Assembly (NCBI GenBank): GCA_002840895.1
Contig: PHCZ01000018.1
Location: 1 to 47,197 of the forward strand
DNA length: 47,197 bases
Source: Bacteroidetes bacterium HGW-Bacteroidetes-8
GTDB lineage: Bacteria; Bacteroidota; Bacteroidia; Bacteroidales; UBA932
Reading direction: 5' to 3'
Position numbers and translations under genes: made by a program. The notes below the pieces were generated by a model, which had not been told where the DNA came from, searched no databases, and saw only the letters and a program-made list of their open reading frames with translations. Below, piece after piece: positions 1 to 47,197 of this stretch (position 1 is the first letter of the stretch; each line of letters begins with the position of its first letter).

Positions 1-47
1 CCTCATGATTATGAATCATGCGCTCTAACCATCTGAGCTATCGCGCC
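1..47 (-). tRNA. tRNA-Met (CAU), 3' part cut off by window edge
   Basis: Read on the minus strand, the sequence starting at 47 gives an acceptor strand GGCGCGA, the two bases TA, a D stem GCTC/GAGC, and an anticodon stem CATGA/TCATG around the loop TTCATAA, so the anticodon is CAT. The variable loop and T arm lie outside the window. The acceptor sequence resembles elongator tRNA-Met of Bacteroidetes rather than tRNA-Ile(CAU) or initiator tRNA, but without the 3' half this is not certain. A strong promoter lies directly upstream. Confidence 0.88.
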
Positions 48-59
48 GGAATTGGAGTG

Positions 60-90
60 CAAAAGTAATACTTTTTTGTTATGTGGCAAA
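60..90 (-). promoter_or_regulatory. Bacteroidetes-type promoter of the tRNA-Met
   Basis: On the minus strand TTTG (90-87), then 19 bases, then TACTTTTG (67-60). This matches the -33/-7 consensus of the Bacteroidetes primary sigma factor and sits about a dozen bases before the tRNA 5' end. Confidence 0.8.
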
Positions 91-222
91 TAGAATGGCA
101 AAATTGTTTATTTTTGGGGAGTGGGGGTTGAGGGTTGGTTATGACGGCCGGGATATGTGATGCGAGATGTTAGGTAACGAGGGTGGTTAGTTTGGCTGGA
201 AATGTGATTAAAAATTTTAGAT

Positions 223-852
223 ATGAGACTATATTTTTTTATTGCTTTGGTGGCTACATTATGGTTGCCGGGTCGGGTGGCGGGTCAGGATGATTTTGAG
301 CGGGATGTGACTTGGGCGGTGAGGTGGCAGATGCAGAATTATTCCAAGTCGCGGCTGGTAGATCTGTATAAGAATTTCTTTCAGGATAAGTTCGGGCCGG
401 GGCATCTTTTGAAGGATACTGCTGCGGCGGGGAGGTATTTGCGGGAGGAGCTGCGGGGTGTGAGGGGTAAGTCGCAGGTGCAGATGGCGGAGAAGACGGG
501 TTGGGAGGGTCGTTTTTTGAGGGTAGATCTCTCTATTATCAAAATGGGGTTGGTGAGTTATAGTGCTTTTTTTGATGCTTTTGTGAGGAGTGTGGCAGAT
601 GCGCCGGAGCCGGATATCGAGAGTTGGCGGGATGAGTGGAAGGAGATCGAGAAAATTATCCACAGGTTGTATCCGCGGCTGCTCTATTTCGAAGATGATT
701 CAAAGTTTATAGATAAGTTGCTCGCAAACGGTGAGTATGTGGTGCATCACAGTGAGGTCTATATCAAGTATTATAACCCGCACTACCGGCTAATGGATGC
801 GGCTCTGTTTCAGGAGCTGGTGGGTGATGCGGTAACCGGTTTCGGGTTGTAG
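223..852 (+). CDS. Secreted hypothetical protein, 209 aa
   Basis: The N-terminus is a signal peptide: MRLYFFIALVATLWLPG followed by a likely cleavage near VAGQ. The mature part (about 187 residues) is rich in aromatic and charged residues, with segments NFFQDKFGPGHLLKD (about 50-65) and YIKYYNPHYRLMD (about 178-190). I believe similar proteins occur as conserved hypotheticals in Bacteroidales, but I do not recognise a named family and propose no function. The coding strand is strongly G-rich. The stop lies 14 bases from the converging ispF stop, and no clear TAnnTTTG promoter was seen in the 130 bases upstream. Confidence 0.75.
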   Translation: MRLYFFIALVATLWLPGRVAGQDDFERDVTWAVRWQMQNYSKSRLVDLYKNFFQDKFGPGHLLKDTAAAGRYLREELRGVRGKSQVQMAEKTGWEGRFLRVDLSIIKMGLVSYSAFFDAFVRSVADAPEPDIESWRDEWKEIEKIIHRLYPRLLYFEDDSKFIDKLLANGEYVVHHSEVYIKYYNPHYRLMDAALFQELVGDAVTGFGL

Positions 853-866
853 TTGCTCGCCGGGGT

Positions 867-1346
867 TTAGGTGAGTTTTTTCAGTAGTACTACGGCGTAG
901 GCCTCAATGCCCTCTTCGCGTCCCACAAAACCGAGCTTCTCGGTGGTGGTGGCTTTTACGGAGATGGCGTCGGGGGGGCAATCAAGGAGGGTGGCGATGG
1001 TGGTTCGCATCTGCTCTATGTAGGGGGCGATTTTTGGTCGCTCCAGGGCGATGGTGATATCTGCATTAACCAGTGTGTAGCCGGCTTGGGTTATAATGGC
1101 GTAAACACGCCCTAAAAGGATCTTGCTGTCTATCCCTTTAAACTCTGCAGATGTGTCCGGGAAGTGTTTTCCGATATCGCCCAGTGAGAGGGCGCCCAGT
1201 AGTGCGTCGCAAAGTGCGTGCAGAGGTGCGTCGCCGTCCGAGTGGGCAATGCATCCTTTGGTGTGCTCTATCTTAACCCCGCAAACCCATAGGGGCAGTT
1301 TGTGTGCAAGTGCGTGCACGTCATATCCGTTACCAATCCTATACAT
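867..1346 (-). CDS. ispF: 2-C-methyl-D-erythritol 2,4-cyclodiphosphate synthase IspF
   Basis: IspF makes MEcPP in the non-mevalonate (MEP) isoprenoid pathway and is a cytosolic metal-dependent trimer. The family landmarks are present: GNGYDVHAL near the N-terminus (metal-binding Asp and His), AHSDGDAPLHALCDALLGA (second metal His), DIGKHFPDT, FKGIDSKILL, ERPKIAPYI and the C-terminal KATTTEKLGFVGREEGI. Length is 159 aa, normal for the family. I chose the ATG at 1346 (MYRIGNGYDVH); the upstream in-frame ATG at 1367 would add seven residues without family similarity and lies within the likely promoter. It is divergent from the small membrane protein upstream of mutL. Confidence 0.96.
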   Translation of the reverse strand: MYRIGNGYDVHALAHKLPLWVCGVKIEHTKGCIAHSDGDAPLHALCDALLGALSLGDIGKHFPDTSAEFKGIDSKILLGRVYAIITQAGYTLVNADITIALERPKIAPYIEQMRTTIATLLDCPPDAISVKATTTEKLGFVGREEGIEAYAVVLLKKLT

Positions 1347-1364
1347 ATTGTGGTTCTGTTTACA

Positions 1365-1404
1365 CAAAGCTACAACAAAATTCCTATAATTATTGTTATC
1401 TTTG
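1365..1404. promoter_or_regulatory. Divergent promoter region between ispF and the mutL run
   Basis: Two -7 boxes face away from each other: TAGCTTTG on the minus strand (1372-1365) for ispF and TATCTTTG on the plus strand (1397-1404) for the rightward run. Neither has a convincing TTTG at -33. The plus-strand box argues that the upstream ATG codons of the next gene are not used and favours the ATG at 1425. Confidence 0.6.
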
Positions 1405-1424
1405 CTTCTACAAAAATGATGGTT

Positions 1425-1733
1425 ATGGGTCTAAATTTTAGCTTTTTCAAAACGCCCAAACACAGGGTATTCAATTATCAGCCCCTCTATTACGATGAGC
1501 GCAAGGAGGCTCTGCAGGAGAAGATTGCCAGAGCCAGGGAGCAGGAGCAGGGTAAGGAGCGGGAGTATATTCCCGGGAGAAACATCAGAGCCAATTTCCG
1601 TAAATCCTTTTATGAGAGTCGCAGGCAGGCGGGCTCGCCTACCCTAATGAGAATCATTGTTCTGCTCTCTCTTTTGGGTCTTATGACAGCAGCCTATTAT
1701 GTGGCTAAATCTTTTGGCCTCTTTTTTATTTAA
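1425..1733 (+). CDS. Small single-pass membrane protein upstream of mutL, 102 aa
   Basis: The protein begins MGLNFSFFKTPKHRVFNY, continues with a charged, probably helical stretch (about 25-65), and ends with one hydrophobic segment (about 76-100, MRIIVLLSLLGLMTAAYYVA). The N-terminus is therefore probably cytoplasmic and anchored by the C-terminal helix. A TAnnTTTG box at 1397-1404 places transcription start near 1411, so ATG 1425 is preferred to ATG 1416 or 1419. It lies 5 bases before mutL, so it is the first gene of that run. I think this small protein recurs next to mutL in Bacteroidales, but its function is unknown. Confidence 0.8.
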   Translation: MGLNFSFFKTPKHRVFNYQPLYYDERKEALQEKIARAREQEQGKEREYIPGRNIRANFRKSFYESRRQAGSPTLMRIIVLLSLLGLMTAAYYVAKSFGLFFI

Positions 1734-1738
1734 TGTAG

Positions 1739-3547
1739 ATGATAAAAGTTCTACCTGGTCACATATCCAATCTAATAGCAGCCGGAGAGGTGGTGCAGAG
1801 GCCTGCCTCTGTGGTTAAGGAGCTTATGGAGAACTCCGTAGATGCGGGTGCTCAAAATATTTCGCTCATAATCAAAGATTCGGGTAGGACACTCATTCAG
1901 GTGATTGACGATGGTTGCGGCTTCTCGCCACAAGATGCCAAGATGGCTTTTCTAAGGCACGCCACCTCCAAGATATCCACAGCAGAGGATCTCAACTCTA
2001 TACACACCTTCGGTTTCCGCGGGGAGGCTCTGTCCTCAATCTGTTCGGTTGCCGAGGTAACTCTTCGAACTAAGCAGGCAGATGACCAAACCGGTTATGA
2101 GGTTAAGTATGCCGAGTCTAAATTGATGTCCGAGGGTCAAACCTCAACCCCTACGGGCTCTAACTTTGTGGTTCGCAATCTCTTTTACAATGTGCCGGCA
2201 AGGAGGAAGTTTCTTAAGTCAGATGCTACTGAGTTTCGCCAGATAGTCTCTGAGTTCTCACGGGTGGCAATCACCCGGCCAAATATCTCGTTTCGGCTCA
2301 CCCATAACAATGCAGATGTTTTTCAGCTAAACCCGGCTACCCTCAAAAAGAGGATTCAGGATGTGGCAGGGCGAGATATGGGGCGGGAGTTGGTGGAGAT
2401 CTCGGTAGATACCTCTCTAATCAAGATTAGCGGCTATATTGGCCGTCCGGAGGATGCGCGTAAGACTCCGGGTAACCAGTACCTCTTTGTCAACAACAGA
2501 TATTTTCGCAGCCCCTATTTCCAAAAGGCAGTTGTAAAGGGTTACGAAGGGCTCATTGCGGGCGACCTTCTACCCTCTTTCTTCATATTTTTCGAGTGTG
2601 ATCCTCACAAAATAGATGTAAACATTCACCCCTCAAAGACCGAGATCAAGTTTGAAGATGATTTTGCAATCTTCGACTTTCTACTATCGGCCACCAGAGA
2701 GTCTCTGGGTAAGAACTCCTTTATGCCGAGCATAGATTTCGACATGGAGGGTGCACCGGATATACCAAAAATCAAAAGAGGGTTCTACACCCCGCCCCCC
2801 AAGGTAGATTATGACCCGCTATTCAACCCATTCCGTATGAGTCCCGGTGATTTCGATGAGAACAGCGTTGCTGCTATTGACCGCCGGTTCCACAGTGGCT
2901 ATGGAACAACTCCCGGTGGCACAGCTCCCGGCGACTATAGTGACCCATACAATCAGGACCAGCTCTTCTCCGACTCTGCGATCCCCCAGAAACCTGTTAT
3001 GCAGGTGGGCAATAGATATCTGCTTACAACCATAAAAACGGGGGTGATTCTTATAGATATAAAACGGGCGAGGGAGCGGATCCTCTACGAGAGGTATCTG
3101 GATGCCCTCAACGAGGGGAGAAACCTCCCGTTGCAGTCTCTGTTTCCGGTCACAATTGAGGCAGATATCAAAACTGTGTCAATATTGCAGGAGAACCTCT
3201 CCAACTTAAGATTTATGGGTTTTGATATCTCCATAGAGGAGAACTCCCTCACAGTAAAGGCTCTCCCCAATGGGTTCAACGATAATTCAGACTCCTTAAG
3301 CGCTATAATTGACACACTTGTGAGTGATTTGAGCGAAGATGGCAGGGATTTTGGAAAGAAGTCTAAGGAGAGGTTGGCAGGGCAGCTGGCAAAATCTGGC
3401 TCTTCGGGAAAACAGGAGTCACTAAACAACCTGGAGGCACAAACGTTAATTGATACACTCTTTGCCTGCAGGGAGCCCAACTACACACCCGGCGGCAACA
3501 GATGCCTGGCAATTTTGTCGCTTGAAGATATTGAGAAATTTATTTAA
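1739..3547 (+). CDS. mutL: DNA mismatch repair protein MutL
   Basis: MutL couples mismatch recognition by MutS to strand removal. The GHKL ATPase domain (about 1-330) shows NLIAAGEVVQRPASVVKELM, the ATP-binding DDGCGF, and HTFGFRGEALSSI. The middle transducer domain contains NVPARRKFL and the nearby IHPSKTEIKFED. A proline/glycine-rich linker (about 345-410) leads to the C-terminal dimerisation domain. The place of the DQHA(X)2E(X)4E endonuclease motif reads DIKRARERILYE, and the C-terminal CPHGRP-like site reads YTPGGNR. The 602-aa length is normal. It starts 5 bases after the small membrane gene and is followed by the rhomboid gene after 24 bases. Confidence 0.97.
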   Translation: MIKVLPGHISNLIAAGEVVQRPASVVKELMENSVDAGAQNISLIIKDSGRTLIQVIDDGCGFSPQDAKMAFLRHATSKISTAEDLNSIHTFGFRGEALSSICSVAEVTLRTKQADDQTGYEVKYAESKLMSEGQTSTPTGSNFVVRNLFYNVPARRKFLKSDATEFRQIVSEFSRVAITRPNISFRLTHNNADVFQLNPATLKKRIQDVAGRDMGRELVEISVDTSLIKISGYIGRPEDARKTPGNQYLFVNNRYFRSPYFQKAVVKGYEGLIAGDLLPSFFIFFECDPHKIDVNIHPSKTEIKFEDDFAIFDFLLSATRESLGKNSFMPSIDFDMEGAPDIPKIKRGFYTPPPKVDYDPLFNPFRMSPGDFDENSVAAIDRRFHSGYGTTPGGTAPGDYSDPYNQDQLFSDSAIPQKPVMQVGNRYLLTTIKTGVILIDIKRARERILYERYLDALNEGRNLPLQSLFPVTIEADIKTVSILQENLSNLRFMGFDISIEENSLTVKALPNGFNDNSDSLSAIIDTLVSDLSEDGRDFGKKSKERLAGQLAKSGSSGKQESLNNLEAQTLIDTLFACREPNYTPGGNRCLAILSLEDIEKFI

Positions 3548-3571
3548 CTATTAACACGAAAACAGAGAGTT

Positions 3572-4252
3572 ATGTATATAAACAGAGGTACAGGTTTTTG
3601 GAACAGTATGCCACCGGTGGTTAAGAACCTGGTTATTTTAAATGGGATAATGTTGCTCATAACATTCCTTACCGGAGATTTTATGTATGAGAAGTTTGCA
3701 CTATTCTATGTAGAGTCTCCACTATTCAAACCCTATCAGCTGGTGACGCATATGTTTATGCACGGTAACTTTATTCACCTCTTCTTCAATATGTACTCGC
3801 TGGTAATCTTTGGTATAGCGTTGGAGTCCATTTGGGGGAGCAAGAAGTTTTTTATCTACTATATGGTTACCGGGCTGGGGGCAGCTGCCCTACACTCGCT
3901 GGTGCTCTTCATAGAGGTATCCTCCCTAACCACAGCCTATGAGGCGGGGAACCTTATGGCTGCAGATGGTATAACTTCAATAATGAGGACCCCTACAGTT
4001 GGTGCTTCGGGTGCGGTGTTCGGGGTTCTGCTTGCATACGGGATGTTGTTCCCGAACAATGTGCTGCAGCTTATCTTCCCTCCGATTGCTCTTAAGGCAA
4101 AATGGTTTGTGATGATTTTCGGAGCTATTGAGCTATACCTTGGGATATCAAACAAAGGGAGCAATATTGCCCACTTTGCCCACCTGGGCGGTATGCTTTT
4201 CGGTTATTTCCTCATCATATACTGGAAGAAGAAGAACAGAATGTATTTTTAA
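3572..4252 (+). CDS. Rhomboid-family intramembrane serine protease
   Basis: Rhomboids cut substrates inside the membrane with a Ser-His dyad. This 226-aa protein has about six hydrophobic segments, the early HGNFIHLFFNMYSLVIFG block with conserved His/Asn, the catalytic serine motif GASGAVFG (about residues 147-154), and the catalytic histidine in AHFAHLGGMLFGY in the last helix. All key residues are present, so activity is expected. The substrate cannot be inferred. The stop overlaps the next gene closely (ATG two bases after the stop). Confidence 0.93.
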   Translation: MYINRGTGFWNSMPPVVKNLVILNGIMLLITFLTGDFMYEKFALFYVESPLFKPYQLVTHMFMHGNFIHLFFNMYSLVIFGIALESIWGSKKFFIYYMVTGLGAAALHSLVLFIEVSSLTTAYEAGNLMAADGITSIMRTPTVGASGAVFGVLLAYGMLFPNNVLQLIFPPIALKAKWFVMIFGAIELYLGISNKGSNIAHFAHLGGMLFGYFLIIYWKKKNRMYF

Positions 4253-4253
4253 A

Positions 4254-5333
4254 ATGGGTAAGAAGAAAAAAAAGCGACTCCCGTGGCCGGTTGTGGTCTT
4301 TCTCCGTCTGATAATTGTGTCGGCGGCTGTTGCTCTGCTTTTCTCTTATCTATCTGCGTATATAAGCCCATCTATCTCCTCCATTCCTCTCTTTTTCGGG
4401 CTCTACTTTATTCCGCTGGTGCTGCTCAACCTGCTAATTCTCTTTGCAGGGGTGATACGCAAAGCGGGTATTACTTGGATCACCTTTATTGTTCTGCTCC
4501 CCTCTATTCTCTTTGCAGAACTCTTTATCCGCTGGGGTGAGGTAAAGAAGGGAGATCAAGGAATTGCGCTAAAGGTGTGCACCTACAATGTAGGGCTATT
4601 CTCTCAGGGTAGAGATAAGAGTTACGAAAACACCGTCAGGGATATCAATAGTTTTCTTAAGCAGGAGAGTCTTTCGGTAGTTTGTCTTCAGGAGTTCTAC
4701 GCCAAAGATAGTGCTGCCGTACGAGAGCTCTTCCCGCAGTATCCATATCGCTATTTTCATCTGTTCAAATCTAAAAAGGGTCCAGGTTTCGGGAATCTAA
4801 CCCTGAGCAAGTTTCCCATTGTGAACTCCGGGAGTATTACCTTCAAGGGGAGTACCAACCTGTGCATATTCACAGATATTGAGCACTATGGCAAGAGAAT
4901 CCGTTTTTACAATACACACCTGGAGTCTCATAGCATCTCCTTTACCTCAGTTATGAAGAGGATGAGGGAGAGCGAAAAGGTTACAGAGGAGATCTACGAT
5001 GTTCACGACAAACTGGCCGGCACCTTCCGTAAAAGGGCGCTTCAGGTGGACTCTATTCTTAGACACGCCGCAGCGACAGAGCTCCCCTCAATTATCTGCG
5101 GAGATCTTAATGACACTCCAATGTCATATACCTACACAAGTTTAACATCAGAAAGAAAAGACAGCTTCCGGCACTCAGGCAAAGGGTTTAGTGCAACCTA
5201 CTCCTTCCTTTGGCCTCTGCTTAGAATTGACTACATTCTCTATCCCGCCCCTATCTGGAGTACTTTTCATAAAACTCCAAGGGTAGAGTTCTCAGACCAC
5301 TTCCCGGTTATTTCAGAGCTTATTATCCCTTAA
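4254..5333 (+). CDS. Membrane-anchored endonuclease/exonuclease/phosphatase (EEP) family protein
   Basis: The start ATG at 4254 lies directly after the rhomboid stop and gives MGKKKKKRLPWPVVVF; the frame remains open upstream but that part overlaps rhomboid coding. Three hydrophobic segments (about residues 10-95) precede a soluble EEP domain with TYNVGLFS, the metal-binding Glu in VVCLQEF, NTHLESH, ICGDLNDTP and the terminal SDHFPV. Such proteins hydrolyse phosphodiester or phosphomonoester bonds in nucleic acids, lipids or sugars. With a membrane anchor and a rhomboid and glycosyltransferase next to it, an envelope role is possible but not shown. Confidence 0.9.
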   Translation: MGKKKKKRLPWPVVVFLRLIIVSAAVALLFSYLSAYISPSISSIPLFFGLYFIPLVLLNLLILFAGVIRKAGITWITFIVLLPSILFAELFIRWGEVKKGDQGIALKVCTYNVGLFSQGRDKSYENTVRDINSFLKQESLSVVCLQEFYAKDSAAVRELFPQYPYRYFHLFKSKKGPGFGNLTLSKFPIVNSGSITFKGSTNLCIFTDIEHYGKRIRFYNTHLESHSISFTSVMKRMRESEKVTEEIYDVHDKLAGTFRKRALQVDSILRHAAATELPSIICGDLNDTPMSYTYTSLTSERKDSFRHSGKGFSATYSFLWPLLRIDYILYPAPIWSTFHKTPRVEFSDHFPVISELIIP

Positions 5334-5335
5334 CG

Positions 5336-6496
5336 ATGTACAGGATAGGATTTGATGCAAAGAGAGCATTTACCAACTTGAGCGGTCTTGGTAACTACAG
5401 CCGCCTGATAATTTCTTCACTTTCACAGATATTCAACTATAACGAATATTTTTTATACACCACCCGTTTTCGGGAGCACCCACTACTGGAGTTCTCCAAC
5501 CGAAAGAACATCACTGTTCGCAGAGCTTCGGGGTTAAGGGGTTACTTCTCCTCATTATGGCGCTCCTGTTTTTTAAGCTCAGTTGCAGATGGAGATAAGC
5601 TGGATCTCTACCACGGCCTTAGCGGCGAGTTGCCGTTGTGCCCTATATCTGCACCAAAGGTGGTGACAATTCACGATCTTATCTTTTTGAGGTATCCCGG
5701 TTTTTACAAGCCTCTGCAGCGCTGGATCTATCGTAAGAAGGCTGCCCACGCTATAAAGCACTCCACTAAGGTTATTGCAATCAGCAAACAGACTTCAGAT
5801 GATATTATCGCCTTTTTCGGGACAGATCCTTCAAAAATCGAGATAATTTACCAGGGTTGTGACCCTCAGTTTTACACCCCTGCTTCACCGGAGAAGATAG
5901 AGAGGGCGCGTTCGCTATATAACCTGCCCAAGAGGTTTATTGTTGCCGTTGGGACTGTTCAGGAGCGCAAGAATCTGGAGAATGTGGTGAGGGCTCTCCC
6001 CTCGCTTCCAAAGGATGTGCAGCTGCTCTGTTTTGGTAAGTGGACGCCCTATGCACTCAAGGTGTGGGCAATTGCAGATAAACTTGGGGTGAGGGATAGG
6101 GTCCGGATGGTTCACGATGCAGATTTTACCCTTTTGCCGGCGATATACTCCCAGGCAGAGTGCCTGGTCTATGTTTCTCATTTCGAGGGCTTCGGGATAC
6201 CTGTCCTGGAGGGGATTACCTACGGAATACCTGTTGTCACCTCAAAAAGGGCATCTATGCCGGAGGCTGGTGGAGAGGCTCCTCTGTATGTAGACCCAAG
6301 TTCTGTAGAGGAGATTGCCGGTAGCATAGAGATGGTGCTATCATCTCCTACCCTGCGAAAAAGTATGATCGAGAGGGGTTTTGAACACTCAAAGGAGTTT
6401 CGTAGCGATAAAGTTGCCGAAAAACTTTTCGCTCTATATCAAAATATAATATCTAAACATAAAGAGAAAAATGGAACTAAAGAAAGCGGTAGATGA
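5336..6496 (+). CDS. Glycosyltransferase, GT4 family
   Basis: The 386-aa protein has the two Rossmann-like domains of GT-B enzymes. The N-terminal part begins MYRIGFDAKRAF with GLGNYSR (acceptor side). The C-terminal part has VAVGTVQERKNLENV and the nucleotide-sugar binding E-x7-E motif in SHFEGFGIPVLEGITYG. Such enzymes transfer a sugar from an activated donor to lipid, polysaccharide or protein. Donor and acceptor cannot be deduced. It starts two bases after the EEP stop and its 3' end overlaps tsaC by 26 bases, so the genes are probably co-transcribed. Confidence 0.92.
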   Translation: MYRIGFDAKRAFTNLSGLGNYSRLIISSLSQIFNYNEYFLYTTRFREHPLLEFSNRKNITVRRASGLRGYFSSLWRSCFLSSVADGDKLDLYHGLSGELPLCPISAPKVVTIHDLIFLRYPGFYKPLQRWIYRKKAAHAIKHSTKVIAISKQTSDDIIAFFGTDPSKIEIIYQGCDPQFYTPASPEKIERARSLYNLPKRFIVAVGTVQERKNLENVVRALPSLPKDVQLLCFGKWTPYALKVWAIADKLGVRDRVRMVHDADFTLLPAIYSQAECLVYVSHFEGFGIPVLEGITYGIPVVTSKRASMPEAGGEAPLYVDPSSVEEIAGSIEMVLSSPTLRKSMIERGFEHSKEFRSDKVAEKLFALYQNIISKHKEKNGTKESGR

Positions 6497-7040
6497 AGCG
6501 GTAAAGGTTCTCCGCAACGGGGGTGTAATACTTTACCCCACCGATACTGTATGGGGTTTGGGTTGTGACGCATCTAACCCTGCAGCGGTAGAGAGAATCT
6601 GCAAAATTAAAAAACGTGAGAAGTGCAGCGGGTTAATTGTGATTGCTGCAGATTTTAATATGGTGTGCAGGCACGTAAAGCAGGTGCCGGAGATTGCGGA
6701 GGAGGTTGCAGAACTAAGTGACAAGCCTCTCACAATTATCTATCCGGGGGCGTTTAACCTTGCCTCCAATGTTATTTCAAAAGATGGCTCTGTTGGAATC
6801 CGTATTGTAGATCACCCGTTCTGCAACCTCCTGCTTGCTAAGTTTGGCAAGCCTATAGTTGCAACATCGGCAAATATATCGGGTGAGAAGAGCCCTTCGC
6901 ACTATGAGTTTATAGATGACTCAATTATTGCCGGTGCAGATTGGGTTGCAGATCCTTTCCACGAAGAGGGTTCTACCGGTAAACCATCTTCTATCCTCTT
7001 TATTGGAGATGGTGGGGTTGTAAAGGTTATTCGCGACTAA
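6471..7040 (+). CDS. tsaC: L-threonylcarbamoyladenylate synthase (TsaC/Sua5/YrdC)
   Basis: TsaC makes threonylcarbamoyl-AMP, the first intermediate for the t6A modification of ANN-decoding tRNAs. Signatures are YPTDTVWGLGCDAS, the KIKKREK substrate-binding segment, and ATSANISG. At 189 aa it is the short TsaC/YrdC form without the Sua5 C-terminal domain. The ATG lies within the end of the glycosyltransferase gene. The partner TsaE is also encoded in this window at 18.8 kb; TsaB and TsaD are not. Confidence 0.95.
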   Translation: MELKKAVDEAVKVLRNGGVILYPTDTVWGLGCDASNPAAVERICKIKKREKCSGLIVIAADFNMVCRHVKQVPEIAEEVAELSDKPLTIIYPGAFNLASNVISKDGSVGIRIVDHPFCNLLLAKFGKPIVATSANISGEKSPSHYEFIDDSIIAGADWVADPFHEEGSTGKPSSILFIGDGGVVKVIRD

Positions 7041-7052
7041 TAAAATATATAA

Positions 7053-8015
7053 ATGATACACTATCTTCTTCTCGTTGTTGGCTTTTTGATCCTTATTGCC
7101 GGTGCAGATTATCTGGTAAAGGGGGCATCGTCCATCGCAAAAAAACTAAACATCTCCGATCTTATTATCGGGCTCACAGTGGTCTCAATAGGGACCTCTG
7201 CTCCGGAGCTCTCGGTCAATATTATGGCCAGCCTTGAGGGCTCTGCAGGAATGGCTATCGGTAACGTGGTGGGAAGCAATATCTTTAACTTCCTCGCTAT
7301 AATAGGTATAACCGCTCTTATCCGCCCTATCAACCTCAAGAGTTCGCTCATAAAGATTGAGATCCCCTATGCTATATTGGCCTCTGCCGCTCTTCTTTTT
7401 GTAACTGCAGATGTTCTTCTGGATGGTAACCTGGGGGTTATCAACAGGAGCGACGGGCTCATTCTGCTTCTCTTCTTCTCCATCTTCCTCTACTACGTCT
7501 TTCTCTCTGCAAAAAAGGGGGAGATCAAAGAGAAGGATGCCACCGAGCACGACACAAAAACATACTCTGTTTGGATTTCGGTGATTATGATTGCGGGTGG
7601 TTTAGCTGCCCTAATCTTCGGAGGAGATATTATTGTAGATCACGCTACAGTGCTTGCCCGTCAGTGGGGTTTCAGCGATAACCTAATCGGCCTCACCATT
7701 CTCGCAGTTGGCACATCGTTGCCCGAACTTGCCACCAGCGTAGTTGCCGCACTAAGGGGCAATAGCGATATCGCCATCGGAAACGTTGTCGGCTCAAATA
7801 TCTTCAACATCTTCTTTATCCTGGGTGTCAGCGCAGTTATCTTCCCGTTGCCGGTCGCTCCCGAGAGCATCATTGACGGTCTGGTGGCCGCTGTCGCAAC
7901 CGCCCTGGTACTCTTTTTCGCTCACCGCGGCAAAGGCCAGCGCATAGACAAAATCGAAGGAACCATCCTGCTTACAATCTACGTCGGATATATCGCGTAC
8001 CTTATGGTGAGGTAG
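7053..8015 (+). CDS. Calcium/sodium antiporter, CaCA family (YrbG-like)
   Basis: The protein has ten predicted hydrophobic helices arranged as two inverted halves, each carrying an alpha repeat: GTSAPELSVNIMASLEG with GNVVGSNIFNF in the first half, and GTSLPELATSVVAALRG with GNVVGSNIFNI in the second. The acidic residues of these repeats bind the cations. A short charged loop (about 150-170) joins the halves. At 320 aa it is typical for bacterial exchangers. It is the last gene of the rightward run before the repeat island. Confidence 0.95.
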   Translation: MIHYLLLVVGFLILIAGADYLVKGASSIAKKLNISDLIIGLTVVSIGTSAPELSVNIMASLEGSAGMAIGNVVGSNIFNFLAIIGITALIRPINLKSSLIKIEIPYAILASAALLFVTADVLLDGNLGVINRSDGLILLLFFSIFLYYVFLSAKKGEIKEKDATEHDTKTYSVWISVIMIAGGLAALIFGGDIIVDHATVLARQWGFSDNLIGLTILAVGTSLPELATSVVAALRGNSDIAIGNVVGSNIFNIFFILGVSAVIFPLPVAPESIIDGLVAAVATALVLFFAHRGKGQRIDKIEGTILLTIYVGYIAYLMVR

Positions 8016-8064
8016 GTTCCCCGGCGGGAAATCTCACAGCAGGAACACTTACCTTGCACGTTAC

Positions 8065-8129
8065 GGGCTTATAAAATCCCTTCGCACATCGGGCACGTCC
8101 ATCCTCATCCGCTCACAAGTTCGCTCCTT
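8065..8129 (-). repeat. Dispersed repeat A (second copy at 40924-40990)
   Basis: Read on the minus strand, this stretch and 40924-40990 share GGAGCGA, GAGCGGATGAG, TGGAC-TGCCCG, TGCGA and TTATAAGCCC in the same order and spacing, about 80 percent identical by eye. No reading frame is shared between the copies. The origin is unknown; it may be a dispersed intergenic repeat of this genome. Confidence 0.6.
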
Positions 8130-8153
8130 CCGGCTGAGTGTGCCCTATTGTTG

Positions 8154-8273
8154 CGAACAGTATCTTATGAAACACTCTTATAATGAGATGTTTGCAAAAC
8201 TCATTTTCGGGATTTTACCAAAGTGCTAATTATATTCCGCTGATTTACTGCTATTTACACAAAATACTGTCAG
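8154..8273. repeat. 120-bp palindromic element, copy E1 (degenerate)
   Basis: The right arm CACAAAATACTGTCAG (8258-8273) matches the arms of the elements around the RAYT gene. The left arm CGAACAGTATCTTATG (8154-8169) is a weak match (about 11 of 16) but falls exactly where a 120-bp element predicts. The interior aligns without gaps with the other three copies at TT (interior 23-24), AAA (27-29), TT (37-38), TT (61-62) and TG (72-73). Confidence 0.6.
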
Positions 8274-8280
8274 TAAAAAA

Positions 8281-8380
8281 CCTGCGAAGCAGTAAAAAAC
8301 CTGCGAAGCAGACCAATAAACTCTGATTAACTTACGCGGATATGCGGTCTGCTGCGCAGTTGTCTCTACTGCTGCGCAGG
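8281..8380. repeat. 100-bp palindrome with internal tandem repeat
   Basis: The left arm 8281-8314 begins CCTGCGAAGCAG and ends CAGACC. The right arm 8346-8380 begins GGTCTGCTGCGCAG and ends CTGCTGCGCAGG. The arms are inverted repeats of about 34 bp with a handful of mismatches around a spacer of about 31 bases. Each arm is itself a near-duplicate: CAGTAAAAAACCTGCGAAG occurs twice in tandem from 8271 to 8308. The unit sits between elements E1 and E2, and its relation to them is unknown. Confidence 0.7.
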
Positions 8381-8388
8381 GTGGAACT

Positions 8389-8508
8389 TTGCCAGTGTTT
8401 GATGAAAGATGTTGAATTAGAATATATTACAAAACCCAGTTTTCCAAATCCGGAAAACTGGGTTTTTTAATTATTTGACAGAGTGATTGTTACATCAAAC
8501 ACTGGCAA
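8389..8508. repeat. 120-bp palindromic element, copy E2, overlapping the rsmE 3' end
   Basis: Arms TTGCCAGTGTTTGATG (8389-8404) and CATCAAACACTGGCAA (8493-8508) are perfect inverted repeats; CT/AG outside extend them to 18 bp. The centre is a 15-bp stem with a 6-base loop, exactly concentric with the arms. The right arm supplies the last codons and stop of rsmE. Length and spacing equal those of E3 and E4 at the RAYT gene. Confidence 0.75.
8431..8467. terminator. Bidirectional intrinsic terminator inside element E2
   Basis: Stem AAAACCCAGTTTTCC, loop AAATCC, complementary stem GGAAAACTGGGTTTT, then more T on the plus strand and A on the other side. It can stop transcription from the exchanger gene (rightward) and from rsmE (leftward), which converge here. 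Confidence 0.8.
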
Positions 8509-9265
8509 AGCCCAAATAGACCGCGGCAACGGCGGTGAGTGCGGCGGTCTCTGTTCGCATTCGGGAGTCTCCCATATGGAAGGCTTTGAAGCCGTTGCGG
8601 GTGGCGTGTTCAATTTCGGCAACGGAGAAGTCGCCTTCCGGGCCTATCATTACAAGGATTTTGGGGGGGTAATTGTCGCCCTGCTTTTTTGATTGTTCAA
8701 TGAGGGTGGTTATACTCTCCCGGTGGCTTTCGCGGCAGTGGCCGATGAGTTTTGTCCAGCCCTGCTTGTGCAAATCTTGCTGCAAATCCTGTTGAATCTG
8801 CCCGTACTGCCGGATGAGGGCATCTGCAGTTGTCATTGGGTTTAGAATTGGGAGGCGGGTTTTGAGGGATTGTTTCATTGCAGATAGGATGAGTCTCTCT
8901 GCTCGCTCTCTTTTGAATACTCTCTTTTGGGAGTGATCTCCCTCGAGGGGGGTTATTTCGTCTATGCCAAGCTCTACTGCCTTCTCTATGAACCACTCAT
9001 ATCTGTCGGGGTTCTTTGTGGGGGCTACGGCCATATGCAGATAGTAGTCTCTCTTTTGGTATTCGCGGTCGCAGCTGATTATCTGCAAAAGGGTCTCTTT
9101 TCCTTTGGTAGAGAGAATCTCTGCAAGGTAGAGCCCGCCTGCTCCATCGGTGAAGTTTATCTGCTGGCCGGCTGCGTGGCGCATAACTTTTGTGCAGTGC
9201 AGCGACTCAGCGGGGTCCAGAGTGGCTCTGTTGCCCTCGATTTTGTTTGTGAAAAAGAGTTCCAT
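8495..9265 (-). CDS. rsmE: 16S rRNA (uracil(1498)-N(3))-methyltransferase RsmE
   Basis: RsmE methylates U1498 of 16S rRNA with S-adenosylmethionine. The SPOUT domain signatures are FIEKAVELGIDEITPL in the middle, MIGPEGDFS (the SAM-binding knot), and MGDSRMRTETAAL near the C-terminus. The N-terminal PUA-like part has HCTKVMRHAAGQQINFTDG. At 256 aa the length is slightly long because of a Gln-rich insertion (YGQIQQDLQQDLHKQ, about 150-165). The last four codons and the stop lie in the right arm of element E2. Confidence 0.95.
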   Translation of the reverse strand: MELFFTNKIEGNRATLDPAESLHCTKVMRHAAGQQINFTDGAGGLYLAEILSTKGKETLLQIISCDREYQKRDYYLHMAVAPTKNPDRYEWFIEKAVELGIDEITPLEGDHSQKRVFKRERAERLILSAMKQSLKTRLPILNPMTTADALIRQYGQIQQDLQQDLHKQGWTKLIGHCRESHRESITTLIEQSKKQGDNYPPKILVMIGPEGDFSVAEIEHATRNGFKAFHMGDSRMRTETAALTAVAAVYLGFASV

Positions 9266-9273
9266 AATAAGTA

Positions 9274-9300
9274 CAAATATATTTAAAAAGGTTATTTTTG
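9274..9300. promoter_or_regulatory. Divergent -7 boxes for rsmE and the acyltransferase gene
   Basis: TATATTTG on the minus strand (9281-9274) points to rsmE, and TATTTTTG on the plus strand (9293-9300) points to the gene at 9318. No clear -33 TTTG accompanies either. Confidence 0.5.
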
Positions 9301-9317
9301 TCTAAAATCAGAATAAA

Positions 9318-10508
9318 ATGTCTAAAGAACTTTCACAAAGGTACACAGCACTTGATGTGCTAAGGGGGATGACTATTGCCGGTATGATTCTGGTAAACAA
9401 CCCCGGATCCTGGAAAACCATTTTTCCTCCGCTCAGACACGCCGCCTGGCACGGATGCACCCCCACCGACCTTGTTTTTCCGTTCTTCCTATTTATTGTG
9501 GGTGCAGCTCTCGCTTTTGCATTTGCAAAATACAACGACACGCTCAACTCATCCTCAGTAAAGAAAATCCTAACAAGGACGCTATTTATCTTTCTTACAG
9601 GACTGGCTCTGAATGCCTTCCCTTTCTATAACACAAGTCCCAACCCGGAACTCTCATTTGGTGAAAACTGGATGGTTTACCTTCAGAATCTGAGGATTCT
9701 TGGCGTTCTTCAAAGAATAGCTCTTTGTTATATGGTTGGTGCACTCATTGCTCTATGGCTTCAAAAACCAAAGAAAATAATTGTTGCCGGCGTTATCCTT
9801 ATGTTTTTGCATTGGCTGATTTTGGTGCTGTTCGGAGGTGAAGATCCTTTCTCTAAAGAGGGTACAATCTCCGGAAACATAGATGTTGCACTTATCGGTA
9901 TATCCCACGTTTACAAAGGATTTGGAATGCCATTCGAACCCGAAGGATTCCTTGGTGTTCTCTCCGGTTCAGCCACAGTACTCTTTGGTTATCTCATTGG
10001 CGGTCATATCCGTAAGAGTAAGGAGAAGATTACGGCTGTGAGCGACCTCTACACAATCGGTTTGATTTCGCTTGGTGTAGCTATGGTTATGAGCATTTTC
10101 ATCCCTATCAACAAGCCTCTCTGGACCCCATCTTATGTTCTTTATGCAGGCGGATGGAGTGTTTTGATGCTTTCGCTCTTTATCTACTTTATAGACATAA
10201 AAGGAAAAGAGAAGATTTTCTTCCCGTTCAAAGCGCTTGGCCTCAACCCACTCTTCGCGTTTGCAATGGCAGCAATAATGGCAAAGACACTTGGCCGCAT
10301 AATTCGCTGGGAGACAACAGTTTTACAAGATGACGGCACTATGAAGGAGACCACCGTCAGCGCCGCCAACTGGTTTTACCAGCACGTTTGTGTCCCACTC
10401 CTGGGAAACAACCAATTTGGATCTCTCCTATATGCTCTGCTCTATGTCTCAATCTTCACCGGTATGGCAATATTTCTCTACAAAAAGAAGATCGTAATCA
10501 AGCTGTAA
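9318..10508 (+). CDS. Multi-pass membrane acyltransferase (HGSNAT/NagX-like, DUF5009)
   Basis: The N-terminus carries RYTALDVLRGMTIAGMILVN, followed by HAAWHGCTPTDLVFPFF, the typical start of the heparan-alpha-glucosaminide N-acetyltransferase-like family. About ten hydrophobic helices follow, ending at a Lys-rich C-terminus. These proteins are thought to move acetyl groups across the inner membrane onto sugars, for example amino sugars from mucin, glycans or peptidoglycan. The substrate here is unknown. It stands alone, with a -7 box at 9293-9300, and 396 aa is a usual length. Confidence 0.88.
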   Translation: MSKELSQRYTALDVLRGMTIAGMILVNNPGSWKTIFPPLRHAAWHGCTPTDLVFPFFLFIVGAALAFAFAKYNDTLNSSSVKKILTRTLFIFLTGLALNAFPFYNTSPNPELSFGENWMVYLQNLRILGVLQRIALCYMVGALIALWLQKPKKIIVAGVILMFLHWLILVLFGGEDPFSKEGTISGNIDVALIGISHVYKGFGMPFEPEGFLGVLSGSATVLFGYLIGGHIRKSKEKITAVSDLYTIGLISLGVAMVMSIFIPINKPLWTPSYVLYAGGWSVLMLSLFIYFIDIKGKEKIFFPFKALGLNPLFAFAMAAIMAKTLGRIIRWETTVLQDDGTMKETTVSAANWFYQHVCVPLLGNNQFGSLLYALLYVSIFTGMAIFLYKKKIVIKL

Positions 10509-10586
10509 CCCGGGATTGTTCATAAAATAAGTAGTTATTAAACTGCACTTAGAATAGACGGGGGCGCGAAATTAATTTAAATTAGA

Positions 10587-11096
10587 ATGGCATATATCGG
10601 GTTGCTTTCAGATACTCACTCCATTTTTGACAATAGTCTGCGGGAGTTCTTTAAGGATGTAGATGAGGTGTGGCACGCCGGAGATTTTGGAAGCATTGGG
10701 GTCTCAGATGCCATTGCCTCGTTCAAGCCCATAAGGGGTGTTTACGGAAATTGTGACGGCCAGGGTATTCGCCTTATCCACCCCTACATCCAAAACTTTG
10801 AGTTGGAGGGGATGCGTTTTTTGATGATGCACATTGGCGGTTACCCGGGCAGATACGACTACCGGGCACAACAGTTAATCTCCGCACACTGTCCGGATGT
10901 TTTTATTTGCGGCCACTCGCATATCCTCAAAGTAATTAACGACCGCAAGAACAACCTCATCTGCATAAACCCCGGCGCCGCCGGCCTGGAGGGTTTCCAC
11001 CAGGTTCGTACAGCCCTCCGTTTTCGCGTTGCAAACGGCTCACTTCACGATATGGAGGTGGGCGAGTGGCCGAAAAATTTGAAGATTTCAAATTAA
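10587..11096 (+). CDS. Metallophosphoesterase, YfcE/MJ0936 family
   Basis: The calcineurin-like metal-binding motifs are in order: SDTHS (about 8-12), HAGDFG (about 31-36), YGNCDG (about 54-59), MMHIGGYPGRYD (about 80-91) and CGHSH (about 112-116). Members hydrolyse phosphodiesters such as cyclic nucleotides or artificial substrates; the natural substrate is uncertain. The 169-aa length is normal. The promoter of the next gene overlaps its last codons. Confidence 0.92.
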   Translation: MAYIGLLSDTHSIFDNSLREFFKDVDEVWHAGDFGSIGVSDAIASFKPIRGVYGNCDGQGIRLIHPYIQNFELEGMRFLMMHIGGYPGRYDYRAQQLISAHCPDVFICGHSHILKVINDRKNNLICINPGAAGLEGFHQVRTALRFRVANGSLHDMEVGEWPKNLKISN

Positions 11097-11107
11097 TCGT
11101 AATTTTG
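11078..11107 (+). promoter_or_regulatory. Bacteroidetes-type promoter of the S9 peptidase gene
   Basis: TTTG (11078-11081), 18 bases, then TAATTTTG (11100-11107), giving a leader of roughly 45 bases before the ATG at 11160. The -33 element lies within the phosphoesterase coding end. Confidence 0.7.
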
Positions 11108-11159
11108 CAAGAGTGATAACAAAAAGATTCAGCCTAACTAAATTCAATTTAAATTAATA

Positions 11160-13598
11160 ATGAAAAAAACTCTTTTAGCTTTTTTGATCTTCTTTACCGG
11201 AGCATTGTGCTTTGCACAGCAAACCCCGGTTACCAAGGCAAACTATGATCTTGCCGCCAGATTCTCTCCTAAAAAGGTTAACAAGTTGGTATTCTCTACC
11301 GCGGTTACCCCTAATTGGTTTAAAAATTCCGACAAATTTTGGTATGTTTGGCAAACTCCTCAGGGAACGTTTTACTACATTGCAGATCCTGCAACCGGCA
11401 TCAAGAAGCCGGTATTCGATAACGCGAAACTTGCTGCCGAACTTACAGAGATTGTAAAGGATCCATTTGATGCACAAAACATTCCAATTATGAGGCTCAA
11501 GCTTGTAGATGACAAAAAGTTCACTTTTGAAATCAGGAGCACTCTGGATGTTGAGGTTAAGGATGAGAAGACAGGGAAGCCAAAGAAGGAGAAAAAAACT
11601 CACGGGTTTGAGTATGATATTGCTACAAATAAACTTACCGAGGTTAAAGATTATAAATCTCCAAAGCCTTATCCGGGTTGGGGAAATGTATCTCCCGATA
11701 AGAAGGTTGTTCTCTTCTCAAAGAACTTCAACCTATACTATATGGATATGGAGAGCTTCGAAAAGGCCCGTATCAATGACGAAGATTCTACAATTGTAGA
11801 GCACCAACTTACAACAGACGGTACTGCAGAGTTCGGATACGGCTCGGGTAACAGCGATTTTTATGCTACAGATAAGGAGAAGAACAAAAGGACAGGTGCA
11901 TTTGCAGCCTGGTCACCAGACTCCAAGAAGTTTGCATTTATCCGTTCAAACACTGCAAAGGTGAAGGATCTTTGGGTTATTGATGTGCTTGCAGAGCCAA
12001 GACCAAAACTTGAGAGATATAAGTACCATATGCCGGGCGAGAGTGACTCTCCTTCAAGGCATCTCTATCTGTTTGACCTGGAGACCAAGAGCTGCAAAGA
12101 GATCAGTACAGCTGCTTTCAAGGATCAGGAGTTAAGGATCCACACAGAGCCTGCACTTAAGAAAGATATGTTTGACGAGATTAGGCATAGTGTTTGGCAG
12201 GGCGATGTAAACAAATTCTACGTAACCCGCCAAAGCCGTGACCAAAAGAGGATGGATTTTTGTGTAGCTACTGTTGCCGCAGATTCTGTAAAACCTTTGG
12301 TAAGAGAGAGTCTTAACACCTATGTAGAGTCAAGACCGGTGAGGTTTGCTTCAAACGGAGGCGAATTTATATTCTGGTCTGAGAGAAGCGGATGGGCACA
12401 TCTCTATCTTTACGATTCTAACGGCAATTTGAAAAACGCAATCACATCCGGTGAATATCACGTTGAGGATGTTGTGGCTGTAGATCCAGCCCTTAAGGTA
12501 GTCTATTTCGTTGCTAACGGAAAAGAGAGGAGTGAGAACCCATACTACACACACCTCTATAGGGTAAATTTTGACGGAAGCAACCTCAAGCTGCTAAATC
12601 CCGGCAGCTTTAACCACGACGCACTTGCATCTGACAACGGAAAATATTTTGTAAACAACTTCTCAAGAGTAGACACAGCACCAAAATCTGCACTATACGA
12701 CGCTACCGGCAAAAAACTTACAGATCTTGAGGAGGCAGACCTCAGCCAGCTCTTTGCAATCGGCTATAAATTCCCTGAGACCTTCACCTTGAAAGCCGGC
12801 GACGGGAAGACAGACCTTTATGGTGTGATGTACAAACCATTCGACTTTGACTCGACCAAACTCTACCCAATTATTGAGTATGTATATCCTGGTCCTCAAA
12901 CAGAGGCGGTAAACGCTGCTTGGTCAAAGGGGATGGACAGGGTAGACCGCCTTGCCCAGCTTGGTTTTATTGTAATTACCGTTGGAAACCGCGGCGGACA
13001 CCCTGCCCGTTCAAAATGGTATCACAACTTCGGTTACGGAAACCTTAGGAATTATGGTCTGGAAGATAAGAAGATAGCGGTAGAGAAGCTAGCTGCTAAA
13101 CATAAATTTATAGATCAGAATAAGGTTGGTATCCACGGCCACTCCGGCGGAGGTTTTATGTCTACTGCTGCAGTTTTGGTATATCCGGACTTCTTTAAAG
13201 TTGCTGTTTCAAGTGCAGGTAACCACGAAAACAACATCTACAACCGCTGGTGGAGCGAGCAGCACCACGGAGTGCTTGAGGTGATTACAGAGAAGAAGGA
13301 CACCACTTTCAAATACACTATCGACAGAAACTCTCAGATTGCCAAAAACCTCAAAGGGAGACTTCTGCTGGTTCACGGAGATATAGACAACAACGTTCAC
13401 CCTGCAAACACAATTCGTATGGTAAACGCCCTCATTAGAGCCAACAAAAGATTCGATATGCTTATGTTACCCGGTCAGAGACACGGCTTTGGAGATATGA
13501 CCGAGTACTTTTTCTGGAGAATGGCAGATTACTTTAGCGAACATCTTATTGGAGATTACAGAGATGAGGTGGAGATTCCGCAACTGAATAACGACTAA
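11160..13598 (+). CDS. Secreted S9-family prolyl oligopeptidase (DPP-IV type)
   Basis: A signal peptide (MKKTLLAFLIFFTGALCFAQ) directs export. The first about 530 residues form a DPP-IV-like beta-propeller. The C-terminal alpha/beta-hydrolase domain has the nucleophile motif GHSGGG with the catalytic Ser, the Asp in HGDIDNNVHP and the His in QRHGFGD. Such enzymes cleave dipeptides, often after proline or alanine, from peptides in the periplasm and support growth on protein. 812 aa is typical. It is monocistronic by spacing and has its own promoter at 11078-11107. Confidence 0.94.
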   Translation: MKKTLLAFLIFFTGALCFAQQTPVTKANYDLAARFSPKKVNKLVFSTAVTPNWFKNSDKFWYVWQTPQGTFYYIADPATGIKKPVFDNAKLAAELTEIVKDPFDAQNIPIMRLKLVDDKKFTFEIRSTLDVEVKDEKTGKPKKEKKTHGFEYDIATNKLTEVKDYKSPKPYPGWGNVSPDKKVVLFSKNFNLYYMDMESFEKARINDEDSTIVEHQLTTDGTAEFGYGSGNSDFYATDKEKNKRTGAFAAWSPDSKKFAFIRSNTAKVKDLWVIDVLAEPRPKLERYKYHMPGESDSPSRHLYLFDLETKSCKEISTAAFKDQELRIHTEPALKKDMFDEIRHSVWQGDVNKFYVTRQSRDQKRMDFCVATVAADSVKPLVRESLNTYVESRPVRFASNGGEFIFWSERSGWAHLYLYDSNGNLKNAITSGEYHVEDVVAVDPALKVVYFVANGKERSENPYYTHLYRVNFDGSNLKLLNPGSFNHDALASDNGKYFVNNFSRVDTAPKSALYDATGKKLTDLEEADLSQLFAIGYKFPETFTLKAGDGKTDLYGVMYKPFDFDSTKLYPIIEYVYPGPQTEAVNAAWSKGMDRVDRLAQLGFIVITVGNRGGHPARSKWYHNFGYGNLRNYGLEDKKIAVEKLAAKHKFIDQNKVGIHGHSGGGFMSTAAVLVYPDFFKVAVSSAGNHENNIYNRWWSEQHHGVLEVITEKKDTTFKYTIDRNSQIAKNLKGRLLLVHGDIDNNVHPANTIRMVNALIRANKRFDMLMLPGQRHGFGDMTEYFFWRMADYFSEHLIGDYRDEVEIPQLNND

Positions 13599-13704
13599 CA
13601 GGCTATTTACACTTATTATTATTGTCAGTATATTTATAATTATTTGTATATTTGTTAATTACTCATTAATGGGTAAGTCAGATATGTTATATTCAATTAA
13701 ATAG

Positions 13705-13712
13705 TAGTTTTG
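13705..13712 (+). promoter_or_regulatory. -7 box upstream of the FadL-like gene
   Basis: TAGTTTTG lies 24 bases before the ATG at 13737. The 138-base gap between 13599 and 13736 is very AT-rich and contains nothing else recognisable. Confidence 0.5.
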
Positions 13713-13736
13713 CCTCCAATTAAAATTTAATCAAAT

Positions 13737-15083
13737 ATGAAACTAAAAAAACTATCACTACTTCTTTTAGCTAATCTGGTTGCACTTAGCCTAATGGCAG
13801 AGGGTTATCAGATAAATTCACAAAGTGCCCGCCAGGTTGGTATGGGCCATCTTGGAACAGCTTTGAAGCTTGGCTCGGAGAGTATGCTCTTCAACCCTGC
13901 CGGCCTCTCATTTATGAAAGGTCAATATGAGGTTTCTCTCGGAGCAAGTGCAATCTTCTCAAAAGTAAAGTATATGAATGACTCTTACTCTGTTGAGACA
14001 GATAACCCTATGGGAACTCCTCTTTTTGGATATGCAGGTTTCCGTATTTCGGACAAGTTTTTTGCAGGTATCAGCATTACAAACCCTGTAGGGAACTCAT
14101 TGGTTTGGCCGGAGAACTGGGTTGGCGCACACCATATTCAGAACATCTCACTAAAAGCGTTTTCGATTCAACCTACTATATCATACAAATTAAACGATAA
14201 GCTCAGCTTTGGTGCCGGTCTTATGGTTGATTTCGGTAGTTTTACCATTGAGAAGGCCCTTACCAGAATGGGAGCACTTAACCCTTTGGGCTTATTAAAC
14301 CCTGCTTTCAAAACCGTTTTGGATATGTATGCAAATGAGCCATCTGTAACAGCTAAGCTGGAGGGTGAGTCAAAGATTGCAATGGGATTCAACGCCGGTA
14401 TCCTCTACACTCCAAACGACAAACTGAGCATTGGTGTATCTTATCGCTCAAAAGTTATGATGGAGGTTACAGACGGAATGACTGCAGTTAGTTATGCCGG
14501 TCCGGAGATGCTGTCTATGATTACCACTGTTAACACAATGATGCCTGGTGCTGTTCCAATCCCTCCTATCGATGGAAAGAAATTCTCTGCTGCCCTTCCA
14601 ATCCCTTCTAACTTAAATGTAGGTATTGCGTATCAGACTAGCGAGAACTTGTTGCTATCTGCAGAGATTCAATATGTTGGCTGGAAAGCTTACGACAAAC
14701 TTACTATCGGTTACGGTAGCGATGCCGGCAATCTTCAGCTTGTATCCAACAAGAACTTCAAAAACAGTATGATCTACCGTGTTGGTGGTGAGTATACATT
14801 TAGCGAGAAGCTCAACTGGCGTTTTGGTGTTATCTATGATATGACCCCTGTAGACAAAATGCTTTACAGCCCGGAGACACCGGGAGCCAACAAGCTAAGT
14901 TTTACAACAGGTATCTCATACAAGCCAATTGATATGCTAACAATTGACCTTGGATTCCAGGCACTTGTTGGTGAAAAAGTAAGAGGATATGTTCCTGAGA
15001 CCTGGAACCCGACAGTTAACTTCGTAGGAGACTACAAAGCAACTGCCTTGATTCCTGCCCTTGGTTTTAAATTTAATTTCTAA
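13737..15083 (+). CDS. Outer-membrane transport protein, OmpP1/FadL family
   Basis: A signal peptide (MKKLSLLLLANLVALSLMAEG region) precedes GYQINSQSARQVGMGHLGTA, the FadL hatch region, and NPAGLSFMKGQYEVSLG. The rest shows the alternating pattern of amphipathic beta-strands and ends with ALIPALGFKFNF, where the terminal Phe is the outer-membrane sorting signal. FadL channels carry hydrophobic compounds such as long-chain fatty acids across the outer membrane. The 448-aa length fits. Confidence 0.93.
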   Translation: MKLKKLSLLLLANLVALSLMAEGYQINSQSARQVGMGHLGTALKLGSESMLFNPAGLSFMKGQYEVSLGASAIFSKVKYMNDSYSVETDNPMGTPLFGYAGFRISDKFFAGISITNPVGNSLVWPENWVGAHHIQNISLKAFSIQPTISYKLNDKLSFGAGLMVDFGSFTIEKALTRMGALNPLGLLNPAFKTVLDMYANEPSVTAKLEGESKIAMGFNAGILYTPNDKLSIGVSYRSKVMMEVTDGMTAVSYAGPEMLSMITTVNTMMPGAVPIPPIDGKKFSAALPIPSNLNVGIAYQTSENLLLSAEIQYVGWKAYDKLTIGYGSDAGNLQLVSNKNFKNSMIYRVGGEYTFSEKLNWRFGVIYDMTPVDKMLYSPETPGANKLSFTTGISYKPIDMLTIDLGFQALVGEKVRGYVPETWNPTVNFVGDYKATALIPALGFKFNF

Positions 15084-15091
15084 AATTTGAC

Positions 15092-15099
15092 TACTTTTG
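15092..15099 (+). promoter_or_regulatory. -7 box of the selenium cassette
   Basis: TACTTTTG lies 16 bases before the selU ATG, in the 32-base gap after the FadL gene. It suggests the selU-yedF-selD operon has its own transcription start. Confidence 0.55.
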
Positions 15100-15115
15100 C
15101 CATAGGGAGAAGACT

Positions 15116-16153
15116 ATGCCAAAAGAGATACAAATTGACAAGTTTTTAGAGCTTTCTAAAACAGATCCTATAATAGATGTCAGATCCCCGGGAGAGTATG
15201 AGCACGCTCATATTCCCGGGGCTCTTACTTTACCCCTCTTCTCCAATGAAGAGAGGGCAGAGATTGGGACAATCTACAAACAGAGGGGGCGGGTTAAGGC
15301 TGTCCAGAGGGGGCTGGAGATAGTTGGTCCCAAGCTGGGCGGGTTTGCAAAGTTCGCACTGGCGCTCAAGAGTGACAATATCCTTATACATTGCTGGAGA
15401 GGTGGGATGAGAAGCTCATCTATGGCGTGGCTTCTGGAGCAGGTGGGCATAGAGTGCTCGCTGCTCACGGGTGGCTACAAAAGCTATCGTGGTCACGTGC
15501 TAAAGAGCTTTGAAAAACCGCTTAAGATTGTTCTTTTAGGCGGATATACCGGCTCGGGTAAAACAGATCTCATAAAGCTGCTAAAAGAGCAGGGGGAACA
15601 AGTTCTGGATCTTGAGGGTCTGGCCTGCCACAAAGGGTCTGCGTTTGGGGCAATCGGGCAGGGAGATCAACCCAGTGGAGAGTTTTTTGAGAATCTGCTT
15701 AGCCTCGAGGTAGAGGCTCTGGATAGTGAAAGGGTGGTGTGGATAGAGGATGAGAGCAGAAACGTGGGTAAGGTCTTTATCCCGGAGGCGCTCTGGAGCC
15801 GGATGCGTATATCTCCTCTTGTAAGAGTAGAGGCATCTTTTGAAACCCGAATGGAGAGACTTATGAGAGACTACGGGTGCTACCCTGTAGATTTGCTATC
15901 TGCCTCAATTAAGAAGATAGAGAAGCGTCTTGGTTACGATAAGTGCAAGCTGGCTCTGGATGCCTGCGAAAGGGGAGATATTGCAACTGCTGCCCAAATC
16001 TCTCTGCTCTACTATGACAAAGCATACGGCAATCAGCTTGAGACAAGGTTTGGGGAGAGGCTCAGCCAACTCCCTTCCGTAAATTTTGACGGAGCAAATG
16101 CCGATGAGTGTGTCGCTAAACTAAAAGAGGCAGCAAAAGAGATAAAATTTTAA
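15116..16153 (+). CDS. selU: tRNA 2-selenouridine synthase SelU/MnmH
   Basis: MnmH replaces sulfur by selenium in the wobble 2-thiouridine of tRNA-Lys, -Glu and -Gln, using selenophosphate and a geranylated intermediate. The N-terminal rhodanese domain (about 1-125) has IIDVRSPGEYEHAHIPGA and the active-site Cys in HCWRGGMRS. The C-terminal domain has the P-loop GGYTGSGKTDL and IEDESRNVG. 345 aa is a normal length. It begins a three-gene cassette with the yedF-like gene (4-base gap) and selD, which supplies its selenophosphate. Confidence 0.96.
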   Translation: MPKEIQIDKFLELSKTDPIIDVRSPGEYEHAHIPGALTLPLFSNEERAEIGTIYKQRGRVKAVQRGLEIVGPKLGGFAKFALALKSDNILIHCWRGGMRSSSMAWLLEQVGIECSLLTGGYKSYRGHVLKSFEKPLKIVLLGGYTGSGKTDLIKLLKEQGEQVLDLEGLACHKGSAFGAIGQGDQPSGEFFENLLSLEVEALDSERVVWIEDESRNVGKVFIPEALWSRMRISPLVRVEASFETRMERLMRDYGCYPVDLLSASIKKIEKRLGYDKCKLALDACERGDIATAAQISLLYYDKAYGNQLETRFGERLSQLPSVNFDGANADECVAKLKEAAKEIKF

Positions 16154-16157
16154 CAGA

Positions 16158-16514
16158 ATGAAAGAGAGAGAGCTAAACAGCAAAATTGCTGTAATGATTA
16201 CAAGAGAGGGAATGGGTGAGGGGCCAAGGGAGCTTAGTCTAATCCTTGTCAAAAATTATTTGACGCTTTTAAAGAGCGAAAACAGGGTTCCGGCGTATAT
16301 TTGCCTTTATGCAGATGGTGTAAAGCTTGCGTGCGAAGAGTCTTCTGTTATCCGGGAACTTAAGGCGCTTGAGGAGAGTGGTTGTAAGGTGATTATCTGC
16401 AAAACCTGCCTTAATTTTTATAATTTGTCACAGAAGCTAATGTGCGGTACTGCTGGTACAATGTTAGATATAATTGATGTTCAGCATAACACCACAAAAA
16501 TCATAAATCTATAG
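16158..16514 (+). CDS. YedF C-terminal-like (DsrE fold) selenium-associated protein
   Basis: The 118-aa protein has the DsrE-like core with MITREGMGEGPRELSLILVK at the N-terminus, a conserved ICKTCLNFYN segment with two cysteines, and GTAGTMLDIIDV near the end. It corresponds to the C-terminal half of the selenium metabolism protein YedF and lacks the N-terminal TusA-like half. Its place between selU and selD supports a role in selenium delivery or handling, but the biochemical activity is not established. No separate TusA gene lies beside it. Confidence 0.85.
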   Translation: MKERELNSKIAVMITREGMGEGPRELSLILVKNYLTLLKSENRVPAYICLYADGVKLACEESSVIRELKALEESGCKVIICKTCLNFYNLSQKLMCGTAGTMLDIIDVQHNTTKIINL

Positions 16515-16525
16515 AGTTATTTCAG

Positions 16526-17560
16526 ATGGAGAGCATAAGACTTACCCAATTCAGCCCGGGAGCGGGATGTGGATGCAAAATAGCACCTAATGATCTTGAG
16601 GAGATACTTAAAAACAGCCGTTCACAAAAAGTTTTCGAGAGACTTCTTGTGGGCAACGACAGCAAGGATGATGCTGCAGTTTTTGATATAGGCGATGGCC
16701 GTGCCATTGTTAGTACAACAGACTTTTTCACACCAATAGTTGACAATCCGTTTGATTTTGGAAGGGTGGCAGCTACCAATGCGATCTCAGACATATATGC
16801 AATGGGTGGCACCCCTCTTATGGCCATTGCTATTTTGGGGTGGCCTCTGGATAAGTTGCCGGCAGAGATTGCAGGTGAGGTGATTTCGGGGGCAAGAAGT
16901 GTATGCGATGCGGCAAATATTCCTCTTGCAGGGGGGCACAGCATTACCAGCGCAGATCCTATCTTTGGGCTGGCGGTGACAGGCCTGGTAGATGTCTCAA
17001 TGGTAAAAAAGAATAGCTCTGCTACAGAGGGTTGTCTGCTTTTTCTCACAAAGCCGTTAGGAATTGGGCTGGTAACAACTGCCGAGAAATTTGGAGTGGC
17101 TCAGGAGAGTGACAAAGCTATAGCTCTGGAGCTGATGACCACCCTTAACAGGCCGGGGATGAAGTTGGCCCGTATAGAGCAGGTCAAATCTTTGACCGAC
17201 ATTACAGGGTTCGGCCTTTTGGGTCACGCTCTGGAGATGGCGCAGGGTAGCGGGTTAAAGGCGGTAATCCATTACGATAAGGTGCCCAGAATTCCGGGGG
17301 TAGATAACTATATTAAACAGGAGTGCATTCCGGGGGGTACAAACCGCAACTTTGCAAGTTATGGGGCTAAAGTATCTCCACTTACAAATGTGCAGAGAGC
17401 TCTTTTGTGTGACCCTCAAACCAGCGGGGGGTTGCTCATTGCAATAGAGCCCGGCGGAGTCGATGCCCTTAAAGCTCTGGCATCTCAAGAACAATTTTCA
17501 ATAACCGAGATAGGGTTTCTCACAGCCACAAGCGGAGAGTTCTCTATTGAGGTAATATGA
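16526..17560 (+). CDS. selD: Selenide, water dikinase SelD
   Basis: SelD makes selenophosphate from selenide and ATP. The active-site segment is SPGAGCGCKIAP; both cysteines are encoded by TGT/TGC, so this is the Cys form, not the selenocysteine form. ATP-binding motifs are DDAAVF, TTDFFTPIVDNPFDFG, AATNAISDIYAMGG, GGHSITSADPIFGLAVTG and the C-terminal CDPQTSGGLL. 344 aa is normal. It completes the selU-yedF-selD cassette. No selA or selB is in the window, so here selenophosphate serves at least tRNA selenation. Confidence 0.97.
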   Translation: MESIRLTQFSPGAGCGCKIAPNDLEEILKNSRSQKVFERLLVGNDSKDDAAVFDIGDGRAIVSTTDFFTPIVDNPFDFGRVAATNAISDIYAMGGTPLMAIAILGWPLDKLPAEIAGEVISGARSVCDAANIPLAGGHSITSADPIFGLAVTGLVDVSMVKKNSSATEGCLLFLTKPLGIGLVTTAEKFGVAQESDKAIALELMTTLNRPGMKLARIEQVKSLTDITGFGLLGHALEMAQGSGLKAVIHYDKVPRIPGVDNYIKQECIPGGTNRNFASYGAKVSPLTNVQRALLCDPQTSGGLLIAIEPGGVDALKALASQEQFSITEIGFLTATSGEFSIEVI

Positions 17561-17596
17561 TTAGTTAACATTTAATACTAACCAAACATTTGAATA

Positions 17597-18766
17597 ATGA
17601 TGAAAAAAATCTTAATTCTCGCCCTAATTGCTGTTGTTAGCTTTTCGGCCTCGGCCCAGGGTGTTAAAACCGGAGCAGAGTCAATAGATGAGTACCTGCC
17701 TCTTTTAAAGGGGAAAAAGGTTGCCATCCTCACTAACCAGACAGGTATTATCGGCAAAAGTCACCTTGTAGACTCTCTTGTAAAGCTAAAGGTGAATATA
17801 GTTGCGATTCTCTCTCCCGAGCACGGGTTCCGTGGCGAGGCAGATGCAGGGGAGCACGTATCCAGCTCGGTTGACGAGAAAACAGGGATTCCGATAAAAT
17901 CTCTCTACGAAGGTAATACCGGCAAACCATCTGCAGATCTTATGAAGACAATAGATGTGCTTGTGTATGACCTGCAGGATGTGGGTGTGCGGTTCTACAC
18001 CTACCTAACCACAATGGCTCGTATGATGGAGGCTTGTGCAGAGAACAAGGTGAAGATGATTGTCCTGGACAGACCTAACCCTATCGGTTTCTATGTAGAT
18101 GGTCCAATCCTCGATATGAAATTCAAGTCGGGTGTGGGTTGGCTCCCTATCCCAACCGTTCACGGAATGACTCTTGGAGAGCTTGCTCTTATGATAAATG
18201 GGGAGAAGTGGCTTACCAATGGAATTCAGTGTAACGTTACCGTAATCAAATGCAAGAATTATACACACGCCACTCTCTATACCCTTCCTGTGAAACCCTC
18301 TCCCAACCTGCCGGATATGAGATCTATCTATCTTTACCCATCTACCTGCTACTTCGAAGCAACTCCGGTTAGCCTCGGCCGTGGCACAGATGTTCCTTTC
18401 CAGATTTACGGCCACCCCAATATGAAGGGTTACGACTTCAAATTCACTCCCCGCAGTATACCGGGCGCCAAGTTTCCGCCACAGCTTAACCGCGAATGTT
18501 ACGGTGTAGATTTAAGCAAGACCCCTTCTATAGAGGAGATTAACAAAGCAGGAATCAATCTGGAGTATGTAATAGATGCATACAACAACCTAAACCTGGA
18601 CGACCACTTCTTCCGTTCATTCTTCGAACTGCTCATTGGTCGCGACTATGTAAGGAAGATGATTAAAGATGGAAAATCTGCAGCAGAGATAAAAGCTATG
18701 TGGGCAGATGATGTTGCAAAATTCAAGATTCAACGCAAGCCATATCTTCTATATCCGGAGAATTAA
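17597..18766 (+). CDS. Exo-beta-N-acetylmuramidase NamZ-like protein (DUF1343)
   Basis: The N-terminal signal peptide (MKKILILALIAVVSFSASAQG; two adjacent Met codons, either could start) sends it to the periplasm. The mature protein has the family blocks VAILTNQTGI, LSPEHGFRGEADAG, YDLQDVGVRFYTYLTTM, VLDRPNPIG and VSLGRGTDVPFQIYG. NamZ enzymes release terminal N-acetylmuramic acid from peptidoglycan fragments during cell-wall recycling or scavenging; other members of DUF1343 are untested. 389 aa fits. Confidence 0.9.
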   Translation: MMKKILILALIAVVSFSASAQGVKTGAESIDEYLPLLKGKKVAILTNQTGIIGKSHLVDSLVKLKVNIVAILSPEHGFRGEADAGEHVSSSVDEKTGIPIKSLYEGNTGKPSADLMKTIDVLVYDLQDVGVRFYTYLTTMARMMEACAENKVKMIVLDRPNPIGFYVDGPILDMKFKSGVGWLPIPTVHGMTLGELALMINGEKWLTNGIQCNVTVIKCKNYTHATLYTLPVKPSPNLPDMRSIYLYPSTCYFEATPVSLGRGTDVPFQIYGHPNMKGYDFKFTPRSIPGAKFPPQLNRECYGVDLSKTPSIEEINKAGINLEYVIDAYNNLNLDDHFFRSFFELLIGRDYVRKMIKDGKSAAEIKAMWADDVAKFKIQRKPYLLYPEN

Positions 18767-18797
18767 CGTTGCTACAACTTAAGAATCCGCCAAGGGC

Positions 18798-19214
18798 TTA
18801 GAAGGTGATTTCGCGTGATTCGTCGTCAAGAACAGATATATGCACTTTGAGAGTATCATCGGGCAATATCTGTTCTATCTTTTCCGGCCACTCTATAATA
18901 CAGAGCTCTCCGCTGTAAACATACTCTTCAAACCCTATGTCAAAGGCCTCCGAAAGCTTGTCAATTCTATAGAAATCAAAATGATATACCGGCGACCCAT
19001 CTGCCTTCAGATACTCGTTAATAATTGAGAAGGTGGGGCTGTTCACTCCATCTACCACACCCAAAACCTTACATAAAGCCTTGGTAAAGGTGGTCTTTCC
19101 CGCCCCCATAGAGCCGTAAAGCGCAATGACCCTATGACTGCCCACCAACTCCAAAAAGTTGGCCGCCGCTCTATCTATCTCCCTTAAACTCCTAAAAACG
19201 ATTCTGTTTTGCAT
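18798..19214 (-). CDS. tsaE: tRNA threonylcarbamoyladenosine biosynthesis ATPase TsaE
   Basis: TsaE is the small ATPase that resets the TsaBD complex during t6A synthesis. Key motifs are the P-loop GSMGAGKTTF (about 35-44), NSPTFSIINEY, HFDFYRI, and the Walker B-like CIIEWPEKI. 138 aa is normal. It converges with the NamZ-like gene across a 31-base gap. TsaC, which acts earlier in the same pathway, is encoded 12 kb away. Confidence 0.95.
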   Translation of the reverse strand: MQNRIVFRSLREIDRAAANFLELVGSHRVIALYGSMGAGKTTFTKALCKVLGVVDGVNSPTFSIINEYLKADGSPVYHFDFYRIDKLSEAFDIGFEEYVYSGELCIIEWPEKIEQILPDDTLKVHISVLDDESREITF

Positions 19215-19283
19215 CCCTTTAAAAATTTTTGCCTACAAAAATTCTTTGCAAATATAGATAACTTTAGGCCCTAAGATATATTG

Positions 19284-19982
19284 TTAGGCGAGAATTGGGT
19301 AGTCTTTGTAAAACTTAAGCAGAGATATAGTTTCTGTCCGTAGTTTTGTTCGGGCGAATTTCTTCATTCCCCCATCCATCAACTCACCCAAGCCATTCAA
19401 CATACCCCTGTCACTCATACTTTCGAGTTGGTCAATGCATTTTTTGATATAACCCTCAAGCGACATTTCCGTACGGACTTCTATAATCTTTTTGTTTAAA
19501 GGTGTCTGCTTTTGCAAAAAGAACCAGATATCAAAGATATCTCTGTTCGTTACCTCTCTTCGGTCAAGCAAAGCACACAGTTTGTGAGCGAACATATCAG
19601 GGGCAACCATTACCTTCATATGTATCCCCAGCAAATTTTTCAGTTCGTAATGGTTATCCCACTGTCGGTTTGAGATTTCAACTTTTAATTTCCGTTCACC
19701 CACTCCGTAATCCAAAACCATAATCGGTCCGTTAAACTTCATTGCCTCATCGAATATTTTACCATATCTCAACAGTATCTTTCGTACCTTTTCATATACC
19801 TCTTTTTCTTTTGTCACATCGAGCAAATTGAAATCCAGATCAACCGAGAACCGGGGCAAATCATAAAAGAACATCAATGCTGTCCCACCTTTAAAACCTA
19901 GGGAGTTTGCCAACTCAATATCGGAATAGATATCTTTAAGTATCTGCACCAGAAAAAACTTATGCTTGTTGATACTAACCAT
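19284..19982 (-). CDS. AbiEii/AbiGii-type nucleotidyltransferase (toxin of an AbiE pair)
   Basis: The nucleotidyltransferase motifs are GFKGGTALMFFY, RFSVDLDFNLL (metal-binding Asp pair), RKLKVEIS and DIFDIWFFLQ. In type IV AbiE systems the AbiEii nucleotidyltransferase stops growth upon phage attack and is held in check by AbiEi; related enzymes modify tRNA acceptor ends. 232 aa is on the short side. The start overlaps the AbiEi-like stop by 8 bases (19975-19982), as expected for co-translated pairs. Lower G+C than the flanking genes suggests acquisition. Activity against phage is inference. Confidence 0.88.
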   Translation of the reverse strand: MVSINKHKFFLVQILKDIYSDIELANSLGFKGGTALMFFYDLPRFSVDLDFNLLDVTKEKEVYEKVRKILLRYGKIFDEAMKFNGPIMVLDYGVGERKLKVEISNRQWDNHYELKNLLGIHMKVMVAPDMFAHKLCALLDRREVTNRDIFDIWFFLQKQTPLNKKIIEVRTEMSLEGYIKKCIDQLESMSDRGMLNGLGELMDGGMKKFARTKLRTETISLLKFYKDYPILA

Positions 19983-20553
19983 TTGAAAGCAGTTTTTTTA
20001 CCCTTACCGAAAGTTTTTTAGAGTTATAGGCCGGCAAAAGATTGTTTATTAAATTCTTATTCAGAGGATTGAGATTATCGAAATGGTATGATGAATTTAA
20101 ATAGAGAGTGTCCAAAAAGGCGCGTTCGGGTGTGGCGATATTTACATTGCCCGTTTGAATAATACCTTGCGTGACAATCAATGTTTCACTCTTTATTTTT
20201 CGATATATGTAGATTCTCCCTTCAATATCTACACTCCGGCTCAAATAGCTCACAGCGGTTATGCGGTCATCATACTGAAAAACAATACCAGCCTTTAGAA
20301 GTACGTATTCAAGCGATATATAAGAGGGAGTATAAAGCGTGCAGGCCAACTCTTCGGGATTATATTCGTGTTTAACATAAAGGCCCTTTCGCGGACGGAA
20401 CAACTTTCCCTTGTGAACGTAGTAATTCAACCGTTCGTTTAGTTTCTTAAAATTACTCTCCCCTATAAGCATAGCGATATCGACAAGTGTGAAAACACTC
20501 CGTTTATCACTATAAACCGATAAGATTATATCTCTATTTGGTGAACTACTCAT
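19975..20553 (-). CDS. AbiEi-like antitoxin/transcriptional regulator
   Basis: The N-terminal about 70 residues form a winged-helix-like segment (FTLVDIAMLIGE, LNERLNYYVHKGKLFRPRKG). The body has SYISLEYVLLKAGIVFQY, a common block of these regulators, and ATPERAFLDTLYL. AbiEi proteins repress their own operon by binding inverted repeats and neutralise the toxin without direct contact. 192 aa fits the compact Bacteroidetes form. It is transcribed first, upstream of the toxin gene. Confidence 0.85.
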   Translation of the reverse strand: MSSSPNRDIILSVYSDKRSVFTLVDIAMLIGESNFKKLNERLNYYVHKGKLFRPRKGLYVKHEYNPEELACTLYTPSYISLEYVLLKAGIVFQYDDRITAVSYLSRSVDIEGRIYIYRKIKSETLIVTQGIIQTGNVNIATPERAFLDTLYLNSSYHFDNLNPLNKNLINNLLPAYNSKKLSVRVKKLLSNG

Positions 20554-20586
20554 TGGATTAATTATAATGTTTAGTTCACAAATATA
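20541..20586 (-). promoter_or_regulatory. AbiE promoter with inverted-repeat operator candidate
   Basis: On the minus strand a -7 box TATATTTG lies at 20586-20579. An 8-bp inverted repeat, GTGAACTA (20541-20548) and TAGTTCAC (20572-20579), overlaps the end of this box and reaches into the first codons of the abiEi-like gene. AbiEi proteins bind inverted repeats in their own promoter, so this is a plausible operator. Confidence 0.55.
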
Positions 20587-20618
20587 AAAAATAATTCTAA
20601 ATATTTTTCAATAAATTT

Positions 20619-22154
20619 TCAACTCCCCCTATACTGAATCGCTTCGGCGAGATGGGCGGTGGAGATGTGTTGGGAGTGGTCGAGGTCGGCGATGGTTCTT
20701 GCTACTTTAAGAATCTTACCGTAGCCGCGGGCAGATAGGTTTAGTCTGGAGATGGCGGTGGCGAGCAGCCGACTTTCGCCGGAACCAAGGGGGCAGTGCT
20801 TTTTGATTTCGGCAGGTGTCAGACCGGAGTTTGTGCAGGAGCGACCGTCAAAACGCCTCTTCTGGAGCTCCCGGGCCGCGATTACCCTCTCCTTTATAAC
20901 GGAGGTGCTCTCTGCCAAAGAATTGCTTAGCAGACGTTCGCCGGGCACAGCGTTGACCTCGAGGCGCATCTCTATTCGGTCAAGTAATGGCCCGGATACC
21001 TTTGCAATATAGCGACTTACCATATGCGGAGAACAGGTACACCTCCCGGCAGAATCGCCATAGTAGCCGCACGGGCAGGGGTTCATCGAGGCGAGAAGTT
21101 GAAAATTGCAGGGGTAGGTCACTTTGTAGTTTGCCCGGGAGAGTGATATGACTCTCTCTTCGAGCGGCTGTCTTAGAAGCTCCAGAAGATGTCTGCTGAA
21201 TTCAGGGAGCTCATCCATAAACAAAACTCCGTTATGTGCAAGGGAGATCTCGCCCGGAAAGGCTTTGGTCCCGCCTCCCGTTATTGCAATTGCAGATGAG
21301 GAGTGGTGAGGAGCTCTAAAAGGGCGCTCCCGGATGAGCCCCTTAAAGGAGTGGCCTCTGCCTGCAACCGAGTAGATCATACTTGTCTCTATGGATTCAT
21401 CCCGTCCAAGTGGAGGAAGGATGCCGGCAAAGGCTTTGGCCATAAGGCTCTTGCCAGAACCCGGAGTTCCACACATAAGCAGGTTGTGCCCTCCGGCCGC
21501 AGCTATCTCCAGCCCTCTCTTTACGTGCTCCTGCCCTTTTATCTCAGAAAAGTCTGGAGCAAAGCTACTCTGCAACACGGGGCTGCTCACATCTGCACCC
21601 TCAAAGCAGGCGGTGTCGGAAAGGGGTTTAACCGGAGATATCACCCCGTCGTCAAGCAGAATCGAGATTACATCTGCAAGATTATGAGCGGCATAAATGA
21701 CAATTCCGTCAATCTCTGATGCCTCCATTGCAGATTCTACCGGGAAAATACATCCCCGGAAAGACTCCTCTCTCGCGTGAACTGCTATGGGAAGGGCTCC
21801 GGGAACAGCCCTTAAAGAGCCGTCCAGAGCAAGCTCTCCCATAATTATATAACTGCTTAAAGAGTTGAATATGTATTGCTCAGATGCAGCCAGAATACCT
21901 ACCGCAATAGCAAGGTCAAAAGAGGAGCCCTCCTTGCGCAAATCTGCAGGAGCCATATTTACAATAATCTTTTTGCCCGGGATTCTGGCTCCGATGGTCA
22001 TTAGGGCAGTAGAGATTCTCTGTTGACTCTCCCTCACTGCGCTATCCGGCAAGCCTACCAGAAAAAAGCTGATCCCTTGAGAAACATCCACTTCAATGGT
22101 CACTGTAATCGCCTCAATACCAATACAAGAAGCACAATATGTTCTGCTCAGCAT
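20619..22154 (-). CDS. YifB/ComM-family Mg-chelatase-like AAA+ ATPase
   Basis: The N-terminal ChlI domain (about 20-140) has GLPDSAVRESQQRISTAL and NMAPADLRKEGSSFDLA. The central AAA+ module shows Walker A GTPGSGKSLMAK, APHHSSS, and Walker B VLFMDELPEF. A cysteine cluster NPCPCGYYGDSAGRCTCS precedes the C-terminal RTIADLDHSQHISTAHL. The relative ComM is a hexameric helicase that promotes branch migration in natural transformation; whether this protein does the same is inference. 511 aa is normal. It has a clear promoter. Confidence 0.93.
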   Translation of the reverse strand: MLSRTYCASCIGIEAITVTIEVDVSQGISFFLVGLPDSAVRESQQRISTALMTIGARIPGKKIIVNMAPADLRKEGSSFDLAIAVGILAASEQYIFNSLSSYIIMGELALDGSLRAVPGALPIAVHAREESFRGCIFPVESAMEASEIDGIVIYAAHNLADVISILLDDGVISPVKPLSDTACFEGADVSSPVLQSSFAPDFSEIKGQEHVKRGLEIAAAGGHNLLMCGTPGSGKSLMAKAFAGILPPLGRDESIETSMIYSVAGRGHSFKGLIRERPFRAPHHSSSAIAITGGGTKAFPGEISLAHNGVLFMDELPEFSRHLLELLRQPLEERVISLSRANYKVTYPCNFQLLASMNPCPCGYYGDSAGRCTCSPHMVSRYIAKVSGPLLDRIEMRLEVNAVPGERLLSNSLAESTSVIKERVIAARELQKRRFDGRSCTNSGLTPAEIKKHCPLGSGESRLLATAISRLNLSARGYGKILKVARTIADLDHSQHISTAHLAEAIQYRGS

Positions 22155-22165
22155 ATCTTTTTACA

Positions 22166-22195
22166 CAAAACTAACTCTTAAATAGTGAAGCCAAA
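22166..22195 (-). promoter_or_regulatory. Bacteroidetes-type promoter of yifB
   Basis: On the minus strand TTTG (22195-22192), 18 bases, TAGTTTTG (22173-22166), followed 11 bases later by the ATG at 22154. The rest of the gap to 22356 is AT-rich with nothing recognised. Confidence 0.7.
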
Positions 22196-22356
22196 CAGAA
22201 GCAACTACGATTTATCTGAATCTGAATTTAATTTATATATTTTTAAAATTTCATCATAAAATTTTAACTTAACCATCAAACACTAAAGTTTTAACATTCC
22301 TTGATAACCGGGTAATGCTTTACCATTAAATGATTAACAACAATTATATATTTCCC

Positions 22357-23574
22357 TTATAGTTTTTTTAGTTTTACCTTTATCAATACGTGATTATCTG
22401 ACTCTTTGAGCTTGTCTGACAGAGCTTTATACTTTTGAGACACATTATTTTTATTTGCAAAAGATTTAAACTCGAAGGCAGATATAATAGAGATCATATA
22501 ATTATCGGCACTAACGTATTTTGGCCAGAATGCCGGCCCTCCTTCAAAATCTTCATTAAAACCAAGTTGGTATGGTATGGGTTGATCTAAAAAGGTGAAT
22601 TTGCCTGTTTTCTTATTAAAAAAAGAGCACGAATGGTTGTAATTAAATTCTTTACCCATTACATCTAATAAAATGGTTGGGTTTTTTAATAGAGTACCAA
22701 CGTGCATCTTTAAAAATAGATAATCATCACTTTCAAAAGCATCTAATCTTTGCCATAAATATGGAGAATCTGGCGTAAGTGGTGTTTTTGTGTTTTTAGC
22801 ACCATATTTCCCATAGTTTAATATGAAAGCGGTATCAATTGACAAATCTTTGTTTATACTCAATATGTATTTATTATGACCATTAATTATTCTGAATTTA
22901 TCCCCATATCTAAATATCCTCTGATCAGTAGAAGGAGGTCGTCGATAGGTAATTGTTTTCACAAACTCCTGCTCTTCTTTAGGGTATTCAATTTTCATAA
23001 TAATGTTAAATGTTGTATCAGTAACAAATGCTGAATATCTAGAATTATAATCGAGAATAGAGGTAATTAGAAGATAATTACCAAAAACTCTGAAAAAACC
23101 GTATCTTACAGAATCTCCCATTGAATACTCCGGGAGATTTATCTTTCGTACAAAGTTTCCATTATATTTATATTCAATAATTTTACTACTCCCACTTATA
23201 TAAATATTTCCGGTAACATGGTCTATGTTACTGTTTAAATATCGACCGTACTCTTCCGGCCCCCTTCCTTCCTTATGGATTGTATTAATAAATTCTCCTT
23301 TTTTATTAAAAACTCTCACACCATCATTTAGCACAGGAATGTAAATAAGTTCTTGCTCACGAAAAATTCTACCTCCATGTATTATACCTATTAACGACTC
23401 TTTGATAGTTTCAAGTGGGATATACTCTATTGAGTCTGCTATTTCTGAAAGATTAACAGTCCGGCTATTGTTAACAGCTCCTGCTACATCAATAAACCTT
23501 AAATCATTTAATCCTTGTTTATTGGTGTTGCAAGCTGTTAGTAAAATTGCAAAAATGTAAATAGCTCTTTTCAT
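22357..23574 (-). CDS. 6-bladed beta-propeller lipoprotein, copy 1
   Basis: I chose the ATG at 23574, giving MKRAIYIFAILLTACNTNKQ: a lipoprotein signal with the acylated Cys in LLTAC. The open frame extends to 23643 but that part lacks signal character. The mature protein has repeated propeller-like segments, with VNLSEIADSIEYIPLET, KEGRGPEEYGRY, and the ending EGGPAFWPKYVSADNYM. Similar Bacteroidetes lipoproteins are widespread and of unknown role. It is a close paralogue of the next gene upstream. 405 aa, AT-rich. Confidence 0.85.
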   Translation of the reverse strand: MKRAIYIFAILLTACNTNKQGLNDLRFIDVAGAVNNSRTVNLSEIADSIEYIPLETIKESLIGIIHGGRIFREQELIYIPVLNDGVRVFNKKGEFINTIHKEGRGPEEYGRYLNSNIDHVTGNIYISGSSKIIEYKYNGNFVRKINLPEYSMGDSVRYGFFRVFGNYLLITSILDYNSRYSAFVTDTTFNIIMKIEYPKEEQEFVKTITYRRPPSTDQRIFRYGDKFRIINGHNKYILSINKDLSIDTAFILNYGKYGAKNTKTPLTPDSPYLWQRLDAFESDDYLFLKMHVGTLLKNPTILLDVMGKEFNYNHSCSFFNKKTGKFTFLDQPIPYQLGFNEDFEGGPAFWPKYVSADNYMISIISAFEFKSFANKNNVSQKYKALSDKLKESDNHVLIKVKLKKL

Positions 23575-23721
23575 AATTATTTTGTTAATGATATGTTGTT
23601 CTCTATGATACTGCCCATCTTTCAACCACTGGGAATTAAACAACCCGGAAAATATTCAAATACCGCTCGGGTACTTAGCACCCTAAAATTATGATAATTA
23701 ATTAGTTTGTGCAAGTCAATT

Positions 23722-24951
23722 TTATTGAGTTTTCAGTTTCACCAGCACAACTACCGGGTTGTCATTTTCGGCCAACCTTTCGGCTATCTTTTTAAATTTG
23801 TCAGATACTTTATGGGTTTGGGCGTGTTGGATAAATTTATAAGCGTCAATTATAGTCACCATATAATCATCTTCACTTATATATTCCGGCCATATTGCCG
23901 GACCACCCTCAAAATCATCAACAAAACCAAACTGATTAATCTCCGGTTGATCTACATATTGAAATTGCCCGGTTTTTTTGTTGAAGAGAGAAGCTGTTAT
24001 AGGTAATAACACCTTTTTCTCATTTTTTTCTCTTTCATATCTTAATATTATCTTTGGTTTATGGGGTAAAGAGCCCATAAAAAATTCCATAAAGAGGTAG
24101 TTTGAGCTTTCATATACACGTCTATATCGCCGGATAAATGGTAGATTATTATAATTGCGAACATTCAAATTAATATTTTTATAGTGATACTCCCCATAAT
24201 TTAAGATAAAGGATGTATCAACTCCTTTGGAATTACTAGCGGAAAGAATGTTTTCACCATAGCCGTTAAATATTCTAACACTATCTCTGAATTTATAGAA
24301 ATATGGATCAAGAAAATATATTTGTTTCGAACTGTTCAAACGAGTACTAAGATCTTTATCAGAAAAGTTTATGAAGTAAAGAACATTAAACAGACTATCT
24401 GTTACACAGGATGTATATTTGGATTTATAGTTACTAAATGTAATTAAATTCAAATTCTCTTCAATTTTGAAATACCTATTTGGATCAAATATTGAAATTT
24501 CTTCTTTTTGGTATAATAAAATTCTTTTAATAAAATCACCTTCGCTGTTGTATTCTGATAACTTTCTGTGTGAGTAAATAAACAAATTGCTAGTTAAAGG
24601 ATCAATATAAAAATCAGAAAGGAACTCATACTCTTGTGGGCCTCTGCCTTTTTTGTTGAAAATTTTTATAAAAGAGCCATCTTGGTTAAATATTTTTATT
24701 TCAGTCATAAACTGTCTAATATATAACTTCCCGTTTACAAAACTTAGGTTTGTCAATGGAGGTGCAAGTAATGATTCATCATTTGTTTCTAAGGGAATGT
24801 AGTCTATACTCTCTGCAATTTCTGAAAGATTAACTACACTGGGTTTCCCAACATTACCTGCTAAATCAATTACCCTTAAATCCTTCGTTTTTTCTTCTTG
24901 TATACAAGAGAATAACGTAATCGTTATTAGAATAATTATAAGTTTCTTCAT
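23722..24951 (-). CDS. 6-bladed beta-propeller lipoprotein, copy 2
   Basis: The ATG at 24951 gives MKKLIIILITITLFSC, a lipoprotein signal with the lipobox LFSC. The matching blocks VNLSEIAESIDYIPLET, KKGRGPQEYEF and EGGPAIWPEYISEDDYM align with copy 1, and the C-termini are also collinear. The two genes are thus a tandem duplication, now clearly diverged. The gap between them is 147 bases. 409 aa. No SusC/SusD or sensor gene lies next to them, so a ligand cannot be proposed. Confidence 0.85.
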   Translation of the reverse strand: MKKLIIILITITLFSCIQEEKTKDLRVIDLAGNVGKPSVVNLSEIAESIDYIPLETNDESLLAPPLTNLSFVNGKLYIRQFMTEIKIFNQDGSFIKIFNKKGRGPQEYEFLSDFYIDPLTSNLFIYSHRKLSEYNSEGDFIKRILLYQKEEISIFDPNRYFKIEENLNLITFSNYKSKYTSCVTDSLFNVLYFINFSDKDLSTRLNSSKQIYFLDPYFYKFRDSVRIFNGYGENILSASNSKGVDTSFILNYGEYHYKNINLNVRNYNNLPFIRRYRRVYESSNYLFMEFFMGSLPHKPKIILRYEREKNEKKVLLPITASLFNKKTGQFQYVDQPEINQFGFVDDFEGGPAIWPEYISEDDYMVTIIDAYKFIQHAQTHKVSDKFKKIAERLAENDNPVVVLVKLKTQ

Positions 24952-25256
24952 TTCATTATTTTTTATTGGACTTGCTAAAAAAGCTACATCTGCTATTGAT
25001 TTTCTCATACAAATTCTATTAATAATAATTGGATAAGATATTAACCGAATATCTATCTAATAAATCTCCTCGAATATATTTATTATAATGCTCCTAACCA
25101 AATAATTATATCACTTTTTCCAAAAATATTTTACAAGTTAGCTCAAAACCCGCATAGACACATCTTCACCCGCAGGCACGTTTTCCTATACCTTTATTTC
25201 CGCAATGGCTAGGTGGGAAATTGTATTGTAATATTTAAATGTTTTGCACTATCGTA

Positions 25257-25321
25257 AATTTGTCAATTCATTGACGATTTTAGCGTGAATTTTGTCAATG
25301 TGTAGTTTAATGTTACATTTG
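25257..25321 (+). promoter_or_regulatory. Promoter of the AAA/DUF4143 gene with GTCAAT repeats
   Basis: TTTG (25291-25294), 19 bases, TACATTTG (25314-25321) is a full Bacteroidetes promoter. Upstream, GTCAAT-TC-ATTGAC (25262-25275) is a 6-bp inverted repeat, and the half site TTTGTCAAT recurs at 25291-25299 across the -33 element, suggesting an operator. The rest of the gap from 24952 is AT-rich and empty. Confidence 0.7.
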
Positions 25322-25343
25322 CATAGAGAATTTTATAGTGTAG

Positions 25344-26477
25344 ATGATGGAACCAATAAAAAGATTACTACAAGACAGGATCGCTGAAAGAATTGAACCC
25401 AATAAAGCGGTTTTAATATTTGGTGCGCGAAGAGTTGGAAAAACCATACTGATGCGCCAGTTAATTAATGGCTTTTCGGGTAAAACACTATTATTGAACG
25501 GCGAAGACTATGATACGTTAGCTTTGATGGAAGAGCGTTCAATTGCTAATTATCGACATTTGTTAGAAGGAGTAGATTTATTGGCAATAGATGAAGCACA
25601 AAACATACCTGAAATTGGCTCAAAATTGAAACTAATTGTTGATGAAATTGAAGGTGTTAGAGTAATTGCAAGCGGATCATCGTCCTTCGACTTATTAAAT
25701 AAGGCTGGAGAGCCGTTGGTAGGTAGAAGTACTCAATTCCATTTAACTCCTTTTTCACAAAAAGAAATTGCACCTTCTGAAACAGCATTAGAAACTCGAC
25801 AAAATTTGGAGTCACGTCTGATATATGGTTCTTACCCAGAGGTAGTAATAATGGATAGTTTTGGAGGAAAGACCGACTACTTACGAGATATTGTAGGAGC
25901 ATATCTGCTAAAAGACATTTTGTCTATTGACGGATTGAAAAATTCGGGCAAGATGAAAGAGCTACTGCGTTTGATAGCCTTTCAACTTGGCAATGAAGTT
26001 TCGTATGATGAACTTGGCAAACAAATTGGTATGAGTAAAAATACGGTCGAGAAATATCTTGATTTACTCTCTAAGGTATTTGTTGTTTATCGCTTGGGTG
26101 CATATGCTCGTAATCTTCGTAAGGAAGTATCTAAAGCCGGGAAATGGTATTTCTATGATAATGGGATACGCAATGCAATTATTGGCAACTTCAATCCTCT
26201 GTCTATCCGTCAGGATGTTGGTGCATTATGGGAAAACTACATAATTAGCGAACGTATAAAAGCCAATTATAATAACGGTTTAGGAAAAGAGTTTTACTTT
26301 TGGAGAACATATGACCGTCAGGAAATAGACCTAATAGAAGAGGACTCTAATTCACTTATGGCACTGGAAATAAAATGGGGTAATAAAAACCCTGAAGCAC
26401 CTCGTATTTTCAAAGAGGCATACCCAAATGCAACTTTTGATGTAATAAACAAGGATAATTACCTGATAAAATTTTAA
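25344..26477 (+). CDS. AAA_14/DUF4143 ATP-binding protein
   Basis: The N-terminal ATPase has Walker A FGARRVGKTILMRQ, Walker B LLAIDEAQNIPEIG and VIASGSSSFDLL (sensor). The C-terminal DUF4143 part contains a winged-helix-like stretch (YDELGKQIGMSKNTVEKYL) and a PD-(D/E)XK-like signature, RQEIDLIEE with ALEIKWG. Many such proteins are accessory genes of unknown function in Bacteroidetes. 377 aa is complete. The G+C content is lower than in the aro genes that follow. Either of two adjacent Met codons may be the start. Confidence 0.92.
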   Translation: MMEPIKRLLQDRIAERIEPNKAVLIFGARRVGKTILMRQLINGFSGKTLLLNGEDYDTLALMEERSIANYRHLLEGVDLLAIDEAQNIPEIGSKLKLIVDEIEGVRVIASGSSSFDLLNKAGEPLVGRSTQFHLTPFSQKEIAPSETALETRQNLESRLIYGSYPEVVIMDSFGGKTDYLRDIVGAYLLKDILSIDGLKNSGKMKELLRLIAFQLGNEVSYDELGKQIGMSKNTVEKYLDLLSKVFVVYRLGAYARNLRKEVSKAGKWYFYDNGIRNAIIGNFNPLSIRQDVGALWENYIISERIKANYNNGLGKEFYFWRTYDRQEIDLIEEDSNSLMALEIKWGNKNPEAPRIFKEAYPNATFDVINKDNYLIKF

Positions 26478-26482
26478 CTTTG
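26475..26482 (+). promoter_or_regulatory. -7 box just before the aroB start
   Basis: TAACTTTG overlaps the stop of the AAA/DUF4143 gene and lies only 5 bases before the ATG at 26488. If used, the message would be nearly leaderless for that ATG. There is no -33 TTTG. Confidence 0.35.
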
Positions 26483-26487
26483 CGCTA

Positions 26488-27406
26488 ATGGTTGGAGATT
26501 CCGTCAAACTTCTAAGTTGCAACTCTCTTGATGAGATTTCTCACCTTCTTCCAAAAGAGAAGAGGGTGATTGTTATTATTGACTCTAATGTAAAGGCCAT
26601 TTACGGCAAATATGGATATGGAGGCAGACAGGGATACCTTTTTGCTTGCTGTGGGTGGTGGAATAACAACTGATATTGGTGCTTTTACAGCCTCCATCTA
26701 TTTTAGGGGTGTAGATTTTGCACTGGTTCCCACTACTCTGCTTTCTCAGGTAGATGCAGCAATCGGCGGGAAGAACGGAGTCAATCTGGACGGGTACAAA
26801 AATGTTCTGGGAGTCATCCGCCAGCCATCATTTACACTTATCTGCCCGCAATTTTTAAAAACGCTTCCACAAAGCGACATAAAAGGTGGGTTGGCAGAGA
26901 TGCTTAAGACTCTAATTCTCAAAGATAGAGAGGGGTATTGTAAGGCTGCCTCTCTGCTCAAAAGGGGCTACACACTGGATGAGTTGGCTCCATATATCTC
27001 CCGGGCCGCGGCTATTAAGGCTCAGATTGTTGAGAGTGACCAGTTTGAAATTGGAGATCGTAAACTTCTAAATCTTGGTCACACCTTTGCTCACGCTATT
27101 GAGAAGGAGAGTGGCATACCTCACGGAGAGGCCGTTGCAATTGGCATTGTGCTGGCTGCCAGGCTATCTGTTAAGCTTAGGATACTTGCTAGCCAGGAGG
27201 CAAATACAATCGAAGAGGATTTTATTAAAATAGGACTGGAGACAAAATCTCCGTTAAAGCCGGAGCTGCTCTTTTCATCTATGAAGAGAGATAAAAAGAG
27301 ATCCGGCGACTCAATTTCATTTATATTAATCGAGAGGATAGGTAAATGTGTTATCTATCCTGTTCAAATTGCCCGTTTGGAGGAGGCTCTTTATGATTTG
27401 TCTTAG
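26488..27406 (+). pseudogene. aroB: 3-dehydroquinate synthase aroB, internally deleted and frameshifted
   Basis: Residues from two frames are needed. Frame one from ATG 26488 encodes the N-terminal part up to VIVIIDSNVKAIYGKY and stops at 26673. The +1 frame from about 26612 encodes ADRDTFLLAVGGGITTDIGAF, VPTTLLSQVDAAIGGKNGVN, and LNLGHTFAHAIEKESGIPHGE, the NAD- and metal-binding core to the C-terminus. Between them about 30 residues, including the P-GE-K segment that contacts NAD in this family, are absent. An ATG at 26612 could start a 264-aa protein, but it would lack part of the nucleotide-binding fold. Either a true pseudogene or a deletion artefact. The stop overlaps the aroD-aroA start. 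Confidence 0.8.
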
Positions 27407-29444
27407 TATTGGGGTATCGGGGTTAAACAAAGTAACCGATGCTCTCTCAAAGGCACAGTTGGCCGAAATAAGGCTAGACCTGACCAATCTTTCCAGAGAG
27501 GAGACAGTTACTGTTTTCCGTTCAAAAAAAGATCTCATTGCAACAAGCCGAACTTATCAAATCTCTTACGAAGAGAGTAAAAAACGTCTGCTTTGGGCAA
27601 TTTTGGGTACCCGAACAAAGAAATCTACCGGTAAAAGATATATCGACCTGGATTATGACTCTCCGGAAGATTACCGGGATGAGATCATTACTGCTGCTCA
27701 TAAAAGGGGATTCTCCATTATCCTCTCATACCACAATTTTAACGCTACAGAGAGTTACGAGAGGCTTTGTGAGATATATGAGAGTTCCGTAGAGAGGGGT
27801 GCAGATATTGTAAAGATTGTTACCAATGCGAAGAGTATTCAGGAGTGCTCCCGTATTTTGCAGTTGTATAAAAAGTACCCTGTAAATACGCTTGTTGCAT
27901 TTTCTGTAGGGGATGAGGGTAAGTTTACCCGCCTTATATCACACTTCATTGGAGCTCCATTTGTCTACTGCACTCTTGACGACAACTCCAGGACTGCCCC
28001 CGGTCAGTTTACGATTGCCGAGGCAGATAGGCTCATCTCAAAAAAGTTCTATCCGCATCAGGTTTCAAAAAAGGTAATATTGCCAAAGATTACCGCTCCT
28101 GCATCTAAAAGCCACGCTCAGAGAGCTATTCTGTCATCTGCCTGGGCAAAGGGAAAGAGTGTCCTCTATGGCTACACCCCTTGTGCAGATAGCGAAGCGG
28201 CTCTTAATGTGATAAGAACACTTGGGGTTAAGGTGAAGATAGAGAAGTGCAAACTTCCTAAGTTCCGCATTGAGATTATTAGCCCGGGCATTGAAGATCT
28301 CGCTAAAAAACTTGCCAAAGAGGAGATCTTCTCCAAGAATATTAAACCTGTTGAGCTCAATGTGGGAGAATCCGGGCTGTTATGCCGTTTAATGATCCCT
28401 ACAGCCGGTCATCTGCCGGGCAAGAGCAAGGGTGTTAACGAGATCACAATCAAAGGAGAGGGTGGCCTTAACCACCGGGAGCTCTTTGTCTCCGATGAGC
28501 CTTTAAGAGAGTTGGGTCTTGAAATAAAGACTCAGGATGGAAAGCTTCCTGCAGTTATATCCGGTGGGTTAAAGGGTACCTCTCTAAAGATTTCCGGCAA
28601 GGGTGGCTCTCAACTGCTCTCGGGAATGCTTATGTCTCTCCCTCTGTGTGAGAAGAGCAGTGTAATTGAGCTCTCCGAGCCAACCAGCATTCCCTATATA
28701 GACCTCACAATCAAAACGATTAAAGATTTTGGAATCAACGTATCTACAACCGACTACAGAGAGTTTCGCATCCCCGGCAAACAGCGGTACAAGGCAAAGA
28801 CCTTCTTCCCTATTGAGGGAGACTGGAGCGGGGCTTCAATGATACTGGTTGCCGGTGCTATAAAAAACGGGGTGACCGTTACCAATCTGCCGGTTGGGTC
28901 AAAACAGGCAGATGAGAAGATTCTCGATATTTTAAGGGGTTGTGGGGTGGAGATTAACATCACCGAGTATCCGAAGTATCTGGTTATGTGTGGCGATGAG
29001 CCGTGCATTTTTAAAGAGGACGATAAAAAAGAGATAATACTGGGTTCGCAGATAGATATCCCCAAACCCAAAAACCCGCTGCTGCCATTTGAGTTTGATG
29101 CAACCAACTCTCCGGACCTCTTCCCTACCCTTGTGGTGCTTGCGCTCAACTGTGTGGGGACAAGCAAAATTAAAGGGATCCAGAGGCTCTCAAACAAAGA
29201 GAGCAACAGGGCAGAGAGTCTGTTGTGCGAGTTCACAAAATTGGGTGCCCATATAGATATTGAAGGTGACTGGATGATAGTGGAGGGTGGCAGGCTTCAC
29301 GGGGGCTATTGCAGCTCACATAATGACCACAGGATTGCAATGTCCATCATAACTGCGTCACTTAATATAGATCAGAAGGTTTTTATAGATGATCTTAACT
29401 GCATCTCCAAGTCTTTTCCGGATTTTATTAAAAATTTTAAATAA
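27393..29444 (+). CDS. Bifunctional 3-dehydroquinate dehydratase (type I) / EPSP synthase
   Basis: The 683-aa protein starts at the ATG at 27393 (MICLSIGVSG), overlapping aroB by 14 bases. Residues 1-215 are type I AroD: Glu25 in AEIRLD, the general base His114 in SYHNF, and the Schiff-base Lys141 in DIVKIVTNA. From about 228 an AroA domain follows with the substrate-binding PASKSHAQR, LNVGESGLLCRLMIPTAGH, GGSQLLSGMLM, and EFDATNSPDLFPTLVV and NKESNRAESL. It would carry out steps 3 and 6 of the shikimate pathway. The linker is about 10 residues. Both active sites look intact. Confidence 0.94.
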   Translation: MICLSIGVSGLNKVTDALSKAQLAEIRLDLTNLSREETVTVFRSKKDLIATSRTYQISYEESKKRLLWAILGTRTKKSTGKRYIDLDYDSPEDYRDEIITAAHKRGFSIILSYHNFNATESYERLCEIYESSVERGADIVKIVTNAKSIQECSRILQLYKKYPVNTLVAFSVGDEGKFTRLISHFIGAPFVYCTLDDNSRTAPGQFTIAEADRLISKKFYPHQVSKKVILPKITAPASKSHAQRAILSSAWAKGKSVLYGYTPCADSEAALNVIRTLGVKVKIEKCKLPKFRIEIISPGIEDLAKKLAKEEIFSKNIKPVELNVGESGLLCRLMIPTAGHLPGKSKGVNEITIKGEGGLNHRELFVSDEPLRELGLEIKTQDGKLPAVISGGLKGTSLKISGKGGSQLLSGMLMSLPLCEKSSVIELSEPTSIPYIDLTIKTIKDFGINVSTTDYREFRIPGKQRYKAKTFFPIEGDWSGASMILVAGAIKNGVTVTNLPVGSKQADEKILDILRGCGVEINITEYPKYLVMCGDEPCIFKEDDKKEIILGSQIDIPKPKNPLLPFEFDATNSPDLFPTLVVLALNCVGTSKIKGIQRLSNKESNRAESLLCEFTKLGAHIDIEGDWMIVEGGRLHGGYCSSHNDHRIAMSIITASLNIDQKVFIDDLNCISKSFPDFIKNFK

Positions 29445-29487
29445 ATCATATTCGCATTTTTGCTTATAGCCATTCAATTAAATATAG

Positions 29488-30453
29488 ATGAACAGTTTTG
29501 GATCAAAATTTCGGGTAACACTTTTTGGTGAATCACACGGGCCTGCCATAGGTGTTGTAATTGATGGAATCCCTGCCGGAATTTCAATTAGTGCAGATGA
29601 GTTTCGTGAAGATCTGCTTCGCAGGTCGGGCGGTAAAAAAGGTGGCACTCCAAGAGTTGAAGAGGATAGTCTTCAGTTTCTCTCCGGAGTTTTTAATGGT
29701 TTTACAACCGGCTCCCCTGTTGCGGTAGTGGTAAATAACCTAAATACCCGCTCTGCAGATTATGATAGTTTTGCAGACTCTCCTCGTCCCGGCCACGCAG
29801 ATTTTGTCTCTAAGATTAAGCACAAGGGTTTTGCAGACCCCCGGGGTGGCGGGCACCACTCGGGCCGGGTTACTCTCGCACTGGTTATTGCGGGAATATT
29901 TGCCAAGAAACTTATCTCTCCAATTGTGATTGAGACAAAAATCCTCCATATCGGTGGGGAGAATCCCTGGGATAAAAAGCTGGATGAGGCTCTTGCTTGT
30001 GGTGACTCACTGGGTGGGGTAATAGAGTGTACAATCAAAGGGGTGCCCGCCGGCATTGGAAGTCCCTTTTTCGATTCGCTTGAATCTGTAATCTCCCACA
30101 TTGTCTTTGCAATTCCCGGTATTAGGGGTATTGAGTTTGGAGATGGCTTTGCAAGCACCAAAATGTGGGGGTCAGAGCATAACGACCCCATCGTATCTGC
30201 CGGCGGCGCAACACTTCGCAACGGCTCCGGCGGAATAAATGGCGGAATCTCAAACGGGAACGACATTCTGTTCCGGATTGCGGTCAAACCTACTTCGAGC
30301 ATATCAAAGGTTCAGCACACATTCAACTTTGCAAATGGGGCAACCGGTGATGTTAAAATTGAAGGCCGCCACGACACCTGCTTCGCCCTGCGCGTTCCCG
30401 TCGTCCTCGAGGCGGTAGCTGCAATTGCTCTTGCTAATCTGTTGGAGAGCTAA
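29488..30453 (+). CDS. aroC: Chorismate synthase AroC
   Basis: AroC converts EPSP to chorismate with reduced FMN. Landmarks are GESHGPAIGVVIDGIPAG at the N-terminus, RRSGGKKGGTPRVEED, SPRPGHADFVSKIKHKGF, DPRGGGHHSGRVT, GIEFGDGFAST, SEHNDPI, GGISNGNDI and the C-terminal GRHDTCFALRVPVVLEA. At 321 aa it is somewhat shorter than the E. coli form because of a shorter C-terminus. It follows the aroD-aroA gene by 43 bases and overlaps the converging GNAT-like gene by 20 bases. Confidence 0.95.
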   Translation: MNSFGSKFRVTLFGESHGPAIGVVIDGIPAGISISADEFREDLLRRSGGKKGGTPRVEEDSLQFLSGVFNGFTTGSPVAVVVNNLNTRSADYDSFADSPRPGHADFVSKIKHKGFADPRGGGHHSGRVTLALVIAGIFAKKLISPIVIETKILHIGGENPWDKKLDEALACGDSLGGVIECTIKGVPAGIGSPFFDSLESVISHIVFAIPGIRGIEFGDGFASTKMWGSEHNDPIVSAGGATLRNGSGGINGGISNGNDILFRIAVKPTSSISKVQHTFNFANGATGDVKIEGRHDTCFALRVPVVLEAVAAIALANLLES

Positions 30454-31579
30454 GCCTTTTACAAACGCATCTTCTTACCATATAGGGCTCCATCGGGTAG
30501 TAGTCGAACAGACGAATAACAGCAGTGTTACTCTCCAATTGTGGGTATGCAATCACTTTTTTTACTCCGTATTTAATGAAATTTTGATGCAGATGGTGGA
30601 AGATTACTGCATTCAGACCTTTGTTCTGGTACTCCGGAACAACTCCAATAATGTACATATCGAGTAGTTCGTACCTCATAAGGGCTCTTTTAATATGAAT
30701 TATCCCCATAGGGAGCAGCCTCCCTTTTGCCTTGTTGAGTGCTTCAGATATGGATGGTATGGTTACTGCAAATGCTATTACCTTATCTTCTCTATCGAGT
30801 ACAATTGAGAGGAATTTCTGATCTACCATAGGGATAAACTGTTTTAACACCCCCGATATCTCTCTGTCGGTTACTGTATTGAAGCAGTATAGAGGCAGGT
30901 AAGATCTGTTATAGGCTTTAAAAAGCTCTCTTCCGTAGTGGCGCAGTTTTCGTGAGGATACCTTCTCCAGAACTCTCACACCGTATCTCTCTTTCACAAC
31001 CTGAGAGAAGGCTGCCAGCTTCTCGGGAATTTTATCGGGGATATTTAGTGTCCTCTGGCTCCAGTCCACCTCTTTTGAGTATCCCAGTTTCTCCAGATGG
31101 GTAACATAGTAGGGGAAGTTGTAGATTGTCTGGGATGTGGATAGGTTTTCAAACCCCTCTATCAACATTCCCTGTTTATCCAAATCGTTGAACCCTTGTG
31201 GCCCGCTCACAATCTCCAAAGAGAGCTCTACAGCCCACTGCTCAACTTTATCAATAAGGGCCCGGGATACATCTGCATCATCTATAAAGTCTATCCATCC
31301 GAATCGCATTCTCTTCTCTTTCCAGGCAGCGTTGGATTTGTGGTTGACAATGGCTGCTACTCTGCCCACTATCTCCTCTCCCTTATAGGCAAGAAAGAGC
31401 CTGGAGTCGCAATATTCGTAAGAGGGGTTCTTCTCTCTCTTTAAGATTTTCAATTCGTCCCACCTTACCGGGTACACCCAGTTGGGTTCATCCCTGTAAA
31501 GCTTCTCGGGGAATTTAACAAAACAGAGGTGCTCCTTTGCAGATAGCACCTCTTTTATGGTTACGCCGTTGTTTTTCAT
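30434..31579 (-). CDS. GNAT-like acyltransferase domain protein
   Basis: The 381-aa protein has a C-terminal GNAT-like region (MYIIGVVPEYQNKGLNAVIF, then NTAVIRLFDYYPMEPY) and an N-terminal half with DEPNWVYPVRWDELKIL and GPQGFNDLDKQGMLIEGF. This arrangement is shared by widely distributed bacterial proteins annotated as N-acetyltransferases or hypothetical proteins. No substrate is known. The ATG at 31579 is preferred; a GTG at 31588 would add three residues. The gene lies 2-11 bases after the serine hydrolase gene, so they probably share a transcript. Confidence 0.82.
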   Translation of the reverse strand: MKNNGVTIKEVLSAKEHLCFVKFPEKLYRDEPNWVYPVRWDELKILKREKNPSYEYCDSRLFLAYKGEEIVGRVAAIVNHKSNAAWKEKRMRFGWIDFIDDADVSRALIDKVEQWAVELSLEIVSGPQGFNDLDKQGMLIEGFENLSTSQTIYNFPYYVTHLEKLGYSKEVDWSQRTLNIPDKIPEKLAAFSQVVKERYGVRVLEKVSSRKLRHYGRELFKAYNRSYLPLYCFNTVTDREISGVLKQFIPMVDQKFLSIVLDREDKVIAFAVTIPSISEALNKAKGRLLPMGIIHIKRALMRYELLDMYIIGVVPEYQNKGLNAVIFHHLHQNFIKYGVKKVIAYPQLESNTAVIRLFDYYPMEPYMVRRCVCKRLSSPTD

Positions 31580-31590
31580 TTTGAGCACAG

Positions 31591-32787
31591 CTATTTTACA
31601 ATAGAGCCGGCAACAACGTTGGCGACCAGTGCCCTCAGTCTCACAACACTGCCCTTGTCTTCCGGGTGAACTCTGTTGGTGAGCAGGATTACTGCTGTTT
31701 TAGAGACCGGGTCAATGACCAGTGAGGTTCCTGTGTAGCCTGTGTGGCTGAATGTCTTTGTGGGGTGGAAGAGGTTGCCGTTGTTTGAGGCGTAAGATGA
31801 GTAGTTATCCCACCCGAGAGAGCGTCCCAAAGCTGTAACCTCTGCAGGCACCCTTGTCATAGTCTCTACTGTTAGCATTCCAAGCACTCTTTTGCCGTTA
31901 TATTCGCCTCCGTTCATCAAAGCGGCTGCAAGTATAGCCAGGTCATCTGCATTTGAAAATACCCCCGCATTTCCCGAATTACCGTCGTTAAGTAATCTTG
32001 CAAGCGGGTCGTGAACCTTACCCAAGATTACACTCCCGTCTTTTTGTTTCTCGGTTGGGGCAATCATTCCGTAAAACTCCGGTTTCGGGTTGAAACTTGT
32101 GTGACTCATACCCAAAACGTCAAATACACTCTTTTGAGTATAATCCTGAAGCTTCATTCCGGTGATGTTCTGGAGAACATTCTGCAGAGTTATAAAATTC
32201 AGACAACTATACTGAAACTTTGTTGTGGGTTTGAAATCCCTTTTACAATTTGCGATATACTCTATCAAACCTTCCGGAGATGGTGAGCCGTATTTTGCAA
32301 CAAGCTCGGCAGCAGGCGCATAAGGTGGCAACCCGGAGCTGTGTGTAAGCAGATCCACTATCCTGATATCTATATTTTTCCCCGATTCCGGATCCTGATA
32401 CCCTTTGAATCCCTCAATGTACATAGCAACATTATCTGTCAGCCTCAACTTACCCTGCTCCACAAGCTGCATTATTGAGATAGCCGTCCCAACCGGCTTT
32501 GAAACCGATGCCATATCAAAAATTGTATTCACCTCCATCTTCTCCACCTTTGGATAGAGAGCTTTATTGCCATAACTCTTAATATAAGCCATCTTGCCAT
32601 CTCTAACAACAGCCAAAACCGCCCCGGGAATCTCTCCCTTCTCAATTGAGCTGTTTATAATGTTATCTACCCTTGCAAGACGATTCGGGTCCATACCAGC
32701 CTTCTCCGGCAAAACCCTCTGAAGTGGCTGAGAGAAAAGTACTGCAGATGTTACAATTGCAATTAACGAAACGAAGATCCTTTTCAT
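31591..32787 (-). CDS. Secreted beta-lactamase-family serine hydrolase
   Basis: The ATG at 32787 gives a signal peptide (MKRIFVSLIAIVTSAVLFSQ). The class C/esterase-type motifs are MASVSKPVGTA (nucleophile Ser and Lys of SxxK), YSCLNF (YxN-like) and HTGYTGTSLVIDP. The family includes D-aminopeptidases, esterases and penicillin-binding-like enzymes; resistance is not implied. 398 aa is typical. It has a -7 box upstream and the GNAT-like gene directly downstream. Confidence 0.92.
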   Translation of the reverse strand: MKRIFVSLIAIVTSAVLFSQPLQRVLPEKAGMDPNRLARVDNIINSSIEKGEIPGAVLAVVRDGKMAYIKSYGNKALYPKVEKMEVNTIFDMASVSKPVGTAISIMQLVEQGKLRLTDNVAMYIEGFKGYQDPESGKNIDIRIVDLLTHSSGLPPYAPAAELVAKYGSPSPEGLIEYIANCKRDFKPTTKFQYSCLNFITLQNVLQNITGMKLQDYTQKSVFDVLGMSHTSFNPKPEFYGMIAPTEKQKDGSVILGKVHDPLARLLNDGNSGNAGVFSNADDLAILAAALMNGGEYNGKRVLGMLTVETMTRVPAEVTALGRSLGWDNYSSYASNNGNLFHPTKTFSHTGYTGTSLVIDPVSKTAVILLTNRVHPEDKGSVVRLRALVANVVAGSIVK

Positions 32788-32809
32788 TTTTTCAATATTT
32801 AAGTTTGAA

Positions 32810-32817
32810 CAAAAGTA
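32810..32817 (-). promoter_or_regulatory. -7 box of the serine hydrolase gene
   Basis: TACTTTTG on the minus strand, 22 bases before the ATG at 32787. No -33 TTTG at the usual distance. Confidence 0.5.
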
Positions 32818-32939
32818 ATAAAAAAACAGCGCTAAATAACGGAATCCCGATATTGGTGCGCTGTTTCCGCTCAACAAATCTAATTATGCCGGTAAGCAAT
32901 AATTACTGCTAGCCACTACTTACCCCATCTTTGCCCGAG

Positions 32940-33012
32940 ACTAATTCTCACGATTACCGCACTAATTCTCTCCCCACTACTACCGCACTAATTCTCTCCG
33001 GGCGATTGCCCG
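32940..33012. repeat. Short direct repeats and a hairpin downstream of the Spy-like gene
   Basis: ACTAATTCTC occurs at 32940, 32961 and 32987, the last two preceded by TACCGC and followed by TCC. Next to them CGGGC-GATT-GCCCG (32999-33012) forms a 5-bp GC stem directly behind the stop of the gene at 33018. It may act in termination or as a decayed repeat; there is no T run. Confidence 0.5.
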
Positions 33013-33017
33013 AGATT

Positions 33018-33386
33018 TTACCTTGTGTTTCCGGCCGGTCTTTCCCCTCTCCTCTGTCTGTTAGGATCTGCCTGGAGCTTCTCTAAATAAGTTTTATACT
33101 TTTCTGCACCTAAAGCAGCCTCTATTTTCGGCTGAAATGTCTCCCTAATCTTCATAAACTTCTCTCTATCCTGGCCTGCAGATGCCATCTCTTTTTGCAT
33201 ATCCTCATAAACCTTATGAAGTTTAGTGCTATCCTCTTTGGTAACGGTAACATACTTTGCAATATCTGCAATCCTCTCTTTTACAAATGTTGCAGGGTCC
33301 ATCTGACGCCTTTGCGCCGGCTGCATCTGCGCGCTTGCGCCTACAGTAAACATTGCCAGTGCAATAAATAAAATAAACTTTTTCAT
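33018..33386 (-). CDS. Small exported Spy/CpxP-like helical protein
   Basis: A signal peptide (MKKFILFIALAMFTVGASAQ) precedes a helical, charged protein of about 100 residues with MDPATFVKERIADIAKYV, VTKEDSTKLHKVYEDMQKEM and FQPKIEAALGAEKYKTYLEK. The latter resembles the LTxxQ-like helices of Spy/CpxP periplasmic chaperones. The C-terminus is Arg-rich. No clear promoter was seen. It follows the ribosomal operon terminator in the same direction and is probably transcribed separately. Confidence 0.75.
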   Translation of the reverse strand: MKKFILFIALAMFTVGASAQMQPAQRRQMDPATFVKERIADIAKYVTVTKEDSTKLHKVYEDMQKEMASAGQDREKFMKIRETFQPKIEAALGAEKYKTYLEKLQADPNRQRRGERPAGNTR

Positions 33387-33461
33387 AAATGTAATTTAAC
33401 TGATATGGACCTTTGACTAAAAAAACTGCAATTAGTTTAATTGAACAACTTTGGCAAAGCC

Positions 33462-33497
33462 AAAAAAAAGAGCAGCAAAAATGTGCTGCTCTTTTTT
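33462..33497. terminator. Intrinsic terminator ending the ribosomal operon
   Basis: GAGCAGCA (33470-33477) and TGCTGCTC (33484-33491) form an 8-bp stem with a 6-base loop, with eight A before and six T after, so it can work in both directions. It lies 43 bases after the rplV::rpsC stop. Confidence 0.85.
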
Positions 33498-33539
33498 AGT
33501 TTGCTGTTAACCAGCAAAGACCCACGATGCTTGGCAAGG

Positions 33540-34760
33540 TTACTCTTCCCTGCGTGGTCCTTTGTCGCGTCCACCTGAGTTGCCGCCTCTTCCGCCTCTG
33601 GATTGTCCGCCGCCGCCGCCGCCTCTACGATCGTTGTTACGGTCGTTGTTTCTGCGAGGACGATCGTTGTTACGTCCGGATTGTGGGGCAGATGATGGTC
33701 CTGCGGTTACTCCCATATTTGGAGAGAGGTCTCTCTTTCCGAATATTTCGCCATTGCAGATCCATACTTTAACACCGATTACACCTACTTTGGTATGAGC
33801 CTCAGCGTGTGCGTAGTCGATATCTGCACGGAATGTGTGAAGTGGTGTACGTCCCTCTTTGTAAAGTTCTCTTCTTGCCATCTCGGCTCCACCTAAACGA
33901 CCGCTTACAAGAACCTTGATTCCCTCTGCTCCCATTCTCATTGTGGATGCCATTGCCATTTTAATGGCGCGACGATAAGATACGCGGCCTTCTACCTGAC
34001 GTGCAATATTATTGGCTACAATATTTGCGTCGATTTCCGGTCTCTTTACTTCGAAGATGTTTATCTGAACCTCTTTGTTAGAGATTTTTTTCAACTCCTC
34101 TTTCAGTTTATCTACCTCCTGGCCACCTTTTCCGATAATGATACCGGGACGGGCAGTGTGGATAGTTACTGTGATTAGTTTAAGAGTTCTCTCTATCACG
34201 ATTTTAGAAAGGCTTGCCTTTGCAAGACGAGCATTAAGATATTCGCGAATCTTTGAATCTTCCAATAGTTTCGCAGCATAGTCTTTTCCACCGTACCAGT
34301 TAGAGTCCCAGCCACGGATAATACCAAGTCGGTTTGATATAGGATTTGTCTTTTCGGTTTTTACTTTCTTACCCAACACGATGGTTACGTGGTTAGAACG
34401 CTTACGAATTCTAGCTGCGCGACCTTGTGGTGCTGTTCTGATACGCTTTAGAGAACGACCTTGTCCAACCATAATAGTTTGAACACAAACATTGCCGTTT
34501 TCCAACTCTTTACGATCTGATTCGTTTTTGGCTTCCCAGTTGGCTATTGCCGAACGGAGCAGTTTTTCCAAACGAATAGATGCCTCCTTTTTGGTATACT
34601 TAAGTATATCCAAAGCGCGGTTTACCTCAACTCCTCTGATGATATCTACAACGAGTCTCATCTTTCTAGGAGAGGTAGGAAGATCATTCAGCGATGCAAT
34701 TGCTGTCTGCTTCTTTATTTCTTTACGCCTTTCGGCTGATTCTCTTTTTCGAGCTCCCAT
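33540..34760 (-). CDS. Ribosomal proteins L22 and S3 encoded as one fused reading frame
   Basis: One uninterrupted frame of 406 codons. Residues 1-131 are L22 (rplV): [27 protein letters not shown] and [20 protein letters not shown]. From about 138 it is S3 (rpsC): [18 protein letters not shown], the KH-domain GXXG loop in [37 protein letters not shown] and [11 protein letters not shown]. The join reads [14 protein letters not shown], where S3 normally begins with Met-Gly-Gln-Lys before this block; the L22 stop and S3 ATG are gone. An in-frame GTG-TTG pair at residues 128-129 (34379-34374) could allow internal initiation. The S3 end carries an Asn/Arg/Gly-rich tail (about 360-406) with RGG repeats. 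Confidence 0.93.
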
Positions 34761-34792
34761 TATTGTGAATTTCTTTTACTCATTAACATAAA

Positions 34793-35056
34793 TTAACGAT
34801 TACCCGAGTGACCTTTAAAGGTGCGGGTAGGTGCAAACTCTCCAAGCTTGTGTCCTACCATATTCTCGGTTACATACACCGGAATAAACTTGTTGCCATT
34901 GTGAACAGCAATAGTGTGGCCTACAAAGTCCGGCGATATCATACTGGCTCTTGACCAGGTCTTGATGACCTCCTTTTTACCAGCCTCATTCATAGCAAGT
35001 ACTCTATTCTCGAGACTTGCCTGTATGTATGGTCCTTTTTTCAGTGAACGACTCAT
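34793..35056 (-). CDS. rpsS: Ribosomal protein S19
   Basis: S19 sits in the head of the 30S subunit next to S13. The 87-aa sequence has [35 protein letters not shown] and [19 protein letters not shown], complete for the family. It lies between rplB and the rplV::rpsC frame in the usual S10 order. Confidence 0.97.
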
Positions 35057-35079
35057 AATTCTCTTTTCAGTTTAATCCG

Positions 35080-35904
35080 TTATTTTTTCCTTCTTTCAAT
35101 TATGAACTTCTTGGTTGTCTTTTTAGGATTACGTGTTTTGTAACCTTTGGCAAGCAAGCCTTTTCTAGAACGAGGGTGACCTCCGGAAGCACGTCCTTCT
35201 CCACCACCCATCGGGTGATCTACAGGGTTCATCGCTACACCGCGAACACGAGGTCTGCGGCCAAACCAACGATTTCTTCCTGCTTTTCCGAACGATTCAA
35301 GATTGTGATCTGAATTGGATACAGTTCCAACAGTTGCACGGCAGGTAACAAGTACCATCCTAATCTCACTTGAAGGGAGTTTAAGGATAGCGTGTTTTCC
35401 TTCTCTTGCAGTTAATTGAGCATAAGTTCCGGCACTGCGGGCCATTGCGGCTCCCTGTCCCGGGCGTAACTCAATGTTGTGAACTAGTGTACCCAACGGG
35501 ATCTCTGAAAGAGGTAGAGTGTTCCCAATTTCTGGGGCTACTCCGGGTCCGGATGCTATTACCTGACCCACTTTAATTCCGTTAGGAGCTATTATATAGC
35601 GTTTCTCTCCATCTGCATATAAAACCAGGGCAATTCGTGCACTCCTGTTAGGGTCGTACTCGATGGTCTTTACTGTAGCTGTATAATTGTCCTTATCTCT
35701 AAGGAAGTCAATCATACGGTACATTCTTTTGTGACCGCCTCCGATATAACGCATTGTCATCTTTCCCCTGTCATTTCTTCCACCGGATTTGCTGATAGGC
35801 GCTAAAAGCGACTTCTCCGGTTTATCGCAGGTGATCTCAGTAAATGCGCTTATTGCTTTATGTCTTGTACCGGGTGTTACCGGCTTGAATTTACGTATTG
35901 CCAT
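35080..35904 (-). CDS. rplB: Ribosomal protein L2
   Basis: L2 is needed for subunit joining and peptidyl transfer. The ATG at 35904 gives [16 protein letters not shown]; the longer open frame to 35943 overlaps rplW. Blocks [60 protein letters not shown] and the C-terminal [19 protein letters not shown] (with the conserved His) are complete. 274 aa, 4 bases after rplW. Confidence 0.97.
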
Positions 35905-35908
35905 GGAC

Positions 35909-36199
35909 TTAAATATTACTGTAGAAATCAATCTTATCTTCACTGGCCAATGTTACAATCGCTTTCTTGAAGTGATTGGTACGACCTGACAATAATCCCG
36001 CTTTAGTGAAGCGGCTTTTACGTTTCCCGTGGTAGTTAATTGTATTTACATCCAATACTTTAACTCCGTAAATCTCCTCAACCGCAGCCTTGATCTCAAT
36101 CTTATTGGCATTGCGGTCAACTACAAAACCGTAACGATTCAACTTCTCGCCCTGAATCGTCATCTTTTCTGTTACTATAGGCTTAATTAAAATTTCCAT
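35909..36199 (-). CDS. rplW: Ribosomal protein L23
   Basis: L23 lines the peptide exit and docks SRP and trigger factor. The 96-aa sequence has [32 protein letters not shown] and [20 protein letters not shown] and ends DFYSNI, typical of Bacteroidetes L23. Nothing is missing. Confidence 0.96.
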
Positions 36200-36210
36200 T
36201 GTTCCACGGT

Positions 36211-36843
36211 TTAATTATTTCCATACTGCCCCTGCAGGATATCCTGAACACCATCCATAAGGATAAGAGATGTAGCGTTAACCACATCGTAGGTGTTAAG
36301 TTCGTTAACGTTAATTACCTTAACGTTTTGCAGGTTACGTGAAGAGATGTAAATATTACTCACATTTTCCGGAAGCACAAACAGAACTCTTCTGTCGTTA
36401 ATCTTAAGTCCTTTAAGAATCTTCATAAAGTCCTTAGTTCTTGGAGCCTCCATTGAGAAGTTTTCAATGATTGTCAACGACTCCTCTTGCACCTTATAAG
36501 AGAGTGCAGAGAAACGTGCCAGTTGTTTTAACTTCTTGTTAAGCTTAAATCTATAATCCCTTGGTCTCGGTCCGAAAACACGTCCACCACCAACATAGAT
36601 GTTTGCTTTAATACTACCGTGACGAGCACCGCCTGAGCCTTTCTGACGAACGACCTTTTTAGTACTGTATGCCACTTCCCACTTCTCCTTTGTCTTGTGA
36701 GTTCCCTGACGCTGGTTGGCCAGATACTGCTTCACATCAAGGTAAATAGCGTGATCGTTTGGCTCTATACCAAAGATACCGGGATCCAAAGTCACCAATT
36801 TTCCTGACTCTGTTCCATCAATTTTGTAAACTGATAATTCCAT
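36211..36843 (-). CDS. rplD: Ribosomal protein L4
   Basis: L4 reaches the exit tunnel with a long loop. Seen are EPNDHAIYLDVKQYLANQRQ, the loop QKGSGGARHGSIKANIYVGG, GGRVFGPRPRDYRFKLNKK and VNELNTYDVVNATSLILM. 210 aa is normal. In some bacteria L4 represses its own operon through the 5' leader; the rplC leader hairpin described below could be tested for this. Confidence 0.96.
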   Translation of the reverse strand: MELSVYKIDGTESGKLVTLDPGIFGIEPNDHAIYLDVKQYLANQRQGTHKTKEKWEVAYSTKKVVRQKGSGGARHGSIKANIYVGGGRVFGPRPRDYRFKLNKKLKQLARFSALSYKVQEESLTIIENFSMEAPRTKDFMKILKGLKINDRRVLFVLPENVSNIYISSRNLQNVKVINVNELNTYDVVNATSLILMDGVQDILQGQYGNN

Positions 36844-36849
36844 ATACGC

Positions 36850-37464
36850 TTATTCCTCCACGATTACATATGAACCCTTAGCACCGGGAACAGATCCCTT
36901 AACTATCAGAAGATTATTCTCTGGAATAATCTTTAGAACTCTTAGGTTCTGTATTTTCACCTGATCGCCACCCATACGGCCGGCCAATCTTTTTCCTTTA
37001 AATACTCTTGAAGGCCAAGATGATGCGCCCATTGAACCGGGAGCACGAAGTCTGTTGTGCTGACCGTGGGTCTGACCACCAACTCCGCTGAATCCGTGGC
37101 GTTTCACAACCCCCTGGAATCCTTTTCCTTTAGATATTCCTACAACATCTACCCATTCCAATGTATCGTGTCCAAATACATCTGCAACGGTAACAGTGTC
37201 ACCTAGCTGAAACTCCTTTAAAAAGTCGTTTTTAAACTCTACGACTTTGCGCTTAGGTGTGGTGTTTGCCTTTTTAAAGTGACCCGACAGGCCACCGCTG
37301 GTGTGTTTTTCCTTTTTTTCGTCATAGGCAAGCTGTACAGCGGCATAACCATCTTTCTCTTCTGTACGTACTTGCGTAACAACACACGGACCAGCCTCAA
37401 TAACGGTGCATGGAATATTTTTTCCATCGGCACCAAAAACAGAAGTCATTATTAATCCAGGCAT
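36850..37464 (-). CDS. rplC: Ribosomal protein L3, N-terminal GKKIG block missing
   Basis: L3 is essential early in 50S assembly. The body is complete: [53 protein letters not shown], the loop [18 protein letters not shown] with the methylatable Gln region, and [13 protein letters not shown]. The N-terminus reads [16 protein letters not shown], whereas L3 proteins normally have GLxGKK(I/V)GMT; five residues (15 bases) are absent. No other start codon restores them. It is the first gene of the operon here; rpsJ is not upstream. Confidence 0.95.
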
Positions 37465-37502
37465 TGGTTTTTAATTTGGTGTTTTTTAAATAATTAATAC
37501 TA

Positions 37503-37521
37503 CCCGCACAAAAAATGCGGG
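37503..37521 (-). promoter_or_regulatory. Leader hairpin at the 5' end of the rplC operon mRNA
   Basis: CCCGCA (37503-37508) and TGCGGG (37516-37521) pair around a 7-base U-rich loop in the RNA. With transcription start predicted close to 37518, the hairpin is at the extreme 5' end of the message. It could protect the mRNA or serve autoregulation. Confidence 0.5.
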
Positions 37522-37524
37522 CTG

Positions 37525-37554
37525 CAAAGATACAATAAAAAGTTATAATTGCAA
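37525..37554 (-). promoter_or_regulatory. Promoter of the shortened S10 operon
   Basis: On the minus strand TTG (37554-37552), 19 bases, TATCTTTG (37532-37525). It lies about 60 bases before the rplC ATG, showing that the operon starts at rplC in this genome. Confidence 0.75.
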
Positions 37555-37634
37555 TAGCTCAGGCGAATATATTAACAAGATATGAACACTCTTCCTGCAC
37601 TTTTTTGATTGCGGCTATTTCACATCCAAGCGAG

Positions 37635-37772
37635 GCATCTGCCTGCAAGATTAACTTCTTTGTTCTGCTTTCTGTGAGCTTTCAAATAAAAAAGCAATGC
37701 ATCTGCCTGCAAGATTAACTTCTTTGTTATGCTTCCTGGCAGGGAGTTTAGGTTAACAGGGAGTTTAGGTTA
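37635..37772. repeat. Two direct-repeat pairs at the marC 3' end
   Basis: A 38-bp unit beginning GCATCTGCCTGCAAGATTAA is present at 37635-37672 and 37699-37736 with two or three mismatches. Directly beside it CAGGGAGTTTAGGTTA occurs at 37740-37755 and 37757-37772; the second pair covers the last codons and stop of marC, so the duplication has shaped its C-terminus. Confidence 0.8.
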
Positions 37773-38320
37773 GAGGTGATGAGTTTGACGGCAATTGCCA
37801 GCAGAATGATTCCGAAGAATTTTCTCATTACGTATATACCCCCCTTCCCAATTTTTCTGGAAATATAATCTATCTTGTTCAACACAAAAAAGACAACAAC
37901 AATATTCAAAAAGAGCGCAATAATAATATTAATGAGCTCATATTCTGCCCTCAGCGAAAGCAGGGTTGTAAATGAGGCAGCTCCGGCAATCAGCGGAAAA
38001 ACAATAGGTACAATGGTTGCAGATTCTGTTGGTCCATCATCTTTAAATATCTGAATACCAAAAATCATCTCAATAGCCAGCACCAGCAGCACCAACGCGC
38101 CTGCCACGGCAAAAGAAGATACATCAACCCCAAAGAGCCCAAGCATTGCCTGCCCCACAAAAAGGAACCCGAGTAACACCAAAAAAGATATAAGAGAAGC
38201 ATTTACAGCGCTATAGCTCTTATTTTTCTCCTTCAACCCAATAATAATCGGCACCGAACCCAGTATGTCGATTACTGCAAACATTACTATAAAGGCGCTG
38301 AAAATCTCTTTTAGGGACAT
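37748..38320 (-). CDS. MarC-family integral membrane protein
   Basis: The 190-aa protein has six hydrophobic helices, beginning MSLKEIFSAFIVMFAVIDIL and continuing with GSVPIIIGL, MIFGIQIF and VPIVFPLIAGAASFTTLL, the typical MarC (UPF0056) blocks. The function is unknown despite the name (multiple antibiotic resistance). Element E3 begins 3 bases before its ATG, so its promoter must lie inside or beyond that element. Confidence 0.9.
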   Translation of the reverse strand: MSLKEIFSAFIVMFAVIDILGSVPIIIGLKEKNKSYSAVNASLISFLVLLGFLFVGQAMLGLFGVDVSSFAVAGALVLLVLAIEMIFGIQIFKDDGPTESATIVPIVFPLIAGAASFTTLLSLRAEYELINIIIALFLNIVVVFFVLNKIDYISRKIGKGGIYVMRKFFGIILLAIAVKLITSNLNSLLT

Positions 38321-38322
38321 AA

Positions 38323-38442
38323 CTGTTAGTATTTTGTGTAACTAATTTATTAATTGATGCTTAAAAATTTGAAATTCTAATTTATAGATTTTTCAATTTT
38401 TCAACTTATTGTTTACCAGCTGTTTTCTCAAAATACTGGCAG
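38323..38442. repeat. 120-bp palindromic element, copy E3, upstream of the RAYT gene
   Basis: Arms CTGTTAGTATTTTGTG (38323-38338) and CTCAAAATACTGGCAG (38427-38442) are inverted repeats with 3 mismatches in 16. An inner stem, TTAAAAATTTGAAA against TTTCAATTTTTCAA, is centred on the same axis. The element forms the 5' untranslated region of marC. Confidence 0.75.
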
Positions 38443-38527
38443 ATGCAAAGTTAAACTTTTTCGATTGAAATGTCTGATTTTAATTAAAAATTACCTAATC
38501 CCAACCTATTTCTAATTGAACAGTATA

Positions 38528-38606
38528 TATTTTTGCAATGACCAGGATTATATGCAACATATGTCGGACACCCAAAAGAGGGGTATCCGAAAAATTTGAT
38601 TGCATA
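38528..38606 (+). promoter_or_regulatory. Promoter box and structured leader of the RAYT gene
   Basis: TATTTTTG at 38528-38535 is a -7 box. The following leader contains the stem CGGACACCC (38565-38573) / GGGTATCCG (38581-38589) with a 7-base loop, enclosed by TATGCAA (38551-38557) / TTGCATA (38600-38606). The inner stem is followed by A then TTT, so it could attenuate expression or bind the transposase. Confidence 0.5.
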
Positions 38607-38643
38607 ATATATCAAATTTATAATAAAGAGTAATTAACTTTTA

Positions 38644-39456
38644 ATGACAGATCTTATGGAAAAGAGGGGAAAGAGTAAATCAAAAAAAGACTCACAGAGC
38701 AAAAAGCGTATTCAATCTGGTTGTTTTCACGTTTACTTAAGGGGTAACGGAAAGAAAACGGTTTTTTATGACGAGGCAGAGAGAGCTGAATTCTTAAAGA
38801 GGTGCTATTCAACTTCACTCAAATATGGAAGCAGAATCCTGGCTTTCGTAATAATGGACAACCACGTACACTTACTACTTATTACAGAACACCTTACAAA
38901 ATTTATGAATTCGCTACTCGTGGGATTTGTTCATTGGTACAATAAGAAAAATGGAATATCGGATAAACTTTTTAAAACGCCTTTTGGAAGCGCGAATAAA
39001 TATTCAGATAAAGATATTGCTGAAAGCATAATGTATATTTTGAGCAATCCTATAAGGGCCAACATCTGCAAAGATCCTAGAGAGTACAAATGGAGTTCTT
39101 TTCACAGTTATTTTAACAAAAGCAATGCGCTTCAAAAAAACATTGAGATTGATACAGCATTTATTGAGTCCATTTTTGAATCAAAAGAGGATTTTGAACG
39201 ATCATTAAATGGCTATAATGCAGATATAGATAAAATTAGAAAAAAAGGGAAGGATTTTTGGCCAAAAGAATCTTATATAAATATAATGGAGTATTTGAAT
39301 CTTATATTATGTGGAAAAAATATATTTGAACTGACAAAGACCGAGCGTAACTCTTTGATTATCAAAATTAGAAAAGAAACAGGCGCATCCTGCTGGCATA
39401 TAGCTTCACTTATGCACGAGAGTTACGAGGAGGTTAAAAGAATTTTGATCTGTTAG
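38644..39456 (+). CDS. RAYT (REP-associated tyrosine transposase, Y1/IS200-like)
   Basis: Single-strand DNA transposase-like protein of 270 aa. It has the HUH motif in VIMDNHVHLLL (about 79-89), the early GCFHVYLRGNGKKTVFYDE, and the likely catalytic Tyr in ANKYSDKDIAESIMYILSNP. The C-terminal segment GASCWHIASLMHESYEEV resembles a DNA-binding helix-turn-helix. RAYTs act on palindromic REP elements and do not mobilise themselves as IS200 does. Two 120-bp palindromes bracket the gene, and the stop codon lies within element E4. Confidence 0.9.
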   Translation: MTDLMEKRGKSKSKKDSQSKKRIQSGCFHVYLRGNGKKTVFYDEAERAEFLKRCYSTSLKYGSRILAFVIMDNHVHLLLITEHLTKFMNSLLVGFVHWYNKKNGISDKLFKTPFGSANKYSDKDIAESIMYILSNPIRANICKDPREYKWSSFHSYFNKSNALQKNIEIDTAFIESIFESKEDFERSLNGYNADIDKIRKKGKDFWPKESYINIMEYLNLILCGKNIFELTKTERNSLIIKIRKETGASCWHIASLMHESYEEVKRILIC

Positions 39457-39569
39457 TGTTTTGTGGAACTCGCTATTATTGTACGAGTTAGAAAACCAAG
39501 ATTCTGATATTTGAATATATGCTATTTTTATCCCATTGAAGGCCAAGCGTTTTCACAAAACACTAACAG
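39450..39569. repeat. 120-bp palindromic element, copy E4, downstream of the RAYT gene
   Basis: Arms CTGTTAGTGTTTTGTG (39450-39465) and CACAAAACACTAACAG (39554-39569) are perfect 16-bp inverted repeats. The left arm contains the RAYT stop codon TAG (39454-39456). The 88-base interior aligns without gaps to those of E1-E3. Confidence 0.8.
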
Positions 39570-39578
39570 TTGAAAAAG

Positions 39579-39655
39579 TACTCGGGACGGGAATCGAACC
39601 CGTACGGGCATTTCTGCCCACAGGATTTTAAGTCCTGCGTGTCTACCTATTCCAC
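39579..39655 (-). tRNA. tRNA-Leu (UAA) lacking its 5' acceptor strand
   Basis: On the minus strand the D arm (GTGGAATAGGTAGACAC), anticodon arm CAGGA-CTTAAAA-TCCTG with anticodon TAA, long variable arm GGGCAGAAATGCCC, T arm ACGGG-TTCGATT-CCCGT and 3' acceptor strand CCCGAGT plus A are present. The matching 5' strand ACTCGGG is absent: the bases before the D arm are TCTTCAAAG and run straight into tRNA-Gly after 8 bases. A normal acceptor would collide with that gene. Broken gene or deletion artefact. Confidence 0.8.
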
Positions 39656-39663
39656 CTTTGAAG

Positions 39664-39736
39664 AGCGGAAAACGAGACTCGAACTCGCGACCCTAACCTT
39701 GGCAAGGTTATGCTCTACCAACTGAGCTATTTCCGC
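39664..39736 (-). tRNA. tRNA-Gly (GCC)
   Basis: Complete 73-base cloverleaf: GCGGAAA / TTTCCGC acceptor, GCTC/GAGC D stem, TAACC-TTGCCAA-GGTTA anticodon arm (anticodon GCC), GCGAG/CTCGT T stem, discriminator T. CCA is not encoded. It is the first tRNA after the promoter at 39748-39778. Confidence 0.95.
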
Positions 39737-39747
39737 ATTTGGGACTG

Positions 39748-39778
39748 CAAAAGTAATAAAAATTTCACAAGCTCCAAA
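39748..39778 (-). promoter_or_regulatory. Promoter of the tRNA-Gly/tRNA-Leu transcript
   Basis: On the minus strand TTTG (39778-39775), 19 bases, TACTTTTG (39755-39748), a perfect consensus 11 bases before tRNA-Gly. It has the same form as the tRNA-Met promoter at 60-90. Confidence 0.8.
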
Positions 39779-39795
39779 ATTTACATCAAAAACCT

Positions 39796-40821
39796 TTAAA
39801 TAACGGTTTCAAACTCTTTGAGGAAACGGATGTCGTTTTCGAAGTAGTGGCGAAGGTCTTTCACCTGCCACTTTAGCATCGCGATGCGTTCGATGCCCAT
39901 CCCGAAAGCGAAGCCGGTGTAGACATTGCTGTCAATACCGTTAGCTTCCAAAACATTGGGGTCTACCATTCCGCAACCCATAATCTCCAGCCAGCCGGTT
40001 CCTTTGCAGATGTTGCACCCTTTGCCTTTGCAGATGTTACAACTTACGTCCACCTCGGCGCTCGGCTCGGTGAAAGGGAAGTAGGATGGGCGAAGGCGAA
40101 TCTGGGCATCTTCGCCGAACATTTCACGGACGAAAAGCAGAACAGCCTGTTTAAGATCTGCAAATGAGACCTTTTTGTCTATATATAGCCCCTCAACCTG
40201 GTGAAAGATGCAGTGGGCGCGTGCAGATATCGCTTCGTTACGGAAAACTCTTCCCGGGCATACTATTCTGATGGGGAGCTTCATCTCCTCCATTGCTCTC
40301 ACCTGAACCGAGCTGGTGTGTGTGCGCAAAAGGACAGGGTTGTCGCCGCCGGAGATAAAAAAGGTATCCTGCATATCTCTGGCCGGATGCTCGGGCGGGA
40401 AGTTGAGTGCCCCAAATACGTGCCAGTCATCCTCAATCTCCGGCCCCTCTGCAAGAACGTATCCGAACTTATTGAAAATTGAGAGAATCTCGTCTCTGGT
40501 AATTGATATGGGGTGTCTGCCACCAAGCTCCACAAGGTCTCCCGGTTTTGTAAGGTCATATTTTGAGTCTACCGGCTGTTGGTTCTCCTCCAAAAATGAT
40601 TTGAGCTCTTCAATCTTTTGAGTTGCCGCCACTTTCAGTTTGTTCAAAACCTGACCCAACTCACGCTTCTGCTCCGGAAGAACATCACGAAATTCGTCAA
40701 AAAGCTGAGTAACAGAGCCTTTTTTCCCCAACAATTTTACTCTAATCTCCTCTATCTCCTGTTCCTTTTGAGCCTTAAGCTCCTCAATTTCGGCAAGCAG
40801 CCTCTCTATTTTCTCTTTCAT
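39796..40821 (-). CDS. pheS: Phenylalanyl-tRNA synthetase alpha subunit
   Basis: PheS is the catalytic subunit of the alpha2beta2 enzyme. An N-terminal coiled coil (about 1-85) precedes ELGGRHPISITRDEI, the motif 2 region GRVFRNEAISARAHCIFHQV, FPFTEPSAEVDV, a Cys-rich insert CNICKGKGCNICKGTG, and motif 3 GFAFGMGIERIAMLKW. 341 aa is normal. pheT is not adjacent, as is usual in Bacteroidetes. A -7 box is upstream. Confidence 0.97.
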   Translation of the reverse strand: MKEKIERLLAEIEELKAQKEQEIEEIRVKLLGKKGSVTQLFDEFRDVLPEQKRELGQVLNKLKVAATQKIEELKSFLEENQQPVDSKYDLTKPGDLVELGGRHPISITRDEILSIFNKFGYVLAEGPEIEDDWHVFGALNFPPEHPARDMQDTFFISGGDNPVLLRTHTSSVQVRAMEEMKLPIRIVCPGRVFRNEAISARAHCIFHQVEGLYIDKKVSFADLKQAVLLFVREMFGEDAQIRLRPSYFPFTEPSAEVDVSCNICKGKGCNICKGTGWLEIMGCGMVDPNVLEANGIDSNVYTGFAFGMGIERIAMLKWQVKDLRHYFENDIRFLKEFETVI

Positions 40822-40874
40822 CTCTTATTATTTACTATATGGGCAGATCTAAATTCCCGGTAACTCCTAGCCCG

Positions 40875-40882
40875 CAAAGGTA
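40875..40882 (-). promoter_or_regulatory. -7 box of pheS
   Basis: TACCTTTG on the minus strand, 54 bases before the pheS ATG. No -33 TTTG at the usual spacing. Confidence 0.45.
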
Positions 40883-40923
40883 ATATTTTCTATTAAATTA
40901 AGCCCGCGAAAAATTTCATAGTG

Positions 40924-40990
40924 GTCAGGAGCGAGCCTGAGAGCGGATGAGAGTGGACTTGCCCGTTGCGAGTAAGATTTTTTATAAGCC
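40924..40990 (+). repeat. Dispersed repeat A, second copy, overlapping the S41 gene end
   Basis: See 8065-8129. Here TTATAAGCCC at the right edge contains the last codons and stop of the S41 protease gene, so the repeat lies directly against that gene's end. Confidence 0.6.
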
Positions 40991-43900
40991 CACTAGCAGC
41001 TCCTCAATAGCTTTCTCGAGTTGGGGGTCTTTTGATTCGAGTCGGTCTTTGAAGGTGTTGCGGATGTAGATGTCGGGTGCAACCCCCTCGAATTCGAGGC
41101 TTTTATCGTCCAGGGTGTAGCATCCCCAGGCAGGGAGTCTCACAGAGGAGCCGTCTACCAGGCGAGCGCCGGAGGTGAAGATTATCCAGCGGTAGGTCTC
41201 TGTGCCAATGAGTTTTGCCATCTTGAGCGCCTTGATGCCGTTTGAGGTAACCTCGGCATCGCTCAGGCTCCTTTCGTTTATCAAGACAACTATTGGTTTG
41301 TTTGCCGGAATCACGTTAGGGTGAGAAATTTTGGGGTTGTCGCGGTGGCTCCAGCGGAAGTGCTCTCTCTGGTTAAGGAAGTCTATCACCTCTCTGTGGA
41401 CATTGCCGCCGTTGTTAAAACGAAGGTCCAGAATGAGAGCATCTTTGTGAACAGCATCTGTATTCATCTCTATAATAAACCTCTCCAAAGATTCCGGAGA
41501 CATATCTCTCATATGAACATAGGCAATTTTGCCCTTACTCATTGATGTAACCTTGGCCCTGTTCCAATCCTCCCACTCTGAGTAGAGGAGTGATCTCAAA
41601 TCTGAGGTGCCCAAAGTGTGAAGCTTAACATCAAACTCAACTCCCGCTCTTGCAAATTTCAAAACCATCTCCTTTGGAAGGGTTGCAGATGTGAAATAGA
41701 ACTCCCTGTTAAACTGTTCATTAACCCTTACGCCGTTAACTGCCACAAGCCGGTCTCCACCCATAAGTGGGTTACCCGAATAATCTGCACGCGAGCCCGA
41801 TACCACTCTGTCGAGAGTATATGGCTGCTCGTTGGAGAAGATTAGCCCCGTTGCTACAGTGACATACCTTGCTAAAGTCTCCTCCTCTTTGCCGGCCGAA
41901 CTAAAGCCCATATGCGAAGAGTTAAGCTCGTTGAGCATATCGTTTAAAAGAGTCCTAAGGTTATCTCTGCTGTTGACATAGGGCAGGAAGGTGAGGTAGT
42001 AATCTCTTTTCGCCCGCCAATCTACTCCGTGATATTTTAAATCGTAGAAGTTCTGCTCCAGCGAGGCCCAAACCTCAAAGAACATCTGCCGGTACTCGTC
42101 CATATTGCTCTTATCAAAAGTGTGTTTGAGCTCTATCTTGGTTGCCCCTGCCCCTGCCGGGTCAATTTTATATATCGCCTCCCGGTCCATTGCAAAGAGC
42201 TCCTTACCTGTCCCCTTGAATGAGCTTACACTCCCAACACCTTTAAGCTTCTGGGGAGGCTTCTGATCCCACTCCTTAAGCTCCTGAACATAACAAGCCC
42301 AATCGCCTTCGTGATTTGAGTTAAAAAGCAGGTAGCTCTTCTCCCCTCTGGAGACTATAAACGGAGTATTTTGCTCGCCTCTGCCTACAACGCTCCGGTA
42401 CCTTCTCTGGATGTTCTCCAGAAGCAGCACCACCGAGGAGTCCCTTTTGGCCCCTTTAGCCCCAAAAAGCTTGTCATACTCATCTACCTCAAACGGAGCC
42501 ACCACTTTATCCAGCTCAACCTTGTAAAGCTGAGTGGAGGCACCCCGAGGGAATGAAGCATTTAGACGGTTGGAGAGCAGATATAGATATTTGCCGTCCG
42601 GCGAAAAGATAGGGTCGTTTTCAAAGTTTGCAGAGTTAGTGATGTTGATGCTCTTGGCTGCGTTAAAATCGTAGATGAATACATCTCTCTCAAAAAGATT
42701 CACCGCAGTGTAGGTCAAGAATTTCCCGTCGTGAGAGAAGCTCAGCCCATATCCCTGGAAGGCCCAGAATTCGTGCTTAGACAGCTCTGTTACCTTGTTG
42801 GTTGAGATATCCAGTAGCATTACAGATTTGCCACCGTTTAAAAATGCAATTTTATCATTTTTTGCAGATGGGGTCATTGACCTTAATGACGACTCTGGAG
42901 TGTATACAGCAGACTCGCCCTGGGAGAGGTCTGCCTTTTGTGTGTAGATTCCGGTCCAACCGCCGTTTGTCCTGGTGTAGTATAGGCTCTTGCTGTCTGC
43001 AGACCAAAGCACCTCATCTACCCTCTCAGTTTGAGGTGTTGGCAGCTGTTTAATAAAGCTCCCTTTGATATCCGAGACAAAGAGCAGACCCCGGAATGAG
43101 AATGCCAGCTTCTTGCCGTCCGGAGATGGAGAGTAGCTCTGCGGCCTGCCAAGCGGAATCGAACTTTTGTTGGTGATTCTGTTATCTGCAAGCTCAATAT
43201 CGGGTAACGAAGTTTTACCCGACTTAATGTCAAGCACATTTATTCTGTAGCCCTTGATAAAGACAATCTTGGTTCCGTCAAAGCTGATGGATGGATATTG
43301 AATCGACTCTTTAAAAGAGGTTAGGTATTTGCTATCACTGTGTCTTACAATGTTGGCCTCCCCATTTTTCTCATCCGATACATAGTAGAGGTTTCCGCGC
43401 GAGTCTGCCATTGGCCAGATATCTTTTCCTCTGTAATCTGTAAGCTCTTTGTACTCTTTTGTGAGCGGGTTCCAGGATTTAATGTCCGGGTTGTGATCTC
43501 CTCTGTAGCCTTTTCTGGTTGCAAAGCGATAACTTTCACTGGATTCATTAAAATAGAACTCTCCGGTTACCGGGTTTTGGGTCAGGTTTGCTATTGTATT
43601 GAAGTAGTGCGAAAAGAGCCTTACAGGGGTACCTCCCTCTGCAGATACAGAGTAGGTGCTTATTGTGTTGTATCTGTTAGATTCAAAGTAGATATTTTTA
43701 GATTGGGGACACCAACCTACAGGTACATCAGATGCATCGTGGAATGTGAGTTGTTTTATCTCGCCACCTGCAACAGGTACAATATAGAGATTGTTGTTAC
43801 CCTGGTCGTTTGATGAGAAGGCCAGATATTTGCCGTCCGGAGATACTTTTGGACTCGATTCGTTACCGCCCATTGAGACAACCTTGAGGGCAACTCCCCC

Positions 43901-44053
43901 CGATGTGGGAACTGCATAGATATCTCCACCGTAGGAGAAGTAGATGGTTTCACCATTGGGTGAGAGAGATGGTCTTGAGGCGAATACCACGCCGTTGGCA
44001 TATGTTGCAGCACAAAAGAGCAACATAGATAGCAGAGATAACACTTTTTTCAT
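40982..44053 (-). CDS. Tricorn-like S41 family protease, exported
   Basis: A 1023-aa protein with a signal peptide (MKKVLSLLSMLLFCAATYAN). The first about 650 residues contain PD40/WD40-like propeller repeats, e.g. SPDGKYLAFSSN and SPDGKYLYLLSN. A PDZ-like part follows (SGNPLMGGDRLVAVNGVRV), then the S41 protease region with LILDLRFNNGGNVH and NERSLSDAEVTSNG, where the likely catalytic Ser lies, followed by IGTETYRWIIF. Such periplasmic enzymes process peptides or misfolded proteins. The last codons and stop lie in repeat A. Confidence 0.92.
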   Translation of the reverse strand: MKKVLSLLSMLLFCAATYANGVVFASRPSLSPNGETIYFSYGGDIYAVPTSGGVALKVVSMGGNESSPKVSPDGKYLAFSSNDQGNNNLYIVPVAGGEIKQLTFHDASDVPVGWCPQSKNIYFESNRYNTISTYSVSAEGGTPVRLFSHYFNTIANLTQNPVTGEFYFNESSESYRFATRKGYRGDHNPDIKSWNPLTKEYKELTDYRGKDIWPMADSRGNLYYVSDEKNGEANIVRHSDSKYLTSFKESIQYPSISFDGTKIVFIKGYRINVLDIKSGKTSLPDIELADNRITNKSSIPLGRPQSYSPSPDGKKLAFSFRGLLFVSDIKGSFIKQLPTPQTERVDEVLWSADSKSLYYTRTNGGWTGIYTQKADLSQGESAVYTPESSLRSMTPSAKNDKIAFLNGGKSVMLLDISTNKVTELSKHEFWAFQGYGLSFSHDGKFLTYTAVNLFERDVFIYDFNAAKSINITNSANFENDPIFSPDGKYLYLLSNRLNASFPRGASTQLYKVELDKVVAPFEVDEYDKLFGAKGAKRDSSVVLLLENIQRRYRSVVGRGEQNTPFIVSRGEKSYLLFNSNHEGDWACYVQELKEWDQKPPQKLKGVGSVSSFKGTGKELFAMDREAIYKIDPAGAGATKIELKHTFDKSNMDEYRQMFFEVWASLEQNFYDLKYHGVDWRAKRDYYLTFLPYVNSRDNLRTLLNDMLNELNSSHMGFSSAGKEEETLARYVTVATGLIFSNEQPYTLDRVVSGSRADYSGNPLMGGDRLVAVNGVRVNEQFNREFYFTSATLPKEMVLKFARAGVEFDVKLHTLGTSDLRSLLYSEWEDWNRAKVTSMSKGKIAYVHMRDMSPESLERFIIEMNTDAVHKDALILDLRFNNGGNVHREVIDFLNQREHFRWSHRDNPKISHPNVIPANKPIVVLINERSLSDAEVTSNGIKALKMAKLIGTETYRWIIFTSGARLVDGSSVRLPAWGCYTLDDKSLEFEGVAPDIYIRNTFKDRLESKDPQLEKAIEELLVGL

Positions 44054-44137
44054 ATAATTATTATTGGAGATTTATCTAGATTAAGGATATCCGGAATCTT
44101 AAGCACATATTTATTAAGTCTATTATTACCAAATAGT

Positions 44138-45409
44138 TTACCACTTAACAGCAGCACGTCTAAGAGGCATTGTCATACACCTTGGCCCACCGCCACCACG
44201 AGGCAACTCAGATCCATCAATTGTGATTACACACTGTTTGCTCTTTTTCACATCGCTCTTCCCGTTTATCACATCCCAGGCTGTGAAGATATCGAAGCCG
44301 TTTTTATTGAGCTCGTTTAGTGTGTGCACATTTCTAGCGTAAGAGAGCACCTTTCCCGGCTCCAGGGCAAAGAAGTTTGCTCCGCTGTGCCACTGCTCCC
44401 TCTCCTGGTTCCACTCATCTGCACTCCCTCCGCAGATAATGGGCTCCACCTCCATACCCAGTTTTTTTAGGATTGAGGGGATATTGGAGACCGATTTTAT
44501 TTTGGATACTTTACCATTATCTATGGTTATGTGAACTGTCTGGTACTGGTTCTCCCCCAGGATAAGTGGTTCAAAAACCATCGCTGTGTGGGTATCCAAC
44601 AGGGTGAATGCCATATCCAGATGGATAAATGACTCGGGAGTTTCGGGCAACTGCTGTACCACAATGTGCATTCTCTCTTTGCATCCGGTGCGGCAGAGTC
44701 TGTTGATGAGCATATCTATCCCCTGACTACTGGTTCTAGGGCCGTTCCCCACCAGAAGAATATCCTCCCTCGCAATGAGTATATCGCCCCCCTCCATATA
44801 TATGTCGTTATTGCCGGGTTGAAAATCGTGAGAGTTAATGAGCTCGCAGTCAAAGACCCTCTTTTTCCGGAAAATAGCCTCATTTATTAATGACTCCCTC
44901 ATCCTCACACTGCTCGCCATTTTGCAGATTAGAATCCTGTTGCCTATGGCAACGGATGCGTCTCTTGTAAAGTAGTAGTTATACAGTGGCGGAAGAGCGT
45001 AATAGTCGTCTTTAAGAAATGCAGAGAGGGTGTTTATCTTTGCCGGTAACCCCTCAATAAGCACCTGTGAGAGGCTCTTAGAGGACATATCCATCAAATC
45101 TTCAAAATAGTCCGTCACCCCTTCGCTTACGCAAATCTTACCTATCAATGCCTCCCTCTCTGTATGGTTATCCAATAGTTTAACCAACAGATCTTTAATC
45201 TGATATGTTTTTGAAAACATATTGAGCACACCCGAAACCTGTTCGTACTCCTTTTGAGCTATAGATAGATTTAAAATATCACTGTATAGAGCGCGTTGCG
45301 CATTTCTCGGTGTCATATTCTCTACCTCTGCGCCAGGTGTATGAAGTAAAACCGCTTCCAGTTTTCCGATCTCAGATTTTACATCAATTGTTACCAATTT
45401 TCCCGTCAT
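44138..45409 (-). CDS. arcA: Arginine deiminase
   Basis: ArcA hydrolyses arginine to citrulline and ammonia. Seen are LLHTPGAEVENMTP, the active-site Asp in YFTRDASVAIG, MEGGDILIA, the catalytic His in FIHLDMAFTLLD, and the nucleophilic Cys in GGGGPRCMTMPL near the C-terminus. All catalytic residues are present. 423 aa is normal. arcB and arcC are not adjacent, so whether it feeds ATP synthesis or acid defence is open. It follows the mannose-1-phosphate guanylyltransferase gene by 14 bases. Confidence 0.96.
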   Translation of the reverse strand: MTGKLVTIDVKSEIGKLEAVLLHTPGAEVENMTPRNAQRALYSDILNLSIAQKEYEQVSGVLNMFSKTYQIKDLLVKLLDNHTEREALIGKICVSEGVTDYFEDLMDMSSKSLSQVLIEGLPAKINTLSAFLKDDYYALPPLYNYYFTRDASVAIGNRILICKMASSVRMRESLINEAIFRKKRVFDCELINSHDFQPGNNDIYMEGGDILIAREDILLVGNGPRTSSQGIDMLINRLCRTGCKERMHIVVQQLPETPESFIHLDMAFTLLDTHTAMVFEPLILGENQYQTVHITIDNGKVSKIKSVSNIPSILKKLGMEVEPIICGGSADEWNQEREQWHSGANFFALEPGKVLSYARNVHTLNELNKNGFDIFTAWDVINGKSDVKKSKQCVITIDGSELPRGGGGPRCMTMPLRRAAVKW

Positions 45410-45423
45410 AAAATATATTTAAA

Positions 45424-46518
45424 TTACTGATATTTACCCAGATTTGACAATGGTAGGTCTGTAAAGATACTTTTGATTACAGACTCATCCCTCGGGCAGA
45501 TTAACAGCAGGTCTTCTGTGTTGATTATCATAAAATTATCCAGATTTGCTGCAACAACCACTTTTTTATCGCCCTCTGAATAAATAATTGAGTTTGTAAT
45601 ATTTTTGAAGAACTTCTCCGGCACCCTTACAAAGTTTCCCTCTTCGTCTCTTTTGTTTAAACCATACAGCGACTCCCAGGTACCGATATCTGACCAACCA
45701 AATGATACCGGGTATACTATTGCCTTCTCTGTCTTCTCCATTATCCCATAGTCTATGGATATACTCTTACACTCCTCATAAACCTTATTAATAAAAGGCC
45801 CCTCGGCAGGTGTGTAGTAGAGACTCTCCCCCTCTCCAAACAGAAGTGCGATATCCGGTTGGTGTGACTCCAGCTCTGCTACAAGAGTTTTAAGATTTGC
45901 TATAAACATACCTGAGTTCCATAAAAACTCCCCGCTGTTCACAAATACCTCCGCCAGATCTGCTGTGGGTTTTTCGGTAAAGGTCTTTACATTATAGGCT
46001 ACATTCCCGTTTATACTAATATGCACCGTTTTGTTAGCCTGAATATACCCATAGGCGGTCTCTGCCCTGTATGGCTTTATTCCCAGAGTGATAAGAACAT
46101 CATTTTTATCTGTAAACCTGAGAGCATTGTCAATAGTCTGAGTAAAGACATCATCATTAAAGATAAGGTGGTCTCCAGGAGTAACAACTACAGATGCATT
46201 CGGGTTTCTCTTTAACAACTTATAGGTTGCATATGCCATACAAGGGGCGGTATTTCTCCTGTAGGGCTCTAAAAGCACGTGCTCCGGAAGAATTTGAGGC
46301 AGCTGCTCCATCACAAGATCTTTGTAGAGGTGCGAGGTTACCACCAAAATATTCTCAGTTGGTATTATTTTGGCGAACCTCTCAAAAGTCTGCTGAATGA
46401 AGGTTTTCCCTGTACCAAGAATGTCCAGAAACTGTTTCGGTTTCTGACTCCTGCTCACCGGCCAAAAGCGGCTTCCCGGACCTCCGGCCATAATAATACA
46501 GTAATGATTGTTTGCCAT
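45424..46518 (-). CDS. Mannose-1-phosphate guanylyltransferase
   Basis: The enzyme makes GDP-mannose for GDP-fucose and mannose-containing glycans. The ATG at 46518 (MANNHYCIIMAGGPGSRFWP) is preferred; the frame also has a TTG two codons upstream. Motifs are GGPGSRFWPVSRSQKPKQF, LLEPYRRNTAPCMAYAT, VVTPGDHLIF and FTEKPTADLA. At 364 aa it is the short form without the phosphomannose isomerase domain. It lies 19 bases after yraN and 14 bases before arcA. Confidence 0.95.
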   Translation of the reverse strand: MANNHYCIIMAGGPGSRFWPVSRSQKPKQFLDILGTGKTFIQQTFERFAKIIPTENILVVTSHLYKDLVMEQLPQILPEHVLLEPYRRNTAPCMAYATYKLLKRNPNASVVVTPGDHLIFNDDVFTQTIDNALRFTDKNDVLITLGIKPYRAETAYGYIQANKTVHISINGNVAYNVKTFTEKPTADLAEVFVNSGEFLWNSGMFIANLKTLVAELESHQPDIALLFGEGESLYYTPAEGPFINKVYEECKSISIDYGIMEKTEKAIVYPVSFGWSDIGTWESLYGLNKRDEEGNFVRVPEKFFKNITNSIIYSEGDKKVVVAANLDNFMIINTEDLLLICPRDESVIKSIFTDLPLSNLGKYQ

Positions 46519-46537
46519 ATGCAATAATATTAGTTCT

Positions 46538-46933
46538 TTACCATTTTGGGTTGAAGGCTTCGGGTAGATACTCTATCCGAACATTGCCATCTTTTTCAAA
46601 CAAAACCGACACAATGTCGAATTGAGTTTCGCACATTATTCTGTTTCTATATATGTAGGCAGATGCTGCAGATATAACAGCCCGCTGTTTCTTTATGTCG
46701 ACCGTTTCAAAGGGCAGTTGCAAATTTGGTTCCGATAGTGACCTCACCTCAACAACGTGCAGCCTCTGCTCTCCGGTTGACATATTTGTGCTCATCATCA
46801 AAATGTCCAGCTCTTTATGGCCTACTCTCCAATTTCTCCCGAGCAGGGCCATCCCTCTTTTTAAAAGAAAATCCAGCGCGAGATCCTCTGCAACACTCCC
46901 CTTCTCTCCTCTCCCTACGTTTTTGTAATCCAC
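46538..46933 (-). CDS. YraN/UPF0102 family endonuclease-like protein
   Basis: The 131-aa protein has the family blocks GSVAEDLALDFLLKRGM, RNWRVGHKELDILMM and LHVVEVRSL, i.e. the E-x-D / E-x-K-like core (here VEVR rather than the usual VEVK). YraN resembles Holliday-junction resolvases but its role is unknown. The only suitable start is GTG at 46933. It is the first gene of a probable yraN-manC-arcA run. Confidence 0.88.
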   Translation of the reverse strand: MDYKNVGRGEKGSVAEDLALDFLLKRGMALLGRNWRVGHKELDILMMSTNMSTGEQRLHVVEVRSLSEPNLQLPFETVDIKKQRAVISAASAYIYRNRIMCETQFDIVSVLFEKDGNVRIEYLPEAFNPKW

Positions 46934-47197
46934 TGCTTGCTGCCCGAAATTATTTATTTACCTGCTTTTTATGCCCAATTGTATTCAAATATACTATATA
47001 TTTTTATAAAAGAGAAGGTGACTTAAAATAATTTTGTTGTTCTCTTTTTGAGTTGTCAATAACGGATATCGGTGTCAGCACGGAAAATCCTCCCCAACTG
47101 CGTTGGGTCCCCTCCCTATTCTTTTAGATTTGCACCGTTGTTTCAATATGGAATAACGGTGTAATTTTGTTATGGAAAATTGAGGCGAGTCCGAACG
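46934..47197. other. Gene-free right end of the window
   Basis: A -7 box TATATTTG on the minus strand (46993-46986) probably serves yraN. Further right a 7-bp inverted repeat, CACCGTT and AACGGTG, lies at about 47130-47153. No gene or other feature was recognised in the remaining bases. Confidence 0.5.

Follow-up and report, generated by a model that had tools for sequence, protein, structure and literature searches.

An apparent L22-S3 fusion frame in a Bacteroidales genome: a probable assembly artefact

The ordinary rplV-rpsC pair of Bacteroidota, in the S10 operon, consists of two genes that come in the same order as in the locus described here, but it has 25 nt, with the end and stop codon of L22 and the start of S3, that our locus is without. 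Covalent linkage of the two ribosomal subunits, the idea that an L22-S3 fusion would share, is described for Ribo-T (PMC6389949; PMC6718428). An L22 with a C-terminal extension is likewise represented by the NCBIfam model NF008917 (PRK12279, 50S ribosomal protein L22/unknown domain fusion protein). Our frame, however, scored only 59.9 bits against this model, whose cut-off is 526; the L22 part alone matched, and S3 is absent from the model name. No L22-S3 fusion protein was recognisable from the titles among the matches listed in literature searches.

The locus lies in a window of 47,197 bp, the whole stretch of DNA that was analysed, which corresponds to the entire contig C4 of the assembly. 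In the window sequence, a single minus-strand frame at 33540-34760 comprises 406 codons and a stop, and profiles matched both halves. This confirms the preliminary description, in which L22 and S3 had been read as one continuous frame of 406 codons. The frame is made up as follows (coordinates in the window):

33540..34760, minus strand: apparent fused rplV-rpsC reading frame, 406 aa (ORF and profile matches)
34353..34760, minus strand: L22 (uL22) half, residues 1-136 (profile matches)
34374-34697, minus strand: Pfam L22 domain, residues 22-129 (Pfam)
34350..34355, minus strand: join between L22 and S3 (alignment to the genomes G016 and G008)
33543..34352, minus strand: S3 (uS3) half, residues 137-406, without the native MGQ start (profile match and alignment)

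The first half qualifies as a full-length bacterial uL22, with matches above cut-off to rplV_bact (NCBIfam TIGR01044, residues 29-128, 93.4 bits against a cut-off of 73.65) and to PF00237 (107.8 bits). The second half matched rpsC_bact (NCBIfam TIGR01009, residues 136-342, 277.5 bits against a cut-off of 114.5), and both the KH domain and the C-terminal domain expected of uS3 scored above their cut-offs (PF07650, KH_2, 70.1 bits; PF00189, S3_C, 122.3 bits). Carrying two known domains at full length, the frame is not a product of chance. The conserved MGQK N-terminus of uS3 is missing from it, and residues of the L22 tail stand in place of MGQ; the M, G and Q columns are at least 90% conserved in the 18 aligned rows. 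In the protein alignment, the linker between L22 and S3 corresponds to the variable tail of L22. The tail of S3 (33543-33740, minus strand) is long and rich in Gly, Arg and Asn, and its length differs among relatives. The AlphaFold2 model of the fusion was poor (mean pLDDT 58.5, pTM 0.37).

Nucleotide alignment showed that 25 nt present in both G016, the nearest genome, and G008 are absent at the join. The missing stretch holds the last codons of L22, its stop, one base and the start of S3 with MGQ. On either side of the join the DNA is almost identical to that of G016, and identity to G016 is 100% over the aligned L22 stretch and 96% over S3. In G016 and G008, rplV and rpsC are separate and one base apart, and separate genes with an MGQK start were also seen in 24 of the 24 relatives' loci listed, for which MGQK was the search word. 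Thus, the S3 start Met and the L22 stop are indeed gone from the window, as had been stated before, and are in place in these relatives. A close relative in which a stop and an ATG belonging to S3 separate the two parts had been named in advance as one observation that would refute the fusion; G016 and G008 are two such relatives. The 25-nt gap has five equivalent placements, and a 4-nt run of A is common to both of its edges. This exact placement led us to drop slippage between AAAAGA repeats, which we had considered.

L22 and S3 are far apart in the ribosome. A linker of about 20 residues could thus hardly serve both sites of one ribosome, and a fusion would therefore need either cleavage or internal initiation. 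By the first route, a real and recent 25-nt deletion would have produced an L22-S3 polyprotein that is cut by a housekeeping protease in an exposed, Lys-rich linker, leaving a short tail on L22 and changing the N-terminus of S3. That the frame is kept, that both domains are full length and highly conserved, and that the linker falls within the variable L22 tail are all consistent with such cleavage; the 4-nt repeat at the edges is compatible with slippage, which also counts against an artefact. Yet S3 would lose MGQ, a motif that hardly varies among the aligned relatives, no second fusion was found in four genome searches, and the same assembly carries presumably lethal or damaging losses in S13, L3 and aroB. 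We regard cleavage of a genuine polyprotein as most improbable.

By the second route, after a real deletion, free S3 would come from internal initiation, and the fusion would supply L22 with S3 dangling from it. The preliminary description had proposed internal initiation at the GTG/TTG near residue 128, and these two codons are the only in-frame ATG, GTG or TTG between codons 100 and 165:

34374..34379 (34379 and 34376), minus strand: GTG128/TTG129, candidate internal S3 starts (codon scan)

GTG128 has A at -3 and -6, and adenines at these positions favour initiation in Flavobacterium (PMC6847099). Against this, the codon is GTG rather than ATG, and a predicted accessibility of 0.39 puts it close to the mean of the frame (0.43), as opposed to 0.71 at the S3 ATG of G016. 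Moreover, the same GTG/TTG pair is found in G016 and G008, which are both unfused. It follows that the pair did not arise with the join and is no adaptation to it. The losses in S13, L3 and aroB weigh against this route as well, and we find it scarcely credible. Taking the two mechanisms together, a real fusion seems very unlikely.

A search of relatives for the same join had been suggested, and it returned the join in the window's own genome only. In four genome searches, the window's own frame was the only stop-free span over both proteins. The sets searched, which overlap, comprised 60 relatives, of which 55 matched; 299 genomes from the family, 108 of them matching at E<=1e-130; 393 from the order, 116 of them matching at E<=1e-128; and 395 from the phylum, 71 of them matching at E<=1e-110. 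Only genomes matching at those cut-offs were judged, and the scope of the result is the phylum. Among the 126 loci with a match, which include 80 named contigs, two came from the window's own genome and both were fused. Outside that genome, L22 and S3 were fused in 0 of 124 loci, some of which are partial and some repeats of one genome. A genuine fusion would be expected to have its join in common with at least one relative or independent assembly, and no such case was found in these searches. Fusions in G007, G032, G038, G046, G195 and G010 had been suspected from open-frame lengths that ignore stops, and the retrieved sequences had no stop-free frame over both proteins. Another assembly of the genus (G007:C18, locus L033) has a different deletion near the same site, in the first part of S3, which is frameshifted some 54 nt past its ATG; that G007 has an S3 lesion of its own counts for an artefact.

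The assembly to which the window belongs has 2,903,425 bases in 22 contigs, with 95.7% completeness and 2.4% contamination, and its single match to L22 and single match to the fused protein mark the only L22/S3 locus found in it (2.9 Mb). We compared C4 and a second contig, C17 (333 kb), 380 kb together, with 420 kb of collinear sequence from G016; about 288 kb align, at a mean identity of about 87%. Indels were called clean when they were at least 12 nt long and both flanks (up to 60 nt) were at least 88% identical. There were 13 clean indels, 11 losses and two gains in this assembly. A clear gene is affected by eight of the 13, every one of them a loss here and none a gain; they fall in L3, L22/S3, aroB, L16, S13, a NuoE-like gene, a tRNA-Leu and, at a gap of N, the start of a further gene. 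The five others, including both gains, are intergenic, at gene edges or in unassigned frames. Apart from the L22-S3 join, the features concerned are:

36850..37464, minus strand: rplC (L3), 15 nt (GKKVG) missing at about 37451 relative to G016 (indel audit)
C17, about 147860, locus L136:7459-7863: L16, 15 nt (LQPKK) missing (indel audit)
C17, 139846-140136, locus L196: S13, 43 nt lost, with a frameshift through the HRLGLPVRGQ region (indel audit)
26488..27406, plus strand: aroB (3-dehydroquinate synthase), 83-nt deletion and frameshift at about 26612-26614 (alignment to G016)
39581..39657, minus strand: truncated tRNA-Leu-like sequence, whose 5' end is gone through a 57-nt loss beside tRNA-Gly (indel audit and ARAGORN)
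C17:89280, locus L133:8825-9346: NuoE-like gene, 15-nt in-frame deletion of about GKPGE (Pfam 2Fe-2S_thioredx)
C17:157782-157785: run of four N replacing 221 nt of G016, at a gene start (indel audit)

The start region of L3 (37449-37464, minus strand) is altered here, where G016 has MPGLIGKKVGMTSVF; the L3 start was of the GLIG or GLLG type in 60 loci (the pattern required that G), and the shortened start was present in none of the relatives' loci scanned. L16 begins with MSKFRR in place of MLQPKKTKFRR, and an ML(Q/A)PKKT start was seen in 25 of the 25 relatives' loci in which the pattern found it. The S13 profile gave 67 bits here, as against 100-116 bits and full length in the other 25 of the 26 matching genomes (27 searched). 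The damaged S13 is the only copy found, and the same holds for the broken aroB; with the assembly 95.7% complete, a second copy of either could lie outside it. The aroB frame was open in all three of the other matching genomes (five searched, one without a match), and in the window the C-terminal part still matches DHQ synthase. Identity to G016 is higher on the left side of the aroB break, which is possibly a join of two strains. ARAGORN found tRNA-Leu (taa) and tRNA-Gly in G016 and only tRNA-Gly here. At 39797, where a 342-codon frame ends, a further 96 nt of G016 are missing; this site is upstream of tRNA-Gly. The gene that has lost its start at the N gap on C17 is presumably a 3-oxoacyl-ACP synthase. 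The N run shows scaffolding of pieces at this point, with a mis-sized gap.

Surroundings free of comparable lesions, as one would expect of a genuine fusion, were not found in the audited contigs: L3, L16, S13, aroB, the NuoE-like gene and tRNA-Leu all show losses. With S13 and aroB, losses not to be expected in a viable cell affect essential genes found in single copy in an assembly that is 95.7% complete, as would be expected of an assembly artefact. A usable frame is kept in three of the four ribosomal lesions (L3, L16 and the fusion, not S13), which counts against an artefact. A cell with such S13, L3 and L16 proteins and a fused L22-S3 would be extraordinary, and it is highly improbable that a living member of the Bacteroidales makes L22 and S3 as one chain, cut or internally started, along with shortened L3, L16 and S13.

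The one-sidedness expected of assembly losses is evident at the clean sites (11 losses, two gains) and weaker without the filter, where indels of at least 10 nt with a length not a multiple of 3 numbered 20 losses and 14 gains, a count that speaks against an artefact but is hard to use at 87% identity, at which gaps compensate each other. Given these unfiltered numbers, the one-sidedness is confined to clean sites. Among positions passing the filter, 9.5% belong to ribosomal genes, by a hand-made list that may miss some, and of the six losses in protein genes not at the N gap, four lie in these genes (P 0.001); the value was 0.002 for four of seven and, by hand, about 0.004 for four of eight. 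A first figure of 3e-5 was replaced by 0.001-0.002, as the flank filter favours conserved genes. Direct repeats at the deletion edges measured 4 nt at the L22-S3 join and 2 nt at aroB, and exact placement relative to G016 gave no microhomology at the edges of L3, L16, S13 and the NuoE-like gene. Because four of these six losses have no microhomology, slippage probably does not account for them as a group.

When ORFs of at least 70 aa were compared, L22-S3 alone among 264 conserved genes corresponded to two ORFs in G016, and the reverse case, one ORF in G016 and two here, occurred in 0 of 267 conserved genes, which counts against an artefact. This test missed aroB and S13, and the reading of the assembly as clean to which it had led was overturned by shorter ORFs and by the nucleotide indel audit. 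The comparison of shorter ORFs flagged aroB on C4; the other flagged rows, except L22-S3, were short or antisense frames by eye. Several losses in one genome, with a join that is absent from the other genomes searched, might also be genuine mutations, in a lineage undergoing decay or in DNA that is dead. Decay should, however, hit dispensable genes first, and the losses are over-represented in ribosomal genes; moreover, the assembly amounts to 2.9 Mb at 95.7% completeness and shows no general load of split genes. Decay is thus a far-fetched account of the lesions.

The fused frame closes a cluster, L3-L4-L23-L2-S19-L22-S3, that lies within 33400-37750 of the window and ends at S3; L16 is on the separate contig C17, with L29, S17, L14 and L24. 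We considered that the operon break was made by assembly and rejected this, as S3 ends the cluster in G016 too, where it is followed by the same two genes. The break after S3 is thus a feature of the group and not of this assembly alone. A likely terminator hairpin was seen by eye 3' of S3, at about 33455-33495. A gene for 122 aa is next after S3, as it is in G016, and on the upstream side of L3 there is a gene of the MarC family. Elsewhere in the window, type I 3-dehydroquinase and EPSP synthase form one frame of 698 aa (27348-29444, plus strand); this fusion looks real, because G016 has a similar frame (690 aa).

We conclude that the L22-S3 fusion is very probably an assembly artefact, and that rplV and rpsC are probably ordinary separate genes in the organism. 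Among the grounds for this reading are that the same assembly shows further losses in essential or conserved genes, two of them frameshifted; that the frames of S13 and aroB are broken and neither gene was found in a second copy; and that mutations that survive should avoid ribosomal genes, yet four of six losses fall there. The suggestion that the join may be a deletion artefact is therefore supported, by the 25 missing nt and by the other losses in the assembly, and the covalent fusion tying the subunits together, which had also been put forward, is not, given the losses in S13, aroB, L3, L16 and tRNA-Leu. Assemblers tend to break in conserved DNA common to related organisms of one sample, and deletion errors occur at joins in metagenome-type assemblies. 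In the organism, rplV and rpsC would be separate, with a single base between them as is the case for G016 and G008; an assembler or scaffolder would have connected two pieces over a very conserved region and lost 25 nt in doing so; and this loss would be in frame by chance (about 1 in 3), giving one reading frame. The losses of the assembly may all share this technical cause, in which ends of pieces at conserved sites are joined with loss of bases.

Were the fusion genuine, a protein of the large ribosomal subunit would be covalently linked in nature to one of the small subunit, and the cell would need a new step, either of processing or of initiation. As an artefact, it is a warning that losses in conserved genes, some of them in frame, can mimic biology; automatic annotation would report them as a fusion protein or as shortened ribosomal proteins. 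The pattern of losses came to light without the reads, once several of the assembly's conserved genes were set against those of a single close relative. The pattern resembles the join-deletion errors of metagenome-type assemblies, in which the same short losses appear at conserved sites and an N gap hides bases; as in those errors, the genes that are hit have no biology in common. From Ribo-T the locus differs in that Ribo-T is engineered and joined through the 16S and 23S rRNAs (PMC6389949; PMC6718428), whereas the apparent joining here is of proteins.
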